Positions 1 through 55,772 of a DNA stretch of 55,772 bases are shown here, piece by piece. The notes below the pieces were generated by a model. That model worked only from the letters and a program-made list of their open reading frames with translations. It did not search any database and had not been told where the DNA came from. Source of the DNA: Erythrobacter sp. (GTDB taxonomy: Bacteria > Pseudomonadota > Alphaproteobacteria > Sphingomonadales > Sphingomonadaceae); NCBI GenBank assembly GCA_024642335.1, contig JAHEBH010000014.1, forward strand, positions 1-55,772, read 5' to 3'. Position 1 is the stretch's first letter. Every line of letters starts with the position of its first letter. A program made the position numbers and the translations under genes.

Positions 1-22
1 GTGTTAAATGTGTAAAATCCGC
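1..22. repeat. 22-bp direct repeat, left copy
   Basis: The first 22 bases of the window, beginning GTGTTAAATGTGTAAAAT, recur exactly at 2564-2585. The match starts at base 1, so the true repeat may extend further left, outside the window. It ends where the two copies diverge (GCGC here, AGCC in the other copy). The two copies bracket the ferritin-like gene, the GIY-YIG gene and the AT-rich repeat patch. Its nature (promoter element, att-like duplication or dispersed intergenic repeat) is not known. Confidence 0.7.
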
Positions 23-189
23 GCGCTTGATCGGGCGCAATTTCGGCGCGGCGCAGCTCTGCGAGAAAGCTGCGGGCGGCAAGGCAGTACCGTAACAAAA
101 TGTAATAATTTTGCGGTTTCGGGGCTAAACTATTGCTCCACGGTGTTCACGCAGTATGGGACAGAGGTCGCAAGGGTGAGGGTTACACG

Positions 190-1521
190 ATGAAGCATGA
201 CGACCGCGATCAACGGCGAGGCAATACCGCGCGCGGGACAGCGCGGCTGGTAGATTCCATTCCGGACAAGAACCGCCGCTCATTCCTGAAGATCGCCATG
301 GCCAATGGCATCGCCGCGCCGGTTGCGCTCGCTACGCTCGGCAGCACGCAGGCAGCAGCGCAGACGGGTGACAGCGCAGGCACAACGCCGGGTGCAGCGG
401 CCGCCAAGCGGACCGGCCTGATCGTGCGCGATTTCTCCGATCCCTACCTCGAACTGCTGCGCCTGCTGCGCGAAGGTGCCGAGATCGAACACGCGGTCAT
501 GCTGCAATATCTCTATTGCGCCTTCTCGGTCAAAAGCAGCTATCAGCGGCTCGTCGGGTTCGGCAATCCGACTGCTGACAATATCCTGGGCGTGGCGGTG
601 CAGGAAATGCAGCACATGGGCGCGGTCAACCGCTTCCTGATCGCACTGGGCGGCAGCCCGCACCTCGCCCGGCAGGACTTTCCTTACGAGCCCGATATCT
701 ATCCCTTCCCCTTCATGCTGGAGCCGCTCAGCCGCAAGTCGGTGGCAAAGTACGCCTATCTCGAAGGCCCGGCAGCAATCTTTGCCGCAGGCACGCAGCG
801 CTCACCCGAGGACGAGCTTTTCAGCAGCCAGGTCCTTGCCGACATCCGCGATCTGGAGCGCCCCAATCACGTTGGCAGCCTTTATCGCAATATCCTCGAA
901 CTGTTTGACGAGGCCGCCGCCCGCCCCGGATTCCCGCTGTCACCGGCGCAGGTCGAGGAATGGAAGGCCGGCCTTTTGGGCGTGATGGAAGAGGGCGAGC
1001 ACGATCACTTCAACTTCTTCCGCGATCTCCACCAGGGCCGCCACCCGGCATTCGCCAATTCCGGCGTGGACAATGTGTGGGACCTGCCGGCCGACCACGA
1101 GGCCTATCCGGCCCACCAGCTCGAGCTTAACCCGACCGCCTTCATCGGCCACCCCAACCAGATCGAATCCGATGATGCGCAGGCGATCGCCTGGCTGGGC
1201 AATTTGCATTACTGGGTATCCCTGTGCCTGCTCGACTACTCCTATCGCCACGACAGCAAGGACGCATGGGACCTGTCCGTTGCGCAGATGATGACGGGGC
1301 TGTGGCCGCTGGCGGGCGAACTGCCGAAATATGGCACGGGCATGCCCTTCGACCCGCTCAGCATGGGCTATGCCCCGGGCGCCGGCAAGGAAGAGAGCCG
1401 CCAGTTCACCCTGGCCCTCGCCCGGGAGGCGCAGGAGTTCTCGCGGACCATCGAGCGCCTGCTGCCCGCCCGTTACGACCAGAACAGCGCGGACGGAGTG
1501 TTCGAACTTCTGGGTGCGTGA
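190..1521 (+). CDS. Tat-exported ferritin-like (VioB-type, PF12902-like) protein
   Basis: The protein has 443 residues. The start at 190 is preferred over an in-frame ATG at 133 because it follows a purine-rich AGGGTGAGGG. Residues about 35-65 carry a twin-arginine signal (NRRSFLK, then a hydrophobic stretch and an Ala-rich cleavage region ending AAAQ), so the product is probably exported folded with its metal. The mature N-terminal half resembles the ferritin-like domain first described in VioB and iminophenylpyruvate dimer synthases: EGAEIEHAVMLQYLY, then QEMQHMGAVNRFL and GGSPHL, giving E..H pairs for a metal centre. A further EGEHDHFNFF motif lies downstream. The family is recognised, but the reaction is unknown. 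The gene stands alone, with repeats downstream. Confidence 0.75.
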   Translation: MKHDDRDQRRGNTARGTARLVDSIPDKNRRSFLKIAMANGIAAPVALATLGSTQAAAQTGDSAGTTPGAAAAKRTGLIVRDFSDPYLELLRLLREGAEIEHAVMLQYLYCAFSVKSSYQRLVGFGNPTADNILGVAVQEMQHMGAVNRFLIALGGSPHLARQDFPYEPDIYPFPFMLEPLSRKSVAKYAYLEGPAAIFAAGTQRSPEDELFSSQVLADIRDLERPNHVGSLYRNILELFDEAAARPGFPLSPAQVEEWKAGLLGVMEEGEHDHFNFFRDLHQGRHPAFANSGVDNVWDLPADHEAYPAHQLELNPTAFIGHPNQIESDDAQAIAWLGNLHYWVSLCLLDYSYRHDSKDAWDLSVAQMMTGLWPLAGELPKYGTGMPFDPLSMGYAPGAGKEESRQFTLALAREAQEFSRTIERLLPARYDQNSADGVFELLGA

Positions 1522-1830
1522 GGGTTGGAGTTAGCTCTCCCTGATATGCCTTCAACCGGGGACACCACATTCCAGCGTAGCCGCTGCGTGATGGACAATT
1601 TGGTATACTGTCCCCGGACTTACCTGTCCCCGGGACTTACGGGGACAGTATACTTAATTGACACTCGCTTTGGGAGAGGCTAGCTGTGTTAAAAGGAGGG
1701 GCAAGAATGATAATTAAATATACTGTCCCTGGAAGTTTTTTTGGATTTTTGTAAATGGTAAGATATATATGGGGCCTATATACTTGTGTGACCCATATCG
1801 TGGGTGGGCGTAATCTGCTATATGTGTTGA
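1522..1830. other. AT-rich intergenic region with palindromic repeats
   Basis: This 309-bp gap has no convincing gene. Its right half, about 1685-1800, is visibly richer in A and T (runs such as TTTTTTTGGATTTTTG and AGATATATAT) than the GC-rich surroundings. It contains the GTATACTGTCCCC palindrome and a further half copy (listed separately). The composition shift and repeats suggest acquired DNA. Confidence 0.6.
1603..1653. repeat. GTATACTGTCCCC inverted repeat (REP-like)
   Basis: Two perfect 14-base arms, GTATACTGTCCCCG at 1603-1616 and its reverse complement at 1640-1653, flank a 23-base spacer that itself contains another CTGTCCCCGG. A further half copy, TATACTGTCCCT, lies at 1719-1730. 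From memory, extragenic palindromes of this GGGGACAGTATACTTAATT type are common near REP-associated (Y1, IS200-like) transposases in proteobacteria. No such transposase is present in this window. Confidence 0.75.
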
Positions 1831-2205
1831 ATGGACGAGCTAGCCAAATTTGGATTCGTGCGCGCGGGCGAATGGAAGGCGCGGGAATGCCGAGTTCATA
1901 ACGCTCCCTTCCTCCGCCACGCCGCAGGTATTTATGCATTCGTCGTGGACGGGAACGTCAAATATCTTGGCAAGGCGAATGCTCTACACCGCCGCCTGCG
2001 AAATTACAGCAACCGGTGTTTTCGACCGACCGGTGCAAAGTCGCTGCGGCCTGTACACACAGGCATAATCGAAACACTCGATTCTGGTCGAAGCGTCGCA
2101 GTTTATGTCTTGCTTACGGCTTCAACCGAACCACTCGTTCCGCTGGAAACGAGCCTACGCGATAGATTCAATCCGGCATGGGATCGAACCCGTAGAGACC
2201 CATAG
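1831..2205 (+). CDS. Small GIY-YIG domain protein
   Basis: A 124-residue protein that is essentially one GIY-YIG nuclease fold. G33-I-Y35 and Y45-L-G47 form the two signature strands. They are followed by R54/R55 and RNY (57-59), a glutamate at 106 in the position expected for metal binding, and NPAWD at 114-118. Known members cut DNA as homing, restriction or repair enzymes, and many short stand-alone members are uncharacterised. No clear ribosome-binding site precedes the ATG. It lies alone between AT-rich repeat-bearing spacers, which suggests horizontal acquisition. The residues look intact, so it is probably not a relic, but expression is uncertain. Confidence 0.7.
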   Translation: MDELAKFGFVRAGEWKARECRVHNAPFLRHAAGIYAFVVDGNVKYLGKANALHRRLRNYSNRCFRPTGAKSLRPVHTGIIETLDSGRSVAVYVLLTASTEPLVPLETSLRDRFNPAWDRTRRDP

Positions 2206-2258
2206 GCCCGGCGCGATGGCCGGGCGATCTGGTTAGTGCTCCGTTTCATCCTGGTTAC

Positions 2259-2333
2259 AATTCCGGAACAATTCCGGGGACAACAATTCCGGGGACAGAA
2301 CATTTCCGGGGACAGTATACGTAATTCCGGAAC
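2259..2333. repeat. Array of AATTCCGGGGACA units
   Basis: Five imperfect copies of AATTCCGG(GGACA) begin at 2259, 2270, 2285, 2302 and 2323, with irregular spacing of 11, 15, 17 and 21 bases. The fourth copy contains GGGGACAGTATACG, the same core as the palindrome at 1603-1653, here in one orientation. The array lies just downstream of the GIY-YIG gene, so repeats of one family flank that gene on both sides. Confidence 0.75.
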
Positions 2334-2525
2334 TTCCCTCAACAGGAGCGCTTTCTCGCAGTCACGCCTCTGCGGACCTGGGTGGGCGAGATGCTTGTCG
2401 CGGCCGCGTCACAATCGCTGGCTGGTCACAATCCCCCTTTCCTACACCCCCATCCCCGCCGCATAGAAGCACCGGCTCATTCCACCGTCCGGCTCCCCCG
2501 ACGCAGCATTTGCGGCGTGCTCCAG
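2334..2525. other. Intergenic region, no gene seen
   Basis: Part of the 483-bp gap between the GIY-YIG gene and the antiporter. Only short, unconvincing ORFs occur. The stretch ends in a strong terminator at 2526-2552, so it could be the tail of a small RNA or simply the 3' untranslated region of the nuclease gene. Nothing identifies a known RNA family. Confidence 0.4.
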
Positions 2526-2552
2526 ACCCTCTCGCAGGTCAGAGGGTTTTTC
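2526..2552 (+). terminator. Rho-independent terminator
   Basis: A perfect 7-bp stem, ACCCTCT (2526-2532) with AGAGGGT (2541-2547), has an 8-base loop and is followed by TTTTTCTCC. The T tract is only on the plus strand, so it ends rightward transcription arriving from the GIY-YIG side, before the antiporter gene. Confidence 0.7.
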
Positions 2553-2563
2553 TCCTTTGGACA

Positions 2564-2585
2564 GTGTTAAATGTGTAAAATCCGC
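2564..2585. repeat. 22-bp direct repeat, right copy
   Basis: Exact second copy of the sequence at 1-22, placed 12 bases after the T tract of the terminator and about 100 bases upstream of the antiporter start. This position would also suit a promoter or operator element shared by the two downstream genes, the ferritin-like gene and the antiporter. Confidence 0.7.
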
Positions 2586-2688
2586 AGCCCGGCTGTGCTT
2601 CTTTTGTTTGCCGCGCGGGGACACGCAATGGCATGCCCCCGGATCAAGCGAGTAGCCTTCTCCCACCTGCCACGCTAACCTCCCCAAC

Positions 2689-3984
2689 ATGCACGAAACA
2701 TCCGGCGGACTGACACCATTCGATCTTGCGGCCATGCTGGTGGTGGCATCAGCCTTGTTAGGCACGATCAATCACCACTGGATCAAGCTGCCGCATGTGA
2801 TCGGGCTGACCGTGATGGGCGCGGTGGCGGCGCTGGGTCTGCTGGTGGCCAATGCCTTCATCCCCGGCGTGACGCTGGACGATACGGTGGCGCGGCTGCT
2901 GGCGGAGATGAACTTCACCGATACGCTGCTCGACGGGATGCTGAGCTTCCTGCTGTTTGCAGGCGCGCTGCATGTGAACCTCGACCGGCTGAGGGCCGAT
3001 TGGGTGCCGGTGCTGCTGCTCTCCACCGTGGGGGTCATCACCTCCACAATCCTCGTGGGCCTCGCCATGTGGGGCGTGGGGCTGCTGCTTGCCCTGCCCA
3101 TCGGGCCGATCTGGTATTTCGTCTTCGGTGCGTTGATCGCTCCCACCGACCCGGTCTCGGTGCTGGGTGTGCTCAAGGAGGAGAATGTTCCCGAAAGCCT
3201 GCAGGCGACCGTGGCGGGCGAAAGCCTGTTCAATGACGGTGTGGGCATTGTCGTTTTCGTGATCCTGCTGGGCGCGGCGCTGACGGGGCAGGATTTCAGC
3301 CTGAGCGAGGGCGCGCGGCTGTTCATCATGGAAGCGGGCGGCGGCATATTGATCGGCCTGGTGTTCGGCTATGCCGGCTTTCGCGCGATGCGCTCGATGG
3401 ACGAATATGCGCTGGAAGTGACGATCACGCTGGCGGTGGTGATGGGCGGCTATGCGCTGTGCAGCTGGCTGCACATATCCGGCCCGCTGGCGATGGCGGT
3501 GGCAGGCCTGCTGATCGGCAATCACGGCGTCACCTATGCGATGAGCGACGTGACGCGCGATTATGTGATCAAGTTCTGGGAAGTGGTGGACGAGCTGCTC
3601 AACTCGGTCCTGTTCCTGCTGATCGGGCTGGAGATGATCGTGCTGGTGGCTGGATGGGACCATGCCTGGCTGGCGCTGGCAGCAATCCCGATCACCCTGG
3701 GCGCACGCGCCGCGGCGGTGACGGTCTCCACCCGCGTGGTCCCTGCGGCGCGACCGAAGGCAGAGGGTGCATGGGGCGTGCTGTGGTGGGGCGGATTGCG
3801 CGGCGGCATCTCCATCGCCCTCGTCCTCTCCCTGCCCGCCGGCGAGACGCGCGACCTGCTGATCGCCGCAACCTTCGCCGCGGTGCTGTTCAGCGTGCTG
3901 GTGCAACGCGCGACGCTGGGCCGCTTCATCGAACGCAGTGACACCATTCCGCATGGCGATGGCGCACCGGAGAGCCTGCAGTAA
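2689..3984 (+). CDS. Cation:proton antiporter, CPA1/NhaP type
   Basis: A 431-residue inner-membrane protein with about 12 hydrophobic segments. The central region reads PTDPVSVLG, then AGESLFNDGVGIVVFVILL. This TDP plus FNDG pair is the ion-binding signature of CPA1 Na+(K+)/H+ exchangers. A late GLRGGISIALVLSLP segment is also typical. It should exchange cytoplasmic Na+ or K+ for external H+, aiding pH and salt homeostasis. The length suits a family member without a long C-terminal regulatory tail. Its stop overlaps the start of the following channel gene by one base, so the two are probably co-transcribed. Confidence 0.88.
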   Translation: MHETSGGLTPFDLAAMLVVASALLGTINHHWIKLPHVIGLTVMGAVAALGLLVANAFIPGVTLDDTVARLLAEMNFTDTLLDGMLSFLLFAGALHVNLDRLRADWVPVLLLSTVGVITSTILVGLAMWGVGLLLALPIGPIWYFVFGALIAPTDPVSVLGVLKEENVPESLQATVAGESLFNDGVGIVVFVILLGAALTGQDFSLSEGARLFIMEAGGGILIGLVFGYAGFRAMRSMDEYALEVTITLAVVMGGYALCSWLHISGPLAMAVAGLLIGNHGVTYAMSDVTRDYVIKFWEVVDELLNSVLFLLIGLEMIVLVAGWDHAWLALAAIPITLGARAAAVTVSTRVVPAARPKAEGAWGVLWWGGLRGGISIALVLSLPAGETRDLLIAATFAAVLFSVLVQRATLGRFIERSDTIPHGDGAPESLQ

Positions 3985-4787
3985 TGGCGAGCGACACCCC
4001 CCAACCGCTCGACGTCGTCTCCCCTGCTCGGATCGCGCAGCTGGTGGAGGAAGTTGGCATGCGCAAGGTTACCCTGCCCTTCTGGCCGCTACTGACCTTG
4101 GGTGTGCTCGCAGGCGCCTTCATCGCATTTGGTGCTGCGTTCTACACCATGACGGTGACCGGAAGCGAGCTGGGGTTTGGCCCCACGCGGCTGCTGGGCG
4201 GCGCGGCCTTTTCGCTCGGCCTGGTGCTGGTGATTATCGGCGGGGCGGAACTGTTCACCGGCAACAGCCTGATCGTTCTGGCGCTGGCCGATGGCAAGGT
4301 AACGCTGGCGCAATTGCTGCGGAACTGGGGCGTGGTCTATCTTGGCAATGCGATTGGTGGTGTCGCGACAGCGATCTTTGTACACCTCTCGGGCATCCTT
4401 GCCATGGGTGAAGGTGCAGTGGGAGCGACGGCGATCGCCATTGCCGAAGGCAAGCTGGCGCTGGACCCGTTGCAGGCCTTTACCCGCGCGATCCTGTGCA
4501 ATGTGCTGGTCTGCCTGGCGGTATGGATGTGCTTTGCCGCGCATCGGGTATCGGGAAAAGTGCTGGTCATCCTGTTTCCGATCACCGCCTTCGTGGCACT
4601 CGGCTTCGAGCACTCGGTGGCGAATATGTACCTGATCCCCGTAGCCATGCTGCACGCGGGCGAGATCGCCCTTGTTCCGGCGTTGCAGAACCTTGCGATC
4701 GTCACCGCAGGCAATGTGGTGGGCGGTGGGGTGCTCGTCGCGCTGGTCTATTGGCTCGTCTACCTACGCGGAACGCCTCAGGGCTAG
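3984..4787 (+). CDS. Formate/nitrite transporter (FocA/NirC) family channel
   Basis: A 267-residue protein with six predicted membrane helices in the aquaporin-like FNT fold. Visible family motifs are GGAELFTGNSL in the second third, RAILCNVLVCLAVWM, and GFEHSVANMYLIP, which contains the pore histidine of the family. Members conduct formate, nitrite, hydrosulfide or lactate, and the substrate cannot be assigned here. It shares a one-base overlap (TAATG) with the antiporter. An acid-anion channel next to a proton antiporter suggests a joint role in pH balance, which is inference. It ends one base from the stop of the convergent mlaA-like gene. Confidence 0.85.
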   Translation: MASDTPQPLDVVSPARIAQLVEEVGMRKVTLPFWPLLTLGVLAGAFIAFGAAFYTMTVTGSELGFGPTRLLGGAAFSLGLVLVIIGGAELFTGNSLIVLALADGKVTLAQLLRNWGVVYLGNAIGGVATAIFVHLSGILAMGEGAVGATAIAIAEGKLALDPLQAFTRAILCNVLVCLAVWMCFAAHRVSGKVLVILFPITAFVALGFEHSVANMYLIPVAMLHAGEIALVPALQNLAIVTAGNVVGGGVLVALVYWLVYLRGTPQG

Positions 4788-4788
4788 G

Positions 4789-5772
4789 TCACCGCTGGCC
4801 CGCTGTCGGAGCAGGCTCAGCCCTTATCGCATTCTCCAGCGGATCATAAGTGTCATCGGCGGGCACGATATCGGGAAGCTCCTCATCCTCCTCAAGGTCA
4901 GAGTAATCGTCATCGTAGCCCATCAGGTGATCGATGCTGCAATCTGGTAGCGGCTGGTTGCGGAGCTCGGCAATATCCGCCTCGCGCAAGCAAAGGTAAC
5001 TCCTGCGCATGGCAGTATAGGGATCGTGGCTGTCGGAGATGTCTTCCAGGCGCTCGTCAAAATCGATGCGATCTTGCAGCGAGTTCACGGTGTAAGCGGG
5101 GATGGCATAATAGGCCGTGTTGAACGGCTTGCCCAGCGCAAGCGGCACAACAAGCTGGTCCAACCCATTGCCCAGGAGGTCGCGCACGGTAGTCGAACCA
5201 AACAGAGGCAGCACGAGAAACGGCCCCGGCCCGACGCCATAATAGCCGAGCGTATTGGCAAAGCCGTTGCGCCGGTACTGCAGGTTGAAGGGCTTTTCCT
5301 CCGCCACATCGATCAGCCCGCCAATGCCAACGGTGGTGTTGATGGCAAATCGCCCCAGCGTTTCAACCGCCTTGCCCGGCTTCAGCTGCAGCAGGTAATT
5401 GATGAAGTTCACCGGCTCCATCAGATTGCGCAGGAAGTTCCTGAGGCCGTTGCGGACCGGCTTGGGCAGGTCTTCCTCGTAGACTGTTGCCATCGGCGCC
5501 ACAACGGCGGCATCGACCTTCTGGGTGATCTGGTACGTTGTCTCGTTCACACCGGCCAGCGGATCGCCTGACGGCGCGCGGCCTGAGCCCTCAACCACGA
5601 TGACGTCGCCATCCTGGGGGCCTGCCGGATCCTCGCCCTGGCTTTCCGCAGCCGACGGATCAACCGCCACCTCCACCGACGACGCATCTTCAAGTGGCGC
5701 GGTTGCTGGCGGCGGAGTCACCGTCGAAGCGGTGGCAAGTAGGCTCGCCTGGAAAAGGGGAAGGTACATCAC
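4789..5772 (-). CDS. MlaA (VacJ) family outer-membrane lipid asymmetry protein
   Basis: A 327-residue protein. After a long Pro/Ala/acidic linker (residues about 25-100) comes the MlaA domain: PVRNGLRNFLRNLMEPVNFIN, GRFAINTTVGIGGLIDVA, GVGPGPFLVLPLFGSTTVRD. In the Mla system this protein removes surface-exposed phospholipids from the outer membrane and passes them to MlaC. Classical MlaA is a lipoprotein, but no cysteine exists in the first 200 or so residues here, only a short hydrophobic start (MMYLPLFQASLLATAS). The acidic C-terminal tail (DDDYSDLEEDEELPD) is an extra. No other mla genes are in the window. Confidence 0.85.
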   Translation of the reverse strand: MMYLPLFQASLLATASTVTPPPATAPLEDASSVEVAVDPSAAESQGEDPAGPQDGDVIVVEGSGRAPSGDPLAGVNETTYQITQKVDAAVVAPMATVYEEDLPKPVRNGLRNFLRNLMEPVNFINYLLQLKPGKAVETLGRFAINTTVGIGGLIDVAEEKPFNLQYRRNGFANTLGYYGVGPGPFLVLPLFGSTTVRDLLGNGLDQLVVPLALGKPFNTAYYAIPAYTVNSLQDRIDFDERLEDISDSHDPYTAMRRSYLCLREADIAELRNQPLPDCSIDHLMGYDDDYSDLEEDEELPDIVPADDTYDPLENAIRAEPAPTAGQR

Positions 5773-6003
5773 AGCATTCCGTTAGACCGTTGAACCTTAC
5801 CATGCCCTTGGAGCGCGTGAGAAACAAACTTTAACCATGGCATATGCCCCGAGAAATCACTCGCTCCGTCCCAAAATTGCCGCTTGCACAGCGCGGGTTG
5901 CAGTGCTTGCCTCAATAATCGGAGGGCAAATCCACACCTGACCTTTCCATTTTGCCGGGCTCAACCGATAGTGTGCGTACTTCTGGTCGAAGGAATATTT
6001 GCC

Positions 6004-6267
6004 ATGACAGCAAGCGGAAAGACCCAGCACGGTGCCCTTGTCGGTTGGTTGACAGAGACAGCAGGCGATCGCGTGATCCTGAAGATCCAGAGCGTCGACA
6101 GGCCGCCGCCGCATTCGGATGAGGATGTCGGCACCTTCATCCTGATGATGGACAAGAACCAGGCCGTGCAGCTGGGCAATACGCTGTTCGAGATGACCGA
6201 CCAGTCTTCGCCCTGGGAGATGCGGCGCAGGAAGAAGCCGCTGCTGGACAGGCTGCTCGGCGCCTGA
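6004..6267 (+). CDS. Conserved hypothetical protein, 87 aa
   Basis: A small soluble protein starting MTASGKTQHGALVGWLTE. The ATG at 6004 follows a GAAGGAAT ribosome-binding site, so an upstream in-frame ATG at 5884 is not used. It has no membrane segment or known motif. The sequence mixes a beta-rich middle (GDRVILKIQSV, VGTFILMMDKNQAVQLGNTLFEM) with a basic tail (MRRRKKPLLDRLLGA). I do not recognise the family. It is transcribed away from the mlaA-like gene and toward the convergent TonB receptor gene. Confidence 0.65.
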   Translation: MTASGKTQHGALVGWLTETAGDRVILKIQSVDRPPPHSDEDVGTFILMMDKNQAVQLGNTLFEMTDQSSPWEMRRRKKPLLDRLLGA

Positions 6268-6290
6268 GGATCGGGCCTAGGGTCAGGACC

Positions 6291-8555
6291 CTAGAACGCG
6301 ATCCCCAGTTCCACGCCAAGGGTTCGTCCCTTGTTGATGGGTGAGAACGTGCCGGATGCGGGTGCCGGATCGAAGGGCCTGTTGTTGCCATCCGAGAAGG
6401 GGCCGCCTGCGAAAGGCAGGCCCGCATCCGCGCCGAATTGCACTTCATCCAGCAGGTTGCGCCCGAACAGGGTCAGCGTGACACCGCAATCGAGGCATCT
6501 GACCGATATCGAGGCATCCAGCCGTTCCGACCCGTAGTTGAAGCCCCAGTTATTGTCCGAATAGGCATAGCGGTCGCGATGCTGGAAATAGACATTCGCG
6601 GAAAGAAGCTTTGATCGGGATAGCGGCACTTCGTAACTGGCGGTCGCGCCCCATGTGACACGTGGAGCGCGCGGAAGTTCCAGCGCGAGGTCCGCATCGT
6701 CGATCACCCCGTCGCCCGACAGGTCGAAGAACACGATCTGGTAGTCAGCGTCGGTAAGACCGAGATTGGCTGACAAACTCAATCCTTCCGCGGGCTGCAA
6801 GCTGGCATCCAGTTCGAGACCCCTGATGCGGGCATCCGCCGTGTTGTAGATCGACTGGGCGAGGCCCGACGTGAGGCTGGGCACCACCACCTCGCGCTGG
6901 AGGTTATCGACTTCGGACCAGAACAGCGCGCCTTGCAGGAACGCCAGACCATCGCTCGATTGCCATTTGGTCCCCACTTCAAACGTGTCTACCCGCTCGC
7001 GATCGAAAGCGGGGGAACCGAGCATGGCAGAAACATCTTCGAAAGCATCGGGCTGGGTAATACGGAAATTGTAGCCGCCCGAGCGGAATCCGCGTGACCA
7101 GCTGGCATAGGCGCGGACGTCCTCGGTGGCGCGCCATGTCGCAACCAGGCGGGGCGAGAAGTTGTCCCAGCTGCGCTTGTCGGCAAAACCGTTGTTCTCT
7201 CCCGCCACGCGCTCGCCCGTGTAGGGGCAAGTTCCCTCAATCACGGAACATGCAGCGCGCGCCCGGACATAGGTGACGACAGCGTCCTTCTCCTCGCGCG
7301 ACCAGCGCAGGCCGGCCTTGAGCGAGAAGAAGGAATTCAGGTCGACATCGATCTGGCCGAACAGTCCGTAAACATCATGGTCCTGCTTGCCGCCGCCGAA
7401 CTGCGGAGCTGCACCCAGGAAGCTGAGATCGCGCGCTTCGTCATAGCCGACCTTCTGGTGGAAGATGTAGGTGCCGCCAATCACGCGGATCGGGCCGTTG
7501 CCCACTTCATAGGCAAGCTCGTTGGACCATTGTTCCTGCCTGGTCTCCGTATCCGAAGCGAAGATCGGCGTGGGAGAGGAATCGATATCGTTGCGGGTCT
7601 GCTGGTCATATTTGCGCCAGCCAAAGATGTTTGTCAGCCTGCCCGATCCCAGGGCATATTCGGCACGCAGAGTTGCAAGCAGATTTTCGCTGTCGTGAAA
7701 ACCGCGCTCGTTCACCGAAATCTCGAACGTATCGCGCGCGAACAGGCCGTTGTTGTGCGTGGGCGCACCATCGCCCGAATTGTCGGTCCATTCCAGCTTG
7801 CCGACCAGGGTCAGCTTGTCGCCCAGCTCGGCCTTGATCGCACTGCGCAGCACGGTCGTCTCATCACTGCCGTAGGACTTGCCATCGAACTGATTGATGA
7901 AATAGCCGCCATCATTGCTGTGCAATGCGCCGAGGCGGATGGAAACCGTTTCTGACAATGGGCCGGATACGACGCCGCGTCCGGAGAACATGCCCGTCCC
8001 GCGCCCGCCATCTACGGGCCCCTCGTACGACATGCGCGCATAGCCGGTCCAGTAATCGGTGGGGTCGGCTGTACGGACCATGATTGCGCCGCCGGTGGTG
8101 TTCTGGCCGAAAGAAACGCCTTGCGGCCCCCGCAAGATGTCGATCTGGGCGAGGTCCAGCGTATCGAATACCGATCCCGCATTAACGCCCACGAAGACGC
8201 CATCGACGAACAGGCCGACTGCTGGATCGATGGAGGGGATGGAACTGTTTACGCCAAGCCCGCGAATGGCAAAATTGGCCACGCCCTTGAACGTGCCGAC
8301 CGTGTCCAGCGAAACATTGGGCGCGGCATAGGACAGGGAGGAAAGGTCCCGAAACTGGCGCTGGTCCAGTTCCTGGGCGGTGATCGCAGTCACCGCGCCC
8401 GAATATTCGAAGACGCTCGAGGACGCATCCTTGGTGCCCTCGACGATGATGACTGTGGCCTCTTCGCCCTCGCCTACCACTGCGTCCTGCGCCCAGGCGG
8501 GCGCAGCCAACACAAGTGCAAAAGCCGAAACGCCGCCGAAAACAGTTTTTATCAA
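6291..8555 (-). CDS. TonB-dependent outer-membrane receptor
   Basis: An outer-membrane active transporter of about 754 residues from the proposed start. A signal peptide (IKTVFGGVSAFALVLAAPAWAQ) is followed by a TonB-box-like stretch (EATVIIVEGTK), a plug domain with RGLGVNSS and LRGPQGVSFGQNTTGGAI, and a long beta barrel ending in GVELGIAF, with the terminal Phe expected for outer-membrane insertion. The start is proposed as TTG at 8555 because AGGGG stands 8 bases upstream; the reading frame stays open to an ATG at 8663. Such plugs are common in sphingomonad receptors for sugars, aromatics or other nutrients. No Fur-like box is seen upstream, so a siderophore substrate is not favoured. Confidence 0.88.
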   Translation of the reverse strand: MIKTVFGGVSAFALVLAAPAWAQDAVVGEGEEATVIIVEGTKDASSSVFEYSGAVTAITAQELDQRQFRDLSSLSYAAPNVSLDTVGTFKGVANFAIRGLGVNSSIPSIDPAVGLFVDGVFVGVNAGSVFDTLDLAQIDILRGPQGVSFGQNTTGGAIMVRTADPTDYWTGYARMSYEGPVDGGRGTGMFSGRGVVSGPLSETVSIRLGALHSNDGGYFINQFDGKSYGSDETTVLRSAIKAELGDKLTLVGKLEWTDNSGDGAPTHNNGLFARDTFEISVNERGFHDSENLLATLRAEYALGSGRLTNIFGWRKYDQQTRNDIDSSPTPIFASDTETRQEQWSNELAYEVGNGPIRVIGGTYIFHQKVGYDEARDLSFLGAAPQFGGGKQDHDVYGLFGQIDVDLNSFFSLKAGLRWSREEKDAVVTYVRARAACSVIEGTCPYTGERVAGENNGFADKRSWDNFSPRLVATWRATEDVRAYASWSRGFRSGGYNFRITQPDAFEDVSAMLGSPAFDRERVDTFEVGTKWQSSDGLAFLQGALFWSEVDNLQREVVVPSLTSGLAQSIYNTADARIRGLELDASLQPAEGLSLSANLGLTDADYQIVFFDLSGDGVIDDADLALELPRAPRVTWGATASYEVPLSRSKLLSANVYFQHRDRYAYSDNNWGFNYGSERLDASISVRCLDCGVTLTLFGRNLLDEVQFGADAGLPFAGGPFSDGNNRPFDPAPASGTFSPINKGRTLGVELGIAF

Positions 8556-8708
8556 CTTTGTGACCCCTGAACCATCCGGGCAGGTTGATAGTCGCAAATA
8601 TACAAACTGGTCAATTTGGCATTGCTTCTTAAGCTGATAGCTAAGCTGCTGCATTTGTTGCACCGCAATTGCCAGCCTTGCGCCTTCAGTGTATAGGCAG
8701 CTCCCACA

Positions 8709-8760
8709 CGCCCCGGGCCTTGCGAAGCGAACGCTTCGTCAGCCGGGGCGCTCTTATTTT
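8709..8760 (+). terminator. Long hairpin with T tract upstream of purC
   Basis: Outer arms CGCCCCGG (8709-8716) and CCGGGGCG (8743-8750), then an inner 8-bp stem GCGAAGCG/CGCTTCGT with an AA loop, followed by CTCTTATTTTTT. It reads as a rho-independent terminator on the plus strand only. The nearest plus-strand gene upstream ends at 6267 and a divergent minus-strand gene lies between. It therefore either ends an unannotated short transcript or acts as an attenuator in the purC leader. Confidence 0.6.
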
Positions 8761-8795
8761 TTGCGCTCATAGCGCCCAGACAAAGGTCATCGCCC

Positions 8796-9602
8796 ATGTC
8801 CCGCCGCCGCCAGATCTACGAAGGCAAGGCCAAGATCCTCTATGAAGGCCCCGAACCGGGTACGATCATCCAGTATTTCAAGGATGACGCGACGGCTTTC
8901 AACGCCGCCAAGAAGGGCACGATCAACGGCAAGGGGGTGATCAACAACCGCATCAGCGAGCATGTGTTCACGCGTCTCGCCAGCATCGGCATCCCCACGC
9001 ACTTCATCCGCCGCCTCAACATGCGCGAGCAGCTCGTGCGGCAGGTGGATATCATTCCGCTGGAAGTGGTCGTGCGCAATGTCGCCGCGGGTTCCATCGC
9101 CACCAAGCTGGGCCTGGAGGAAGGCGAACCGTTGCCGCACACGTTGATCGAATACTACCTCAAGTCGGACGAGCTGAACGATCCGATGGTGTCCGAAGAG
9201 CACATCGCCGCCTTCAACTGGGCGAGCTTCGAGGAGATGCAGGACATCTCTGCCATGGCGATCCGCATCAATGATTTCATGTGCGGCATGTTCGCCGCAA
9301 TCGATATCCGCCTGGTCGATTTCAAGCTCGAATTCGGGCGCATCTTCGATGGCGACTACAGCCGCGTGATCCTGGCCGACGAGATCAGCCCGGACAATTG
9401 CCGCCTGTGGGACTTCAACACGGGCGAAAAGCTCGACAAGGACCGCTTCCGCCGCGACATGGGCGGCGAGGAAGAGGCCTATCAGGAAGTCGCGCGCCGT
9501 CTTGGCGTGCTGCAAAGCGAGGACAATGGCCCGGGCGAGGTGCTGGACATGAGTGTCCACCGCTCGCGCCTGCGCCAGACCCCGCCCAAGCCGAAGAAGT
9601 AA
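8796..9602 (+). CDS. purC: Phosphoribosylaminoimidazole-succinocarboxamide synthase (PurC)
   Basis: A 268-residue cytosolic enzyme joining CAIR and aspartate with ATP to give SAICAR in de novo purine synthesis. The opening [16 protein letters not shown], then [19 protein letters not shown], the [13 protein letters not shown] motif, and [10 protein letters not shown] followed by [14 protein letters not shown] are typical. A moderate AAAGG ribosome site precedes the ATG. It stands alone rather than with purSQ, which lie 4 kb downstream. A hairpin with T tract 36 bases upstream may control it. Confidence 0.96.
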
Positions 9603-9647
9603 TATTCGGACATTGCAGGTTCAGCCGCTTTGCGTCAGTAAAGCGGC

Positions 9648-12518
9648 ATGAAATTGCACAAGTTTACCGCAATCCTGCTTGCGGCCGCCCTGCCCCTTGC
9701 AGCCTACGCTCAAGCGCCCGAATACCAGAACCCGGAACAGGTGGTCCACGAGATCGCCGTTCCGGAGGGCAGCCCGTGGCCCTTTGCTGCGAGCGACCTG
9801 CCGGTCGACCCGGAATACCGCTTCGGCGTACTCGGCAACGGCATGCGCTACATCATCCGGCCCAATGGGACACCCGAAGGCCAGGGCATGGTGCACCTGC
9901 GCGTCAATGCCGGCTCTTTCGCCGAAGATGACGACCAGCTCGGCTATGCCCACTTCCTCGAGCATATGGCCTTCAACGGCTCCGCAAGGATCCCCGAAGG
10001 CGAAATGATCAGCCTGCTGGAGCGCGAGGGGCTGGCCTTCGGGCCGGACACCAATGCCTACACCAGCTTCGACGAGACGGTGTACATGCTCAACCTGCCG
10101 CGCAACGATGCGGACCTGCTCGATACGGCGGTGATGCTCATGCGCGAGACCGCGAGCGAGCTGACGATTTCCCCCCAGGCCGTGGCCCGGGAAATCGGCG
10201 TCATCGAGTCCGAGCGGCGCGTGCGCGACACCTTCCAGTTGCGCAATGCCAAGGATGAATACGGGTTCTTCTTCCCCGGATCGCGGCTCTACACGCATTG
10301 GCCCGTCGGCACGCAGGAAACAATTGCAGCTGCCACGTCCGAACGCATTCGCGATTATTACGAGCGTTGGTATCGGCCTGACAATATCGCGCTGATCGTG
10401 GTCGGTGATTTCGATGCCGACCAGGTTGAAGCCGTCATCCATCGTCACTTTGCTGACTGGCAGGCTCCGCAGGTGGACCCTGCCATCGGGGCCGGAACGG
10501 TCCGGTTTGACCGGCGGGGCGAAACCGACATCTATGTCGACCCCGCCCTTCCCGCCACAATCGACATCAGCCGCCTTGGCCCGTGGATCGAGCGACCCGA
10601 CAATACCGAAACCCGCCGTGAACGCGTGCTGCGGCAGTTGGGATACAGCATCATCAACCGCCGCTTGCAGCGGTTGCAATATGGCGAGAATCCTCCTTTC
10701 CGCGCCGCAGGCATCGCCACCAACGATCTCTACAAGGCAACCCGTTCCACCAGCCTGATCGTGCAGGCAGCCGAAGGTGAATGGCAGCGCGGGCTTGCCG
10801 CAGCGCAGGAAGAATACCGGCACGCCATGGAATTCGGTTTCAGCGAAGCCGAGGTTGCCGAACAGGTCGCCAATCTGCGCTCGTCGATAGAGGCCAATGC
10901 GGCAGGGGCAGCGACGCGCAACAACAGCGATTTCATCACCGGCGCGATGACGCTGCTGACCGACGAACAGGTTCCCACCACGCCTGAGAGCGCGCTGGAG
11001 CGCTTCCGCGAACACGAGCCTGACATAACCCCCGAAGCCATTCTGGCAGCGCTCAAGGCAGACCTGGTACCACTCGACAATCCGCTCATCCGCTATTCCG
11101 GACGGACCGCACCCGAAGGCGGTGCACAGGCACTGCGCGCTGCCTGGGATACCGGTATGGTGGCAGCGCTTCAGCCCCGCGAGGAAACGCAACTGGCCCA
11201 GTTCGCCTACACCGATTTCGGTACGCCTGGCGGGGTGGTAAGCGATGTCACCGAGCCACACCTCGGCATTCGCCAGATACGCTTTGCCAATGGGCTGCGG
11301 CTCAATCTCAAGCCCACCGACCTGCAGGAAGATCGCGTCTCGGTGCAGCTCAGTATCGATGGCGGCAAGATGCTCGACACGCGCGAGGATCCGCTCGCCA
11401 CGGCCATGACCGGATCGCTGATCACCGGCGGGCTGGGTGCGCATACGCTGGACGAATTGCAGTCCATCCTTGCCGGACGCCAGCTGGGGCTTGGTATTTC
11501 GGCACAGGATGAGAGCTTTGTCATGCAGGCCTCCACCACGCCGCGTGACCTGGAATTGCAATTGCAGCTTTTCGCCGCATCGCTGACCGATCCGGCCTAT
11601 CGCCCCTTTGGCGAGGAGCAATATCGCCGCAGTATCGCCAATTTCTTTGTCCGCAAGGATGCCACGCCTGGCAGCGCCGTCGTCAATGCCGAAGGCGGCT
11701 TCATCAGCGATGATGACCCGCGCTTCTCCCTGCAGCCCGAACAAGCCTATATGGAGTTATCCTTCGATCGCCTGCGCGCGGCCATTTCGGATCGCTGGGC
11801 CAATGGCGCAATGGAACTGGCGCTGGTCGGCGATTTCGATGCGGATGAGGTCGTCGCTCTGGTAGCGCGCACGCTGGGTGCAATGCCCGGGCGCGAAGCG
11901 GAATTTGGCGAATACGCCGACAATCGCATGCGCCAGTTCACGGCAGATCGCAGGCCGCGCGTCGTCTATCACACGGGCGATCCCGACCAGGCAGAACTGC
12001 GCATGATCTGGCCCACTCGCGACGGCGAGGATTTGCGCGAGGCGCTGACGCTCGAACTGCTCGAACGTGTCGTGCGCGTGAAGCTGACCGATACCTTGCG
12101 CGAGGAACTGGGACAGACCTATTCACCCGGCGCTTCCGCTGATTCGTCGCGCGTCTATCCCGGCTGGGGAACCTTCACCATGCAGGCGGCCGTGACGCCC
12201 GCTGATATCGGCCCTGCCCGTGAAGCGATGATATCGGTCCTGCAGCAACTGCGCGAAGCGCCGCTGGACGTGGAGGAACTGCAACGCTCGCGCGCTCCCC
12301 TTGTGGAAACCTACGAGAACCTGCTCAAGACCAACGGCGGCTGGCTGGGCATTGTCGACCGCGCACAGACGCAGGCCGACCGGATCGAGCGCTATCTCGC
12401 AGCGCATGAAGTTCTGGCCGGCCTGACACCGGACGATGTTCAGGCCATGGCCCGGCGCTACCTCAACCCTGAACAGCGACTGGAGATCACCGCCCTGCCG
12501 ACACCGGAAGCGGAGTAA
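9648..12518 (+). CDS. Exported M16 family zinc metallopeptidase (pitrilysin-like)
   Basis: A 956-residue protein. A signal peptide (residues 1-22, ending AYAQ) predicts export to the periplasm. The first M16 domain carries the inverted zinc motif HFLEH at 102-106 and a downstream SERRVRD glutamate region, so the catalytic half looks active. The second half repeats the fold (from about residue 530) without HxxEH, as is normal for the non-catalytic half. C-terminal LREELGQTYSPGAS corresponds to the substrate-clamping region. Such proteins degrade small peptides in the periplasm. The stop codon abuts that of the convergent PepSY gene. Confidence 0.9.
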   Translation: MKLHKFTAILLAAALPLAAYAQAPEYQNPEQVVHEIAVPEGSPWPFAASDLPVDPEYRFGVLGNGMRYIIRPNGTPEGQGMVHLRVNAGSFAEDDDQLGYAHFLEHMAFNGSARIPEGEMISLLEREGLAFGPDTNAYTSFDETVYMLNLPRNDADLLDTAVMLMRETASELTISPQAVAREIGVIESERRVRDTFQLRNAKDEYGFFFPGSRLYTHWPVGTQETIAAATSERIRDYYERWYRPDNIALIVVGDFDADQVEAVIHRHFADWQAPQVDPAIGAGTVRFDRRGETDIYVDPALPATIDISRLGPWIERPDNTETRRERVLRQLGYSIINRRLQRLQYGENPPFRAAGIATNDLYKATRSTSLIVQAAEGEWQRGLAAAQEEYRHAMEFGFSEAEVAEQVANLRSSIEANAAGAATRNNSDFITGAMTLLTDEQVPTTPESALERFREHEPDITPEAILAALKADLVPLDNPLIRYSGRTAPEGGAQALRAAWDTGMVAALQPREETQLAQFAYTDFGTPGGVVSDVTEPHLGIRQIRFANGLRLNLKPTDLQEDRVSVQLSIDGGKMLDTREDPLATAMTGSLITGGLGAHTLDELQSILAGRQLGLGISAQDESFVMQASTTPRDLELQLQLFAASLTDPAYRPFGEEQYRRSIANFFVRKDATPGSAVVNAEGGFISDDDPRFSLQPEQAYMELSFDRLRAAISDRWANGAMELALVGDFDADEVVALVARTLGAMPGREAEFGEYADNRMRQFTADRRPRVVYHTGDPDQAELRMIWPTRDGEDLREALTLELLERVVRVKLTDTLREELGQTYSPGASADSSRVYPGWGTFTMQAAVTPADIGPAREAMISVLQQLREAPLDVEELQRSRAPLVETYENLLKTNGGWLGIVDRAQTQADRIERYLAAHEVLAGLTPDDVQAMARRYLNPEQRLEITALPTPEAE

Positions 12519-13700
12519 TCAGCCCCGGCTCTTGCGCTTTGCGAACAATTCGCGCTTGCCCCAGACATAGACGCCCGAAATGGCGAGGAATGTCAGCGCG
12601 ATGCCGCTGAGGAAGACAAGGATTTGCCACACGATTCCGCCGATCGTGGCGTAATGCGCCTGCCGCATCCACATGGCGACCGCGAAAGCTCGCGAATCTG
12701 ACGGTGGCGGTCCGCTGAAGGCCGGGGCTTCCTGCACGCTCACTTCACCCCCGACCACCGGCACGCTGGCCGTGGCGTTCACGCCCTCGCCCGCAAGGCT
12801 GACAGACCAGGTGCCGCTTTCCTCCGTTGCAGCGGAGATGCCCGTGGGCCTGCCATCATATGCCTGCCGTGCCATATCGAGCGCCGCCACCCATGCGGCA
12901 TCCCCTGCTTCCACCGGCGTGCCTTGCGGGCCGAAGCCGCGCGGCGGGCGCTGGGGCTGCTCGACACCGGGCTCCACCAGCGACGCGAAAAATCCCGGGA
13001 AGGATATCCACGCTCCGGTGATCGCCTCCACGATAAGCACGATCGAGAGCAGCACGCCCGATTGGCGGTGGATATTGAGCATCTTGCCATCGCGTTTCTG
13101 CCATTTCAGCGCGGCGACAAAGCGCTTCACGCCGGGCCAGAACACGACCAGGCCGGTGACGCCGGAAATGGTCAGGAACAGACCCATGATCCCCACTATC
13201 TGGCGCCCGATGCCGGGGATCAGGAACAGGCCGTGGATGAAGTGCATATACCACATGAAGCCGCCCGCGCTGTCGGCATTGTCGATCACTTCCGCCGTGT
13301 CGGGATCGACCCAGGCCTGCCGCGTCATGCCTCCGGGCGCGCCGATACCGAAGGGCGGGTCCGCATAGCCCGCGGTAGAAACAACGATCGGCTCTCCCAC
13401 TGCGCCGATCTCGATCCGGTTGATCGGACCATAATCGGCCAGCGCCTCACGCGCATTGGCGATGTGTTCAACGGTGATCGCTGCCGGGTCGGAGCTGGCG
13501 GCAACCTCCCGCTGCGAATTGAGCAGCACCTCGGTCTCCTCAGGCCAGACCTGCGCCGATCCGGTGACGCCCAGAACCGCCATCGGGACCAGCAGGACGA
13601 TTCCCAGCCAACGGTGGATAGACAGCCACAACTGCCGCCTGCGCGCCTTGGGTGAGAGATAGGGCTTGGGTGCCTCAACGGAAGATACTACCTGGTCCAT
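12519..13700 (-). CDS. PepSY-associated membrane protein (possible iron-siderophore reductase)
   Basis: A 393-residue inner-membrane protein of the PepSY-TM type. Four hydrophobic segments are visible: WLSIHRWLGIVLLVPMAVLGVTGS, a segment near GIMGLFLTISGVTGLVVFW, VLLSIVLIVEAITGAWISFPGF, and a last one near IVWQILVFLSGIALTFLAISGVYVW. Conserved histidines occur in HRW and in HFIHGLFL, as in relatives proposed to bind haem and reduce ferric siderophores. Periplasmic PepSY-like loops lie between helices 1 and 2 and between 3 and 4. A Fur-box-like sequence 32-50 bases upstream supports iron control. The family is clear; the reductase role is inference. Confidence 0.82.
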   Translation of the reverse strand: MDQVVSSVEAPKPYLSPKARRRQLWLSIHRWLGIVLLVPMAVLGVTGSAQVWPEETEVLLNSQREVAASSDPAAITVEHIANAREALADYGPINRIEIGAVGEPIVVSTAGYADPPFGIGAPGGMTRQAWVDPDTAEVIDNADSAGGFMWYMHFIHGLFLIPGIGRQIVGIMGLFLTISGVTGLVVFWPGVKRFVAALKWQKRDGKMLNIHRQSGVLLSIVLIVEAITGAWISFPGFFASLVEPGVEQPQRPPRGFGPQGTPVEAGDAAWVAALDMARQAYDGRPTGISAATEESGTWSVSLAGEGVNATASVPVVGGEVSVQEAPAFSGPPPSDSRAFAVAMWMRQAHYATIGGIVWQILVFLSGIALTFLAISGVYVWGKRELFAKRKSRG

Positions 13701-13731
13701 CGCGTCCTCGAATCACTGGAGCAGCCCGGCC

Positions 13732-13750
13732 TAATGAGAGCCGTTCGCAA
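13732..13750 (-). promoter_or_regulatory. Fur-box-like operator upstream of the PepSY gene
   Basis: Read on the minus strand the site is TTGCGAACGGCTCTCATTA. It matches the classical GCGAATGATTCTCATT-type Fur box at most positions: GCGAA, then TCTCATT. It sits 32-50 bases upstream of the PepSY start, where a bound repressor would block transcription. Confidence 0.5.
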
Positions 13751-13894
13751 CAACAAGCCTCGAATTGTATCAAATGGCACGACCGAGCCATGCGAGAGGG
13801 GGACAGAGCGTAACTCACCCTTGCCGTAGATGCGCACTGTCGCCATAGGCTCGGCGCAAGACGACTCCACTTCCTGCAAGAAGGCATTGGTCCC

Positions 13895-14146
13895 ATGAAA
13901 GTCCGCATCCATGTCAGCCTCAAGCCCGGCGTGCTCGACCCGCAGGGCCGCGCCGTCCATCATGCTCTCGAAGGCCTCGGCTTTGTCGGCGTCGAAGACG
14001 TCCGCGTCGGCCGCCTGATCGAGCTGGACGTGGCCGACAGCACCTCTGACGAGGCACTGGACGAGATGTGCCGCAAGTTGCTCGCCAACATGGTGATCGA
14101 GAATTACCGGATCGAGAAGCTGGAGCCAAAGGGAGTCGACGCGTAA
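13895..14146 (+). CDS. purS: FGAM synthase subunit PurS
   Basis: An 83-residue protein with the PurS start [18 protein letters not shown] and [18 protein letters not shown]. It bridges PurQ and PurL in the three-part formylglycinamidine ribonucleotide synthase used by alphaproteobacteria and Gram-positives, in place of the single large PurL of E. coli. A GCAAGAAGG-type ribosome site precedes it. Its TAA stop overlaps the purQ ATG by one base (TAATG), which ties the output of the two subunits. purL is not in the window. Confidence 0.95.
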
Positions 14147-14817
14147 TGAAGGCCGCCGTCATCACCTTCCCCGGTTCCAATTGCGACCGCGACATGGCGG
14201 TGGCGGTTGAGAAGATTTCGGGCAAGGCTCCGATCCGCGTGTGGCATGGCGATGCCGCACTGCCCGATGGCCTCGACTTCATCGCCCTGCCCGGCGGCTT
14301 TTCCTATGGCGATTACCTGCGTTCCGGCGCGATGGCAGCCAAGAGCCCGATCATGCAGAGCGTGATCGAAACGGCGGGGCGCGGCGTACCGGTGCTTGGC
14401 GTGTGCAATGGCTTCCAGGTGTTGACCGAAAGCGGGCTGCTACCCGGCGCGCTGATGCGCAATATCGGGCAGACATACATCTGCCGCACGGTACCGCTGG
14501 TGGTCGAAAACAGCCAGTCGCTCTTCACCAGCCGCTATGAGGCCGGCTCCACGATCTGCATTCCGATCGCGCATCACGATGGCAACTACTTCGCCGATGC
14601 CGAGACGCTGGACCAATTGGAGGGCGATGGCCGTGTGGCCTTCCGCTATGCCGAACCGGTCAATGGCTCGCAGCGCAACATCGCGGGCATCCTCAACGCT
14701 GGTGGCAACGTGCTGGGCATGATGCCCCACCCCGAGCGTGCGATCGAGGACGAACTCGGCGGCAGCGATGGCCGCGCCTTGTTCGAGAGTGTTTTCGAGA
14801 GCCTCTCAGTCGCTTGA
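14146..14817 (+). CDS. purQ: FGAM synthase glutaminase subunit PurQ
   Basis: A 223-residue class I glutamine amidotransferase that feeds ammonia to PurL. Visible motifs are the [12 protein letters not shown] oxyanion region, the nucleophile cysteine in [11 protein letters not shown], and the His-Glu pair in [11 protein letters not shown]. The start at 14146 matches the PurQ N-terminus ([14 protein letters not shown]) and overlaps purS by one base. The usual next gene, purL, is absent; a convergent GGDEF-EAL gene follows. Confidence 0.96.
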
Positions 14818-14958
14818 TTTTCATTTCGGAGGCGCATCCGAGCCTTCGCCCTCGCGGCTGGTCCCTCCGCTCTGCTACGGGGCCCCTGCAGGCGGCCAGT
14901 CAGCCTAGATTGACGCGTCAAGGATGAGTGGTGGGTCGCCCCCAATGGCGTGATGCCT

Positions 14959-17313
14959 TCAGGCAACAGCGCTGTTTTGGCTGCGTACCACCAGGGTACG
15001 GGCCTCGTTTGCGGGCATGGGCCTGCCGAAGTAGTAACCCTGGATCTTTGTGCAGCCCAACTCGCGAACAAGCTGCGCTTGTGCTTCATCCTCCACGCCC
15101 TCTGCGGTGGTGTAGATATTGAGGCTGGTGGCCATTGCGACCACGGCATTGATGATCGCTAGGCTTTCGGCCTGTTGAAGTGCTGCGCCCTGCACGAAGC
15201 TGCGGTCAACCTTGATGGTGGAAAAGCGCATGGTGCGCAGATATCCGAGCGAAGAATAGCCGGTACCGAAATCGTCCAGCGCGAGCGTGCAACCAAGCGC
15301 CAGTATCTGTTCCAGCACCTGCCGCGCCAGACGGTCATCGCGCAGAAAGACGCTTTCGGTCACCTCGATCTCGAGCCGACGCGCGGCCAGCCCGGTTTCG
15401 GCAAGCGCCCTGACGATCGTCTTGATGAAGTTCGGCTCGACAATCTGTTCGCCCGAGACATTCACCGCGACACGAATTTCGTCCGGCCACATGGTCGCCT
15501 CGCGGCAGGCGGTGCGCAGCACCCATTCACCGATCGGCACGATCAGGCGTGTATCCTCGGCCAGCGGAATGAATTTGGCCGGACTGACCGACCCGTGTTC
15601 CCGGCTGTTCCAGCGTAGCAAGGCTTCGAAGCTGCCAACGCTCTCGGTCATGGCGTTGACCACGGGCTGGTAATGCAGCTCAAGTTCGTTGTTCTCGATC
15701 GCCCGGCGCAGCGAAGCTTCCAGCTTGAGGCGCTCCTGCGCATGGGTGTGCAGCGCGGGCTGGAAGCGGCAATGCTCGCCGCCACCTTCGTCCTTGGCGC
15801 GATAGAGTGCAAGATCGGCATTACGCATCAGTGTTTCGACGTTTACACCGTCGCGCGGTCCCACCGCCGAACCGACGCTGGCGCCGATGTAAAGCGTATG
15901 ATCGTCAACCGCATAGGGCGCGGATAGCGACCGGATGATGCGGTCGGCCACTTCCCCGATATAGCCCGGCCGTTCGGCATCGCGGATCACAACGGCGAAC
16001 TCGTCGCCGCCCAGGCGACCGACCTGTTCATTATCGGTCATTGCAGCGTGCAGTCGTTTGGAAACCTGCGCCAGCAGCTTGTCGCCCACATGATGGCCGA
16101 GCGAATCGTTCACTGCCTTGAAGCGGTCGAGATCGATCATCAGCAGGGCGCAGCGTGTGCGCCACTGTTCGGCATAACGCAGCGCCTCATTCAGCGCTTC
16201 GGTCAACATCAAGCGATTGGGCAGGCCGGTAAGCGTGTCGTAGCGCGCCAGATAGGCGATCTTCTCGGAAGATTCGCGCTGTTCGGTCACATCCGATCCG
16301 ACACCGCGGAAGCCGGCGAAGTTCCCGCGTTCATCGAAGATCGGCGTGCCGGAAAGTTCCCACCAGCGATGCTCTTGACCAAGGTCCACCTCCACGACGA
16401 GGTTGGAAAAACTTTCGCGGCGCTTCAGCCGGTCGGCAAGTTCGTGCAGGCTGGGCGGTGACTTGCCAGTATTCCAGTTGGGGCCGGCGATCAGTTCGAT
16501 CAACCGCTTGCCTTCGACCTTCGCAGGCTCGCTGCCGAGAGCGAAGGCAAAGCGCGGGCTTGCCGCCTTGACGCATCGCTGCGGATCAACCTGCCACAAC
16601 CAGTCAGCCTCATTCTCCTCGAACTCGCGCAGTAGGAGCGAGACAACCTCGTCCTTTTCCGCCACGCCCATCTCGGCGATGCGCGCGGTCAGGAAGACCT
16701 TGGAGGATTCGAGTACGCCAACGACCATCATGGCGCAGAAGACGATTGTCAGCGCGGCAAGGCCATAATGTCCGGAGTAGGCAAAGGAGAGGCTTGCAGC
16801 CGTTCCGCCGATACCGGCGAAACTGAGGGTTGCCATGGGCACCTGCGCCAGCAGAACGGACGTGCCCGCAATCAGCATGATTGTCACCGCCCAGATGGTA
16901 AGGTGATCGGCCATTGAACCGAAGGGCACAAAGCCAAGGATCGGAACGGACCAGATGGCGGCAAGCGTTGCCATCGCCCAGCCCTGGCGACGATATTCGG
17001 ACCTGGTCATCTTGCGCTGGTCAATGTTGGCCAGCGCGCGTTCGATCTTTGACGCGTGGAAGATGGCAACGAAAACCGCCAGCATCCAGCCACCGAGAAA
17101 GATCGAAGGTACCTTGCCGAACAATATGCCGACCAGAATGATGGCGGCTATGCCATGCGCAGCAGTGCGTATCAGGCTGCCCTTGTGCAAGTCGCGATAT
17201 TGCAGAGAGCGAAGCGAAGCCCACTCCCCCTCATCGGTAGAGCGAAAGCCGATAACCTGCATTGCGCTGACGCGCAGTGGCAAACCCGGCAAGCCTGCAT
17301 TATGATCAGTCAC
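14959..17313 (-). CDS. Membrane-anchored PAS-GGDEF-EAL protein (cyclic-di-GMP turnover)
   Basis: A 784-residue protein. About six membrane helices occupy residues 45-205 as a MASE-like sensor. A PAS-like domain follows (ADWLWQVDPQRC to RGVGSDVTEQRE, about 230-345). Then come a GGDEF domain (DTLTGLPNRL, LMIDLDRFKAVNDSLGHHVGD, RLGGDEF) and an EAL domain (ELHYQPVV, FEALLRW, VNVSGEQ, LALDDFGTGYSSLGYL, IKVDRSFV, TAEGVED). Both catalytic signatures look intact, so it could make and degrade cyclic-di-GMP. The product-inhibition RxxD before GGDEF is not seen (DNEQ there). It is read in the same direction as glmS but is probably separate. Confidence 0.92.
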   Translation of the reverse strand: MTDHNAGLPGLPLRVSAMQVIGFRSTDEGEWASLRSLQYRDLHKGSLIRTAAHGIAAIILVGILFGKVPSIFLGGWMLAVFVAIFHASKIERALANIDQRKMTRSEYRRQGWAMATLAAIWSVPILGFVPFGSMADHLTIWAVTIMLIAGTSVLLAQVPMATLSFAGIGGTAASLSFAYSGHYGLAALTIVFCAMMVVGVLESSKVFLTARIAEMGVAEKDEVVSLLLREFEENEADWLWQVDPQRCVKAASPRFAFALGSEPAKVEGKRLIELIAGPNWNTGKSPPSLHELADRLKRRESFSNLVVEVDLGQEHRWWELSGTPIFDERGNFAGFRGVGSDVTEQRESSEKIAYLARYDTLTGLPNRLMLTEALNEALRYAEQWRTRCALLMIDLDRFKAVNDSLGHHVGDKLLAQVSKRLHAAMTDNEQVGRLGGDEFAVVIRDAERPGYIGEVADRIIRSLSAPYAVDDHTLYIGASVGSAVGPRDGVNVETLMRNADLALYRAKDEGGGEHCRFQPALHTHAQERLKLEASLRRAIENNELELHYQPVVNAMTESVGSFEALLRWNSREHGSVSPAKFIPLAEDTRLIVPIGEWVLRTACREATMWPDEIRVAVNVSGEQIVEPNFIKTIVRALAETGLAARRLEIEVTESVFLRDDRLARQVLEQILALGCTLALDDFGTGYSSLGYLRTMRFSTIKVDRSFVQGAALQQAESLAIINAVVAMATSLNIYTTAEGVEDEAQAQLVRELGCTKIQGYYFGRPMPANEARTLVVRSQNSAVA

Positions 17314-17384
17314 ACCTACGGAATAGGGTGCGAATGGTTATTTTCTTATAGAATATGGATGGTTAACCGCGGCCACGATTCTAC

Positions 17385-19208
17385 TTACTCAACCGTTACC
17401 GATTTCGCCAGATTTCGGGGCTGATCTACGTCCGTGCCCTTTAAGCAGGCGACGTGATAGGCCAGCAATTGCACCGGCACCGCATAAACCAGCGGTGCAA
17501 TCAGCGGATGGACCTTGGGCATGGCGATCGTCGCCATGCATGCTGCTCCGGCCTCGGCTAGGCCCTGCTCGTCCGAGATCAGCACGATGCGCCCACCGCG
17601 CGCAGCAACCTCCTGCATATTGGACACGGTCTTTTCGAACAGCGGCCCCGATGGTGCGAGCACGATAACCGGCACATCCTTGTCGATCAGCGCGATGGGG
17701 CCATGCTTCATCTCGCCGGCGGCATAGCCTTCCGCATGGATATAGCTGATCTCCTTGAGCTTCAGTGCGCCCTCCAGCGCCAGCGGGAAATCCGCCCCGC
17801 GACCCAGATAAAGCACATCGCGGGCTGGCGCGATCAGCGGAGCCATCGCCTTGATATCGTCATCATGGTCGAGCGCCGCATTGAGGGCAGCAGGCGCTTC
17901 CAGCAGGTGGTTGACGATCTCGGCCTCTTCCTCTGCCGACATCCGCCCCTTCTTCACGGCGAAATGTGCCGCAAGCGCAGCCAGCACAGCCAGCTGGCAG
18001 GTAAAGGCCTTGGTCGATGCGACGCCGATTTCGGGTCCTGCGTGCGTCGGCAGCAGCAGGTCCGCCTCGCGCGCCATCGTGCTGGTGGGCACGTTGACGA
18101 CCACGGCGATGACCTGTCCTTTAGCCTTGCAGTGCCTGAGCGCCGCCAGCGTATCTGCAGTCTCGCCGCTCTGGGAAATAAACAGCGCCAGCCCGCCCTC
18201 TTCCAGGATCGGCTCGCGGTACCGGAACTCGGACGCGAAATCGATATCGACAGGCACGCGGGCAAAGCTCTCGAACCAGTATTTCGCCACCATCGCGGCG
18301 TAATAGCTGGTGCCGCAGGCAACGATCGTGATGCGGTTGATGGCGGTAATGTCGAAATCGATCTGCGGAAGCGCCACCTTCCTTTCGAGCGGGCGCAAAT
18401 AGCTGCGGAGCGTCTGCGCCACCACGGTCGGCTGCTCGAATATCTCCTTCTGCATGAAGTGATCGAATGGGCCCTTCTCGATCGCCACCGCACTGGCGCC
18501 AGACATCACCACTTCGCGTTCGACGGAAAGATTCTCGCGATCGAATATCTGCACCCCGTCCCTGGAAATGACGGTCCAGTCACCTTCTTCCAGGTAGGCG
18601 ATCTGCTGGGTCAGCGAAGCCAGGGCCAGCGCATCCGACCCGAGATAGGTCTCCCCCTCGCCCAGTCCGACAACCAATGGCGAACCCAGGCGCGCGCCGA
18701 TCAACAGGTCAGGATGCGAACGAAAGGCAATGGCAAGCGCGAAGGCCCCGCGCAGGCGTGGCAGTACTTCGGCCACAGCCTCCTGCGGGCTCCTGCCAAC
18801 CTCCACCTGTTCGGAAATGAGATGTGCCACGATCTCGCTATCGGTCTCGCTCTGGAACGTGCGACCCCGCTCGACCAGTTCCGCGCGCAGAGGGGCATAA
18901 TTCTCGATGATACCATTGTGCACGATGGCCACTTCGCCTGTGGCGTGCGGATGCGCGTTCTTCGTGGTCGGCGCGCCATGCGTGGCCCAGCGCGTATGGG
19001 CAATGCCAACGTTACCGGGGGCGGGATTGGCCGCCACTTCTGCTATGAGATTGGCCAGTTTCCCTTCTGCCCGCCGGCGGATGAGTTCGCCGCTGTCGAT
19101 GGTGCAGATGCCCGCGGAGTCATAACCGCGATATTCCATCCGCTTCAGGCCATCGATCAGTCTGCCGGCAACCGGTTCATTGCCGACAATTCCGATTATT
19201 CCGCACAT
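17385..19208 (-). CDS. glmS: Glutamine-fructose-6-phosphate aminotransferase (GlmS)
   Basis: A 607-residue cytosolic enzyme making glucosamine-6-phosphate from fructose-6-phosphate and glutamine, the first step to UDP-GlcNAc for peptidoglycan and lipid A. The N-terminal cysteine nucleophile is in MCGIIGIVG. The glutaminase loop HTRWATHG and the two SIS domains (ITIVACGTSYYAAM, FISQSGETADT, and the C-terminal DQPRNLAKSVTVE) are complete. It lies downstream of glmU on the same strand, with an unknown ORF between. No glmS ribozyme is expected in this group and none is seen. Confidence 0.97.
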   Translation of the reverse strand: MCGIIGIVGNEPVAGRLIDGLKRMEYRGYDSAGICTIDSGELIRRRAEGKLANLIAEVAANPAPGNVGIAHTRWATHGAPTTKNAHPHATGEVAIVHNGIIENYAPLRAELVERGRTFQSETDSEIVAHLISEQVEVGRSPQEAVAEVLPRLRGAFALAIAFRSHPDLLIGARLGSPLVVGLGEGETYLGSDALALASLTQQIAYLEEGDWTVISRDGVQIFDRENLSVEREVVMSGASAVAIEKGPFDHFMQKEIFEQPTVVAQTLRSYLRPLERKVALPQIDFDITAINRITIVACGTSYYAAMVAKYWFESFARVPVDIDFASEFRYREPILEEGGLALFISQSGETADTLAALRHCKAKGQVIAVVVNVPTSTMAREADLLLPTHAGPEIGVASTKAFTCQLAVLAALAAHFAVKKGRMSAEEEAEIVNHLLEAPAALNAALDHDDDIKAMAPLIAPARDVLYLGRGADFPLALEGALKLKEISYIHAEGYAAGEMKHGPIALIDKDVPVIVLAPSGPLFEKTVSNMQEVAARGGRIVLISDEQGLAEAGAACMATIAMPKVHPLIAPLVYAVPVQLLAYHVACLKGTDVDQPRNLAKSVTVE

Positions 19209-19309
19209 ATTGGAGAAATCCCCTGGGTCTGGCGTTCCCTAACCATTCGTCCTTGCAGGAAAGCTGAACAGGAAGGAAGGCTGGATTGGAGCGTCAAGCC
19301 CCGCTCTTT

Positions 19310-19768
19310 TCAAGCCGCAAAGACAATTGGCGCGACTTCGTAGGCTATCATCTCGCCCGTCACCAGCTTGCCCTTTCCGCCTTCGCCTTCGCCGGGATCG
19401 ATCCGATAGGGCGCCAGGACCATGCGACTGAAGCCCGGCTCCTCAACATGCACGCTGACTGCGGTCTCGAACCCGCCTTCCAGACCGGAATCCTCCACCA
19501 CGGCGACGGTCGAAGAAGCGATCAGGACGCCGTCCCTGGCGGCGCTAGCCAAACGGTTCTGCGTATCCGCATAGATCTCCGCCAGCGGAATTTCGGTATC
19601 GATCTCGGCAAATCGGAAAAACCTGATCTCCCCGTCAGGGTTCACGCCTGTCGCAAAGGGCACCATGCGCGCACCGACAGACATCTGCTCGAATGCCATG
19701 TCGCGCGACGCCTGCAGCAGCAAGGCACGCCGCTCGTCCAGCTTCTTTTCGTCTTCCTCACTGCTCAT
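19310..19768 (-). CDS. Unknown protein between glmU and glmS, 152 aa
   Basis: A 152-residue soluble protein. It starts with a charged helix (MSSEEDEKKLDERRALLLQAS), followed by a beta-rich body (GARMVPFATGVNPDGEIRFFRF, VLIASSTVAVVEDSG, ETAVSVHVEEPGFSRMVLAPYRID). There is no signal, membrane segment or motif that I recognise. Its ATG overlaps the glmU stop by 4 bases, so it is translated with glmU, and it lies about 100 bases before glmS. The coupling suggests a link to amino-sugar supply, but nothing in the sequence proves this. Confidence 0.75.
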   Translation of the reverse strand: MSSEEDEKKLDERRALLLQASRDMAFEQMSVGARMVPFATGVNPDGEIRFFRFAEIDTEIPLAEIYADTQNRLASAARDGVLIASSTVAVVEDSGLEGGFETAVSVHVEEPGFSRMVLAPYRIDPGEGEGGKGKLVTGEMIAYEVAPIVFAA

Positions 19769-21129
19769 TTCTTCAAGGCTTCCTTCTTCTTTTTCATCGC
19801 GTCGTGGAAACGATCCGCCCAGCCGGGCTTTACCAGTTGCTCGGCGCGGACCATGCGCAATTCACCATCGGACACATCGCGGCTGACCGCGCTGCCGGCT
19901 GCTACGATGGCGTCCGCCCCGATCCTGACCGGTGCAATCAGCGCGGAGTTTGAGCCGATAAAGGCACCCGGTCCAATCACGGTCTGGTGTTTGAAATAGC
20001 CATCGTAATTGCAGGTAATGGTACCCGCCCCGATATTGGCCCGCGCACCGATCGTGGCATCGCCGAGATAGGTGAGGTGATTGGCCTTGGCCCCCTCTCC
20101 CAGGGTGGTGTTCTTGATCTCCACGAAATTGCCGACCTTCGATCCTTCCTCCAGCACGGCGCCGGGGCGCAAGCGGGCATAGGGACCTATCTCGACGCCT
20201 TCGGCAAGCTTTGCCCCTTCAAGGTGCGAGAAAGCGCGGATGCGGACATTGTCCGCCACGGTCACGCCGGGTCCGAAGACCACGTTGGGCTCGACCAGCA
20301 CATCCTGGCCCAGCACGGTATCGTAGCTGAAGAAGACCGTTTCGGGCGCGGCCAGCGTTGCACCATTGGCCATGGCCTCCGCGCGGCGTGCCTGCTGGAA
20401 GCGGCGCTCGGCATCGGCCAATTCTGCGCGCGAGTTGATGCCCGCCACTTCATCGGGATCTGGTGTCACCACCACGGCTGTGGGAACATCCGCGGCTATG
20501 GCGACATTGACGATATCGGGCAGGTAGAATTCGCCCTGCGCATTGTCGTTCTTCACCTCGCCCAGCAAGTTGAACAGGATATCGCCGCGCACCGCCATCA
20601 GGCCGGAATTGCACAGCGGGCACTGCCGCTCTTCCTCTGTGGCGTCCTTGTATTCGACCATCTTCAGGATGCGGCCATCCTCGGCGATGACCCGGCCATA
20701 TTGCAGCGGGTCCCACGGCTTGAAACCCAGCACCACGGCGGCGGGAGCATCCTCGGCATGCAGGCGCTTGAGCATGCTCATCATGGTCTCGGCCCGCACG
20801 AAAGGCACATCGCCATACATGATCAGCACATCGCCCTCGAAGCCTTCCAGCGCGTCCTTCGCCTGCATCACAGCATGGCCGGTGCCCAGCTGGCGATCCT
20901 GCACGGCATAGGAGACGCGCGTCCCAAGATGCGCCTCCACCTGCTCGCGCGCCTCGCCCACGACGACCACGGTACGTTCGGCGCCGATCCGGTCCACCTC
21001 ACCCAGCAAATGCTCGATCATCGGCTTGCCGCCAATGGCGTGCAGCACCTTGTGCTGCTGGCTCTTCATCCTTGTGCCCTTGCCCGCGGCAAGAACAATA
21101 GCGGCGATCGGACGTTCGGCTTCCATCAT
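19765..21129 (-). CDS. glmU: Bifunctional UDP-GlcNAc pyrophosphorylase / GlcN-1-P acetyltransferase (GlmU)
   Basis: About 454 residues. The N-terminal uridylyltransferase half has IAAIVLAAGKGTRMKS, and GTGHAV and MYGDVPF for nucleotide binding. The C-terminal half is a left-handed beta helix (VFGPGVTVADNVRIRAFSHLEGA, IGPYARLRPGAVLEEGSKVGNFVEIKN) with the acetyltransferase site. Together they turn glucosamine-1-phosphate into UDP-GlcNAc. The start at 21129 (MMEAERPIAA) is chosen over the longer frame to 21180, which would overlap the divergent phosphatase promoter. Confidence 0.96.
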   Translation of the reverse strand: MMEAERPIAAIVLAAGKGTRMKSQQHKVLHAIGGKPMIEHLLGEVDRIGAERTVVVVGEAREQVEAHLGTRVSYAVQDRQLGTGHAVMQAKDALEGFEGDVLIMYGDVPFVRAETMMSMLKRLHAEDAPAAVVLGFKPWDPLQYGRVIAEDGRILKMVEYKDATEEERQCPLCNSGLMAVRGDILFNLLGEVKNDNAQGEFYLPDIVNVAIAADVPTAVVVTPDPDEVAGINSRAELADAERRFQQARRAEAMANGATLAAPETVFFSYDTVLGQDVLVEPNVVFGPGVTVADNVRIRAFSHLEGAKLAEGVEIGPYARLRPGAVLEEGSKVGNFVEIKNTTLGEGAKANHLTYLGDATIGARANIGAGTITCNYDGYFKHQTVIGPGAFIGSNSALIAPVRIGADAIVAAGSAVSRDVSDGELRMVRAEQLVKPGWADRFHDAMKKKKEALKK

Positions 21130-21191
21130 GGTCAGCAGCCATGCCACCAAATCATTGCGGTTTCCACCGGCCTCGTTCACTGGGCACAGCC

Positions 21192-21878
21192 ATGAGTGAA
21201 TTTCCTTTCCAGATAATCGGTTTCGACCTCGACGGAACGCTGGTCGATTCCGCTCTCGACCTGTGCCCCGCGGTCAACCACGCCCTGGTTCATGCCGGGA
21301 GGGAGCCTGTGTCTCTGGACATCACCCGTTCGCTGATCGGGGGCGGGGCCAAGCGCATGCTCGAACGTGCGCTGGACGTGACGGGCGGACAGGTCGATGC
21401 AGCCCATTTCGAGGAGCTGCACGAGGTCCTGCTAGAGCATTATACCGCCAATATCGCCGCCAATACCCTGCCCTATCCGGGCTGCGTAGAGGCGCTGGAT
21501 GCGCTACTCGACTATGGTTGCAGGCTCGCAGTTGTCACCAACAAGGCGGAAGGCCTTGCGAGGCAATTGATTGAGGAGCTGGATCTGACCAATCGCTTCG
21601 CCAGCATCATGGGAGGCGACACGCTGGGCCGCGAACGGGCAAAGCCCGCACCGGACATGATCCACGAGTCCATCGCCCGCTGCGGCGGCGGCCTATTCGC
21701 AATGGTTGGCGATTCCAGTTTTGACGTTCTGGCGGCACGCAATGCCGGTGTTCCTGCCGTGGCTTTCAGCTTCGGATATCACGACATGCCGCCCGAAGAA
21801 CTGGGGGCAGATGCTCTGATCCATCATTATGGGGAATTGCTGCCAGCCCTGCACGGCATCGCAGCCAGCCAGGCCTGA
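21192..21878 (+). CDS. gph: HAD-family phosphoglycolate phosphatase-like enzyme
   Basis: A 228-residue cytosolic HAD phosphatase. Motif I is FDLDGTLVDSALD, motif II is VVTNK, and motif IV is MVGDSSFDVLAARNAG. A helical cap lies between motifs I and II. It most resembles phosphoglycolate phosphatase, which removes 2-phosphoglycolate formed in DNA repair. HAD specificity is hard to infer, so the gene symbol is provisional. It diverges from glmU with 62 bases between starts. Its TGA abuts the stop of the convergent DUF2794 gene within a TGATCA palindrome. Confidence 0.82.
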   Translation: MSEFPFQIIGFDLDGTLVDSALDLCPAVNHALVHAGREPVSLDITRSLIGGGAKRMLERALDVTGGQVDAAHFEELHEVLLEHYTANIAANTLPYPGCVEALDALLDYGCRLAVVTNKAEGLARQLIEELDLTNRFASIMGGDTLGRERAKPAPDMIHESIARCGGGLFAMVGDSSFDVLAARNAGVPAVAFSFGYHDMPPEELGADALIHHYGELLPALHGIAASQA

Positions 21879-22250
21879 TCAGCCCTCCACGGCTTTTACC
21901 AGCCTCCGCTCAACAGGCGCGAGGACATTGGCGAGCTCATGCCCGCGCTTCAGCACCTGGCCGTGCTCACCGAAGAGGGCCCACATGCCTTGCCGGCCAT
22001 GCAGCGCCGGGCGCTTTTCCAGCCGCATTTGCGGAACATCCGCCGTGCGGCGGAATGCGGCAAAGGTGGCGCAGTCCCTGGTGAAGTCCATCGCATAATC
22101 ACGCCATTCGCCAGCGGCGACCATGCGGCCGTAGAGATCGAGGATGCGCGCCAGTTCGCGCCGTTCGAAACCGATTTGTTCGGGTGGGCGCTGACCGGGA
22201 AATGCTACGATATTGGGACCGCCCGGATAGGCTGGACTGCCAATCCGCAT
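21879..22250 (-). CDS. DUF2794 family protein
   Basis: A 123-residue soluble protein recognised by FERRELARILDLYGRMVAAGEWRDYAMDF, AAFRRTADVPQMRLEKRPAL and QVLKRGHELANVL, the typical DUF2794 pattern of alphaproteobacteria. No function is established. Its start overlaps the stop of the upstream serine acetyltransferase gene by one base, so it is probably translated from the same message. Confidence 0.85.
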   Translation of the reverse strand: MRIGSPAYPGGPNIVAFPGQRPPEQIGFERRELARILDLYGRMVAAGEWRDYAMDFTRDCATFAAFRRTADVPQMRLEKRPALHGRQGMWALFGEHGQVLKRGHELANVLAPVERRLVKAVEG

Positions 22251-22957
22251 CAGCTATCGGTACCGCTCTTGCGCTTGGTAACCGGTGCCTCCTGCCCCAG
22301 TTGATGCTGGCGCAGGCTCTGCAATTCTGCCCTCAGCGCAGCAAGTTCCCTCTCAAGCGCCTCGACGCGCGAATAATCCGGCTCGCAAGGTTCGTCGCAC
22401 GGCGTGCCATAGGGGATGAATTCGCGCAGCCAGGTCTCGGCAGGAACGAGTGTAGAGCGCGCCTTGAGGCCCACCATCGTCGCGCCCTCGGGCACATCGT
22501 CGGTCACCACTGCGTTGGCACCGACGCGCGCCCGCTCGCCAACGGTGATCGGGCCGATAACCTGCGCTCCCGAACCGATAATCACATTATCGCACAAGGT
22601 TGGATGGCGCTTGCCGCCCACGCCGCTGGTTGGATTGGTGCCCCCCAGCGTGACGCATTGGTAGATGGTGACATTGTCGCCGATCTCGGCCGTTTCCCCG
22701 ATCACAGTGAAGCCGTGGTCGATGAAGAAGTTCTTGCCGATCTTCGCCCCGGGATGGATGTCGATCGCCGTCAGCCAGCGGCTCAAATGGTTCACGAAAC
22801 GGGCAAGGAAGTACAGCTCGGTTTCGAACAGCCAATGCGCCACACGGTGAAATCCCAGCGCCCATACACCGGGATAGAGCAGGATCTCCCACCTCGAACG
22901 TGGAGCCGGATCACGCGCGTGAACCGAGTCCAGATAGCTGATCAGTCGTTCCAACAT
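22250..22957 (-). CDS. cysE: Serine O-acetyltransferase
   Basis: A 235-residue enzyme forming O-acetylserine from serine and acetyl-CoA, the entry to cysteine synthesis. The hexapeptide beta-helix repeats are clear: IDIHPGAKIGKNFFIDHGFTVIGE, TIYQCVTLGGT, KRHPTLCDNVIIGSGAQVIGPI. The short N-terminal domain matches the EpsC/SAT subgroup with only one helical bundle rather than the longer E. coli CysE. The C-terminal tail is charged and helical. It is transcribed with the DUF2794 gene. Confidence 0.93.
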   Translation of the reverse strand: MLERLISYLDSVHARDPAPRSRWEILLYPGVWALGFHRVAHWLFETELYFLARFVNHLSRWLTAIDIHPGAKIGKNFFIDHGFTVIGETAEIGDNVTIYQCVTLGGTNPTSGVGGKRHPTLCDNVIIGSGAQVIGPITVGERARVGANAVVTDDVPEGATMVGLKARSTLVPAETWLREFIPYGTPCDEPCEPDYSRVEALERELAALRAELQSLRQHQLGQEAPVTKRKSGTDS

Positions 22958-22987
22958 CGCAAAAGCCAGTTTCTCACCAAAACTTTG

Positions 22988-23596
22988 TCAAAGCAAGCGC
23001 GGCTCTTCCGGGCCCTGCACTGCCTCCAGCGCGGAACGCCAGATGCCAAGCGTAGGTGGGGACTTTCTTTCCAGGCTCAAGCGGTCAATCATTTCCACCA
23101 GCTTTTCAATGTCCTGCCACGAACGTTTCATACGTGGAATCAGGTAATCCGCCGCGTCAGGACCAAGGGCAAGTGCGCTTTCCTGCGCCAGCGAAAGGAG
23201 CAGTTCGCCCGCCATCTCATCGTCCGGGGCTCCGATTTCGAGTTGCAGGGCCGCGCCCAGACGTGATTTGAGATCGGGCAGGGCAATCTCCCACGGCGGC
23301 TCTCCCGCCACGATCAACAGCGCTTCCCCGCTTTCCTGCGCGCGGTTCCAGCGATGGAACACCTCGTCCTCCGCCAAGGCCTGCGCATCGTCGAGCACTG
23401 CCCCCTTCCCGCACTGCTGGAACCAGCGCGCGAACAGCGATTTGCCCGAGCGCGGCGGTCCGGTGAGCACTGCCGTTCGGAAAGGCCAGCGCTCGGGTTG
23501 CGCCAAAGCTTCGGCAACATGCGCATTGGCCGCACCGACAACGATGCGCTGGGGACCGCCGCTACCGGCCTTCAGAGGCAATGCGATCTGGGACAT
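22988..23596 (-). CDS. hdaA: HdaA, DnaA-related regulator of replication initiation
   Basis: A 202-residue AAA+ protein. The N-terminal QIALPL at residues 3-8 fits the clamp-binding hexapeptide of Hda-type proteins. Walker A is GPPRSGKS at about 46-53, and ending RSWQDIEKLVEMIDRLSL matches the DnaA-like lid helix. In Caulobacter HdaA binds the DNA sliding clamp and stimulates ATP hydrolysis by DnaA after initiation, preventing re-replication. Its place beside purM and a DUF2066-like gene is typical of alphaproteobacteria. Confidence 0.88.
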   Translation of the reverse strand: MSQIALPLKAGSGGPQRIVVGAANAHVAEALAQPERWPFRTAVLTGPPRSGKSLFARWFQQCGKGAVLDDAQALAEDEVFHRWNRAQESGEALLIVAGEPPWEIALPDLKSRLGAALQLEIGAPDDEMAGELLLSLAQESALALGPDAADYLIPRMKRSWQDIEKLVEMIDRLSLERKSPPTLGIWRSALEAVQGPEEPRLL

Positions 23597-23621
23597 GGCT
23601 TGAAAGGCTTCCTGCGCCTTG

Positions 23622-24887
23622 TCAGCGCGTCATGGCAAGCGCGTTATTTCCCTCGGTGACCTGCCAGCCCGTACTGCGCAAATCGGACGCGAGCTGGGCG
23701 ATATCGCCGACATAGTCCACCCGAATCACCGATGTGCCGCCAATCGCCGTGCTGCTGACAGCAAGGCCGCGCACGCCGGGGAGGGAACGAATCCCGGTCA
23801 AGGCAGCGTCGAAGCTACGCGGATCGGGCGTTGCCGCCTGCACGGTTATAGCAGTTGCAACGGGCGCCTGTACCGGCTGGGTCGCGGGTGGAATGTCGGA
23901 GAATGCCTGGTCGAAGGTTTCGCCCGCGGCAATGGCCCGCTCCGCATCTTCGGCCCTCAGCGCCTCTTCCAGCAGAGCGCGGATTTCCGGCGACACCTCG
24001 ATCTTGTCCAGTGTCAGCGTAGGATCGGGGCGCAGGGTTCCTTGCGCCAGGGCCTGCGTGAACATTTCATCGAATCGCGCCACGGCCCGGTCGAGCATTT
24101 CGGGCAGCTTGTCTATGCTATCAGCGCGCATGGAAAACTCGCCAAAGAAGCGGTTGTCGGGTCCGTGGCGTGCCGTGAAATGGCCCTCAACAGGTCCGCC
24201 CGGCCACAGGTATTCCAGGCGCGCAACCGGTACCAGAATGTCGGCCGCGCCGAATTCATCCAGAATCACTCCCCACCAGGCGCGGCTCCTTCGGCGGGTT
24301 TGCCCGTAAGTGAGCAACAGGGATTCTCCGCCGACACCCGCCGGACGGACATAATCGATCGGCGATGTGCCGAACTGGTGCTCTGCCCAGGCGCGTTGCC
24401 AGGGGTTGCGCACCTCGAACATTGTCGACGTGCCGCCGCTGACAAGCGTTGGCAGGATCAGGATGGGTGAAGATCGGGCCTGCGTGCCCTCACCACCCAG
24501 CAATCCGCCGGCGCGTTTTCGGTCAAAGATCACTCCCAGCCGCGCGATATAGCGGCGCGGCCCGATCCGTTCCTCTTCCACCACGATGGCGGCAACAAGC
24601 GAATCGAGCACCGAATCGGCAATGGCGGGACCATCCAGTCTGGTCCAGGCAATCCGCTGCGCCTCGCGCCATGCCTGTTCGCGCGCTTCGACCCCGCTGT
24701 TTGCGTGAACGTCGACTTCAATTCCGGGCACTTCAATGTCGGTGGTGATTGCAACAGGCGCGATACCCCTTTCACCGCCGACCTGTGCAAAGAGCGCACC
24801 ACCGGCCACCACCAGCAATACGGCGGCCACTGCCAGCAAGGTCAGGCGGTGCGATTGCAGGAAAGAGGGGATGATCAGGCTATGCAT
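23622..24887 (-). CDS. DUF2066 / HMA-fold-like exported or membrane-anchored protein
   Basis: 421 residues from the ATG at 24887; the longer frame to 25178 would run into purM and is rejected. One hydrophobic segment (residues about 13-34, [20 protein letters not shown]) anchors or exports it. The middle resembles DUF2066 ([46 protein letters not shown]). The last about 70 residues form a beta-alpha-beta fold ([21 protein letters not shown]) similar to heavy-metal-associated domains but with no CxxC. Function is unknown. It lies between hdaA and the divergent purM. Confidence 0.7.
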
Positions 24888-24957
24888 CGGGGAAATCGCG
24901 GCCCTTTTGCCGAAAGGCGAGTGGAAATCCAAGCTGGAAAGTCTAAAGGCTGGGGGC

Positions 24958-26055
24958 ATGTCTTCAAACACACCCTCATACACATACGAACAAGCCGGTG
25001 TCTCGATCGATGCCGGCAACCGCCTGGTCAAGGCAATCGGACCACTTGTAAAAGCCACCGCCCGTCCAGGCGCGGATGGCGAAATCGGCGGTTTCGGCGG
25101 ATTCTTCGACCCCAAGGCCGCCGGATACAAGGATCCGCTGCTGGTCGCCGGCAATGATGGCGTGGGCACCAAGGTCAAGATTGCGATCGATTATGACCGG
25201 CACGACAGGATCGGCATCGATCTCGTCGCCATGTGCGTGAACGACCTGATCGTGCAGGGGGCAGAGCCGCTTTTCTTTCTCGACTATTTTGCCACCGGGA
25301 AGCTCGACAATGGCGTGGCTGAACGCGTGATCGCCGGCATTGCCGAGGGCTGCAAGATGGCCGGTTGCGCATTGATTGGCGGCGAGACGGCGGAGATGCC
25401 CGGCATGTACGGCCCCGGCGACTATGATCTTGCCGGCTTCTGCGTCGGCGCGGTCGAGCGCGGCGAACAGCTGACAGGCGAAAAGGTCGCACCCGGCCAT
25501 GTTCTGCTGGGCCTCGCCAGTTCGGGCGTCCACTCCAATGGCTATTCGCTGGTCCGCCGGCTTGCCGAGGACAAGATGTGGAAGATGGAAAGCCCCGCGA
25601 TCTTCGACCAGGACCAGTTGCTGGTGGATGCGCTGGCTGAACCCACGCGCATCTATGTTAAGAGCCTGTTGCCAGTAATCAGGGCGGGGAAGATCGACGC
25701 ACTGGCACATATTACCGGCGGCGGCCTGCTGGAGAATGTGCCCCGCGTACTGCCCCAGGGCGCACATGCCGTAATCGATGCCGATGCATGGGAACTGCCG
25801 CCGCTGATGGCCTTCCTGCAGGCGCAGGGCAATATAGAGCCGGGCGAGATGGCGCGCACCTTCAATACCGGTATCGGCATGGTGCTGGCGGTCACGCCAG
25901 ATCAGGCAGACACAGTGACGGCGGACCTCGAAGCAGTTGGCGAAACCGTATTCCGGATCGGCGCAATTGTCGAAGGTGCAAAGGGCTGCACCGTGAGGGG
26001 TTCCGCAGGCACATGGTCCGCACGCGAGGCATGGGAAGCCACGCACAATGGCTGA
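24958..26055 (+). CDS. purM: Phosphoribosylformylglycinamidine cyclo-ligase (PurM)
   Basis: A 365-residue ATP-dependent enzyme closing the imidazole ring to make [28 protein letters not shown], the [24 protein letters not shown] block and [11 protein letters not shown] are diagnostic. The ATG at 24958 with GGGGG just upstream is preferred over in-frame ATGs further left that overlap the divergent gene. The reading frame overlaps purN by 8 bases, so the two are co-translated. Confidence 0.96.
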
Positions 26056-26644
26056 GAAGGCCCAAAGGAAGGCCAGGGTCGCCTGCCTCCTTTCGGGCAA
26101 TGGCACGACCATGTCGGCGCTGTTGTTCCATTCCAAGCTGCCCGATTGCCCCTATGAAATCGTGCTGGTGGCCAGCAATGTTCCCGATGCGCCCGGTCTG
26201 AAGATCGCCAAGGCCGAAGGCATTGCCACATTCGCGCATGACCATCGCGGATTGAGCCGCGAAGAGCATGAGGCGATCATGGACACGGCACTGCGCGATG
26301 CGGGTGCCGAATATCTCGCTTTGTGCGGCTATATGCGCATTCTCACCGCTGATTTCGTCAATGGCTGGGAAGGCCGCATGGTCAACACCCACCCTTCACT
26401 GCTGCCCAAGTTCAAGGGGCTGGACACGCACCAGCGCGCCATTGATGCAGGCGAGGTTTTCGGCGGCTGTTCGGTCCACATCGTGACGCCGGAACTGGAT
26501 GCAGGCCCGCTGCTGGGCCAGATGCCCGTAGCCATCCTGCCCAATGATACAGGTGAAACGCTGGGCAAGCGGGTGATCCTTGCCGAATACCAGCTCTACC
26601 CGCGCATGTTTGCCGATTATGTCGGGCGGGCAAGACAGGAATAG
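26048..26644 (+). CDS. purN: Phosphoribosylglycinamide formyltransferase (PurN)
   Basis: A 198-residue folate-dependent transferase adding the formyl group to GAR. It opens with [16 protein letters not shown] (usually SGxGSN, here SGNGTT) and has the catalytic Asn-His pair in [21 protein letters not shown]. It also has [20 protein letters not shown], with the essential Asp. It shares an 8-base overlap with purM and is closed by a terminator hairpin right at its stop codon. Confidence 0.94.
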
Positions 26645-26680
26645 GGGCTGCATCCTCTCCGGAAGCACAGCCCCTTCTTC
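26644..26680 (+). terminator. Terminator of the purMN operon
   Basis: GGGGCTG (26644-26650) pairs with CAGCCCC (26668-26674), followed by TTCTTCC. It begins at the last base of the purN stop. The T tract is interrupted, so efficiency may be moderate. Confidence 0.55.
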
Positions 26681-26694
26681 CCTGGCGCAAATGG

Positions 26695-26946
26695 TCAGGC
26701 GTTCGCCTTGGCCTTTGAAATGATCGCCCCGATTTCGTCGATCAGGGCAAGCCGCTTCTTCTTCAGCGTTTCGGCATATTCATCCGAGGTCGGTTCGATT
26801 TCCACCTCGATCCGGTGAATCTCGCCATTCACCTCGTGATATTTCTCCGCCAGGTTCTGGAAGTGTGCATCTTCCATCTTCAGCTTGTGGAGGATGTCGT
26901 GATCCTGCGGGAATTCGTCGGCGAGTTCATGCGGGGTATGGGACAT
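26695..26946 (-). CDS. YdcH family (DUF465) protein
   Basis: An 83-residue helical protein with the DUF465 pattern: FPQDHDILHKLKMEDAHFQNLAEKYHEVNGEIHRIE, then LKKKRLALIDEIGAII. It is predicted to be a coiled-coil hairpin in the cytoplasm. Family members are widespread in proteobacteria, and their role is poorly known. It starts near 26946 after a GAAAGGATC ribosome site and lies downstream of ndk, behind that gene's terminator. Confidence 0.85.
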   Translation of the reverse strand: MSHTPHELADEFPQDHDILHKLKMEDAHFQNLAEKYHEVNGEIHRIEVEIEPTSDEYAETLKKKRLALIDEIGAIISKAKANA

Positions 26947-27016
26947 TCGTGATCCTTTCTCGGTCCTTGTTGCTCCTGACTAGGACGGTGCTGGCATTGC
27001 CTCCTTGCGGTGCATC

Positions 27017-27046
27017 AAAAAACCCCGCCGGACAACTCTGGCGGGG
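27017..27046 (-). terminator. Terminator of ndk
   Basis: On the minus strand CCCCGCC and GGCGGGG (27040-27046 and 27023-27029) form a 7-bp stem with a roughly 10-base loop, followed by TTTTTTGATG. It lies just downstream of the ndk stop. Confidence 0.8.
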
Positions 27047-27071
27047 TCATTTGTTCCGAAATTCGGATGGA

Positions 27072-27494
27072 TCAGCCGACGATTTCTTCCGGCTTGAAGA
27101 AGAAGGCGATCTCGATCGCGGCATTCTCGTCGCTGTCCGAACCGTGGACCGTGTTCTCGCCGATGGACAGGGCGAGTTCCTTGCGGATAGTTCCTGCAGC
27201 AGCGTCTGCCGGGTTGGTCGCGCCCATGATGTCACGGTTGCGGGTAACGGCGTCTTCGCCTTCCAGTACCTGCACCACAACCGGCTCGCTCATCATGAAT
27301 TCCACCAGCTCGCCGAAGAAAGGGCGGTCCTTGTGCACGGCATAGAAGCCTTCAGCCTGTTCCTTGCTCATGTGGATGCGCTTGGAAGCGACGACGCGGA
27401 GGCCGGCTTCTTCCAGCATTTTGGTGACCGCACCGGTCAGGTTGCGACGCGTGGCGTCGGGCTTGATGATCGAGAATGTGCGGGTAACCGCCAT
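27072..27494 (-). CDS. ndk: Nucleoside diphosphate kinase
   Basis: A 140-residue enzyme passing the gamma phosphate of ATP to NDPs through a phospho-histidine. [14 protein letters not shown], the [11 protein letters not shown] block, and the active-site histidine in [12 protein letters not shown] are all present. Length is standard. The start at 27494 matches the family; an upstream ATG in frame at 27590 has no homologous sequence. It is single-gene, with its own terminator. Confidence 0.97.
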
Positions 27495-27637
27495 GGGATG
27501 TTCCTTCGCGAGATTGATGTATCGTGATCCTGCGGCCCACTTGCGAGGCCTATCGCGCGCGCCCCTAGCGCCCCTGCCACCGATGGGCAAGAGCGCTTGA
27601 TTCGCATGTGCAACGACAGGGAAAGGCTTCTAGGTCC

Positions 27638-28138
27638 TTAGAGCCCGCGTCCGATGGTGAGCTGTACCGTGGTCACGCCGTCGGAACCTGGCGAAGCGCT
27701 GACGCTGAAGGCCAGCCCGCCAGCGCCTTCACCCGCAATCAACTGCATGCCGTTGGCGGTCATCTCGTTGCTGATGCTGACACCGGCCGCCTCTGCCTGG
27801 CTGCGGTAGAATCCGGTCACTTCTGCGGCGGAAGCATCTGTTGTCATGACAAGTAGGGTTCCCCCGCCGTCGGAGGTGCCCACCTTGGTGGATGTGACCA
27901 CCGTTGCACCGGGATAGACCGAGAAGCCTTCCGGCAAGTCGGCGCTGGCGACATCGCCTCCCCGCACGGCCACAGTCTCTCCGTTGGGACCAGTCATATC
28001 GATGTTCACCGCATCGCCATCGGCGTCAGCGGTATAGGTTACATCGCCGTCCTCGGTTGAAATCGCGCCTTCGGCATCGGGACCGCCACAGCTTGCCAGC
28101 AGCAGTGCTGCCGCGCTCACGTTCAGTACTCTGCGCAT
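27638..28138 (-). CDS. Putative lipoprotein, function unknown
   Basis: 166 residues. The start at 28138 gives a clean lipoprotein signal MRRVLNVSAAALLLASC with the lipobox LASC, so the mature protein is anchored by its cysteine. The remainder is acidic and Gly/Thr-rich. It includes DLPEGFSVYPGATVVTSTKVG, and a region (SAAEVTGFYRSQAEAAGVSI) resembling proteins that compare a score over time. I cannot place it in a named family. It overlaps nothing and lies 32 bases after holC. Confidence 0.7.
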   Translation of the reverse strand: MRRVLNVSAAALLLASCGGPDAEGAISTEDGDVTYTADADGDAVNIDMTGPNGETVAVRGGDVASADLPEGFSVYPGATVVTSTKVGTSDGGGTLLVMTTDASAAEVTGFYRSQAEAAGVSISNEMTANGMQLIAGEGAGGLAFSVSASPGSDGVTTVQLTIGRGL

Positions 28139-28170
28139 CACATGTCCTCCCAAATCTTGCCCGCGCCTCC

Positions 28171-28608
28171 CTAGGCGCGCTTCACCCATTTGCCAGCTTC
28201 GAACTCGAAGAACTCGCGTTCGACATCTTCTTTCGCATCGAACAACCGCCAGGTTTCCCGCGCGGCGGCGCGACTTTCATCGTCGAAAAACAACAGGGCG
28301 CGCCCGAAGGCGGTCGCCTCTTTGCGCCATTGCCCATCCGCCAGGGCCACGATCTGCGCGCCATTGGCAGCATCGCATTCGTCGTTCACCAGGATGGGCT
28401 GGCGTGCATCGTGCGCACCGCCCGCTTGGCCGTGAGCGAGGAACTCCTGCGGAAATGCCTCCCACAGGGACTTGTCCAGATCCTCACGCAAACGCGCATC
28501 TTCGGCGACCACCAGCAGGCGCTGCCCCTGCCCCAGCGCGGCGCGCGCAATTTGCGGCAGCACGGCTTCGACCTGCTGGCTGCCCGTAAGGTAGAAACCA
28601 ATTCTCAT
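28171..28608 (-). CDS. holC: DNA polymerase III chi subunit
   Basis: A 145-residue protein starting MRIGFYLTGSQQVEAVLPQIA. It has the chi pattern LLVVAEDARLREDLDKSLWEAFPQEFLAHG, PILVNDE, and DGQWRKEATAFGRALLFFDDESRAAARETWRLF. In the clamp loader, chi links the psi subunit to single-stranded DNA-binding protein. It is immediately downstream of pepA, a common arrangement (pepA-holC) in proteobacteria. Confidence 0.9.
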   Translation of the reverse strand: MRIGFYLTGSQQVEAVLPQIARAALGQGQRLLVVAEDARLREDLDKSLWEAFPQEFLAHGQAGGAHDARQPILVNDECDAANGAQIVALADGQWRKEATAFGRALLFFDDESRAAARETWRLFDAKEDVEREFFEFEAGKWVKRA

Positions 28609-28642
28609 GTTTTTCGGCCTACCGCTTCGCTACTTGAGGCCA

Positions 28643-30103
28643 TTAGCTCTCGCAATTGTCGCGCACGAATGTGTCGATCAGGCGCGGGCCGTAACCCGTC
28701 GCGCCCTTGTCCCAGGTGGCGCCGGGCTTGTCTGCCCAGACCATGCCGGCAATGTCGCAATGCGCCCAGTTGACGCCATTATCGATAAAGCGCTGGAGGT
28801 ATTGCGCGGCGGTGATCGATCCGCCCCAGCGCGGGCCGACATTCTTCATGTCGGCAATCTGGCTGTCGATCAGCTTGTCATAGGCAGGCGAGAGCGGGAA
28901 GCGCCACAACTTGTCCCCGCTGGACTTGCCCGCAGCGAGCAGCTTGTCGGCAAGGTCATCGCTGTTCGAAAACAACCCGCCATGCTCCATGCCCAGCGCG
29001 ATCATCATCGCGCCCGTCAGCGTGGCAAGATCCACCACGGTATTGGGCTTGAATTCCTTCTGTACCCAGGTGAGCGCGTCGCACAGCACCAGCCGCCCTT
29101 CGGCATCGGTATTGATCACTTCCACCGTCTGGCCGGACATGGTGGTGACGACATCGCCCGGGCGCTGCGCCTTGCCGTCAGGCATGTTCTCCACCAACCC
29201 GCACACACCGATGACATTGGCCTTGGCTTTGCGCCCTGCCAGCGCGAGCATAGCCCCGGCCACGGCACCGGCGCCGCCCATATCCCACTTCATGTCTTCC
29301 ATGCCCGCCGCGGGCTTGATCGAGATGCCGCCCGTATCGAAGGTAACGCCCTTGCCGACGAAGACGGTCGGCTTGTCTTTCGACTTGCCACCCATCCATT
29401 TCATGACCAGCAACTTGCCTTCGCGCTCCGAGCCCTGGCTGACGCCCAGCAGTGCGCCCATGCCCAGCTCGCGCATCTCGTCCTCGTCGAGAACCTCGAT
29501 TTCGGTGCCGGTGCCCTCCAGACGCTCGCGGCAGCGTTCGACGAAGCTTTGTGGATAGATGACATTGGCGGGTTCGGAGACCAGCTCGCGTGCAAATTCC
29601 ACGCCCTTGCACACGGCCTCTTCCACGTCCCAGGCGACCTCTGCCCCCTCGGGTGCGTGAATCACGATCACATCTTCCAGGCTGCGCTTCTGTTCTTCCT
29701 TCAGCTTCGTGCGATAGGCATCCCAGCGCCAGCTGCGCAGGCGAATACCTGTCAGCACCGCTGCCACCTCGCGCGCATTGAGACCGCTCTTGCCCAGATC
29801 GAGCACCAGCACGCTCTCGCCCGAAGTCAGGTACTTTGCCGCCAGCGCCGCGCCTGTCCGCTCCAGGTTTGCCAATCGCGTATCGCCATTGGTTGCGCCT
29901 ACGCCTGCAAGCGCCAGACGCACCACGGCTCCCTTGTCATCCAGGAAGGTCTCGAAGACCTGACCTGTCTTTCCGGTAAATCGAGAGGCCTCTGCCCCCT
30001 GAATCACGGTGACGGGAAGATCTGCAGGCATCTTGTCCTGTTCAACTATCCGGGCGAGCAGGCGCGGAAAGCGGTCTGCGGTCTTGGCGAAACTGATTTT
30101 CAT
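28643..30103 (-). CDS. pepA: Leucyl aminopeptidase (PepA, M17)
   Basis: A 486-residue di-metal cytosolic aminopeptidase. The metal and active-site segments are VGKGVTFDTGGISIKPAAGMEDMKWDMGG and the signature NTDAEGRLVL. It removes N-terminal Leu and related residues from peptides; E. coli PepA also binds DNA. The ATG at 30103 (MKISFAKTADRF) follows a GGAGAG-like site. It is transcribed ahead of holC and is divergent from lptD, with 98 bases between starts. Confidence 0.94.
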   Translation of the reverse strand: MKISFAKTADRFPRLLARIVEQDKMPADLPVTVIQGAEASRFTGKTGQVFETFLDDKGAVVRLALAGVGATNGDTRLANLERTGAALAAKYLTSGESVLVLDLGKSGLNAREVAAVLTGIRLRSWRWDAYRTKLKEEQKRSLEDVIVIHAPEGAEVAWDVEEAVCKGVEFARELVSEPANVIYPQSFVERCRERLEGTGTEIEVLDEDEMRELGMGALLGVSQGSEREGKLLVMKWMGGKSKDKPTVFVGKGVTFDTGGISIKPAAGMEDMKWDMGGAGAVAGAMLALAGRKAKANVIGVCGLVENMPDGKAQRPGDVVTTMSGQTVEVINTDAEGRLVLCDALTWVQKEFKPNTVVDLATLTGAMMIALGMEHGGLFSNSDDLADKLLAAGKSSGDKLWRFPLSPAYDKLIDSQIADMKNVGPRWGGSITAAQYLQRFIDNGVNWAHCDIAGMVWADKPGATWDKGATGYGPRLIDTFVRDNCES

Positions 30104-30201
30104 GTTCTCTCCGACGAACTGTCTTGCGGACGGGACAAGATGTGTCACCACCCGCGAATGCTGCCGTTGCAGTTAAGGCTCGCCGGTGCGATAGGCAAGT
30201 A

Positions 30202-32469
30202 ATGCTCCCGGACTTTGCGTCATCATTGCAAGCATGCTCGCACCGCTTGAGCTATGCGGTCGCCGGATCGCTTTTGGCGACTGCAATGCTCTGCGCGCCC
30301 GGCGGCGCCACCGCGCAGGACTTGCCGGAAGCCGAACAGGATGCGGGGGAAACGTCGCAGAGCCGGCAGGAAATCGCCTTCGAAGCCGATAGCATCGCCT
30401 ATGACACGGAAGAGGACATTGTCTCCGCCAGCGGCAATGTTGTTGCGCGCTCGGGCGACCAATCCGTGCGCGCCAACAGCGTCAGCTGGAACCGCATGAC
30501 AGGGGAGATCGTGGCGGAAGGCAATGTCCGCTATATCGATGAAGACGGGAACCAGCTGTTCACCGAACGCCTCACGCTGACCGATGAACTCAGGGCTGGC
30601 GTCATGACCAACCTGTTGCTTGCCTTCCGGCAAGGCGGTCGCATGGCTGCAGAACTGGCCGAGCGGGACGACAATGGCGACATCATCCTTGATCGCGCTG
30701 TCTATTCGTCATGCGCGGTGATCGACGCCGATGGCTGTCCCAAGACGCCGAGCTGGCGCGTTACGGCCGAGCGTGTCATTTATGATGCCGAGAGCGACAA
30801 TATCCGCTTTCAGGGTGCCTATCTTGAGCTGTTCGGTGCCCGCATCCTGCCGTTGCCCGGCCTTGTTATTCGGGCCGATGGCAGCGCGACCAGCGGTATC
30901 TTCATCCCCGATATCGGCCTGACCGCTTCGAACGGATTCGAGCTGACCGATTCCTATTACTGGCGTATCGCCGACAACAAGGACCTGACACTGACCGGCT
31001 ACCTTTATGGTGGCGCTGCACCGATGGCATCGGCACAATATCGTCAATTGAATGAGAGCGGCGCTTTCCAGGTTTCGGGTTATGGCACCTATTCCACGCG
31101 AATCCCGCTGAACTCCACAGTTCCTACAAGTGAAGAGGCCATACGTGGCTACATCTTTACCAGTGGTCGCTGGCAGCTTGATCCCGAGTGGACCCTGGCA
31201 GCTTCGCTACGCGTGGCGAGCGACCGCACCTTCCTGCGCCGTTACGACATCAGTCGAGAAGACCGCATTCGTTCCACCATCAATGCCCAGCGCATTGACC
31301 AGAACAGCTATCTCTCGATCTCCGGCTGGGCGACACAGGCGTTGCTTGTGCAGCAGGACCAGGGGCAGGTACCGATCGCCCTGCCGCTAGTCGATTACCG
31401 CCGCAGGATCGAAGACCCTGTTGTCGGCGGCAAAGTGGAGATGCAGTTCAACACGCTCGCCATCACCCGAACCAATGGACAGGATACGCAGCGCGCCTTT
31501 GCCCGGGCGCAGTGGGACATGCGCCGTATCAGCCCCTGGGGACAGGAAATCACCCTGACTGCGATGACGCGCGGAGACGTTTACCATTCGGGACAGAACG
31601 TTCTGACCCAAACCCCCAGTTACCGGGGTGACAACGGTTGGCAGGCGCGAGGAGTTGTCCTCGGCGCTATCGATGTGAAGTGGCCCTTTATTGGAGAGTT
31701 TCTCGGCGGATCGCAGATCCTCACTCCGCGTGTGCAATTGGTTGCAACACCCGATATTCGCAACCTTGATATCCCCAATGAAGATGCCCGCGCGATCGAT
31801 CTGGAAGACTCCAACCTCTTCGCGCTCAATCGCTTTCCCGGTTACGACCGGGTGGAAGACGGCGTTCGGCTGACTTACGGCGCGGACTGGCAGGCAAGCT
31901 TCCCCGGCTGGCGACTAGAGGCGACGATCGGTCAATCCTATCGTCTGACAGACAAGCCCTTGCTGTTCCCGGACGGTACGGGCTTGGATCAGCAATGGTC
32001 CGACTTCGTGGGCCGTACCATTGTGCGCTATCGTGATTTCCTGAAGTTCACTCACCGCTTCCGGCTGGACAAGGATAGTCTCTCCATCCGCCGTAACGAG
32101 GTGGATGCGGCGATCGGCAATGACCGGACATACGTTGAGCTGGGGTATCTTCGCCTCAACCGCGATATCGACTTCGACATTGAGGATTTGCAGGATCGCG
32201 AAGAAATGCGCGTAGCGACGCGCGTTGCATTTGCCCGCTACTGGTCAATCTTCGGTTCCGCCGTGGTAAACCTGACCAACCGCGCAGAGGACCCGACATT
32301 GATTGCCGACGGATTCGAGCCGCTGCGCACCCGCCTGGGTATCGCCTACGCCGACGATTGCCTCGAAATGGGCTTTACCTGGCGCCGCGACTATATCGCG
32401 CTGGCCGATGCCAAGCGCGGCGATTCCTTCCGTTTCTACTTCGCCCTGCGCAATATCGGCTTTAACTGA
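30202..32469 (+). CDS. lptD: LPS-assembly protein LptD
   Basis: A 755-residue outer-membrane protein. After a signal peptide (ending GGATAQ) the periplasmic beta-jellyroll has EIAFEADSIAYDTEEDIVSASGNVVA and VSWNRMTGEIVAEGNVR. The barrel follows with YYWRIADNKDLTLTGYLYGG and ends CLEMGFTWRRDYIALADAKRGDSFRFYFALRNIGFN. LptD with LptE inserts lipopolysaccharide into the outer leaflet. The order lptD-surA-pdxA-rsmA is the classic proteobacterial operon, which strengthens the call. Confidence 0.95.
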   Translation: MLPDFASSLQACSHRLSYAVAGSLLATAMLCAPGGATAQDLPEAEQDAGETSQSRQEIAFEADSIAYDTEEDIVSASGNVVARSGDQSVRANSVSWNRMTGEIVAEGNVRYIDEDGNQLFTERLTLTDELRAGVMTNLLLAFRQGGRMAAELAERDDNGDIILDRAVYSSCAVIDADGCPKTPSWRVTAERVIYDAESDNIRFQGAYLELFGARILPLPGLVIRADGSATSGIFIPDIGLTASNGFELTDSYYWRIADNKDLTLTGYLYGGAAPMASAQYRQLNESGAFQVSGYGTYSTRIPLNSTVPTSEEAIRGYIFTSGRWQLDPEWTLAASLRVASDRTFLRRYDISREDRIRSTINAQRIDQNSYLSISGWATQALLVQQDQGQVPIALPLVDYRRRIEDPVVGGKVEMQFNTLAITRTNGQDTQRAFARAQWDMRRISPWGQEITLTAMTRGDVYHSGQNVLTQTPSYRGDNGWQARGVVLGAIDVKWPFIGEFLGGSQILTPRVQLVATPDIRNLDIPNEDARAIDLEDSNLFALNRFPGYDRVEDGVRLTYGADWQASFPGWRLEATIGQSYRLTDKPLLFPDGTGLDQQWSDFVGRTIVRYRDFLKFTHRFRLDKDSLSIRRNEVDAAIGNDRTYVELGYLRLNRDIDFDIEDLQDREEMRVATRVAFARYWSIFGSAVVNLTNRAEDPTLIADGFEPLRTRLGIAYADDCLEMGFTWRRDYIALADAKRGDSFRFYFALRNIGFN

Positions 32470-32618
32470 CACCGATTGGCACCCTCCCCGATTGATTGAG
32501 ACACCCGCATTGGCAGGCAGGCACAAACGGGCTATCGGATGCCGGCTCAGCTTCGGTTAAGCCTGGTTTAGCCATGTCGAGGCCGAAAAATGGGCGCATT
32601 CTCGCGCCATAAACAGGA

Positions 32619-32633
32619 ATGAGACCAACGTGA
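32619..32633 (+). other. Possible leader mini-ORF (MRPT) overlapping the surA start
   Basis: ATG AGA CCA ACG TGA: the only ATG near the surA start is out of frame and gives a 4-residue ORF, whose TGA overlaps the GTG start of surA (GTGA). An AGGA motif precedes the ATG. Ribosomes ending here could restart on surA. This is an observation from layout, with no family support. Confidence 0.3.
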
Positions 32634-33961
32634 CCAGGTTCGCGAAAACACTACGCTTCTTGACCGCTTCGGTCGCCCTTGCTGCTGTAGGCGGAACGGC
32701 CCTGCAGGCGCAGGACGACGGCTTCGATATCCCGGATGACATCAGGATCCTGGGTGAGGCCAACCCGAACATGCGTCGGGCTACTGCGCGGGTGAACGGC
32801 AACATCATCACCGGAACGGATGTCGACCATCGCGTTGCGCTGATTGTCGCTGCCAATGACGTCCCGATTGCCGGTGAGGAACTGGACCAGATGCGTTTGC
32901 AGGTCTTGCGCAACCTGATTGACGAGACCTTGCAGGTACAGGAAGCGGCCGCGCTCGACATGGAAGTCACGGCCGAAGAGGTTGACGAGGCCTATGAACG
33001 CTTCGCCCGAGAGCGTTTTGGACAGTCTCCGGAAGAGATGGACGAATATTTGCGCTCCGTAGGCGCCTCCGGACGGACACTGAAGCGCCAGATTCAAGGT
33101 GAACTGGCGTTCGACAAGCTGCTCCGCCGCAACATCGCGCCCTTCGTGAACGTCTCTGCAGAGGAGGTGAACGAACTGTTCGATCGTCTTCAGGCCACGC
33201 GCGGACAGAATGAGTACCGGATCGGCGAAATCTACCTTTCCGCCAATGCCAACAACCGCCAGCAGGTCCTGCAGACGGCGCAGCAAATCATCGAGCAATT
33301 GCGGCAGGGCGGCTCTTTCGTTGCCTATGCGCGCCAGTTCTCGGAAGCTTCGAGCCGCGCGGTTGGCGGCGACCTTGGCTGGATTCAGCTCGAGCAATTG
33401 CAAAACGACGCGCTGGAAGCCGCTGCACGCGACATGGTTCCCGGCCAGCTGGTCGGCCCGATCGAAATATCCGGTGGTTTCTCGCTGATGCTGCTGATCG
33501 ATCGGCGCCAGATCGGTATGGCCGATCCGCGCGACGCCATCCTCAGCCTCAAGCAGATATCGCTGGAATTCGCGCCGGGATTGAGTGACGAGGAAGTGGA
33601 AGCCCAGGCGCAGGTGTTCGCCAACGCCGTGGCTGACATGAATGGCTGCGGCGATGCCAATATCAAGGCAGAGGCCATCGGCGCCGAGGTCGTCGACAAT
33701 GACCAGATCGCCGCAAGGGCGCTTCCCGACCCCCTGCAATCGATCCTGCTGGATCTGAATGTGGGCCAAAGCACTCCGCCCTTCGGTGACGCCGCCGAAG
33801 GTGTACGCGTGCTGATGCTGTGCGGACGGGACGATCCGCAACAGCAACGCGGCCCCGATTTCGACGAACTGATGAACACGCTGGAAGACGAGCGCATCAA
33901 CCGTCGTGCCCAAAGCTATCTGCGTGACCTGCGGCGCGATGCCGTGATCGAATACGACTGA
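32630..33961 (+). CDS. surA: Periplasmic chaperone / peptidyl-prolyl isomerase SurA
   Basis: A 443-residue periplasmic chaperone for outer-membrane proteins such as LptD. A signal peptide ends ALQAQ. The N-terminal SurA domain has RVNGNIITGTDVDHRVAL and the EEVDEAYERFARERFG helix. One clear parvulin domain follows (EIYLSANANN, QLRQGGSFVAYARQFSEASSRAVGGDLGWIQL, ISGGFSLMLLIDRRQ). A less conserved second isomerase region and the C-terminal helix (DFDELMNTLEDERINRRAQSYLRDLRRDAVIEYD) complete it. The start is GTG at 32630; no in-frame ATG is suitable. Confidence 0.92.
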   Translation: MTRFAKTLRFLTASVALAAVGGTALQAQDDGFDIPDDIRILGEANPNMRRATARVNGNIITGTDVDHRVALIVAANDVPIAGEELDQMRLQVLRNLIDETLQVQEAAALDMEVTAEEVDEAYERFARERFGQSPEEMDEYLRSVGASGRTLKRQIQGELAFDKLLRRNIAPFVNVSAEEVNELFDRLQATRGQNEYRIGEIYLSANANNRQQVLQTAQQIIEQLRQGGSFVAYARQFSEASSRAVGGDLGWIQLEQLQNDALEAAARDMVPGQLVGPIEISGGFSLMLLIDRRQIGMADPRDAILSLKQISLEFAPGLSDEEVEAQAQVFANAVADMNGCGDANIKAEAIGAEVVDNDQIAARALPDPLQSILLDLNVGQSTPPFGDAAEGVRVLMLCGRDDPQQQRGPDFDELMNTLEDERINRRAQSYLRDLRRDAVIEYD

Positions 33962-33965
33962 TCGC

Positions 33966-34973
33966 GTGGCGGCCCCGCTCGCCATTTCACTGGGCGATCC
34001 GGCGGGGGTCGGTCCCGAACTGATCGCCGCGACCTGGGCCGCGCGCGAAGAGTTGGGCCTGCAGCCATTCGTTGTCGCAGGCGGCGCGCAAGTGTTGCGA
34101 GCGGCAGCCGCCAACCGGGGCATCGAACTGCCCGTTGCGGAAGTCACCCACCCGCAGGAGGCGGTGACGGTATTTGCCACGGCCTTGCCCGTCCTCGCGC
34201 ATGTTGGCGACGCGAAGTTTGCGCCTGGAAGACCCTCACCCGAAGGTGCCGCTCTGGCCTTGCGCTCGCTCGAAACGGCGACTTCGCTCGCACTCTCGCG
34301 CGCGGCAAGCGGCGTGGTGACCGCCCCCGTTTCCAAGTCCGAACTTGCCGCCATCGGTTTCACCTGGCCCGGCCAGACCGAATTCCTCGCCCACGCCTGT
34401 GGCGTCGAGGAAGAAGATGCCGTGATGATGCTCGCAGGACCGAGCCTCAAGACCGTACCGCTGACAGTCCATGTGGCTATTTCCGAAGTCTCATCGCTTA
34501 TCACAAAGGAGCTGATCCTGCGCCGCTGCCGCGTGATCGCCCGGTCCATGGCGCGTGACTTTGGCCTTGCGTCACCGCGGCTCGCCATCGCGGGGCTCAA
34601 TCCGCATGCAGGCGAAAAGGGGCGCATGGGAGTGGAGGAACGCGATGTCATCGCCCCCGCCATCGCTGCGCTTGTGGCAGAGGGCATAGATGCCACTGGC
34701 CCGCACCCTGCCGATACGCTCTTTGCGCCGCACAAGCGTGGAACTTACGATGTGGCAGTAGCCATGTACCATGACCAGGCACTCGTCCCGCTCAAGACGC
34801 TCGACTTCGACAATGGCGTAAACATGACGCTGGGCCTGCCGATCGTGCGCACTTCACCTGATCATGGCACGGCGTTCGACATCGCGGGACAAGGACTGGC
34901 TCGGCCCGATTCTCTGGTCGCAGCAATCCGCCTTGCTGCAGAAGCGGCAGCCAACCGGGCAACGAATCCGTGA
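33966..34973 (+). CDS. pdxA: 4-hydroxythreonine-4-phosphate dehydrogenase (PdxA)
   Basis: A 335-residue metal- and NAD-dependent enzyme of pyridoxal phosphate synthesis. [17 protein letters not shown], the [24 protein letters not shown] loop, [20 protein letters not shown], and [19 protein letters not shown] with ligand histidines are all present. The start is GTG at 33966, four bases after the surA stop. Its end overlaps rsmA by four bases (GTGA). Confidence 0.96.
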
Positions 34974-35788
34974 GCCTTCCTCCGCTGCGTGAAGTTATTG
35001 CCGCGCATGGCCTGAGCGCGTCCAAGGCGCTGGGGCAAAACTTTCTCTTTGACGAGCAATTGCTGGACCGCATTGCCGCCATTCCCGGTGATTTGCAGGG
35101 CAAGGCAGTGCTGGAGATCGGCCCAGGCCCTGGCGGCCTGACCCGCGCCCTTTTGCGCGCCGGTGCACGGGTGACCGCTATCGAGATGGACAGGCGTTGT
35201 CTGCCCGCGCTGGGTGAACTGGCGGAGGCCTTCCCCGGGCAGTTGCGCGTTGTCGAGGGCGATGCGCTGAAGATCGACCATGGCGATTTGATGGGCGAGC
35301 CCTTCGCCGTGGTCGCCAACCTGCCGTACAATGTCGGCACCGCGCTCTTTACGCGATGGCTGGACGGGGAGAAGTGGCCCCCGCAATGGACTTCGCTGAC
35401 GCTCATGTTCCAGCTGGAAGTCGCGCAAAGGATCGTCGCCAGGCCCGACAGTTCGGCATATGGCAGGCTCGCGGTGCTGGCCCAATGGCGTTCAAGTGCA
35501 AAGCTTGCCATGAAGGTCCACCGTAGCGCTTTTACGCCGCCACCCAAGGTGATGAGCGCCATTGTGCATGTGACGCCCGGGACAGCGCCGGAGAATGTTT
35601 CCGCCACACGCCTCGGCAAGTTGACCGAAGCAGCCTTTGGCCAGCGGCGCAAGATGCTGCGCCAGAGCCTCAAATCCATTCACGGCGCGGTGGAAGCGCT
35701 GGAGCAGATCGGCATCGATCCGACACGGCGTGCAGAGACCTTGTCAGTCGAAGATTTCATTGCCCTTGCGCGCGCGCTGCAGGCCTGA
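34970..35788 (+). CDS. rsmA: 16S rRNA dimethyladenosine transferase (RsmA/KsgA)
   Basis: A 272-residue SAM-dependent enzyme dimethylating two adjacent adenosines near the 3' end of 16S r[22 protein letters not shown], the SAM motif [23 protein letters not shown], and the motif [15 protein letters not shown] are clear. The GTG start overlaps the pdxA stop. The C-terminal helical domain ends [36 protein letters not shown]. Confidence 0.96.
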
Positions 35789-35851
35789 AGGCACCCACCC
35801 ACCGGCCACAACATTTGACAAGGTCGAAGACTGCGCTAGACCCGGTTGCAT

Positions 35852-37063
35852 ATGAAACAACTTTCGCCACAAGAGCGCTCATTGACTGAAGGCATCGACC
35901 AGGCAGAGATGCTGGACCGTTGCTTCCGCTGGGCGAAGATCAACAGTGGCACCGGCAATATCGCCGGCCTGGATAGGCAAGCCGCCGAACTGGCTGATGC
36001 TTTCGCGATCCTTCCGGGCGAAGTGGAACTGGTCGATCCCACACCGGTCGTAGCGATTGCCGTGGACGGATCACAATATGAAAAGCCGCATGGCCAGCAT
36101 CTGCTTGTCCGCGTGCGACCGGATGCCGAACGCCGATTCCTCCTGACCGGGCACATGGATACGGTCTTTGCGGCAGACCACCCCTTCCAGGACGTCCGCT
36201 GGCTCGACGACAATACTGTGAACGGCCCCGGCACGGCGGATATGAAAGGCGGGCTGTCGGTAATCCTTGAGGCACTGCTGGCATTCGAGCGATCACCCAA
36301 CGCGGTGCAATGCGGCTATGATGTCATGATCAATTCGGATGAGGAGACAGGTTCGCTTTCCTCCGCCGCGCTGATCGCGGAATTGGCCCGGGGCAAATAT
36401 GCCGCGCTCACCTACGAGCCTTCCGCCCTGCCCGACGGTACGCTTGCCCATGCCCGAGGAGGAAGCGGCAATTATTCGGTCAGCTTCACCGGTCGTTCGG
36501 CCCATGCCGGTCGCAATCCCCAAGATGGCCGCAACGCGCTTGTCGCCGCCGCCGATTGCGCGGTGCGGCTGAAGCAGATGCAGCATCACGACCTGCCGAT
36601 CAATCCGGCAAAGATCGATGGCGGGGCGGCCAATAATGTCGTGCCAGATCATGCCGTCCTGCGGTTCAATATCCGCCCGAAGACCAAGGATGGTGCAGAA
36701 GCTTTCCAGTCCGACTTCAATGATTTGCTGCAGTTTATCGAGAAGCATCACGGAGTCCTGACGCACTGCCACGGCGGCATCACCCGGCCTCCCAAGCCGG
36801 TTGGCGAAAAGGCGCAGAGACTTTTCGATCTTGTGCGTGATGCGGGCGCAGCCTTGGACCAGCTTATTTCCTGGCAGGCCACGGGCGGTGTATGCGATGG
36901 CAACAATATCGCCGCCTGCGGTATCCCGGTTGTCGATACGATGGGCGTGCGCGGCGGGGCCATCCATTCGCCGGAGGAATTCATGATCGTTCCATCACTC
37001 GGCGAAAGGGCGGCGCTCAGTGCCGTGGTTCTGCACCGGCTGGCGACAGGAGGCTTGCAATGA
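35852..37063 (+). CDS. M20 family metallohydrolase linked to the AST genes
   Basis: 403 residues; the ATG at 35852 is preferred over a TTG two codons upstream. This is a dizinc amidase/peptidase of the ArgE/DapE/CPG2 type. FLLTGHMDTVF supplies the first His-Asp pair, and GTADMKGGLSVIL and INSDEETGS the other ligands and catalytic Glu-Glu. The dimerisation lid (YSVSFTGRSAHAGRNPQDGRNAL) and the last His (GGAIHSPEEFM) are present. It precedes astA with a 4-base overlap (ATGA). A role in the succinylarginine route, such as removing succinate from succinylglutamate in place of AstE, is plausible inference. Confidence 0.85.
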   Translation: MKQLSPQERSLTEGIDQAEMLDRCFRWAKINSGTGNIAGLDRQAAELADAFAILPGEVELVDPTPVVAIAVDGSQYEKPHGQHLLVRVRPDAERRFLLTGHMDTVFAADHPFQDVRWLDDNTVNGPGTADMKGGLSVILEALLAFERSPNAVQCGYDVMINSDEETGSLSSAALIAELARGKYAALTYEPSALPDGTLAHARGGSGNYSVSFTGRSAHAGRNPQDGRNALVAAADCAVRLKQMQHHDLPINPAKIDGGAANNVVPDHAVLRFNIRPKTKDGAEAFQSDFNDLLQFIEKHHGVLTHCHGGITRPPKPVGEKAQRLFDLVRDAGAALDQLISWQATGGVCDGNNIAACGIPVVDTMGVRGGAIHSPEEFMIVPSLGERAALSAVVLHRLATGGLQ

Positions 37064-38079
37064 ACTTCGTCGTTCGCGCTGCCACGCAGGCAGACCTTCA
37101 GCCGCTTTACGAAATGGCCAAATTGACGGGTGGCGGTTTCACCAATCTGCCGCCAGACCGCAATTCGCTCACCACCAAGCTGGTACGTGCCGAGGCCGCG
37201 TTTGTCCGCGATGAAGCGGATCCGGACCTGTCGGACGAACTCTTCGTCATGGTGCTCGAAAACACCGAGACAGGCGAAGTGCGCGGCACAAGCCAGCTGT
37301 TCACGCAGGTAGGCCAAAACTTGCCGTTCTATTCCTATCGCCTCACCACGCTGACCCAGCATTCCACAGAACTGGAACGCACGGTGACAGCGGAAATGCT
37401 CGTGCTCACCAATGATCTGGGTGGCTGCAGCGAGGTCGGCGGATTGTTCCTCCACCCCAGCGAGCGTGCAGGCGGGCTTGGCCTGTTGCTGGCGCGCAGC
37501 CGATACCTGTTCATCGCCGCGCATCGCGAGCGCTTTGGCGACCGGGTGCTGGCCGAACTGCGCGGCATTATCGACGATCGCGGCGGGTCTCCTTTCTGGG
37601 ATGCCATCGGCGGCAAGTTCTTCGGCATGAACTTCCAGCAGGCAGATGAATTCAATGCGGTTCGCGGCAACCAGTTCATCGCCGATCTGATGCCCAAGCA
37701 CCCGGTCTACACCGCGCTGCTCAATGAAGAGGCGCGCAGTGCCATCGGCCTGCCCCACCCCAGCGGACGCGCGGCCATGCGCATGCTGGAAAACGAGAAT
37801 TTCTCCTACGACGGATACATCGACATCTTCGATGGCGGTCCCACCATGCTGGCGCGTACGGACAATGTCGCCAGCATCAGGAATGCCGCGCATGTCGCGG
37901 TTATCGATACCGCGCTCGAAAAGGGCGAGAAGGCGCTGATCGCTGCGGGGAGGCTGAAGAACTTCCGTTGCTGCTATGGCGCCCGCGAACTCAGCGAGGA
38001 TGGCATTGCGATTGACAGCCAGGCGGCGAACCTGCTCGGCGTTGGCGAAGGCGACAAGGTGTGGAGCATCGCTCGTTGA
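37060..38079 (+). CDS. astA: Arginine N-succinyltransferase (AstA)
   Basis: A 339-residue acyltransferase that succinylates arginine, the first step of the AST catabolic pathway. VVRAATQADLQPLYEMAKLTGGGFTNLPPDR, LSYRLTT-like FYSYRLTTLTQHS, and GCSEVGGLFLHPSERAGGLGLLLARSRYLFIA are typical. The last part carries PVYTALLNEEARSAIGLPHPSG and GYIDIFDGGPTM. It has a four-base overlap with the preceding M20 hydrolase, and its stop overlaps the proposed astB start. Confidence 0.95.
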   Translation: MNFVVRAATQADLQPLYEMAKLTGGGFTNLPPDRNSLTTKLVRAEAAFVRDEADPDLSDELFVMVLENTETGEVRGTSQLFTQVGQNLPFYSYRLTTLTQHSTELERTVTAEMLVLTNDLGGCSEVGGLFLHPSERAGGLGLLLARSRYLFIAAHRERFGDRVLAELRGIIDDRGGSPFWDAIGGKFFGMNFQQADEFNAVRGNQFIADLMPKHPVYTALLNEEARSAIGLPHPSGRAAMRMLENENFSYDGYIDIFDGGPTMLARTDNVASIRNAAHVAVIDTALEKGEKALIAAGRLKNFRCCYGARELSEDGIAIDSQAANLLGVGEGDKVWSIAR

Positions 38080-39326
38080 GCCTCACAGAGATCAATTTCG
38101 ACGGTATCGTCGGGCCCAGCCACAATTACGCCGGCTTGAGTTTGGGAAACCTCGCCGCCACGCGCAACGCGGGGGCCTCGTCTTATCCGAAAGCCGCCGC
38201 ATTGCAGGGCATCGCCAAGATGCGCGGGAACATGGAGGCAGGACTGGCGCAGGGCTTCTTCGTGCCCCTGCCCCGCCCCAACACCGGTTGGCTGGAGGAA
38301 TTGGCGGCAGACGATGATACCGATCCGGTGCTGATCGCGGGCGCATGGTCAGCTTCTTCCATGTGGACGGCCAATGCGGCAACCGTCTCCCCTGCTCCGG
38401 ATACAGCAGACGGCAGATGCCACCTTACCATCGCCAATCTCGTCTCCATGCAGCACCGCAGCCAGGAATGGCCTGATACCTTGCGGCAATTGCAGCTCGC
38501 CTTTGCCGACAATGCCCATTTCGCGGTGCATGGGCCGGTGCCGCCCACCTTCGGTGACGAAGGCGCGGCAAACCACATGCGTTTGACTTCCGCCCATGGA
38601 GAACCGGCAATCGAAGTCTTTGTCTATGGCCGCAGCGGAGGGCGTTTTCCTGCCCGCCAGCATGAACAGGCCAGCCGCATTGTCGCGCGCAAGCACCGGC
38701 TCGATCCCGATCGCGTGCTCTTTGTCGAGCAGAATCCAGAGGCGATTGCCGCCGGTGCCTTCCACAATGACGTGGTCGCGGTTGCCAATGAAAGCGTGCT
38801 CTTCACCCATGAGCTGGCCTTTGCCGATCCGGCAGCCACCTATGATGCGATTCGTGCGAAGTGCCCCGCGGCGCAGGTGGTGGAAGTTCCCGAGGCATCG
38901 GTCCCGCTTGGCGAAGCGATCAAGTCATACCTGTTCAACGCGCAACTGGTCACCCCGCCGTCGGGCGAGATGACGCTGGTGGTTCCTACCGAATGCCAGG
39001 AGAGCACGCCGGTGTGGAACTGGTTGCAGGAAATGCTCGCGGGCAATGGTCCGATCCGCCGTGTGAAGGTGGTCGACGTGCGCCAGAGCATGGCCAATGG
39101 CGGCGGCCCCGCCTGCCTGCGCCTGCGCGTGGTGGCAGACCCTGCCAATATCGACCCGCGATTCCTGCTCGATTCCAGCAAGGCCGCGGCCATGGAACGA
39201 GTGATCGCGCAATACTGGCCCGAGCAGATTGATTCTGCCGAGATTGGCGATGCAACCCTGGCAATGACTGTCCGCACCGCGCGCATGGCGCTTCTCGAAG
39301 AGTTAGGCCTTTACGAACTGTCCTGA
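38076..39326 (+). CDS. astB: N-succinylarginine dihydrolase (AstB)
   Basis: A 416-residue guanidine-modifying enzyme hydrolysing succinylarginine to succinylornithine, CO2 and ammonia. LTEINFDGIVGPSHNYAGLSLGNLAAT, SSMWTANAATVSPAPDT, and HNDVVAVANESVL with the catalytic His are present. The catalytic Cys is near the end in SMANGGGPACLRLR. The TTG at 38076 has GGAG 10 bases upstream and overlaps the astA stop (TTGA); a GTG at 38061 is the alternative. astC, astD and astE are not in the window. Confidence 0.94.
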   Translation: MSLTEINFDGIVGPSHNYAGLSLGNLAATRNAGASSYPKAAALQGIAKMRGNMEAGLAQGFFVPLPRPNTGWLEELAADDDTDPVLIAGAWSASSMWTANAATVSPAPDTADGRCHLTIANLVSMQHRSQEWPDTLRQLQLAFADNAHFAVHGPVPPTFGDEGAANHMRLTSAHGEPAIEVFVYGRSGGRFPARQHEQASRIVARKHRLDPDRVLFVEQNPEAIAAGAFHNDVVAVANESVLFTHELAFADPAATYDAIRAKCPAAQVVEVPEASVPLGEAIKSYLFNAQLVTPPSGEMTLVVPTECQESTPVWNWLQEMLAGNGPIRRVKVVDVRQSMANGGGPACLRLRVVADPANIDPRFLLDSSKAAAMERVIAQYWPEQIDSAEIGDATLAMTVRTARMALLEELGLYELS

Positions 39327-39468
39327 CCCGCCGCGGGACATAAACCTTAACAGCATTGCCTTGCATGCCCTCACCCGTTAACTCTCGAAATATCGGTAGA
39401 CTGCCGCATTGCGCTGGTAATGCCGGGGAAAAGGTTAACGCCCGCTACGGGCCGGAAACGGGAAAGAC

Positions 39469-39711
39469 ATGCTGCGGAAACTGTCCAGGCTGTTTGTGAT
39501 CAAGACGAGGCTCGAAGCCTTTGTGATCATCTATGCCCTGGCTCTGGGCGCGACCACCCGCGGCGCGGATTACCTCGTACAATACCCTGGCGGCTGGGGC
39601 TGGGCGCTGTTCCTCGCCACCACCGGTGCCGTATTCCTGGCCGGCGCCAAGATCCTCGACTGCCTGAAATATGAAAAGGCGGCGAAAGAGGCTGAGGCCG
39701 AACAGGCCTAA
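39469..39711 (+). CDS. Small membrane protein, 80 aa
   Basis: 80 residues with two predicted membrane helices (AFVIIYALALGATTRGADYLV and WGWALFLATTGAVFLAGAKILDCL) and a charged C-terminal tail (YEKAAKEAEAEQA). The ATG follows GGGAAAGAC. No family was recognised. It is separated by 142 bases from astB and lies tail-to-tail with the tmRNA gene. Confidence 0.7.
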   Translation: MLRKLSRLFVIKTRLEAFVIIYALALGATTRGADYLVQYPGGWGWALFLATTGAVFLAGAKILDCLKYEKAAKEAEAEQA

Positions 39712-39734
39712 AACTCAAATATTCCTGATGGATG

Positions 39735-40062
39735 AGGTGGGGAGTTTCTGTTGCTAGCTACTCCCCGGAGCCCCGGAATCCACTTCTGTTGCCCGGTGGG
39801 TCCAACCGCGCTTTAGCCTTGTAAGATCAGTCCGTTAGGACGTCAGATTACGCAGCGATTGCGAGTGCTTCGTTATCGTTGGCACTTGTGTGTTTTGAAC
39901 AGTTTTGCGGGATACTCAGCCCGGGCGAAAACAGTGCTTTTCAACACACGTCGATCCTGGTTCGGCCCCGTCATAATACGCTGATTTCTCAACGCTTTGT
40001 GGTGGAGCCGCCGGGTACTGCCCCCGGGTCCGCTGTGCCTATTGCACACCGCAATTTATCGC
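39735..40062 (-). ncRNA. ssrA: tmRNA (SsrA), permuted two-piece alphaproteobacterial type
   Basis: Read on the minus strand, the acceptor piece comes first and ends CGGCTCCACCA at 40010-40000. About 30 bases later the coding piece begins GGGGCCGAACCAGGATCGACG at 39969. GGGGCCG and CGGCTCC form a 7-bp acceptor stem with a G3-U pair, the alanyl-tRNA synthetase identity element. The T arm has CCGGG/CCCGG round the loop GGCAGTA. The tag frame reads ANDNEALAIAA then TAA (39883-39848). A GGGGAGT/ACTCCCC hairpin closes the 3' end (39739-39766). It rescues stalled ribosomes with SmpB. End coordinates are approximate. Confidence 0.95.
39848..39883 (-). other. tmRNA proteolysis tag reading frame
   Basis: GCC AAC GAT AAC GAA GCA CTC GCA ATC GCT GCG TAA encodes ANDNEALAIAA. 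The AA at the end and the AND beginning match tags recognised by ClpXP adaptors in alphaproteobacteria. Confidence 0.92.
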
Positions 40063-40131
40063 CATAGCCGGACGAAACCGGCAGGTCCCATATAGCGTTC
40101 AATTGATGAATGTGAAGTGAGCGGCTCACCT

Positions 40132-40250
40132 CCCCTCCCGTTCACGGGAGGGGTTGGGGGTGGGTATGGGCCCGCAAGGGCCCACCCCGCTGCGACTAAG
40201 CCTTGCTGAGCAAGACCAAGTCTCGCTGCCCCTCCCGCAGGCGGGAGGGG
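40132..40250. repeat. Three palindromes beside mscL
   Basis: CCCCTCCCG-ttca-CGGGAGGGG at 40132-40153, TGGGCCC-gcaa-GGGCCCA at 40167-40184, and CCCCTCCCGC-ag-GCGGGAGGGG at 40229-40250. The first and third share the CCCTCCC arms. They lie between the mscL stop and the tmRNA promoter region. No T tract follows on either strand, so they are probably dispersed intergenic palindromes or mRNA-stabilising hairpins rather than terminators. Confidence 0.75.
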
Positions 40251-40258
40251 TATGATTG

Positions 40259-40687
40259 CTACTTCTTCAACGCGTCCCGGATCTCGGTCAGCAGGTCGAT
40301 CTCGCTCGGACCTGCGGGCTCTTCGGGTGCTGCCTCCTCCGCCTTCTCCAACTGCGCCATCGCCTTGTTGGTATAGCGCACCAGCAGGAAGATGATGAAG
40401 GCCAGGATCAGGAAGTTGATCACGGTGGAGATGAAATTGCCCACGGCCAGTACATTGGCTCCCGCTTCCCGCGCAGCTTCGAGCGAAGTGCCCGCCGCCA
40501 CATCCCCGCTGAGCACGATATAGGTGTCGGAGAAATCCACATCGCCAAAGATGGCACCCACAATCGGCATGATCAGATCGTTGGTCATCGAACCGACAAT
40601 TGTCGCAAAGGCCCCACCGATGATCACGGCAACAGCCAGTTGCATGACATTGCCCTTGGCAATGAATTCCTTGAATTCGTTCAGCAT
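40259..40687 (-). CDS. mscL: Large-conductance mechanosensitive channel (MscL)
   Basis: A 142-residue channel releasing solutes on sudden osmotic downshift. The N-terminal helix [31 protein letters not shown] with TM1, the extracellular loop, and TM2 ([26 protein letters not shown]) are standard. The cytoplasmic helix ([15 protein letters not shown]) ends the protein. Usual length. Transcribed toward the tmRNA gene. Confidence 0.96.
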
Positions 40688-40833
40688 TGCGCACTCCCGT
40701 CTCTCTTGGCAGACGACTTTGTGCCAGCCGTAAATGCATCAGACAAGACTCCGCATCTCCTTGTCATTTCACGCAGGCGTGCTATATGAGCAATACACTC
40801 AGGATTTTCCGGGTCTTTTGGAGGATTTTCGAC

Positions 40834-41439
40834 ATGATCAAGCAGTTTGGCCGCCTTGCAACCATCGCTGTGGGGAGCCTTGCGCTGGCAAGCTGCGGTA
40901 TCAATTCCGTGCCGCGTGCAGAGGAAGCTGCAAAGGCCAAGTGGGCCGATGTCGAAGCCGCTTTCCAAGAACGAGCGAACCTGGTCCCCAACCTGCAGGA
41001 AATCGTCATGTCTTCCGCCGAGCAGGAACGTGAGACCTTGCAAGGCGTGATCGAGGCGCGCGCTTCGGCTACCCGCCCTGAAATCCAGCTTAGCGCAGAC
41101 GATCTGGGCGATCCGGCCAAGATGCAGGCTTTCCAGCAGGCACAGGGCCAGTTTTCGTCCGCCCTCGCCCGCCTGATGGTGAGCGTCGAGCAATACCCCG
41201 AACTGCGCAGTCAGGAGAACTTCGGCCGCTTCATGACGCAGCTCGAAGGCAGCGAGAATCGCATCCGCGTCTCGATCCGCGACTATAACGAAGCGGTGCG
41301 CCAGTATAACACCACCATCCGCACCTTCCCCGACACGATCGGCGCGAACATCATCCACGGTGCGGAACCGATGGAACCCTATCAGGCCGTGACGGAAGGA
41401 GCCGAGGTCGCCCCCGAACTCGACATGCGTAGCGAGTGA
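40834..41439 (+). CDS. lemA: LemA family lipoprotein
   Basis: 201 residues. A GGAGG site sits 9 bases before the ATG at 40834. The signal MIKQFGRLATIAVGSLALASC has a lipobox (LASC). The LemA helical bundle follows with KAKWADVEAAFQERANLVPNLQEIV and RRYN-like YNEAVRQYNTTIRTFPDTI. LemA proteins commonly precede TPM-domain genes, as they do here. The role is not settled in any organism. The gene ends against the start region of the next ORF. Confidence 0.93.
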   Translation: MIKQFGRLATIAVGSLALASCGINSVPRAEEAAKAKWADVEAAFQERANLVPNLQEIVMSSAEQERETLQGVIEARASATRPEIQLSADDLGDPAKMQAFQQAQGQFSSALARLMVSVEQYPELRSQENFGRFMTQLEGSENRIRVSIRDYNEAVRQYNTTIRTFPDTIGANIIHGAEPMEPYQAVTEGAEVAPELDMRSE

Positions 41440-41465
41440 TTGGCGCGCATCGCACGGACGGCAGC

Positions 41466-42296
41466 ATGCCTCTTCGGAACCTCCTCGCCATCTTGCTGGC
41501 AGCGTGGGCGCTCGCCTTTTCGGCTCTCGCCCATGCCCAGCCCAGCTTTCCCGAGCGCGGCACAGCGCCGGTGGTCGACCAGGCCAATATCATCGATGAT
41601 GCCACAGAAGCGCAACTGACCGCGCGGCTCGATGCTTTCGAAGAGGCCAACCAGCGCCAGTTCGTTGTTGTGACGCTGGACAGCCTGCAGGGCTATGACA
41701 TTGCAGATTTTGGCTACCAGCTGGGCCGTTTTTGGGGCCTGGGCGATGCAGAGAACAACGACGGCATCATGCTGATCGTCGCTCCCAACGAGAAGAAGAT
41801 GCGCATCGAGGTCGGCTATGGGCTGGAGGCTATCATCCCCGACGGGCTCGCCTTCGAATATATCGAAGGGATGAAACCCTTTTTCCGCAATGGTGACTTC
41901 TCCGGTGGCATCGCCTGGGGTGCCGACCAGGTCATGCGGCAGATCGAGCTGCCACCGGAAGAAGCGCAGGCAATTGCCCAGCAGGCAAGCCAGAGCCGGG
42001 AGCGCGACGGCGGCTTCCCCATCGGCGCACTGTTCTGGATTGGATTTATTGTCTTCTTCTTCGTCCTGCCCGCCCTCGGTCGCGGTGGACGCCGCCGTCG
42101 CTATCGTAGCGGAATGGGCGGTGTTGTGGGCGACATCATCCTGTGGGAGGCCGGCAAGGCCATCGCCCGTGGCATGTCTGGCGGAAATCATCGTGGCGGC
42201 TGGGGTGGCGGAGGCGGCTTCGGCGGAGGCGGCGGCGGAGGCTTCGGCGGCGGAGGTGGATCGTTCGGAGGCGGTGGCGCCTCGGGAGGATGGTAA
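41466..42296 (+). CDS. Exported TPM-domain membrane protein (YgcG-like)
   Basis: 276 residues from the ATG at 41466, which begins a clear signal peptide (PLRNLLAILLAAWALAFSALAHAQ); a GTG at 41436 overlapping the lemA stop is the alternative. A TPM (TLP18.3/Psb32/MOLO-1) domain follows: VVDQANIIDDATEAQLTARL, QFVVVTLDSLQGYDIADFGYQLGRFWGLG, NDGIMLIVAPNEKKMRIEVGYGLEAIIPD. One membrane helix (GALFWIGFIVFFFVLPAL) and a strongly Gly-rich tail of repeated GGGGGFGGG close it. LemA/TPM pairs are thought to form a membrane complex; substrates are unknown. Confidence 0.88.
   Translation: MPLRNLLAILLAAWALAFSALAHAQPSFPERGTAPVVDQANIIDDATEAQLTARLDAFEEANQRQFVVVTLDSLQGYDIADFGYQLGRFWGLGDAENNDGIMLIVAPNEKKMRIEVGYGLEAIIPDGLAFEYIEGMKPFFRNGDFSGGIAWGADQVMRQIELPPEEAQAIAQQASQSRERDGGFPIGALFWIGFIVFFFVLPALGRGGRRRRYRSGMGGVVGDIILWEAGKAIARGMSGGNHRGGWGGGGGFGGGGGGGFGGGGGSFGGGGASGGW
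42185..42293 (+). repeat. Gly-rich codon repeat in the TPM gene
   Basis: Runs of GGC/GGA/GGT codons encode a tail made of GGG-F and GGG-S units. This low-complexity segment can slip during replication, so length variation between strains is expected. Confidence 0.7.
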
Positions 42297-42298
42297 TC

Positions 42299-42973
42299 AT
42301 GCCGATACTCGACGAAGCACAGCACAAGGTCGTCACCCAGGCCGTTGGCGAAGCGGAACTGACCACCAGCGGCGAGATCGTGACCGTCCTGGCCGATCGG
42401 TCCGATGGCTATTCCGATGTCGCGCTGGTCTGGGCAGCGACACTGAGCTTTACAGCCATGAGCGTTTTTGCCTTCGTTCCTCAGCCCTTCATGGATGTCT
42501 GGGACTGGCTGGTCGGCGGCTGGATGCATGAATGGACCACGGGCGAAACCGCCACAATGACCATCGCCCTCGGCCTCGGCACCTTCGTGCTGGTCTGGCT
42601 GGTGCAACAATGGGACCCGGTCCGATTTTTGCTGGTTCCCTCTCCGGTCAAATCACAGCGCGTTCGCGAGCGGGCGATGCGACATTTCAAGGTTGGGGCC
42701 GAAAAGCGCACGCACGGCCGGACAGGCGTGTTGATCTACCTCTCCATGCAGGAACACCGCGCGGAAATCGTCGCCGACGCGCCGATTGCGGAGAAGGTGC
42801 CTGCAGAGGTTTGGGGTGAGGCCATGGCCGATATGCTCGCCGAAATCGGCAAGGGCTGCACGGCTGAAGGCATTGCGGCAGGCGTGCGCGATGTGGGCAA
42901 GGTCCTGTCCGAGCACTTCCCGCGCGGCGCCGAGGATGTGAACGAATTGCCGGATCGCTTGATCGAACTCTAA
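42299..42973 (+). CDS. Second TPM-domain protein, membrane
   Basis: 224 residues from ATG 42299 with GGGAGGA 8 bases upstream, starting 2 bases after the stop of the preceding gene. Two membrane segments (VWAATLSFTAMSVFAFVPQPFM and ATMTIALGLGTFVLVWLV) split an N-terminal TPM-like part (VTQAVGEAELTTSGEIVTVLADRSDGYSDV) from its continuation (AMRHFKVGAEKRTHGRTGVLIYLSMQEHRAEIVADAPIAEKVP). The insertion of helices inside the domain is typical of this paralogue. It follows lemA and the first TPM gene as a three-gene operon. Confidence 0.87.
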   Translation: MPILDEAQHKVVTQAVGEAELTTSGEIVTVLADRSDGYSDVALVWAATLSFTAMSVFAFVPQPFMDVWDWLVGGWMHEWTTGETATMTIALGLGTFVLVWLVQQWDPVRFLLVPSPVKSQRVRERAMRHFKVGAEKRTHGRTGVLIYLSMQEHRAEIVADAPIAEKVPAEVWGEAMADMLAEIGKGCTAEGIAAGVRDVGKVLSEHFPRGAEDVNELPDRLIEL

Positions 42974-42993
42974 GCCTCCGATAACCGGCTGGC

Positions 42994-43539
42994 ATGTCAG
43001 TCAAAGATGCAGACCTGCCCGAAGAGGTGATGTGGTCCGGCAAATGGATCGCTGCCAAGCGGCGCGGCCGGTGGGAATACGTCAGTCGCACTCGAGGTGT
43101 CAGGGCGGCCGTGATCCTGCCGATCGATGGCAATCACATCATCCTCGTCGAGCAATACCGTGTGCCGCATGGCGGGCGCGTGCTCGAACTTCCTGCCGGA
43201 CTGATCGGAGACGAGGCAGGCTCTGAAGACGAAGACACGCTTGCCGCTGCCAAGCGCGAACTGGTGGAGGAAACCGGCTATGCCGCAACCGAATGGCAGG
43301 ATTGCGGAACGTTCCTCTCCTCCCCTGGCATGACCAGCGAGAGCTTTACCCTGCTCAAGGCGACCAATCTCACGAAAGTGGGCAATGGTGGCGGTACCGA
43401 GGGCGAGGATATCATCGTGCACCGCGTGGCGCTGGCCGATCTGCCGCGGCATGTCGCATCTTGCCGAAAAGCCGGAATGGCGATCGACGTACGACTGCTG
43501 GCGCTATTGGGACCGGCGTTCCTGGGAGTGGAAACATGA
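42994..43539 (+). CDS. NUDIX hydrolase (ADP-ribose pyrophosphatase-like)
   Basis: A 181-residue enzyme. The Nudix region reads ELPAGLIGDEAGSEDEDTLAAAKRELVEETGY. The REL..EE.G core is exact, and the preceding glycine-to-glutamate spacing is lengthened by an acidic insert. The N-terminal strand order and VEQYRVPHGGRVLELPAGL resemble ADP-ribose and nucleotide-sugar pyrophosphatases. Its stop overlaps the next ATG by four bases. Confidence 0.88.
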   Translation: MSVKDADLPEEVMWSGKWIAAKRRGRWEYVSRTRGVRAAVILPIDGNHIILVEQYRVPHGGRVLELPAGLIGDEAGSEDEDTLAAAKRELVEETGYAATEWQDCGTFLSSPGMTSESFTLLKATNLTKVGNGGGTEGEDIIVHRVALADLPRHVASCRKAGMAIDVRLLALLGPAFLGVET

Positions 43540-44453
43540 AAGTCGGCATTCTGGGATCGGGCGCCATGGGTTGCCTGTTCGGCGCAGCGTTTCACCGGGC
43601 CGGATGCGATGTCACGCTGATTGATGTCAACTGGGCGCATGTCGATGCGATCAACGCCAATGGCCTCGAACTCGATACGCGCGCGGGCGTGGAGCACCTG
43701 CCCATCCCCGCCCGCCTTCCCGCCGACGCGGAAGGCCCATTCGACCTGGTGGTGGTCTTCACCAAGACCTTCCATACCGTGGGCGCCTTGGAAGGCATCC
43801 GCCACACCATCGGGGACAACACCCATTTGCTCAGCCTGCAGAATGGCCTTGGCAATGATGCCAAGCTGGCGGGAGTGGTCAGTGATGAGCGCGTGATGGT
43901 GGGCGCGAGCATGCTGCCGTCGGACCTTGAAGGCCCGGGCAAGGTGCGCAGCCATGGCGAGGGTTATTCCAAGCTCTACCCCGCATTCGGCGGCGATCCG
44001 ACCATGGCGCAGAAGGTTGCCGATGCGCTGACCAAGGGCGGCCTGCCTGCACAGCTCGACCCGAAGATCCACGCGGCGATCTGGTCCAAGGCCATCTTCA
44101 ATGCCGCGATGAACCCGATGTGCGCGCTTACCCTGCGCACACCCGGATTCCTGGGCGCAAGCAAGGAGGCGCGCGCCACCATTCGCGCGGTGGTGGAAGA
44201 AGGCGTGGCGGCCGCCCATGCCAATGGCGCCATGATCGATCCCAAGCCGATCCACGATCTGACCGAAGTCAGCATGACCGACCATGCCGATCATGAGGCC
44301 AGCATGCTGCAGGACGTGAAAGCGGGAAGACGCACCGAAGTCGATGCGATCAATGGCGCGATCGTCGAGGCAGCGCATGCGAAGGGGCTGACCGCACCAG
44401 TCACCCAGACGCTATGGCACCTCGTGAAGCTGGAAGAGGCGAAATTAGGCTAG
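43536..44453 (+). CDS. panE: 2-dehydropantoate 2-reductase family protein
   Basis: A 305-residue NADPH enzyme. The Rossmann start VGILGSGAMGCLFGAAFHRAG, the TKTFHT segment with the usual lysine, LQNGLGN, and KAIFNAAMNPMCALT with the catalytic Lys-Asn region are present. It would reduce ketopantoate to pantoate in coenzyme A synthesis. The family also contains other 2-oxoacid reductases, so panE is probable, not proven. Its 3' end overlaps the convergent oxygenase gene by nine bases. Confidence 0.83.
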   Translation: MKVGILGSGAMGCLFGAAFHRAGCDVTLIDVNWAHVDAINANGLELDTRAGVEHLPIPARLPADAEGPFDLVVVFTKTFHTVGALEGIRHTIGDNTHLLSLQNGLGNDAKLAGVVSDERVMVGASMLPSDLEGPGKVRSHGEGYSKLYPAFGGDPTMAQKVADALTKGGLPAQLDPKIHAAIWSKAIFNAAMNPMCALTLRTPGFLGASKEARATIRAVVEEGVAAAHANGAMIDPKPIHDLTEVSMTDHADHEASMLQDVKAGRRTEVDAINGAIVEAAHAKGLTAPVTQTLWHLVKLEEAKLG

Positions 44454-45350
44454 CCTGATCTCGCGCAGCCTCTCCATCAGGTAATCCTGCGCGGTGATAG
44501 GAGCTTCACCGCCCTCATAGATCGGATCGATCAGGAAATCGGGGCGGAAGTGCAGGAAGAAAGGCATCGAATAGCGCGCGCGTTTTGCCGCCTCGCCCAC
44601 GGGATTGACCACGCGGTGGGTCGTAGAGCGCAAGCGACCTGCGGTATAGCGTTGCAGCATGTCGCCGATATTCACCGCCAGCGCACCCGGTGGTGGTGAA
44701 ACGGACAGCCAGTTCCCGTCCCTGGCCAGCAGTTGCAGCCCCGCCTCTTCTGCTCCCAGCAGCAATGTGATGGTATTGATATCTTCATGCGCTGCGGCAC
44801 GGATCGCGCCTTCTTCCGGCTCTTCTATTGCTGGCGGATAGTGCAGCAGGCGCATGACGGAGTTTCCGTCCCGCACGCTGTCCTCGAAGAAGTCCTCCCC
44901 TTCTCCCAGATAGAGCGCGATGGCGGAAAGAATGCGCTTTCCCGTCCATTCGAAGGCGAGGAACAGGTCCTGCATGGTGGGACGGAAATCGGCCGGTTCA
45001 TCAGGCCAGATATTGGGCCGCATGACCTTCGTATACCGATGCCCTTCCGGCAGGTCGCGCCCTACATGCCAGAATTCCTTGAGGTCATGCACATTCGCAC
45101 CCTTGGCGGTCTCGACGCCAAACGGAGTATAGCCCCGCGCACCGCCCAGCCCGGCGCGGTGATATTGCCGCTTCGCCTCCTCCGGCAGTGCAAAGAATGC
45201 ACGCGCTGCGGCATCGGCCCGGTCGATCAGTTTCTGGTCAATGCCGTGGTCACACACCACGGCAAAACCGAATTCCTCGAACGACCGACCCAGGTCATCG
45301 GCAAATTCGCAAAGCGATTTTTCGAGGCTGACGGATGCAATTTCTGACAT
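44445..45350 (-). CDS. 2OG-Fe(II) oxygenase, isopenicillin N synthase-like
   Basis: A 301-residue enzyme of the IPNS/DIOX fold. The N-terminal part has FEEFGFAVVCDHGID. Iron ligands are the His-x-Asp in AAHEDINTITLL and the distal His in STTHRVVNP, with the 2-oxoglutarate arginine in RYSMPFFLHF. Start at 45350 (MSEIASVSLEK). Substrates range widely in this family, so no reaction is assigned. It diverges from the LigE-like GST gene with 78 bases between starts, so the two could share a control region. Confidence 0.88.
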   Translation of the reverse strand: MSEIASVSLEKSLCEFADDLGRSFEEFGFAVVCDHGIDQKLIDRADAAARAFFALPEEAKRQYHRAGLGGARGYTPFGVETAKGANVHDLKEFWHVGRDLPEGHRYTKVMRPNIWPDEPADFRPTMQDLFLAFEWTGKRILSAIALYLGEGEDFFEDSVRDGNSVMRLLHYPPAIEEPEEGAIRAAAHEDINTITLLLGAEEAGLQLLARDGNWLSVSPPPGALAVNIGDMLQRYTAGRLRSTTHRVVNPVGEAAKRARYSMPFFLHFRPDFLIDPIYEGGEAPITAQDYLMERLREIRLA

Positions 45351-45428
45351 GGCGCAATGTCTTCCACTTTCCTTTTGCGGCATCAACCAATAGCAAGCCC
45401 TTCAATCGCAAAATAGAAAGAACCAGCC

Positions 45429-46262
45429 ATGGCCAAGGACAACAAGATCACCCTTTATGACCTTCAGGTCTCCACGGGGGCCACGATCAGCCCCTTTGTC
45501 TGGGCGACCAAATTGGCTGTGGCGCACAAGGGATTCGATCTCGATATCGTGGAAGGTGGTTTCACCGGCATCATGGAGCGCACTGGAGGCAAGACCGAAC
45601 GCCTCCCGGCCATCGTCGATGACGGCAAATGGGTGCTCGATAGCTGGGGCATCGTCGAATATCTCGACCAGACCTATCCCGATCGGCCGATGCTGATCCC
45701 GCATGAAAGCACCGCCGCGCTGACCAAGGCGCTGGACGCATGGTTCTGGGCAACTGCGGTCGGCCCGTGGATGCGCTGCTTCTGCGCCGATTATCGCAAC
45801 GTCTGCTTCGAACATGACAAGGAATATGTCACCAGCACGCGCGAGGTCATGCTGGGCAAGAAGCTGGAGGACATGCAAGCCGGGCGTGAGGATCGCCTGC
45901 CTGCAATCTCGGCCGCGCTCGAACCGCTGCGCATGACATTGCGCGAGCACGCATTCCTTGGCGGCAGTGAACCGAACTATGCCGACTATCGCATCATGGG
46001 CGGCTTCCTCTGGCTCGCCTCCGTAGCGGGAACACCAGCGCTGGCCAGCGACGATCCGCTGCGCGGCTGGGTCGAGCGGGTATGCGCCCTGTTTGGCGGC
46101 CTCGGCAACCATCCCGGCCTGTTCCCGATCTTCGGACTTGAGCAGCGAGAGGGCGATCCCGATCCGTTCAACCGGCAGGCAGGCCAGGGCGGCATATTCA
46201 AGCGCAACACCGGGCCGGCATCCACGCAGGCAGAAACCAAGCACATCTTGAAGCAGGATTGA
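45429..46262 (+). CDS. GST-family protein similar to beta-etherase LigE
   Basis: 277 residues with a thioredoxin-like N-terminal domain and a helical C-terminal domain. From memory it aligns along its whole length with LigE of Sphingobium SYK-6. Shared blocks include NKITLYDLQ, TISPFVWATK, HKGFDLDIVEGGFTGI, ERTGGKTERLPAIVDDG, WVLDSW, YPDRPML, STAVGPW-type TAVGPWMRC, LEDMQAGREDRLP and FGLEQREGDPDPF. LigE cleaves beta-aryl ether bonds of lignin fragments using glutathione. The region near residue 135 and the C-terminal tail differ. Its stop overlaps the next start by 4 bases (TTGA). It is clearly a homologue of beta-etherases; etherase activity needs proof. Confidence 0.85.
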   Translation: MAKDNKITLYDLQVSTGATISPFVWATKLAVAHKGFDLDIVEGGFTGIMERTGGKTERLPAIVDDGKWVLDSWGIVEYLDQTYPDRPMLIPHESTAALTKALDAWFWATAVGPWMRCFCADYRNVCFEHDKEYVTSTREVMLGKKLEDMQAGREDRLPAISAALEPLRMTLREHAFLGGSEPNYADYRIMGGFLWLASVAGTPALASDDPLRGWVERVCALFGGLGNHPGLFPIFGLEQREGDPDPFNRQAGQGGIFKRNTGPASTQAETKHILKQD

Positions 46263-47236
46263 GCGAATTGGCAAAACTGAAGGTCCTGGTCACGCGCCGC
46301 TGGCCCGCCGAAGTCGAGGGCCAGCTAGGCGCGCTGTTCGACGTCACGCTGAATGAGAGCGACGAAGCAATGAGCCAGCAAGCGTTGGCTGCAGCCATGG
46401 CGGAATACGACGTTCTGTGCCCCACCGTGTCGGACAAGATCGATGCGGAGGTGATCGCTGGTGGTGACCGGGTGAAGCTGATCGCCAATTACGGCGTGGG
46501 TTTTGATCATATCGATCTTGCCGCAGCCAGAGCCAAGGGCATCGCCGTCACCAACACGCCCGGCGTACTGACCGATGCCACCGCCGACATCGCCATGACC
46601 CTGCTGCTGATGGCAGCCCGCCGCGCGGGCGAAGGCGAGCGCGAGTTGCGCGCCGGGCAATGGAGCGGATGGCGCCCCACCCACCTCATCGGCAGCGCGC
46701 TTAAGGGCAAGGTGCTGGGCTGCGTCGGCTTTGGCCGCATTGCCATTGCCACCGCCCGCCGCGCGCATCACGGCTTCGGCATGAAGATCGCCTTTTACGG
46801 CAGGCGGCCTTGCGATCCTGCCATGGCAGAAGAATTGCAGGCCGAATTCTGCGCTGACCTCAAGCAACTGCTAGGCAAGGCGGATTTCGTCTCGCTTCAC
46901 GTGCCGGGCGGCGCTGAAACCGCCAACATGATCGATGCAGACGCCATCGCGGCCATGAGGCCGGGGTCATATCTCATCAACACGGCCCGGGGCGGCGTGG
47001 TGGATAACCAGGCGCTGGCCGCAGCCCTGAAGAGCGGTCATCTCGCCGGCGCAGGACTCGATGTTTATCCGGCGGAACCTGCCGTGCCCGAATGCCTGCT
47101 GGGGCTCGAAAACGCCGTTCTTTTGCCGCACCTCGGCAGCGCCAATGCCCAGACGCGCATCGCCATGGGCATGTGTGCATTGGCCAATGTCGAAGCCTTT
47201 GCAAATGGCGCACAACTGCCTAACACCGTGGCATGA
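46259..47236 (+). CDS. D-2-hydroxyacid dehydrogenase (glyoxylate/hydroxypyruvate reductase-like)
   Basis: A 325-residue NAD(P)-dependent enzyme. IANYGVGFDHIDLAAARAKGIAVTNTPGVLTDATAD and the dinucleotide motif LGCVGFGRIAIATARRA are typical of GRHPR/2-ketogluconate reductases. So are the catalytic Arg in NTARGGVVD, Glu in YPAEPAVPE, and His in LLPHLGSA. It would reduce glyoxylate or hydroxypyruvate to glycolate or D-glycerate. The TTG start overlaps the GST stop, and its own stop overlaps the next start (ATGA). D-glycerate is the substrate of the kinase encoded next, which fits. Confidence 0.9.
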   Translation: MSELAKLKVLVTRRWPAEVEGQLGALFDVTLNESDEAMSQQALAAAMAEYDVLCPTVSDKIDAEVIAGGDRVKLIANYGVGFDHIDLAAARAKGIAVTNTPGVLTDATADIAMTLLLMAARRAGEGERELRAGQWSGWRPTHLIGSALKGKVLGCVGFGRIAIATARRAHHGFGMKIAFYGRRPCDPAMAEELQAEFCADLKQLLGKADFVSLHVPGGAETANMIDADAIAAMRPGSYLINTARGGVVDNQALAAALKSGHLAGAGLDVYPAEPAVPECLLGLENAVLLPHLGSANAQTRIAMGMCALANVEAFANGAQLPNTVA

Positions 47237-48099
47237 GTTCGGACCCCATCGAAGCGCTGATCGAGGCGCAAGGCCTTCCTGCCAGTTACCGAAATGTGGT
47301 GGAGACCTTTTGGCAACCGCTTGCCAATGGGATTGCGCGTGAAGCCACGAAGCACAGGCCCCTGATCGTAGGCATCAATGGCGGGCAAGGATCGGGCAAG
47401 TCGACGCTATGCGCTTTCCTCGAGGTTCTTCTCGCAAAACGGGGCGTTCGCGCAGTCACGCTTTCGATCGACGACCTTTATCTGGGCAAGGCCGAGCGCG
47501 AGGCACTGGCGAAGGAAGTCCATCCGCTGTTCGCGACGCGCGGCGTGCCGGGTACCCATTCACCAGCGCTTGGTCTGGCGATCATCGAGCAAATCTGCGC
47601 CGGACGCGCCTTTGAACTGCCACGCTTTGACAAGGCCACCGACGAACGCCGCCCGCAAGGCGAGCGTATCAGCGGGCCGGTCGATATCCTGCTGCTGGAG
47701 GGATGGTGCGTCGCCTGCCGCCCGCAAGCAGACGAGGAACTGCTGGAACCGGTCAACGATCTGGAGCGCGACGAAGACCCGGAAGGCATCTGGCGCGCGG
47801 TCGCCAATCTCTGGCTGAGCGGGGAATATCGGAAGCTCTTCGACCAGATCGACATGCTGGTGATGCTGAAGGTCCCAGAGTTCGATGCCGTCCTTGCCAA
47901 TCGCCGCAAGCAGGAAGAAAAGCTGCGCGCCTCACAGCCCGATGCTCCGGAACTGATGGATGATGCCGCCCTCAAGCGGTTCTGCCAGCATTATGAGCGG
48001 CTGACCCTGCACATGCTGGAAGACTTGCCGCGCAGGGCGGATGTCCTGTTTGAAATCGGTCCGGACCAAGTACCGAAAAACCTTCCCGACGGACTCTAG
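47233..48099 (+). CDS. D-glycerate 3-kinase (GLYK-type P-loop kinase)
   Basis: A 288-residue kinase. Walker A is GINGGQGSGKSTL near residue 50, followed by SIDDLYLGKAERE, GTHSPALG, PRFDKATDERRP, and the EGWCVACRP motif that mirrors the EGWMLGF stretch of plant glycerate kinase. It would convert D-glycerate to 3-phosphoglycerate, sending carbon to central metabolism. The four-base overlap with the dehydrogenase gene makes a three-gene unit GST-dehydrogenase-kinase. No terminator is seen before the next start at 48184. Confidence 0.87.
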   Translation: MSSDPIEALIEAQGLPASYRNVVETFWQPLANGIAREATKHRPLIVGINGGQGSGKSTLCAFLEVLLAKRGVRAVTLSIDDLYLGKAEREALAKEVHPLFATRGVPGTHSPALGLAIIEQICAGRAFELPRFDKATDERRPQGERISGPVDILLLEGWCVACRPQADEELLEPVNDLERDEDPEGIWRAVANLWLSGEYRKLFDQIDMLVMLKVPEFDAVLANRRKQEEKLRASQPDAPELMDDAALKRFCQHYERLTLHMLEDLPRRADVLFEIGPDQVPKNLPDGL

Positions 48100-48183
48100 C
48101 GAGACTCGCAATGTCCGGCGGAGGACTGTAACGTCCGTGATAATGACGCCCCTAAGGGGTGCTGGTTCGGGGGATACGCAAAC

Positions 48184-50295
48184 ATGGGCATGGTCCGATT
48201 TGCAAGATTGATTGCGGGCATTGGCGCTCTGGCCCTTGCGGCCTGTTCCGAAGCTCCAACGGAATTTGGCGCGGTGGACGAGGCACGATTGCTCGACGCC
48301 GCAAACGATCCCGACAACTGGCTGTCGCATGGCCGCACCTATGCAGAAGACCGTTTCAGCCCGCTGGCGGACATCAACCTCGATAATGTCGGTGACCTGG
48401 CACTCGCATTTGCGGTCGAACTGGACACCAATCGCGGACAGGAAGCGACGCCCATCGTGGTCGACGGCGTCATGTATTTCTCCACCGCCTGGTCCAAGGT
48501 CATGGCTATCGATGCTGCCACTGGCAGGGAGTTGTGGCGATACGATCCCAAGGTCGACGGCGCAAAGGGCGCCCATGCTTGTTGCGACGTGGTCAATCGC
48601 GGCGTTGCCGTGTGGGAAGGCAAGGTCTTTGTCGGCGCGATTGATGGTCGCCTGATCGCGCTCGATGCCGCGACCGGCGATGAAATCTGGGATGTCGTCA
48701 CCGTTGACCAGGAGCAGCCCTACACCATCACCCAGGCCCCGCGCGTTGTGCGCGGCAAGGTTTATATCGGCAATTCGGGCGCCGAGATGGGCGTCCGCGG
48801 TTACCTTTCCGCCTATGATGCCCAGAGCGGCGAGCTCGTCTGGCGTTTCTACACGGTACCGGGAAATCCCGCCGATGGGCCGGACGGGGCAGCTTCGGAT
48901 GAGGTATTCGCGCAATTTGCTGGCGAGACCTGGAACGGCAGCTGGTGGGAAATGGGCGGCGGCGGCACCGTTTGGGATTCGCTCGTCTACGATGCGGATT
49001 TCGACCAGCTCCTCGTTGGCGTCGGCAATGGGTCCCCGTGGAACCACCGAGCACGTTCGGCGGGCGAAGGAGACAACCTCTTCCTTTCCTCCATCCTCGC
49101 GCTCGATCCCGATACGGGCGCGTACAAATGGCACTACCAGCTCAATCCGGGCGAAACCTGGGATTACACAGCCACGCAGCAGATGACTCTGGCCGATCTG
49201 GAGATCGACGGAAGGGCACGCAAGGTGGTCATGCAGGCACCCAAGAACGGGTTCTTCTATGTCATCGATCGCAGCAACGGAAAGCTGATCAGCGCGGAGC
49301 CCTATACCTACCAGAACTGGGCAGAGCGGATCGACCTTGAGACAGGACGTCCGGTGGAGATACCGGCCGCTCGATTTGCGGATGCGCCCTATCTCGTGAC
49401 GCCATCGGGCCTGGGCGCGCATGCGGTCCATCCGATGAGCTATTCGCCGCAGACGGGGCTTGTCTATATTCCCAGCATGCAGGTGCCCAGCGCCTATGCC
49501 GACGATGTGAACTACAAACGCAACATCGGTCGCTGGAACACCGGCGTTACCTTCCTGACCCCGCCCGCAGGGCTGGTTCCGGGCGATACTCCCGAAGCCC
49601 GCCGCGCCTATATCACTGCCCAGACAAAGGGCCGTCTGGTGGCCTGGGATCCTGTGGCGCAGCGCGAAGTCTGGGGGATCGACCGCGACTGGCCGTGGAA
49701 CGGCGGCACGCTGGCGACCGGTGGCAAGCTTGTCTTCGAAGGCACGGCGGACGGCTTGTTCCACGCTTATGATGCAAGCAACGGAGATGAATTGTGGAGT
49801 TTCGATACCGAGCGCGGCATCGTGGCCGGACCCATCTCCTACCGCGCCAATGGCGAGCAATTCATTGCCGTAATGGCCGGCTATGGCGGATCGATGGGCA
49901 TGGCCTCCGAAACGGGCTGGATGCGCCGCCCGCCTCCCAACGGCATGCTGTTGGTCTTCAAGCTGGGCGGCACGGGGTGGCTCGATCCCGTACCTGCGGT
50001 GCAGCCGCGGCCCTATACCGCTACTGAAGAACGCTTCACACAGGCGCAGATAGCCGAAGGGCAAACGCAGTTCTTCGCTTTCTGCACCATCTGCCATAAT
50101 GGCCCCACCAATCCCGATCTGCTGAGCAGCCCCGTGGCCGGAGACGCCGATGCATGGCAGGCGGTGGTCACCGAAGGCATTCTATCCCGACGCGGGATGA
50201 TCAGCTTTGCCCCCTGGATCGATGCGGATCAGGTAGAGGCCGTCCGCGCCTACGTACTGACAGAAGCCGAACGCCGGAATGAAATGGAGAATTGA
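48184..50295 (+). CDS. PQQ-dependent dehydrogenase with C-terminal haem c domain, lipoprotein signal
   Basis: 703 residues. The signal MGMVRFARLIAGIGALALAAC has a lipobox (LAAC), so the protein is probably anchored to a membrane rather than free in the periplasm. The 8-bladed propeller carries the vicinal Cys133-Cys134 pair that contacts PQQ, RGVRGYLSAYDAQSGELVWRFYTVPG-type blades, and GETWDYTATQQM. A haem c domain follows with C634-T-I-C-H638 and a distal Met in GMISFAPW. This is the type II quinohaemoprotein alcohol dehydrogenase plan: it oxidises an alcohol or aldehyde outside and sends electrons to cytochromes. Its stop overlaps the next gene by one base. Confidence 0.92.
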   Translation: MGMVRFARLIAGIGALALAACSEAPTEFGAVDEARLLDAANDPDNWLSHGRTYAEDRFSPLADINLDNVGDLALAFAVELDTNRGQEATPIVVDGVMYFSTAWSKVMAIDAATGRELWRYDPKVDGAKGAHACCDVVNRGVAVWEGKVFVGAIDGRLIALDAATGDEIWDVVTVDQEQPYTITQAPRVVRGKVYIGNSGAEMGVRGYLSAYDAQSGELVWRFYTVPGNPADGPDGAASDEVFAQFAGETWNGSWWEMGGGGTVWDSLVYDADFDQLLVGVGNGSPWNHRARSAGEGDNLFLSSILALDPDTGAYKWHYQLNPGETWDYTATQQMTLADLEIDGRARKVVMQAPKNGFFYVIDRSNGKLISAEPYTYQNWAERIDLETGRPVEIPAARFADAPYLVTPSGLGAHAVHPMSYSPQTGLVYIPSMQVPSAYADDVNYKRNIGRWNTGVTFLTPPAGLVPGDTPEARRAYITAQTKGRLVAWDPVAQREVWGIDRDWPWNGGTLATGGKLVFEGTADGLFHAYDASNGDELWSFDTERGIVAGPISYRANGEQFIAVMAGYGGSMGMASETGWMRRPPPNGMLLVFKLGGTGWLDPVPAVQPRPYTATEERFTQAQIAEGQTQFFAFCTICHNGPTNPDLLSSPVAGDADAWQAVVTEGILSRRGMISFAPWIDADQVEAVRAYVLTEAERRNEMEN

Positions 50296-51548
50296 TGAGC
50301 GATAGTACCGATGTCCTGATTGTCGGGGCAGGTCCCGTTGGCATGCTCACTGCCCTGGCGCTGGCGCAAAAGGGTGCCAGCGTGCGTGTGCTGGAGCGCG
50401 AGGACCACATAATCGATTCCCCGCGTGCAGCGGTCTATTTCCCCTCCACCCTGCTGATCCTGGAGGAGTTGGGCATACTGCCCGAGCTGGAGGAGATAGG
50501 CTTCCGTAACCGCAACTTCGGCACCCATGTTCCGGAATTCGATTATCACTCGGTGGTTGTCACCAAGCCTATCGAGGGCATCAAATATGATTACCAGCTC
50601 CATGCAGGGCAGGATGATGTGGCGCGCGTGGCAATGGAGCATGCCCGGAAGCTGGGTGTGGAAGTCCACTTCAGCCACGAGGTGCATGGCTATGAGGAAT
50701 ATGACGATCGCATTCTGGTGATGACCACCGGGCCCAACGACGAAAAGACCTATGAGGCGAAGTGGCTGATCGGCTGCGACGGTGCACGCAGCACGGTGCG
50801 CAAGCTGGCCGGGATCGAGTTCGAAGGCCACACCTGGCCCGAGCGTTTCGTTGCCACCAATGTGAAGTTCCCCTTCCATGAACTCGGCTATGAACAGGCG
50901 AATTTCGTCTGCGATCCGGTGAACATGGCGGTGATCGCCCAGCTTGACCGCGACGGGTTGTGGCGCTGCACCTACATGGAAGACTCCGCTTTGCCGGAGG
51001 AAACTTACGAAGAACGCATCCACCAGCGCTACGAATGGTTCATGCAAGGGCGCAAGGATTACGAGATCGTCTCTTCCAGCCCCTATATGCTCCACCAGCG
51101 CGCGGCGGAGACGCTGCACAAGGGCCGGGTGCTCCTGACAGGCGATGCCGCCCATGCCACCAATCCCTGTGGCGGACTGGGCCTGACCTCCGGCGTCTGG
51201 ACCGGCATTGTGCTGGCCGACATTCTGGGGGCGGTGTTGCAAGGAGAAGAGCACGAGGAAATCCTCGACCGCTTCAGCGACGAGCGGCGGCGAATCTTCT
51301 GGGAGGTGGTCACCCCGGCTGCGACCGAGAACAAGCGCATGCTGCAGGAACAGGATATGGAGCAGCGCAAGAAGGACCTCGCCCATATCAAGGCGCTCGA
51401 CACCAATCCGGAAAGCGGCGCGCTGCTGATGCTCTTTGCCTACAAGGTGATTGGTGATGTGCTGCGGCCGGGTTCGCGCTGGGCCGATGCCGATCCGTCC
51501 GATCGCGTCGCGATCAACATCCGCGACCGCAAGGGCCAGATCCATTGA
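50295..51548 (+). CDS. FAD-dependent aromatic monooxygenase (PheA/TfdB/MhpA-like)
   Basis: A 417-residue flavoprotein. It has an N-terminal GxGxxG in DVLIVGAGPVGMLTALALAQ, a middle DG motif in WLIGCDGARSTVRKLAG, and GRVLLTGDAAHATNPCGGLGLTSG with the GD motif. These three match group A flavin hydroxylases of phenols and phenylpropionates. It lacks the longer C-terminal thioredoxin-like domain of TfdB. The ATG at 50295 overlaps the preceding stop by one base (TGATG), behind GGAG. It would hydroxylate, probably an aromatic ring, in the cytoplasm. The next gene overlaps its stop by four bases. Confidence 0.87.
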   Translation: MSDSTDVLIVGAGPVGMLTALALAQKGASVRVLEREDHIIDSPRAAVYFPSTLLILEELGILPELEEIGFRNRNFGTHVPEFDYHSVVVTKPIEGIKYDYQLHAGQDDVARVAMEHARKLGVEVHFSHEVHGYEEYDDRILVMTTGPNDEKTYEAKWLIGCDGARSTVRKLAGIEFEGHTWPERFVATNVKFPFHELGYEQANFVCDPVNMAVIAQLDRDGLWRCTYMEDSALPEETYEERIHQRYEWFMQGRKDYEIVSSSPYMLHQRAAETLHKGRVLLTGDAAHATNPCGGLGLTSGVWTGIVLADILGAVLQGEEHEEILDRFSDERRRIFWEVVTPAATENKRMLQEQDMEQRKKDLAHIKALDTNPESGALLMLFAYKVIGDVLRPGSRWADADPSDRVAINIRDRKGQIH

Positions 51549-52630
51549 GCAAGTCCTATCGACCGCAGGACCTGCACGCAGCCGGCAAGGACAAACCGTT
51601 GGCGCTTGCCGCGCAAGGCTTCTTCTGGACCGGTGCCGAATTGATCGACCACCCCGCCGCAGGAAAGGCCGTGCGGGGGCAGCAATACGTCGAATACTGG
51701 ATTCCGCAGGATCTGCGCCACGAAACGCCGATCGTGATGATCCACGGCGGCGGGGCGCAAGGAACCAATTTCCTCGGCACTCCCGACGGGCGCGAAGGAT
51801 GGGTGCAATGGTTCGTCCGCCGGGGGTGGGCCGTCTATGTGGTGGATCGCCCGCAACACGGCCGCAGCCCGTTTCAGCCGGAATTCCAGGGGAAGATGGC
51901 GCAACCGGGACCGACGATCTTCATCGAAAGAATGTTCACCAGGCCGCAGGACTTTCCGGACAATTATCCGCAAGCCCATCTGCACACCCAGTGGCCGGGC
52001 AAGGGCGATGTCGAAGATCCCGCTTTCATCCAGTTCTTCTGTGGCGCAGGTCCTTCATTGGCCGACAACACCGCCGCACAGATGGATGCCCAACGTGCAG
52101 GCGCGGAGCTGCTGGACCTGATCGGACCAGCAATCCTTTTGACCAACTCGGCAGGCGCTCCGCCGGGCTGGTTGATAGCCGATGCAAGGCCGCAACTGGT
52201 CAAGGCCATAGTCGCGGTCGAGCCACTCGGCCCGCCATTCGAAGCGGTGAGCGGACCCATGCCCTATGGCATCACCCATGCGCCGATAACCTTCGAACCA
52301 CCGCTGGAGGACGGGCAATTGCCGCAAAGCCTGGACGTGCCGTCACCTGGAGAAGGAATGGTACCCTACAAGATCCAGGCGGAACCGGCGCGCCGCATAG
52401 CTGCCCTCGCCGCCTGTCCCATCGTGGTCGTCACGGCAGAGGCCAGCTGGATGGCTGCAGACAATCACGCCATTGTCCACTTCCTGCGTCAGGCCGGCGC
52501 ACAGGTGGAGCATGTGCGGCTGGAAGAACACGGCATCCACGGCAACAGCCATGCCTTGCAGATGGAAATGAACAGCGATGAAAGCGCCGCATTGATCGAG
52601 AGATGGCTGGTCCAGCAGGCAATTCGATAG
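51545..52630 (+). CDS. Alpha/beta hydrolase
   Basis: A 361-residue protein. HGGGAQGTNFLG is the oxyanion-hole region, and TNSAGAPPGWL holds the nucleophile serine in a non-standard N-S-A-G turn. EEHGIHGNSHALQ probably gives the catalytic His, and DRPQHGRSPF comes from an earlier loop. TTG start at 51545 overlaps the monooxygenase stop (TTGA). Substrate unknown. The absence of a signal peptide places it in the cytoplasm, with the monooxygenase. Confidence 0.82.
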   Translation: MSKSYRPQDLHAAGKDKPLALAAQGFFWTGAELIDHPAAGKAVRGQQYVEYWIPQDLRHETPIVMIHGGGAQGTNFLGTPDGREGWVQWFVRRGWAVYVVDRPQHGRSPFQPEFQGKMAQPGPTIFIERMFTRPQDFPDNYPQAHLHTQWPGKGDVEDPAFIQFFCGAGPSLADNTAAQMDAQRAGAELLDLIGPAILLTNSAGAPPGWLIADARPQLVKAIVAVEPLGPPFEAVSGPMPYGITHAPITFEPPLEDGQLPQSLDVPSPGEGMVPYKIQAEPARRIAALAACPIVVVTAEASWMAADNHAIVHFLRQAGAQVEHVRLEEHGIHGNSHALQMEMNSDESAALIERWLVQQAIR

Positions 52631-52706
52631 TTAGCTCAGCAAAACATTAGCCCTCATGCAATTCTGCCGTTATGGGGGCACAAGAGTATCATTGGGAAGA
52701 GACAGA

Positions 52707-54641
52707 GTGCGCAAAGTAATGGGTGTGACCTTGGCGGCCAGCATGTTGGCATCGCCAATCCTGGCGCAGGAAGTGGCTGACGGCGACTGGCCGCTTTATG
52801 CCCGCGATCATTCCGGCCAGCGTTATGCGCCGCTGGCCGATATCAATCTGCAAAATGTGGACACGATCCAACGTGCCTGGAGTTTCCCGATCAGCCCCGG
52901 TGGCGGTGGCGGCGCATTGGCGGGCACGGTTCCGGTAGTCATCGATGGCACCATGTACCTTCCCGTGACCGGTGCCATCGTTGCGCTGGACGGATCGACG
53001 GGTCGGGAAATCTGGCGCCATGAAGTTGCCGATGGCCAGCCGCGGCGCTCGGTCACCTATTGGCCCGGCGCTGGCAACATTGCCCCGCGCCTGTTCTACA
53101 ATCCGGGAAATTCCATCGTCGCGCTCAATCCGGCGACCGGCGAAATCGATACGACTTTTGCCGACAATGGCGAGTTGACCTGGGAGGGTTCGCGGTACAG
53201 TTATCCGCCCAGCGTGTTCCACGATGTGCTGGTTATCGGTGCGCTGACGCCTGAAATTCCCGCAGGTCCGGATGGCGATACGCGCGCTTTCGATGCCCGC
53301 ACGGGAGAATTCCGCTGGGCATTCAACACGATCCCGCATGAAGGTGAATTCGGCAACGAGACATGGCTCAACGACGGTTGGCGCGACCGTCCAGGTGCCA
53401 ATATGTGGATCTGGTACACTACTGCCGATGTGGAAACCGGAACGCTCTACTTCACGCTCGGCAGCCCCGGACCAAACTACTACGGCGGTGATCGACCGGG
53501 CGACAATCTTTTCGGCAATTCGCTCGTCGCGGTCGATATCGAGACGGGCGAATACAGGTGGCACTTCCAGGCCATCCATCACGAATTGTGGGACTGGGAC
53601 CTGCCTGCCCCGCCCGTACTGGTGAACCTTGATGTGGAAGGCGAAAACGCTCCCGGCCTCGCGCTGACCGGCAAGAACGGACTGATGTATATCCTCAACC
53701 GCGAAACGGGAGAGCCAATCCACGGCGTGAACGAGCATTTCGTGGCTGCCGCCAATGTGCCAGGCGAATGGTATAGCCCGACACAGCCGATCCCGGTGAA
53801 GCCTGAACCCTTGCAGCGCATGTGGTGGAACCCGTCGGATGTCGTCACGGTTGAGGACACCAACGAGGAACATGTCGCCGCCTGCCATGCCTTGCTGGAC
53901 AGTTACGGTGGCACCTTCTTCAATTCAGGCCCCTTCACACCCTTCTTCCTGCGCGAGAAGGGCGATCCTCCCCGGGCATCGATCAATATGCCGCATAATG
54001 GTGGATCGGTCTGGGGCGGGAGCGCAGCGGATCCCACCACCGGCTATGTCTATGTCAACATCACCGAAGGCGGATCGATCGGCTGGATCGAACCGCGCGA
54101 TCCTGAGGGCAATTACGGCAACGGCACGCAAGACTCATGGCAGCCTTACGACCGAGGAAGCCTGACCGGCCCCGGCGCCTATTCCGGCTTCATTGCCAGC
54201 TTCGAGGATGATGACGGACGCAGCGTGTCGCTGCCATGCATCCGTCCGCCTTGGGGACATATGGTTGCGGTAGATGGTAATACGGGTGAAATCGCCTGGA
54301 AGGTCAAGTTGGGCACCACGCCGCAACTGGAGGAAGGCAAGCGGGACACAGGCGCGAACAACTCCGCAGGCGGAGCCATGGTAACCGCGGGTGGCCTGGT
54401 CTTCATCGGTGCAACCAGCGACGGATTGTTCCGCGCTTTTGATTCCGCCACAGGCGAGATCGTATGGGAAGAGCAGCTCGACTATACTGTCAACTCGATC
54501 CCGATGAGCTATCGTGGGGCCGACGGCAGGCAATATATCGCCGTCGTCGCTACAGGCGGCACGGCCTATGGCCTTGTCCGCAACGAGGAAGGCCGCCCGG
54601 CCAATGCAGAATCCGTCATCGTCTGGGCGTTGCCCGAGTGA
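52707..54641 (+). CDS. PQQ-dependent dehydrogenase without haem domain (glucose/quinate type)
   Basis: 644 residues. The GTG at 52707 follows GGGAAGAGA and begins the signal RKVMGVTLAASMLASPILAQ; an in-frame ATG at 52656 is longer but poorly placed. The mature chain has repeated W-motif blades (GRSTGREIWRHEV-like, ATGEIVWEEQ) and PHNGGSVWGGSAADPTTG. That pattern resembles the soluble part of membrane glucose and quinate dehydrogenases, but there is no membrane domain and no CxxCH. It would oxidise a polyol, acid or cyclic alcohol in the periplasm and pass electrons to another carrier. Confidence 0.88.
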   Translation: MRKVMGVTLAASMLASPILAQEVADGDWPLYARDHSGQRYAPLADINLQNVDTIQRAWSFPISPGGGGGALAGTVPVVIDGTMYLPVTGAIVALDGSTGREIWRHEVADGQPRRSVTYWPGAGNIAPRLFYNPGNSIVALNPATGEIDTTFADNGELTWEGSRYSYPPSVFHDVLVIGALTPEIPAGPDGDTRAFDARTGEFRWAFNTIPHEGEFGNETWLNDGWRDRPGANMWIWYTTADVETGTLYFTLGSPGPNYYGGDRPGDNLFGNSLVAVDIETGEYRWHFQAIHHELWDWDLPAPPVLVNLDVEGENAPGLALTGKNGLMYILNRETGEPIHGVNEHFVAAANVPGEWYSPTQPIPVKPEPLQRMWWNPSDVVTVEDTNEEHVAACHALLDSYGGTFFNSGPFTPFFLREKGDPPRASINMPHNGGSVWGGSAADPTTGYVYVNITEGGSIGWIEPRDPEGNYGNGTQDSWQPYDRGSLTGPGAYSGFIASFEDDDGRSVSLPCIRPPWGHMVAVDGNTGEIAWKVKLGTTPQLEEGKRDTGANNSAGGAMVTAGGLVFIGATSDGLFRAFDSATGEIVWEEQLDYTVNSIPMSYRGADGRQYIAVVATGGTAYGLVRNEEGRPANAESVIVWALPE

Positions 54642-54657
54642 CGCTGGGAGACATGTG

Positions 54658-55644
54658 ATGAAAGCAACCAAGACTCTTTTCGGTGGAGTGGCCGCCATCG
54701 CCCTCACTGCCTGTGCCGTCAATGCACAAGAGACGATCACCACGCCGGAAGGCGCGGTCATGCAGTCCGGCAGCGATCTCGCCTATGCGCCTGGTGAACT
54801 GACCGACGCCCAGCTCAACGGCACCATGCGGGCCGAATTCCGGCAAAATTCGATGAATGTCTTCCGCCGTTTCCCCCGCGAATTGACCGAGGAAATGGTC
54901 AACTTCTATGTCAACGCATTACACCTGCGTTCGCTCAATCCGATCCAGCTTACCGCAACCCAGCAGATGATCCTGACAGGGGTCGGCAGCGGACAGATCA
55001 AGCTTTCTGCCGGGCAGCAGGGTAACCGCCTGTACAATCTTGAAGGAGGCTACGCAGGCGGGACCGGCATCCGCTTCTTCTTGCTCAGCTATCCCGATGC
55101 CGATGTGGTGAGCCAGCGCTTTGCCGACGCCGGGTTGGCCGCGCCCGAGTTCGTCCAACGCGGCGATGGTGTCCAGCAAGCTCTGGTTCGCGATCCGGGC
55201 GGTTTCGACATCGTTATCCTGATCCGCGAGGGGGTTCAGGATGGATCAGAGGACGGAATTGGCGTGGGTATCCATGTCTCCGATCTGGAGGCCAGTCGCG
55301 CATTCTATCGCGATTTTGTGGGCCTCGACGAATTGCAGCCCTTCGACGCCCCGATCCTGGGAACGAGATTCTATCCCTATCGCCACGCAGAAACGAGCAT
55401 CCTGCTCTACAAGATGGGCGACGATCTGCCAGCCGACAACGGCAATGCAGGAATCCAGTACGTGGTGGCCGATGCGCCACTTGCGGCGGCCTTGGCGGCA
55501 CATCGCGGCGTTGCGGTGGAAACGCCGCTCAACAAGCTGACCGGTTTCGACCTGATAACCGTGTGGCTCAACGATCCCGATGGCGTGACCAATTACTTCG
55601 CCCAGGTCGGCCCGAGCAGCCGCACAGCCCGCGGCGAGAACTGA
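54658..55644 (+). CDS. Exported two-domain VOC (glyoxalase-fold) protein
   Basis: 328 residues. GGGAGA precedes the ATG. The signal MKATKTLFGGVAAIALTAC could be lipidated at C19 or cut after VNA; either way the product leaves the cytoplasm, unusual for the VOC fold. Residues about 60-185 and 195-320 each form a VOC repeat (FRRFPRELTEEMVNFYVNALHLRSLNPIQ, then GIGVGIHVSDLEASRAFYRDFVGLDELQPF and DPDGVTNYFAQVG). His and Glu metal ligands are present in part. It could bind or open an aromatic or act on glyoxal-like products of the PQQ enzymes. Confidence 0.82.
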   Translation: MKATKTLFGGVAAIALTACAVNAQETITTPEGAVMQSGSDLAYAPGELTDAQLNGTMRAEFRQNSMNVFRRFPRELTEEMVNFYVNALHLRSLNPIQLTATQQMILTGVGSGQIKLSAGQQGNRLYNLEGGYAGGTGIRFFLLSYPDADVVSQRFADAGLAAPEFVQRGDGVQQALVRDPGGFDIVILIREGVQDGSEDGIGVGIHVSDLEASRAFYRDFVGLDELQPFDAPILGTRFYPYRHAETSILLYKMGDDLPADNGNAGIQYVVADAPLAAALAAHRGVAVETPLNKLTGFDLITVWLNDPDGVTNYFAQVGPSSRTARGEN

Positions 55645-55651
55645 GGGCGCG

Positions 55652-55675
55652 AAAAAAAAGGGGCCTTGCGGCCCC
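55652..55675 (-). terminator. Terminator between the VOC gene and the cytochrome c gene
   Basis: GGGGCC (55660-55665), loop TTGC, GGCCCC (55670-55675). On the minus strand eight T bases follow the stem, ending the cytochrome c message. On the plus strand only CTTTC follows. Confidence 0.8.
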
Positions 55676-55702
55676 CTTTCAAACTTGGTCTTTCTGAAAG
55701 CC

Positions 55703-55772
55703 TTACTTCTTGGCTTCCATGATGTAGGCCGAGACCAGATCGATCTCTTCATCGGTCATCTGCCCGCCGAAA
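55703..55772 (-). CDS. C-terminal end of a class I cytochrome c (partial)
   Basis: Only the last 22 residues are in the window: FGGQMTDEEIDLVSAYIMEAKK, then TAA. GQMTDEEIDLVSAYI is the typical C-terminal helix of small class I c-type cytochromes. The gene runs off the right edge. Its neighbourhood makes it a candidate electron acceptor for the PQQ dehydrogenases, which is inference. Confidence 0.65.
   Translation of the reverse strand, partial: FGGQMTDEEIDLVSAYIMEAKK

Follow-up and report, generated by a model that had tools for sequence, protein, structure and literature searches.

A LigE-class glutathione S-transferase gene in front of a probable glycerate-salvage gene pair in Erythrobacter sp.

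In Erythrobacter sp., a gene for a LigE-class glutathione S-transferase (GST) directly precedes genes for a glyoxylate/hydroxypyruvate reductase-like dehydrogenase and a probable D-glycerate kinase. The row lies in a stretch of 55,772 nucleotides, which was analysed as a whole and is called the window here. Does this order mean that the GST works in glycerate metabolism, or is it an inherited neighbourhood? We consider it probable that the GST is an ordinary LigE-class etherase fronting a separate, older glycerate-salvage pair. It is improbable that the row is a route of its own, with the etherase acting on an ether whose C3 fragment, at the hydroxypyruvate level, is assimilated via the reductase and glycerate kinase; if it were, ether cleavage would have a hitherto undescribed catabolic branch. 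The open-access literature yielded nothing that joins beta-etherase with glycerate kinase, though the arrangement may have been published elsewhere. Nor did that literature join glycerate kinase, hydroxypyruvate reductase, and Sphingomonadales, and beta-etherase was absent among the matches listed for glyoxylate, hydroxypyruvate, and glycerate. The idea of a GST of polyethylene-glycol degradation gained no support there.

The three genes and their junctions

All three open reading frames are confirmed at the positions read earlier. They are listed with two genes of the upstream block, both of which precede the trio in all 16 loci.

42994..43539, + strand: open reading frame of the conserved upstream block, presumably Nudix
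43536..44453, + strand: ketopantoate-reductase-family gene (ApbA/PanE; PF02558/PF08546, TIGR00745 over cut-off)
45429..46262, + strand: LigE-class GST, probable beta-aryl etherase, 277 aa (NF042997, 4yam, LigE-site residues)
46259..47236, + strand: D-2-hydroxyacid dehydrogenase, glyoxylate/hydroxypyruvate reductase-like (PF02826, PF00389, 6bii)
47233..48099, + strand: probable class III (GLYK-type) D-glycerate kinase, 288 aa (6ckg, 7xpc; phmmer)

The GST passes the NCBIfam beta-etherase equivalog NF042997 (500 bits, cut-off 440), and its best solved relative is 4yam, 'Beta-etherase' (E 2e-106). Its identity with the Sphingobium sp. SYK-6 enzymes is 57-59% for LigE and 62-63% for LigP; tested LigE homologues are more than 59% identical to one another, according to the part of PMC6369299 consulted. 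Twelve residues are named for the glutathione site and pocket of LigE in the sections consulted of PMC4777856. Seven of them (S21, F45, D71, S72, W107, Y133, and R138) do not vary among the 28 trio rows; the window GST keeps eight, these seven and W197. The LigE serine and the glutathione-binding side chains (S21, D71, S72, Y133, and R138) are thus present in the window and in every trio row. The remaining five positions are not invariant: Y23F, V59L (the backbone-binding residue, L in this GST), F115M, F142 to L, I, or V, and W197, which is W in 14 rows and F in 14. Y23F, V59L, and F115M are the same in LigP, and F142L of the window GST is as in Novosphingobium-type rows. The variation at five named residues speaks against an ordinary LigE-type function, as does a LigE-type enzyme from Agrobacterium that, according to PMC11497285, failed to show the LigE reaction.

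A tree was built from 71 distinct GST rows, excluding pieces shorter than 200 aa, identical rows, and loci L001 and L051-L059. In this tree, which contained neither detoxification GSTs nor NaLigE and in which the context labels are our own, the trio GSTs fall in a 47-row clade (100/100) with Novosphingobium-type and Parvularculaceae GSTs, and LigE and LigP lie outside it. The preliminary description of the GST as a LigE homologue holds for the class; within the class the enzyme stands apart from LigE and LigP. Five rows of the clade adjoin a gene cluster of which one member was scanned, and this member passes the model for syringate O-demethylase. The GST is predicted to be an etherase of beta-R stereochemistry.

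It is very improbable that the GST is no longer an etherase and now serves to detoxify a reactive electrophile made by neighbouring dehydrogenases. A PQQ dehydrogenase gene of a second kind, which would suit such a role, lies downstream in 11 of the 16 trio loci, but the other five show no PQQ gene in the sequence stretch examined, and the seven invariant site residues and co-inheritance with LigF (see below) argue against it.

The dehydrogenase belongs to its superfamily by PF02826 (E 2e-53) and PF00389, and its best PDB match is the glyoxylate reductase 6bii. It reaches no NCBIfam equivalog cut-off, scoring 288 bits against NF009714 (glyoxylate/hydroxypyruvate reductase; cut-off 455). The kinase has no match in the Pfam search and only NCBIfam matches below cut-off, and its nearest solved structures by phmmer are the D-glycerate 3-kinases 6ckg (E 3e-15) and 7xpc. 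It is probably a class III GLYK-type glycerate kinase. The gene names proposed earlier thus stand in outline, the GST passing its model while the other two enzymes stay below NCBIfam cut-offs and have presumptive substrates.

Two 4-base overlaps had been described in the row. The second, ATGA at 47233, is well conserved: among 28 distinct trio junctions, counted by eye, 23 have ATGA and three GTGA (26 of 28 overlapping). The first, TTGA at 46259, is doubtful. The frame 46259-47236 assumes the first TTG as start, but AGGA at 46255-46258 abuts this TTG and lies 9 bases from the in-frame TTG at 46268. Among the junctions of the window and L002-L006, a TTG is found at the place of 46268 in six of six, and the overlapping in-frame TTG in only three (the window, L002, and L003). 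Start at 46268 is more likely from this pattern, and the junction is then likelier a 5-base gap than an overlap. Note that 15 of 32 same-strand neighbour pairs in the window overlap, nine by exactly 4 bases, and such overlaps therefore say little alone; as proof of coupling they were rejected. Gene calls came from a custom codon-usage caller instead of a standard one; it missed a 2OG-oxygenase gene in L071, which tblastn places in the same region as in L003. The GST and dehydrogenase genes are closely spaced in 27 of the 28 distinct junctions, which fits selection for joint expression and counts against the separateness of the two parts.

Gene order and co-occurrence in relatives

The same three-gene order, which the preliminary description had proposed to look for, recurs in 16 of 249 genomes of the family, in five genera, and a separate scan found it in 18 of 50 GST loci (L035 and L051, with little or no sequence after the match, were not scorable, and in L021 the sequence beyond the GST runs to only about 300 bases). 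Recurrence in 16 genomes led us to reject a chance arrangement. In all 16 trio loci, MscL, LemA, TPM1, Nudix, and ApbA are upstream of the trio, and adjacency is therefore inherited synteny. The names MscL, LemA, TPM, Nudix, CysD/CysN, SH3, and PurS/PurQ are those we take the neighbours to bear.

The dehydrogenase-kinase pair also occurs by itself. Among the 26 genomes having the close dehydrogenase, 10 have the pair without an adjacent GST, and six of these 10 have no LigE-class GST at all. In G218, a genome of the same genus, GST and LigF are both absent and Nudix-dehydrogenase-kinase is retained. In seven loci belonging to one group, the GST and another dehydrogenase (identity 46-50% in the cases measured) are some 0.6 kb apart, separated by a gene on the opposite strand, which weighs against a wholly separate pair. 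Conversely, LigE-class GSTs without the trio are found in Parvularculaceae and Caulobacteraceae records (L024, L027, and L047). A class-wide GST search over 385 genomes gave matches in three, each from the same genus as the window, and therefore did not bear on the trio outside the family.

Presence was scored across the 249 genomes with E-value limits that differ between proteins (GST <=1e-80, LigF <=1e-75, close dehydrogenase <=1e-110, any GLYK kinase <=1e-40), and the counts carry shared ancestry. GST and LigF occur together in 30 genomes, GST only in three, and LigF only in two (phi 0.91). Among the exceptions, the GST-only G039 and the LigF-only G122 are fragmented and belong to one genus, and the GST-only G140 has a completeness of 77%. 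The corresponding counts are 20, 13, and 6 for GST and the close dehydrogenase (phi 0.64), and 26, 7, and 51 for GST and any GLYK kinase (phi 0.40). Among 17 GST genomes without the trio, LigF is found in 14 and the close dehydrogenase in four. The GST thus tracks LigF better than it tracks the close dehydrogenase or any GLYK kinase. For the 21 closest kinases the link with the GST is also strong (20, 13, and 1; phi 0.73), and the close dehydrogenase follows LigF with phi 0.65 (20, 6, and 12); both values weigh against a wholly separate pair.

These patterns bear on the earlier proposal that the substrate of the GST is an ether with a C2/C3 fragment, which would end as hydroxypyruvate or glyoxylate and be used by the dehydrogenase and kinase. 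Close gene order conserved in five genera fits it. So does a taurine-dioxygenase-like gene (below the model cut-off) after the pair in G120; enzymes of this kind can release glyoxylate from ethers. But unrelated genes beside the trio are equally conserved, the GST co-occurs more tightly with LigF than with the pair, the pair lacks an adjacent GST in the 10 genomes above, and no glyoxylate carboligase (Gcl) is found above cut-off. Such a shared pathway is therefore quite unlikely, and a GST role tied to glyoxylate or hydroxypyruvate is not borne out.

Lignin-pathway and one-carbon genes elsewhere in the genome

An orthologue of LigF is on another contig of the window's genome (G000:C96:40260-40976, 62%). 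All 16 trio genomes have one, the matched stretch in G237 containing one stop codon. The absence of LigD beside the GST had been pointed out correctly, and the rest of the window's genome yielded no orthologue of LigD either; the best match (35%) is closer (66%) to a different SYK-6 gene. The two short-chain dehydrogenases (SDRs) compared share 34-39% identity with the SYK-6 genes taken for LigL, LigN, and LigO. Only one of the 16 trio genomes, G196, has a LigD orthologue (53% or more), leaving the Calpha-oxidation step without an assigned gene in the other 15. This gap counts against an ordinary etherase pathway and raises a concrete question about the missing Calpha-dehydrogenase. In favour of such a pathway, the window's genome also has the alpha and beta genes of protocatechuate 4,5-dioxygenase and two relatives of the DesA/LigM-family demethylase.

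Neither isocitrate lyase (TIGR01346) nor Gcl (TIGR01504) above cut-off was found in the 16 trio genomes. For Gcl this extends to 18 genomes, with weaker matches in 18 of 18 and in 14 of 14 controls; conversion of glyoxylate from the GST to glycerate via the carboligase was rejected. If glyoxylate were the product, no known route would lead from it to D-glycerate in these genomes, and hydroxypyruvate is the likelier substrate of the pair.

Hydroxypyruvate could also come from methoxyl groups. On methoxylated aromatics, demethylases would supply one-carbon units for serine, from which hydroxypyruvate would pass through the dehydrogenase and kinase into glycolysis; GST and pair would be co-expressed, sharing a growth state and not a substrate. 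At least two DesA/LigM-family relatives in each of the 16 trio genomes (E<=1e-60), the close gene spacing, the association of dehydrogenase with LigF, and the lack of the two glyoxylate enzymes agree with this. Yet G218 has demethylase relatives and the pair without the GST, in G123, G179, and G225 the pair is present where no such demethylase was found (E<=1e-60), and no open-access literature was found that joins vanillate O-demethylase, tetrahydrofolate, serine, and hydroxypyruvate. We regard this reading as unlikely.

An ordinary etherase in front of a separate pair remains the favoured reading. The GST would use glutathione to displace the aryloxy group of Calpha-oxidised beta-O-4 dimers, acting together with LigF encoded elsewhere. 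The more widespread pair would convert hydroxypyruvate to D-glycerate and phosphoglycerate. In five genera the GST lies directly before it inside a long inherited gene block. GST and pair are probably co-transcribed, which need not imply a common substrate. Comparison of genomes suggests that the etherase serves the usual lignin pathway, whose genes lie at other places in the genome, and that the row reflects an inherited neighbourhood more than it does a new pathway.

Comparison with known systems

The locus adds a sphingomonad-type group that probably carries both beta-etherase classes outside the known lig rows. The LigE-class GST and LigF, found together in 30 of the 35 genomes with either, could mark beta-aryl ether use. 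The case also shows how genes kept side by side across genomes may hint at a pathway for which their co-occurrence gives no backing.

LigE and LigP of SYK-6 and NaLigE (Saro_2405) of Novosphingobium aromaticivorans resemble the window GST in sequence class, length, glutathione-site residues, and co-occurrence with LigF. The window GST differs in heading a dehydrogenase-kinase row, with no ligD or ligF adjoining. The LigDFEG row of SYK-6 (gene names assigned by locus tags from the parts consulted of PMC6369299 and PMC5892560) likewise pairs a LigE-class GST with LigF in one genome. There LigD, LigF, LigE, and LigG are contiguous, whereas the window's genome encodes LigF on a separate contig, and LigD was not found. 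The second LigE-class GST of SYK-6 is taken for LigP because the other one stands in the LigDFEG row. About 2.4 kb separate it from the Nudix-TPM-LemA-MscL block (presumed names) that also stands upstream of the trio. Hydroxypyruvate reductase and class III glycerate kinase of plant photorespiration (this kinase class is described in the part consulted of PMC2063504) are like the adjacent dehydrogenase and GLYK-type kinase here, an adjacency that also occurs in contexts without GST; the window pair differs in being bacterial and in having predicted substrates.

The three genes and their junctions

All three genes are present on the plus strand, where the preliminary description placed them.

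45429-46262, plus strand: GST; passes the beta-etherase equivalog model; best solved relative 4yam
46259-47236 as first read, plus strand: D-2-hydroxyacid dehydrogenase (PF02826 and PF00389)
47233-48099, plus strand: kinase; nearest to the D-glycerate 3-kinases 6ckg and 7xpc

The window corresponds to contig C98 in a 2.66-Mb genome (105 contigs, 98.67% complete). The best structure matches of the dehydrogenase are glyoxylate reductases, and it reaches no NCBIfam equivalog cut-off. The kinase has no match in Pfam, and its NCBIfam matches stay below the curated cut-offs.

Junctions were compared in 28 distinct forms from 39 loci with this gene order (the trio). The dehydrogenase and kinase genes overlap by four bases in 26 of them (23 ATGA, 3 GTGA), and TTGATG is found in the remaining two. 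The GST-dehydrogenase junction differs in its exact form; the GST stop lies at most 45 bases from the conserved RRW codons of the dehydrogenase in 27 of the 28, and about 160 bases from them at locus L008. In the window, AGGA immediately precedes the overlapping TTG at 46259. The in-frame TTG at 46268 is at a normal distance from AGGA, and its counterpart is retained in L002-L006, the trio relatives nearest to the window; we think that the dehydrogenase starts at 46268 instead. Of the two four-base overlaps described previously, therefore, the second stands and the first is doubtful. By our own gene caller, 15 of the 32 same-strand pairs in the window overlap, nine of them by four bases. The close spacing suggests that the GST is made together with the dehydrogenase-kinase pair, a possible reason being that lignin-derived substrates call for both.

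Distribution of the GST, LigF and the dehydrogenase-kinase pair

The same three-gene order is found in relatives, which bears out the preliminary description on this point. In a family set of 249 genomes (limits E<=1e-80 for the GST, E<=1e-110 for a close dehydrogenase, and E<=1e-40 for a GLYK-type kinase), these genes occur in 33, 26, and 77 genomes, respectively, and the trio in 16 genomes of five genera. A wide scan covered 84,980 species, with a single genome per species, and used only six peptide patterns derived from the query. Of the 50 GST loci that it recovered, 18 have the trio (L002-L013, L022, L025, L031-L034); L035 and L051 could not be scored. The two surveys have organisms partly in common. 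LigF, searched with the protein of Sphingobium sp. SYK-6 (E<=1e-75), has 32 matches in the 249 genomes.

Co-occurrence in 249 genomes (genomes and genera are not independent events)
Genes compared: both; first only; second only; phi
GST and LigF: 30; 3 (G007, G039, G140); 2 (G116, G122); 0.91
GST and close dehydrogenase: 20; 13; 6; 0.64
GST and any GLYK: 26; 7; 51; 0.40
GST and 21 closest kinases: 20; 13; 1; 0.73
Close dehydrogenase and LigF: 20; 6; 12; 0.65

The GST thus tracks LigF more closely than the close dehydrogenase or any GLYK, and the coupling of GST to glycerate metabolism, proposed from the gene overlaps, is not borne out. Among 17 GST genomes without the trio, 14 have LigF and four a close dehydrogenase. 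At the genus level, 12 of 14 genera have both GST and LigF, and 7 of 15 have both GST and dehydrogenase. At many loci (L066-L069, L105-L111, L114, L115, L123), no GST adjoins the pair, and six of the genomes with the pair have no LigE-class GST at all; the pair would therefore be separate from the GST. From sequence comparison, the GST is probably an etherase of the LigE class that works with LigF, and the dehydrogenase and kinase probably a separate glycerate-salvage pair. Hydroxypyruvate is likelier than glyoxylate as the substrate for making glycerate, since the 16 trio genomes have neither isocitrate lyase (TIGR01346) nor glyoxylate carboligase above cut-off; the carboligase matches of lower score probably represent acetolactate synthase.

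In the window's genome, LigF is on contig C96 (L126), with no other lig genes recognised beside it. Contig C45 (L128) carries protocatechuate 4,5-dioxygenase alpha (TIGR02792, 220 bits; cut-off 109) and a class III extradiol dioxygenase beta gene (485 bits; cut-off 317). This genome has two relatives of the DesA/LigM-family demethylase, and every one of the other 15 trio genomes has two or more. Counting against a lignin context, the search for a LigD orthologue in the window's genome found none; the SDR that comes closest shares 35% identity with LigD and 66% with a different SYK-6 gene. Among the 16 trio genomes, G196 alone carries a LigD-like gene above 50% identity (56%). Two SDR genes of the window's genome (L128:9416-10360 and L127:17452-18414) are candidate Calpha-dehydrogenases. 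The former lies close to the protocatechuate 4,5-dioxygenase genes and shares 66% identity with a SYK-6 SDR of unassigned role.

Phylogeny and residues of the GST

In a tree of 71 GST rows, a clade of 47 rows (100/100) contains all 28 trio rows, together with GSTs of Novosphingobium type and from Parvularculaceae; LigE and LigP are outside it. The trio label needs five changes on the tree, of which well-supported branches require at least three, and nested among the trio rows are GSTs of a sulfate-assimilation-like setting. The association of the GST with the pair has therefore changed on more than one occasion. In this clade, five rows adjoin a gene of a cluster whose scanned member (L023) scores 865 bits with the syringate O-demethylase model (cut-off 800) and 603 with the LigM model (cut-off 580). 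In one group of loci (L014, L017-L019, L086-L088), a different 2-hydroxyacid dehydrogenase gene lies some 0.6 kb from the GST, and a gene on the opposite strand separates the two; identity is 46-50% at the four loci where it was measured.

Twelve LigE residues were taken as named in passages of PMC4777856. S21, F45, D71, S72, W107, Y133, and R138 (LigE numbering) are invariant in all 28 trio rows. Y23, V59, and F115 are replaced by F, L, and M, as in LigP; F142 is L, I, or V; and W197 is W in 14 rows, including the window's, and F in 14. According to passages of PMC5892560, NaLigE (Saro_2405 of Novosphingobium aromaticivorans) shares 61% identity with LigE and 66% with LigP. These values match those of the Novosphingobium-type rows (58-61% and 62-67%), from which we infer that NaLigE belongs to the 47-row clade.

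Gene neighbourhood and known systems

Upstream of the trio, all 16 loci have ApbA, which was scanned, and genes that we take to be MscL, LemA, TPM1, and Nudix-like. Downstream, within the fetched stretches, a PQQ dehydrogenase of the second kind is found in 11 of the 16, one of the first kind in seven, and a molybdopterin oxidase pair in four; the stretch fetched for L075 has none of these. Arrangements change elsewhere. G218, of the window's genus (L066), has Nudix and then dehydrogenase-kinase, without ApbA or GST. G074 and G239, of another genus (L120, L121), have Nudix, then a kinase 41-43% identical and ApbA, and their GST is elsewhere, adjoining sulfate-assimilation-like genes. The conserved adjacency therefore takes in genes unlikely to share one pathway.

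Several neighbours vary among loci. Between ApbA and GST, the window has a 2-oxoglutarate/Fe(II)-oxygenase-family gene (44445-45386, minus strand; DIOX_N, 2OG-FeII_Oxy), called in five of the 16 trio loci, with a sixth region shown by tblastn (L003, the same as L071). Downstream (48184-54641) are a PQQ alcohol dehydrogenase with a cytochrome c domain, an FAD monooxygenase, and an alpha/beta hydrolase, all three joined by four-base overlaps, and a second PQQ dehydrogenase; the monooxygenase and hydrolase are in only three of the 16 loci. A protein whose C-terminal domain has the glyoxalase/dioxygenase fold follows (54655-55644), with a homologue in 10 of the 16. In G120, a taurine-dioxygenase-like gene (L068:9426-10388; 145 bits, cut-off 313) follows dehydrogenase-kinase and precedes a PQQ dehydrogenase; a gene of the same cluster adjoins the kinase in G200.

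Strain SG61-1L, called Erythrobacter in passages of PMC5892560 and Novosphingobium in passages of PMC6369299, breaks GGE, so beta-ether use is known in part in this group. For the gene neighbourhood of the LigE-class GST, we found no report in the open-access literature. The SYK-6 gene that we take for LigP is near the same Nudix-TPM-LemA-MscL block but, unlike the trio GST, adjoins neither a dehydrogenase nor a kinase.
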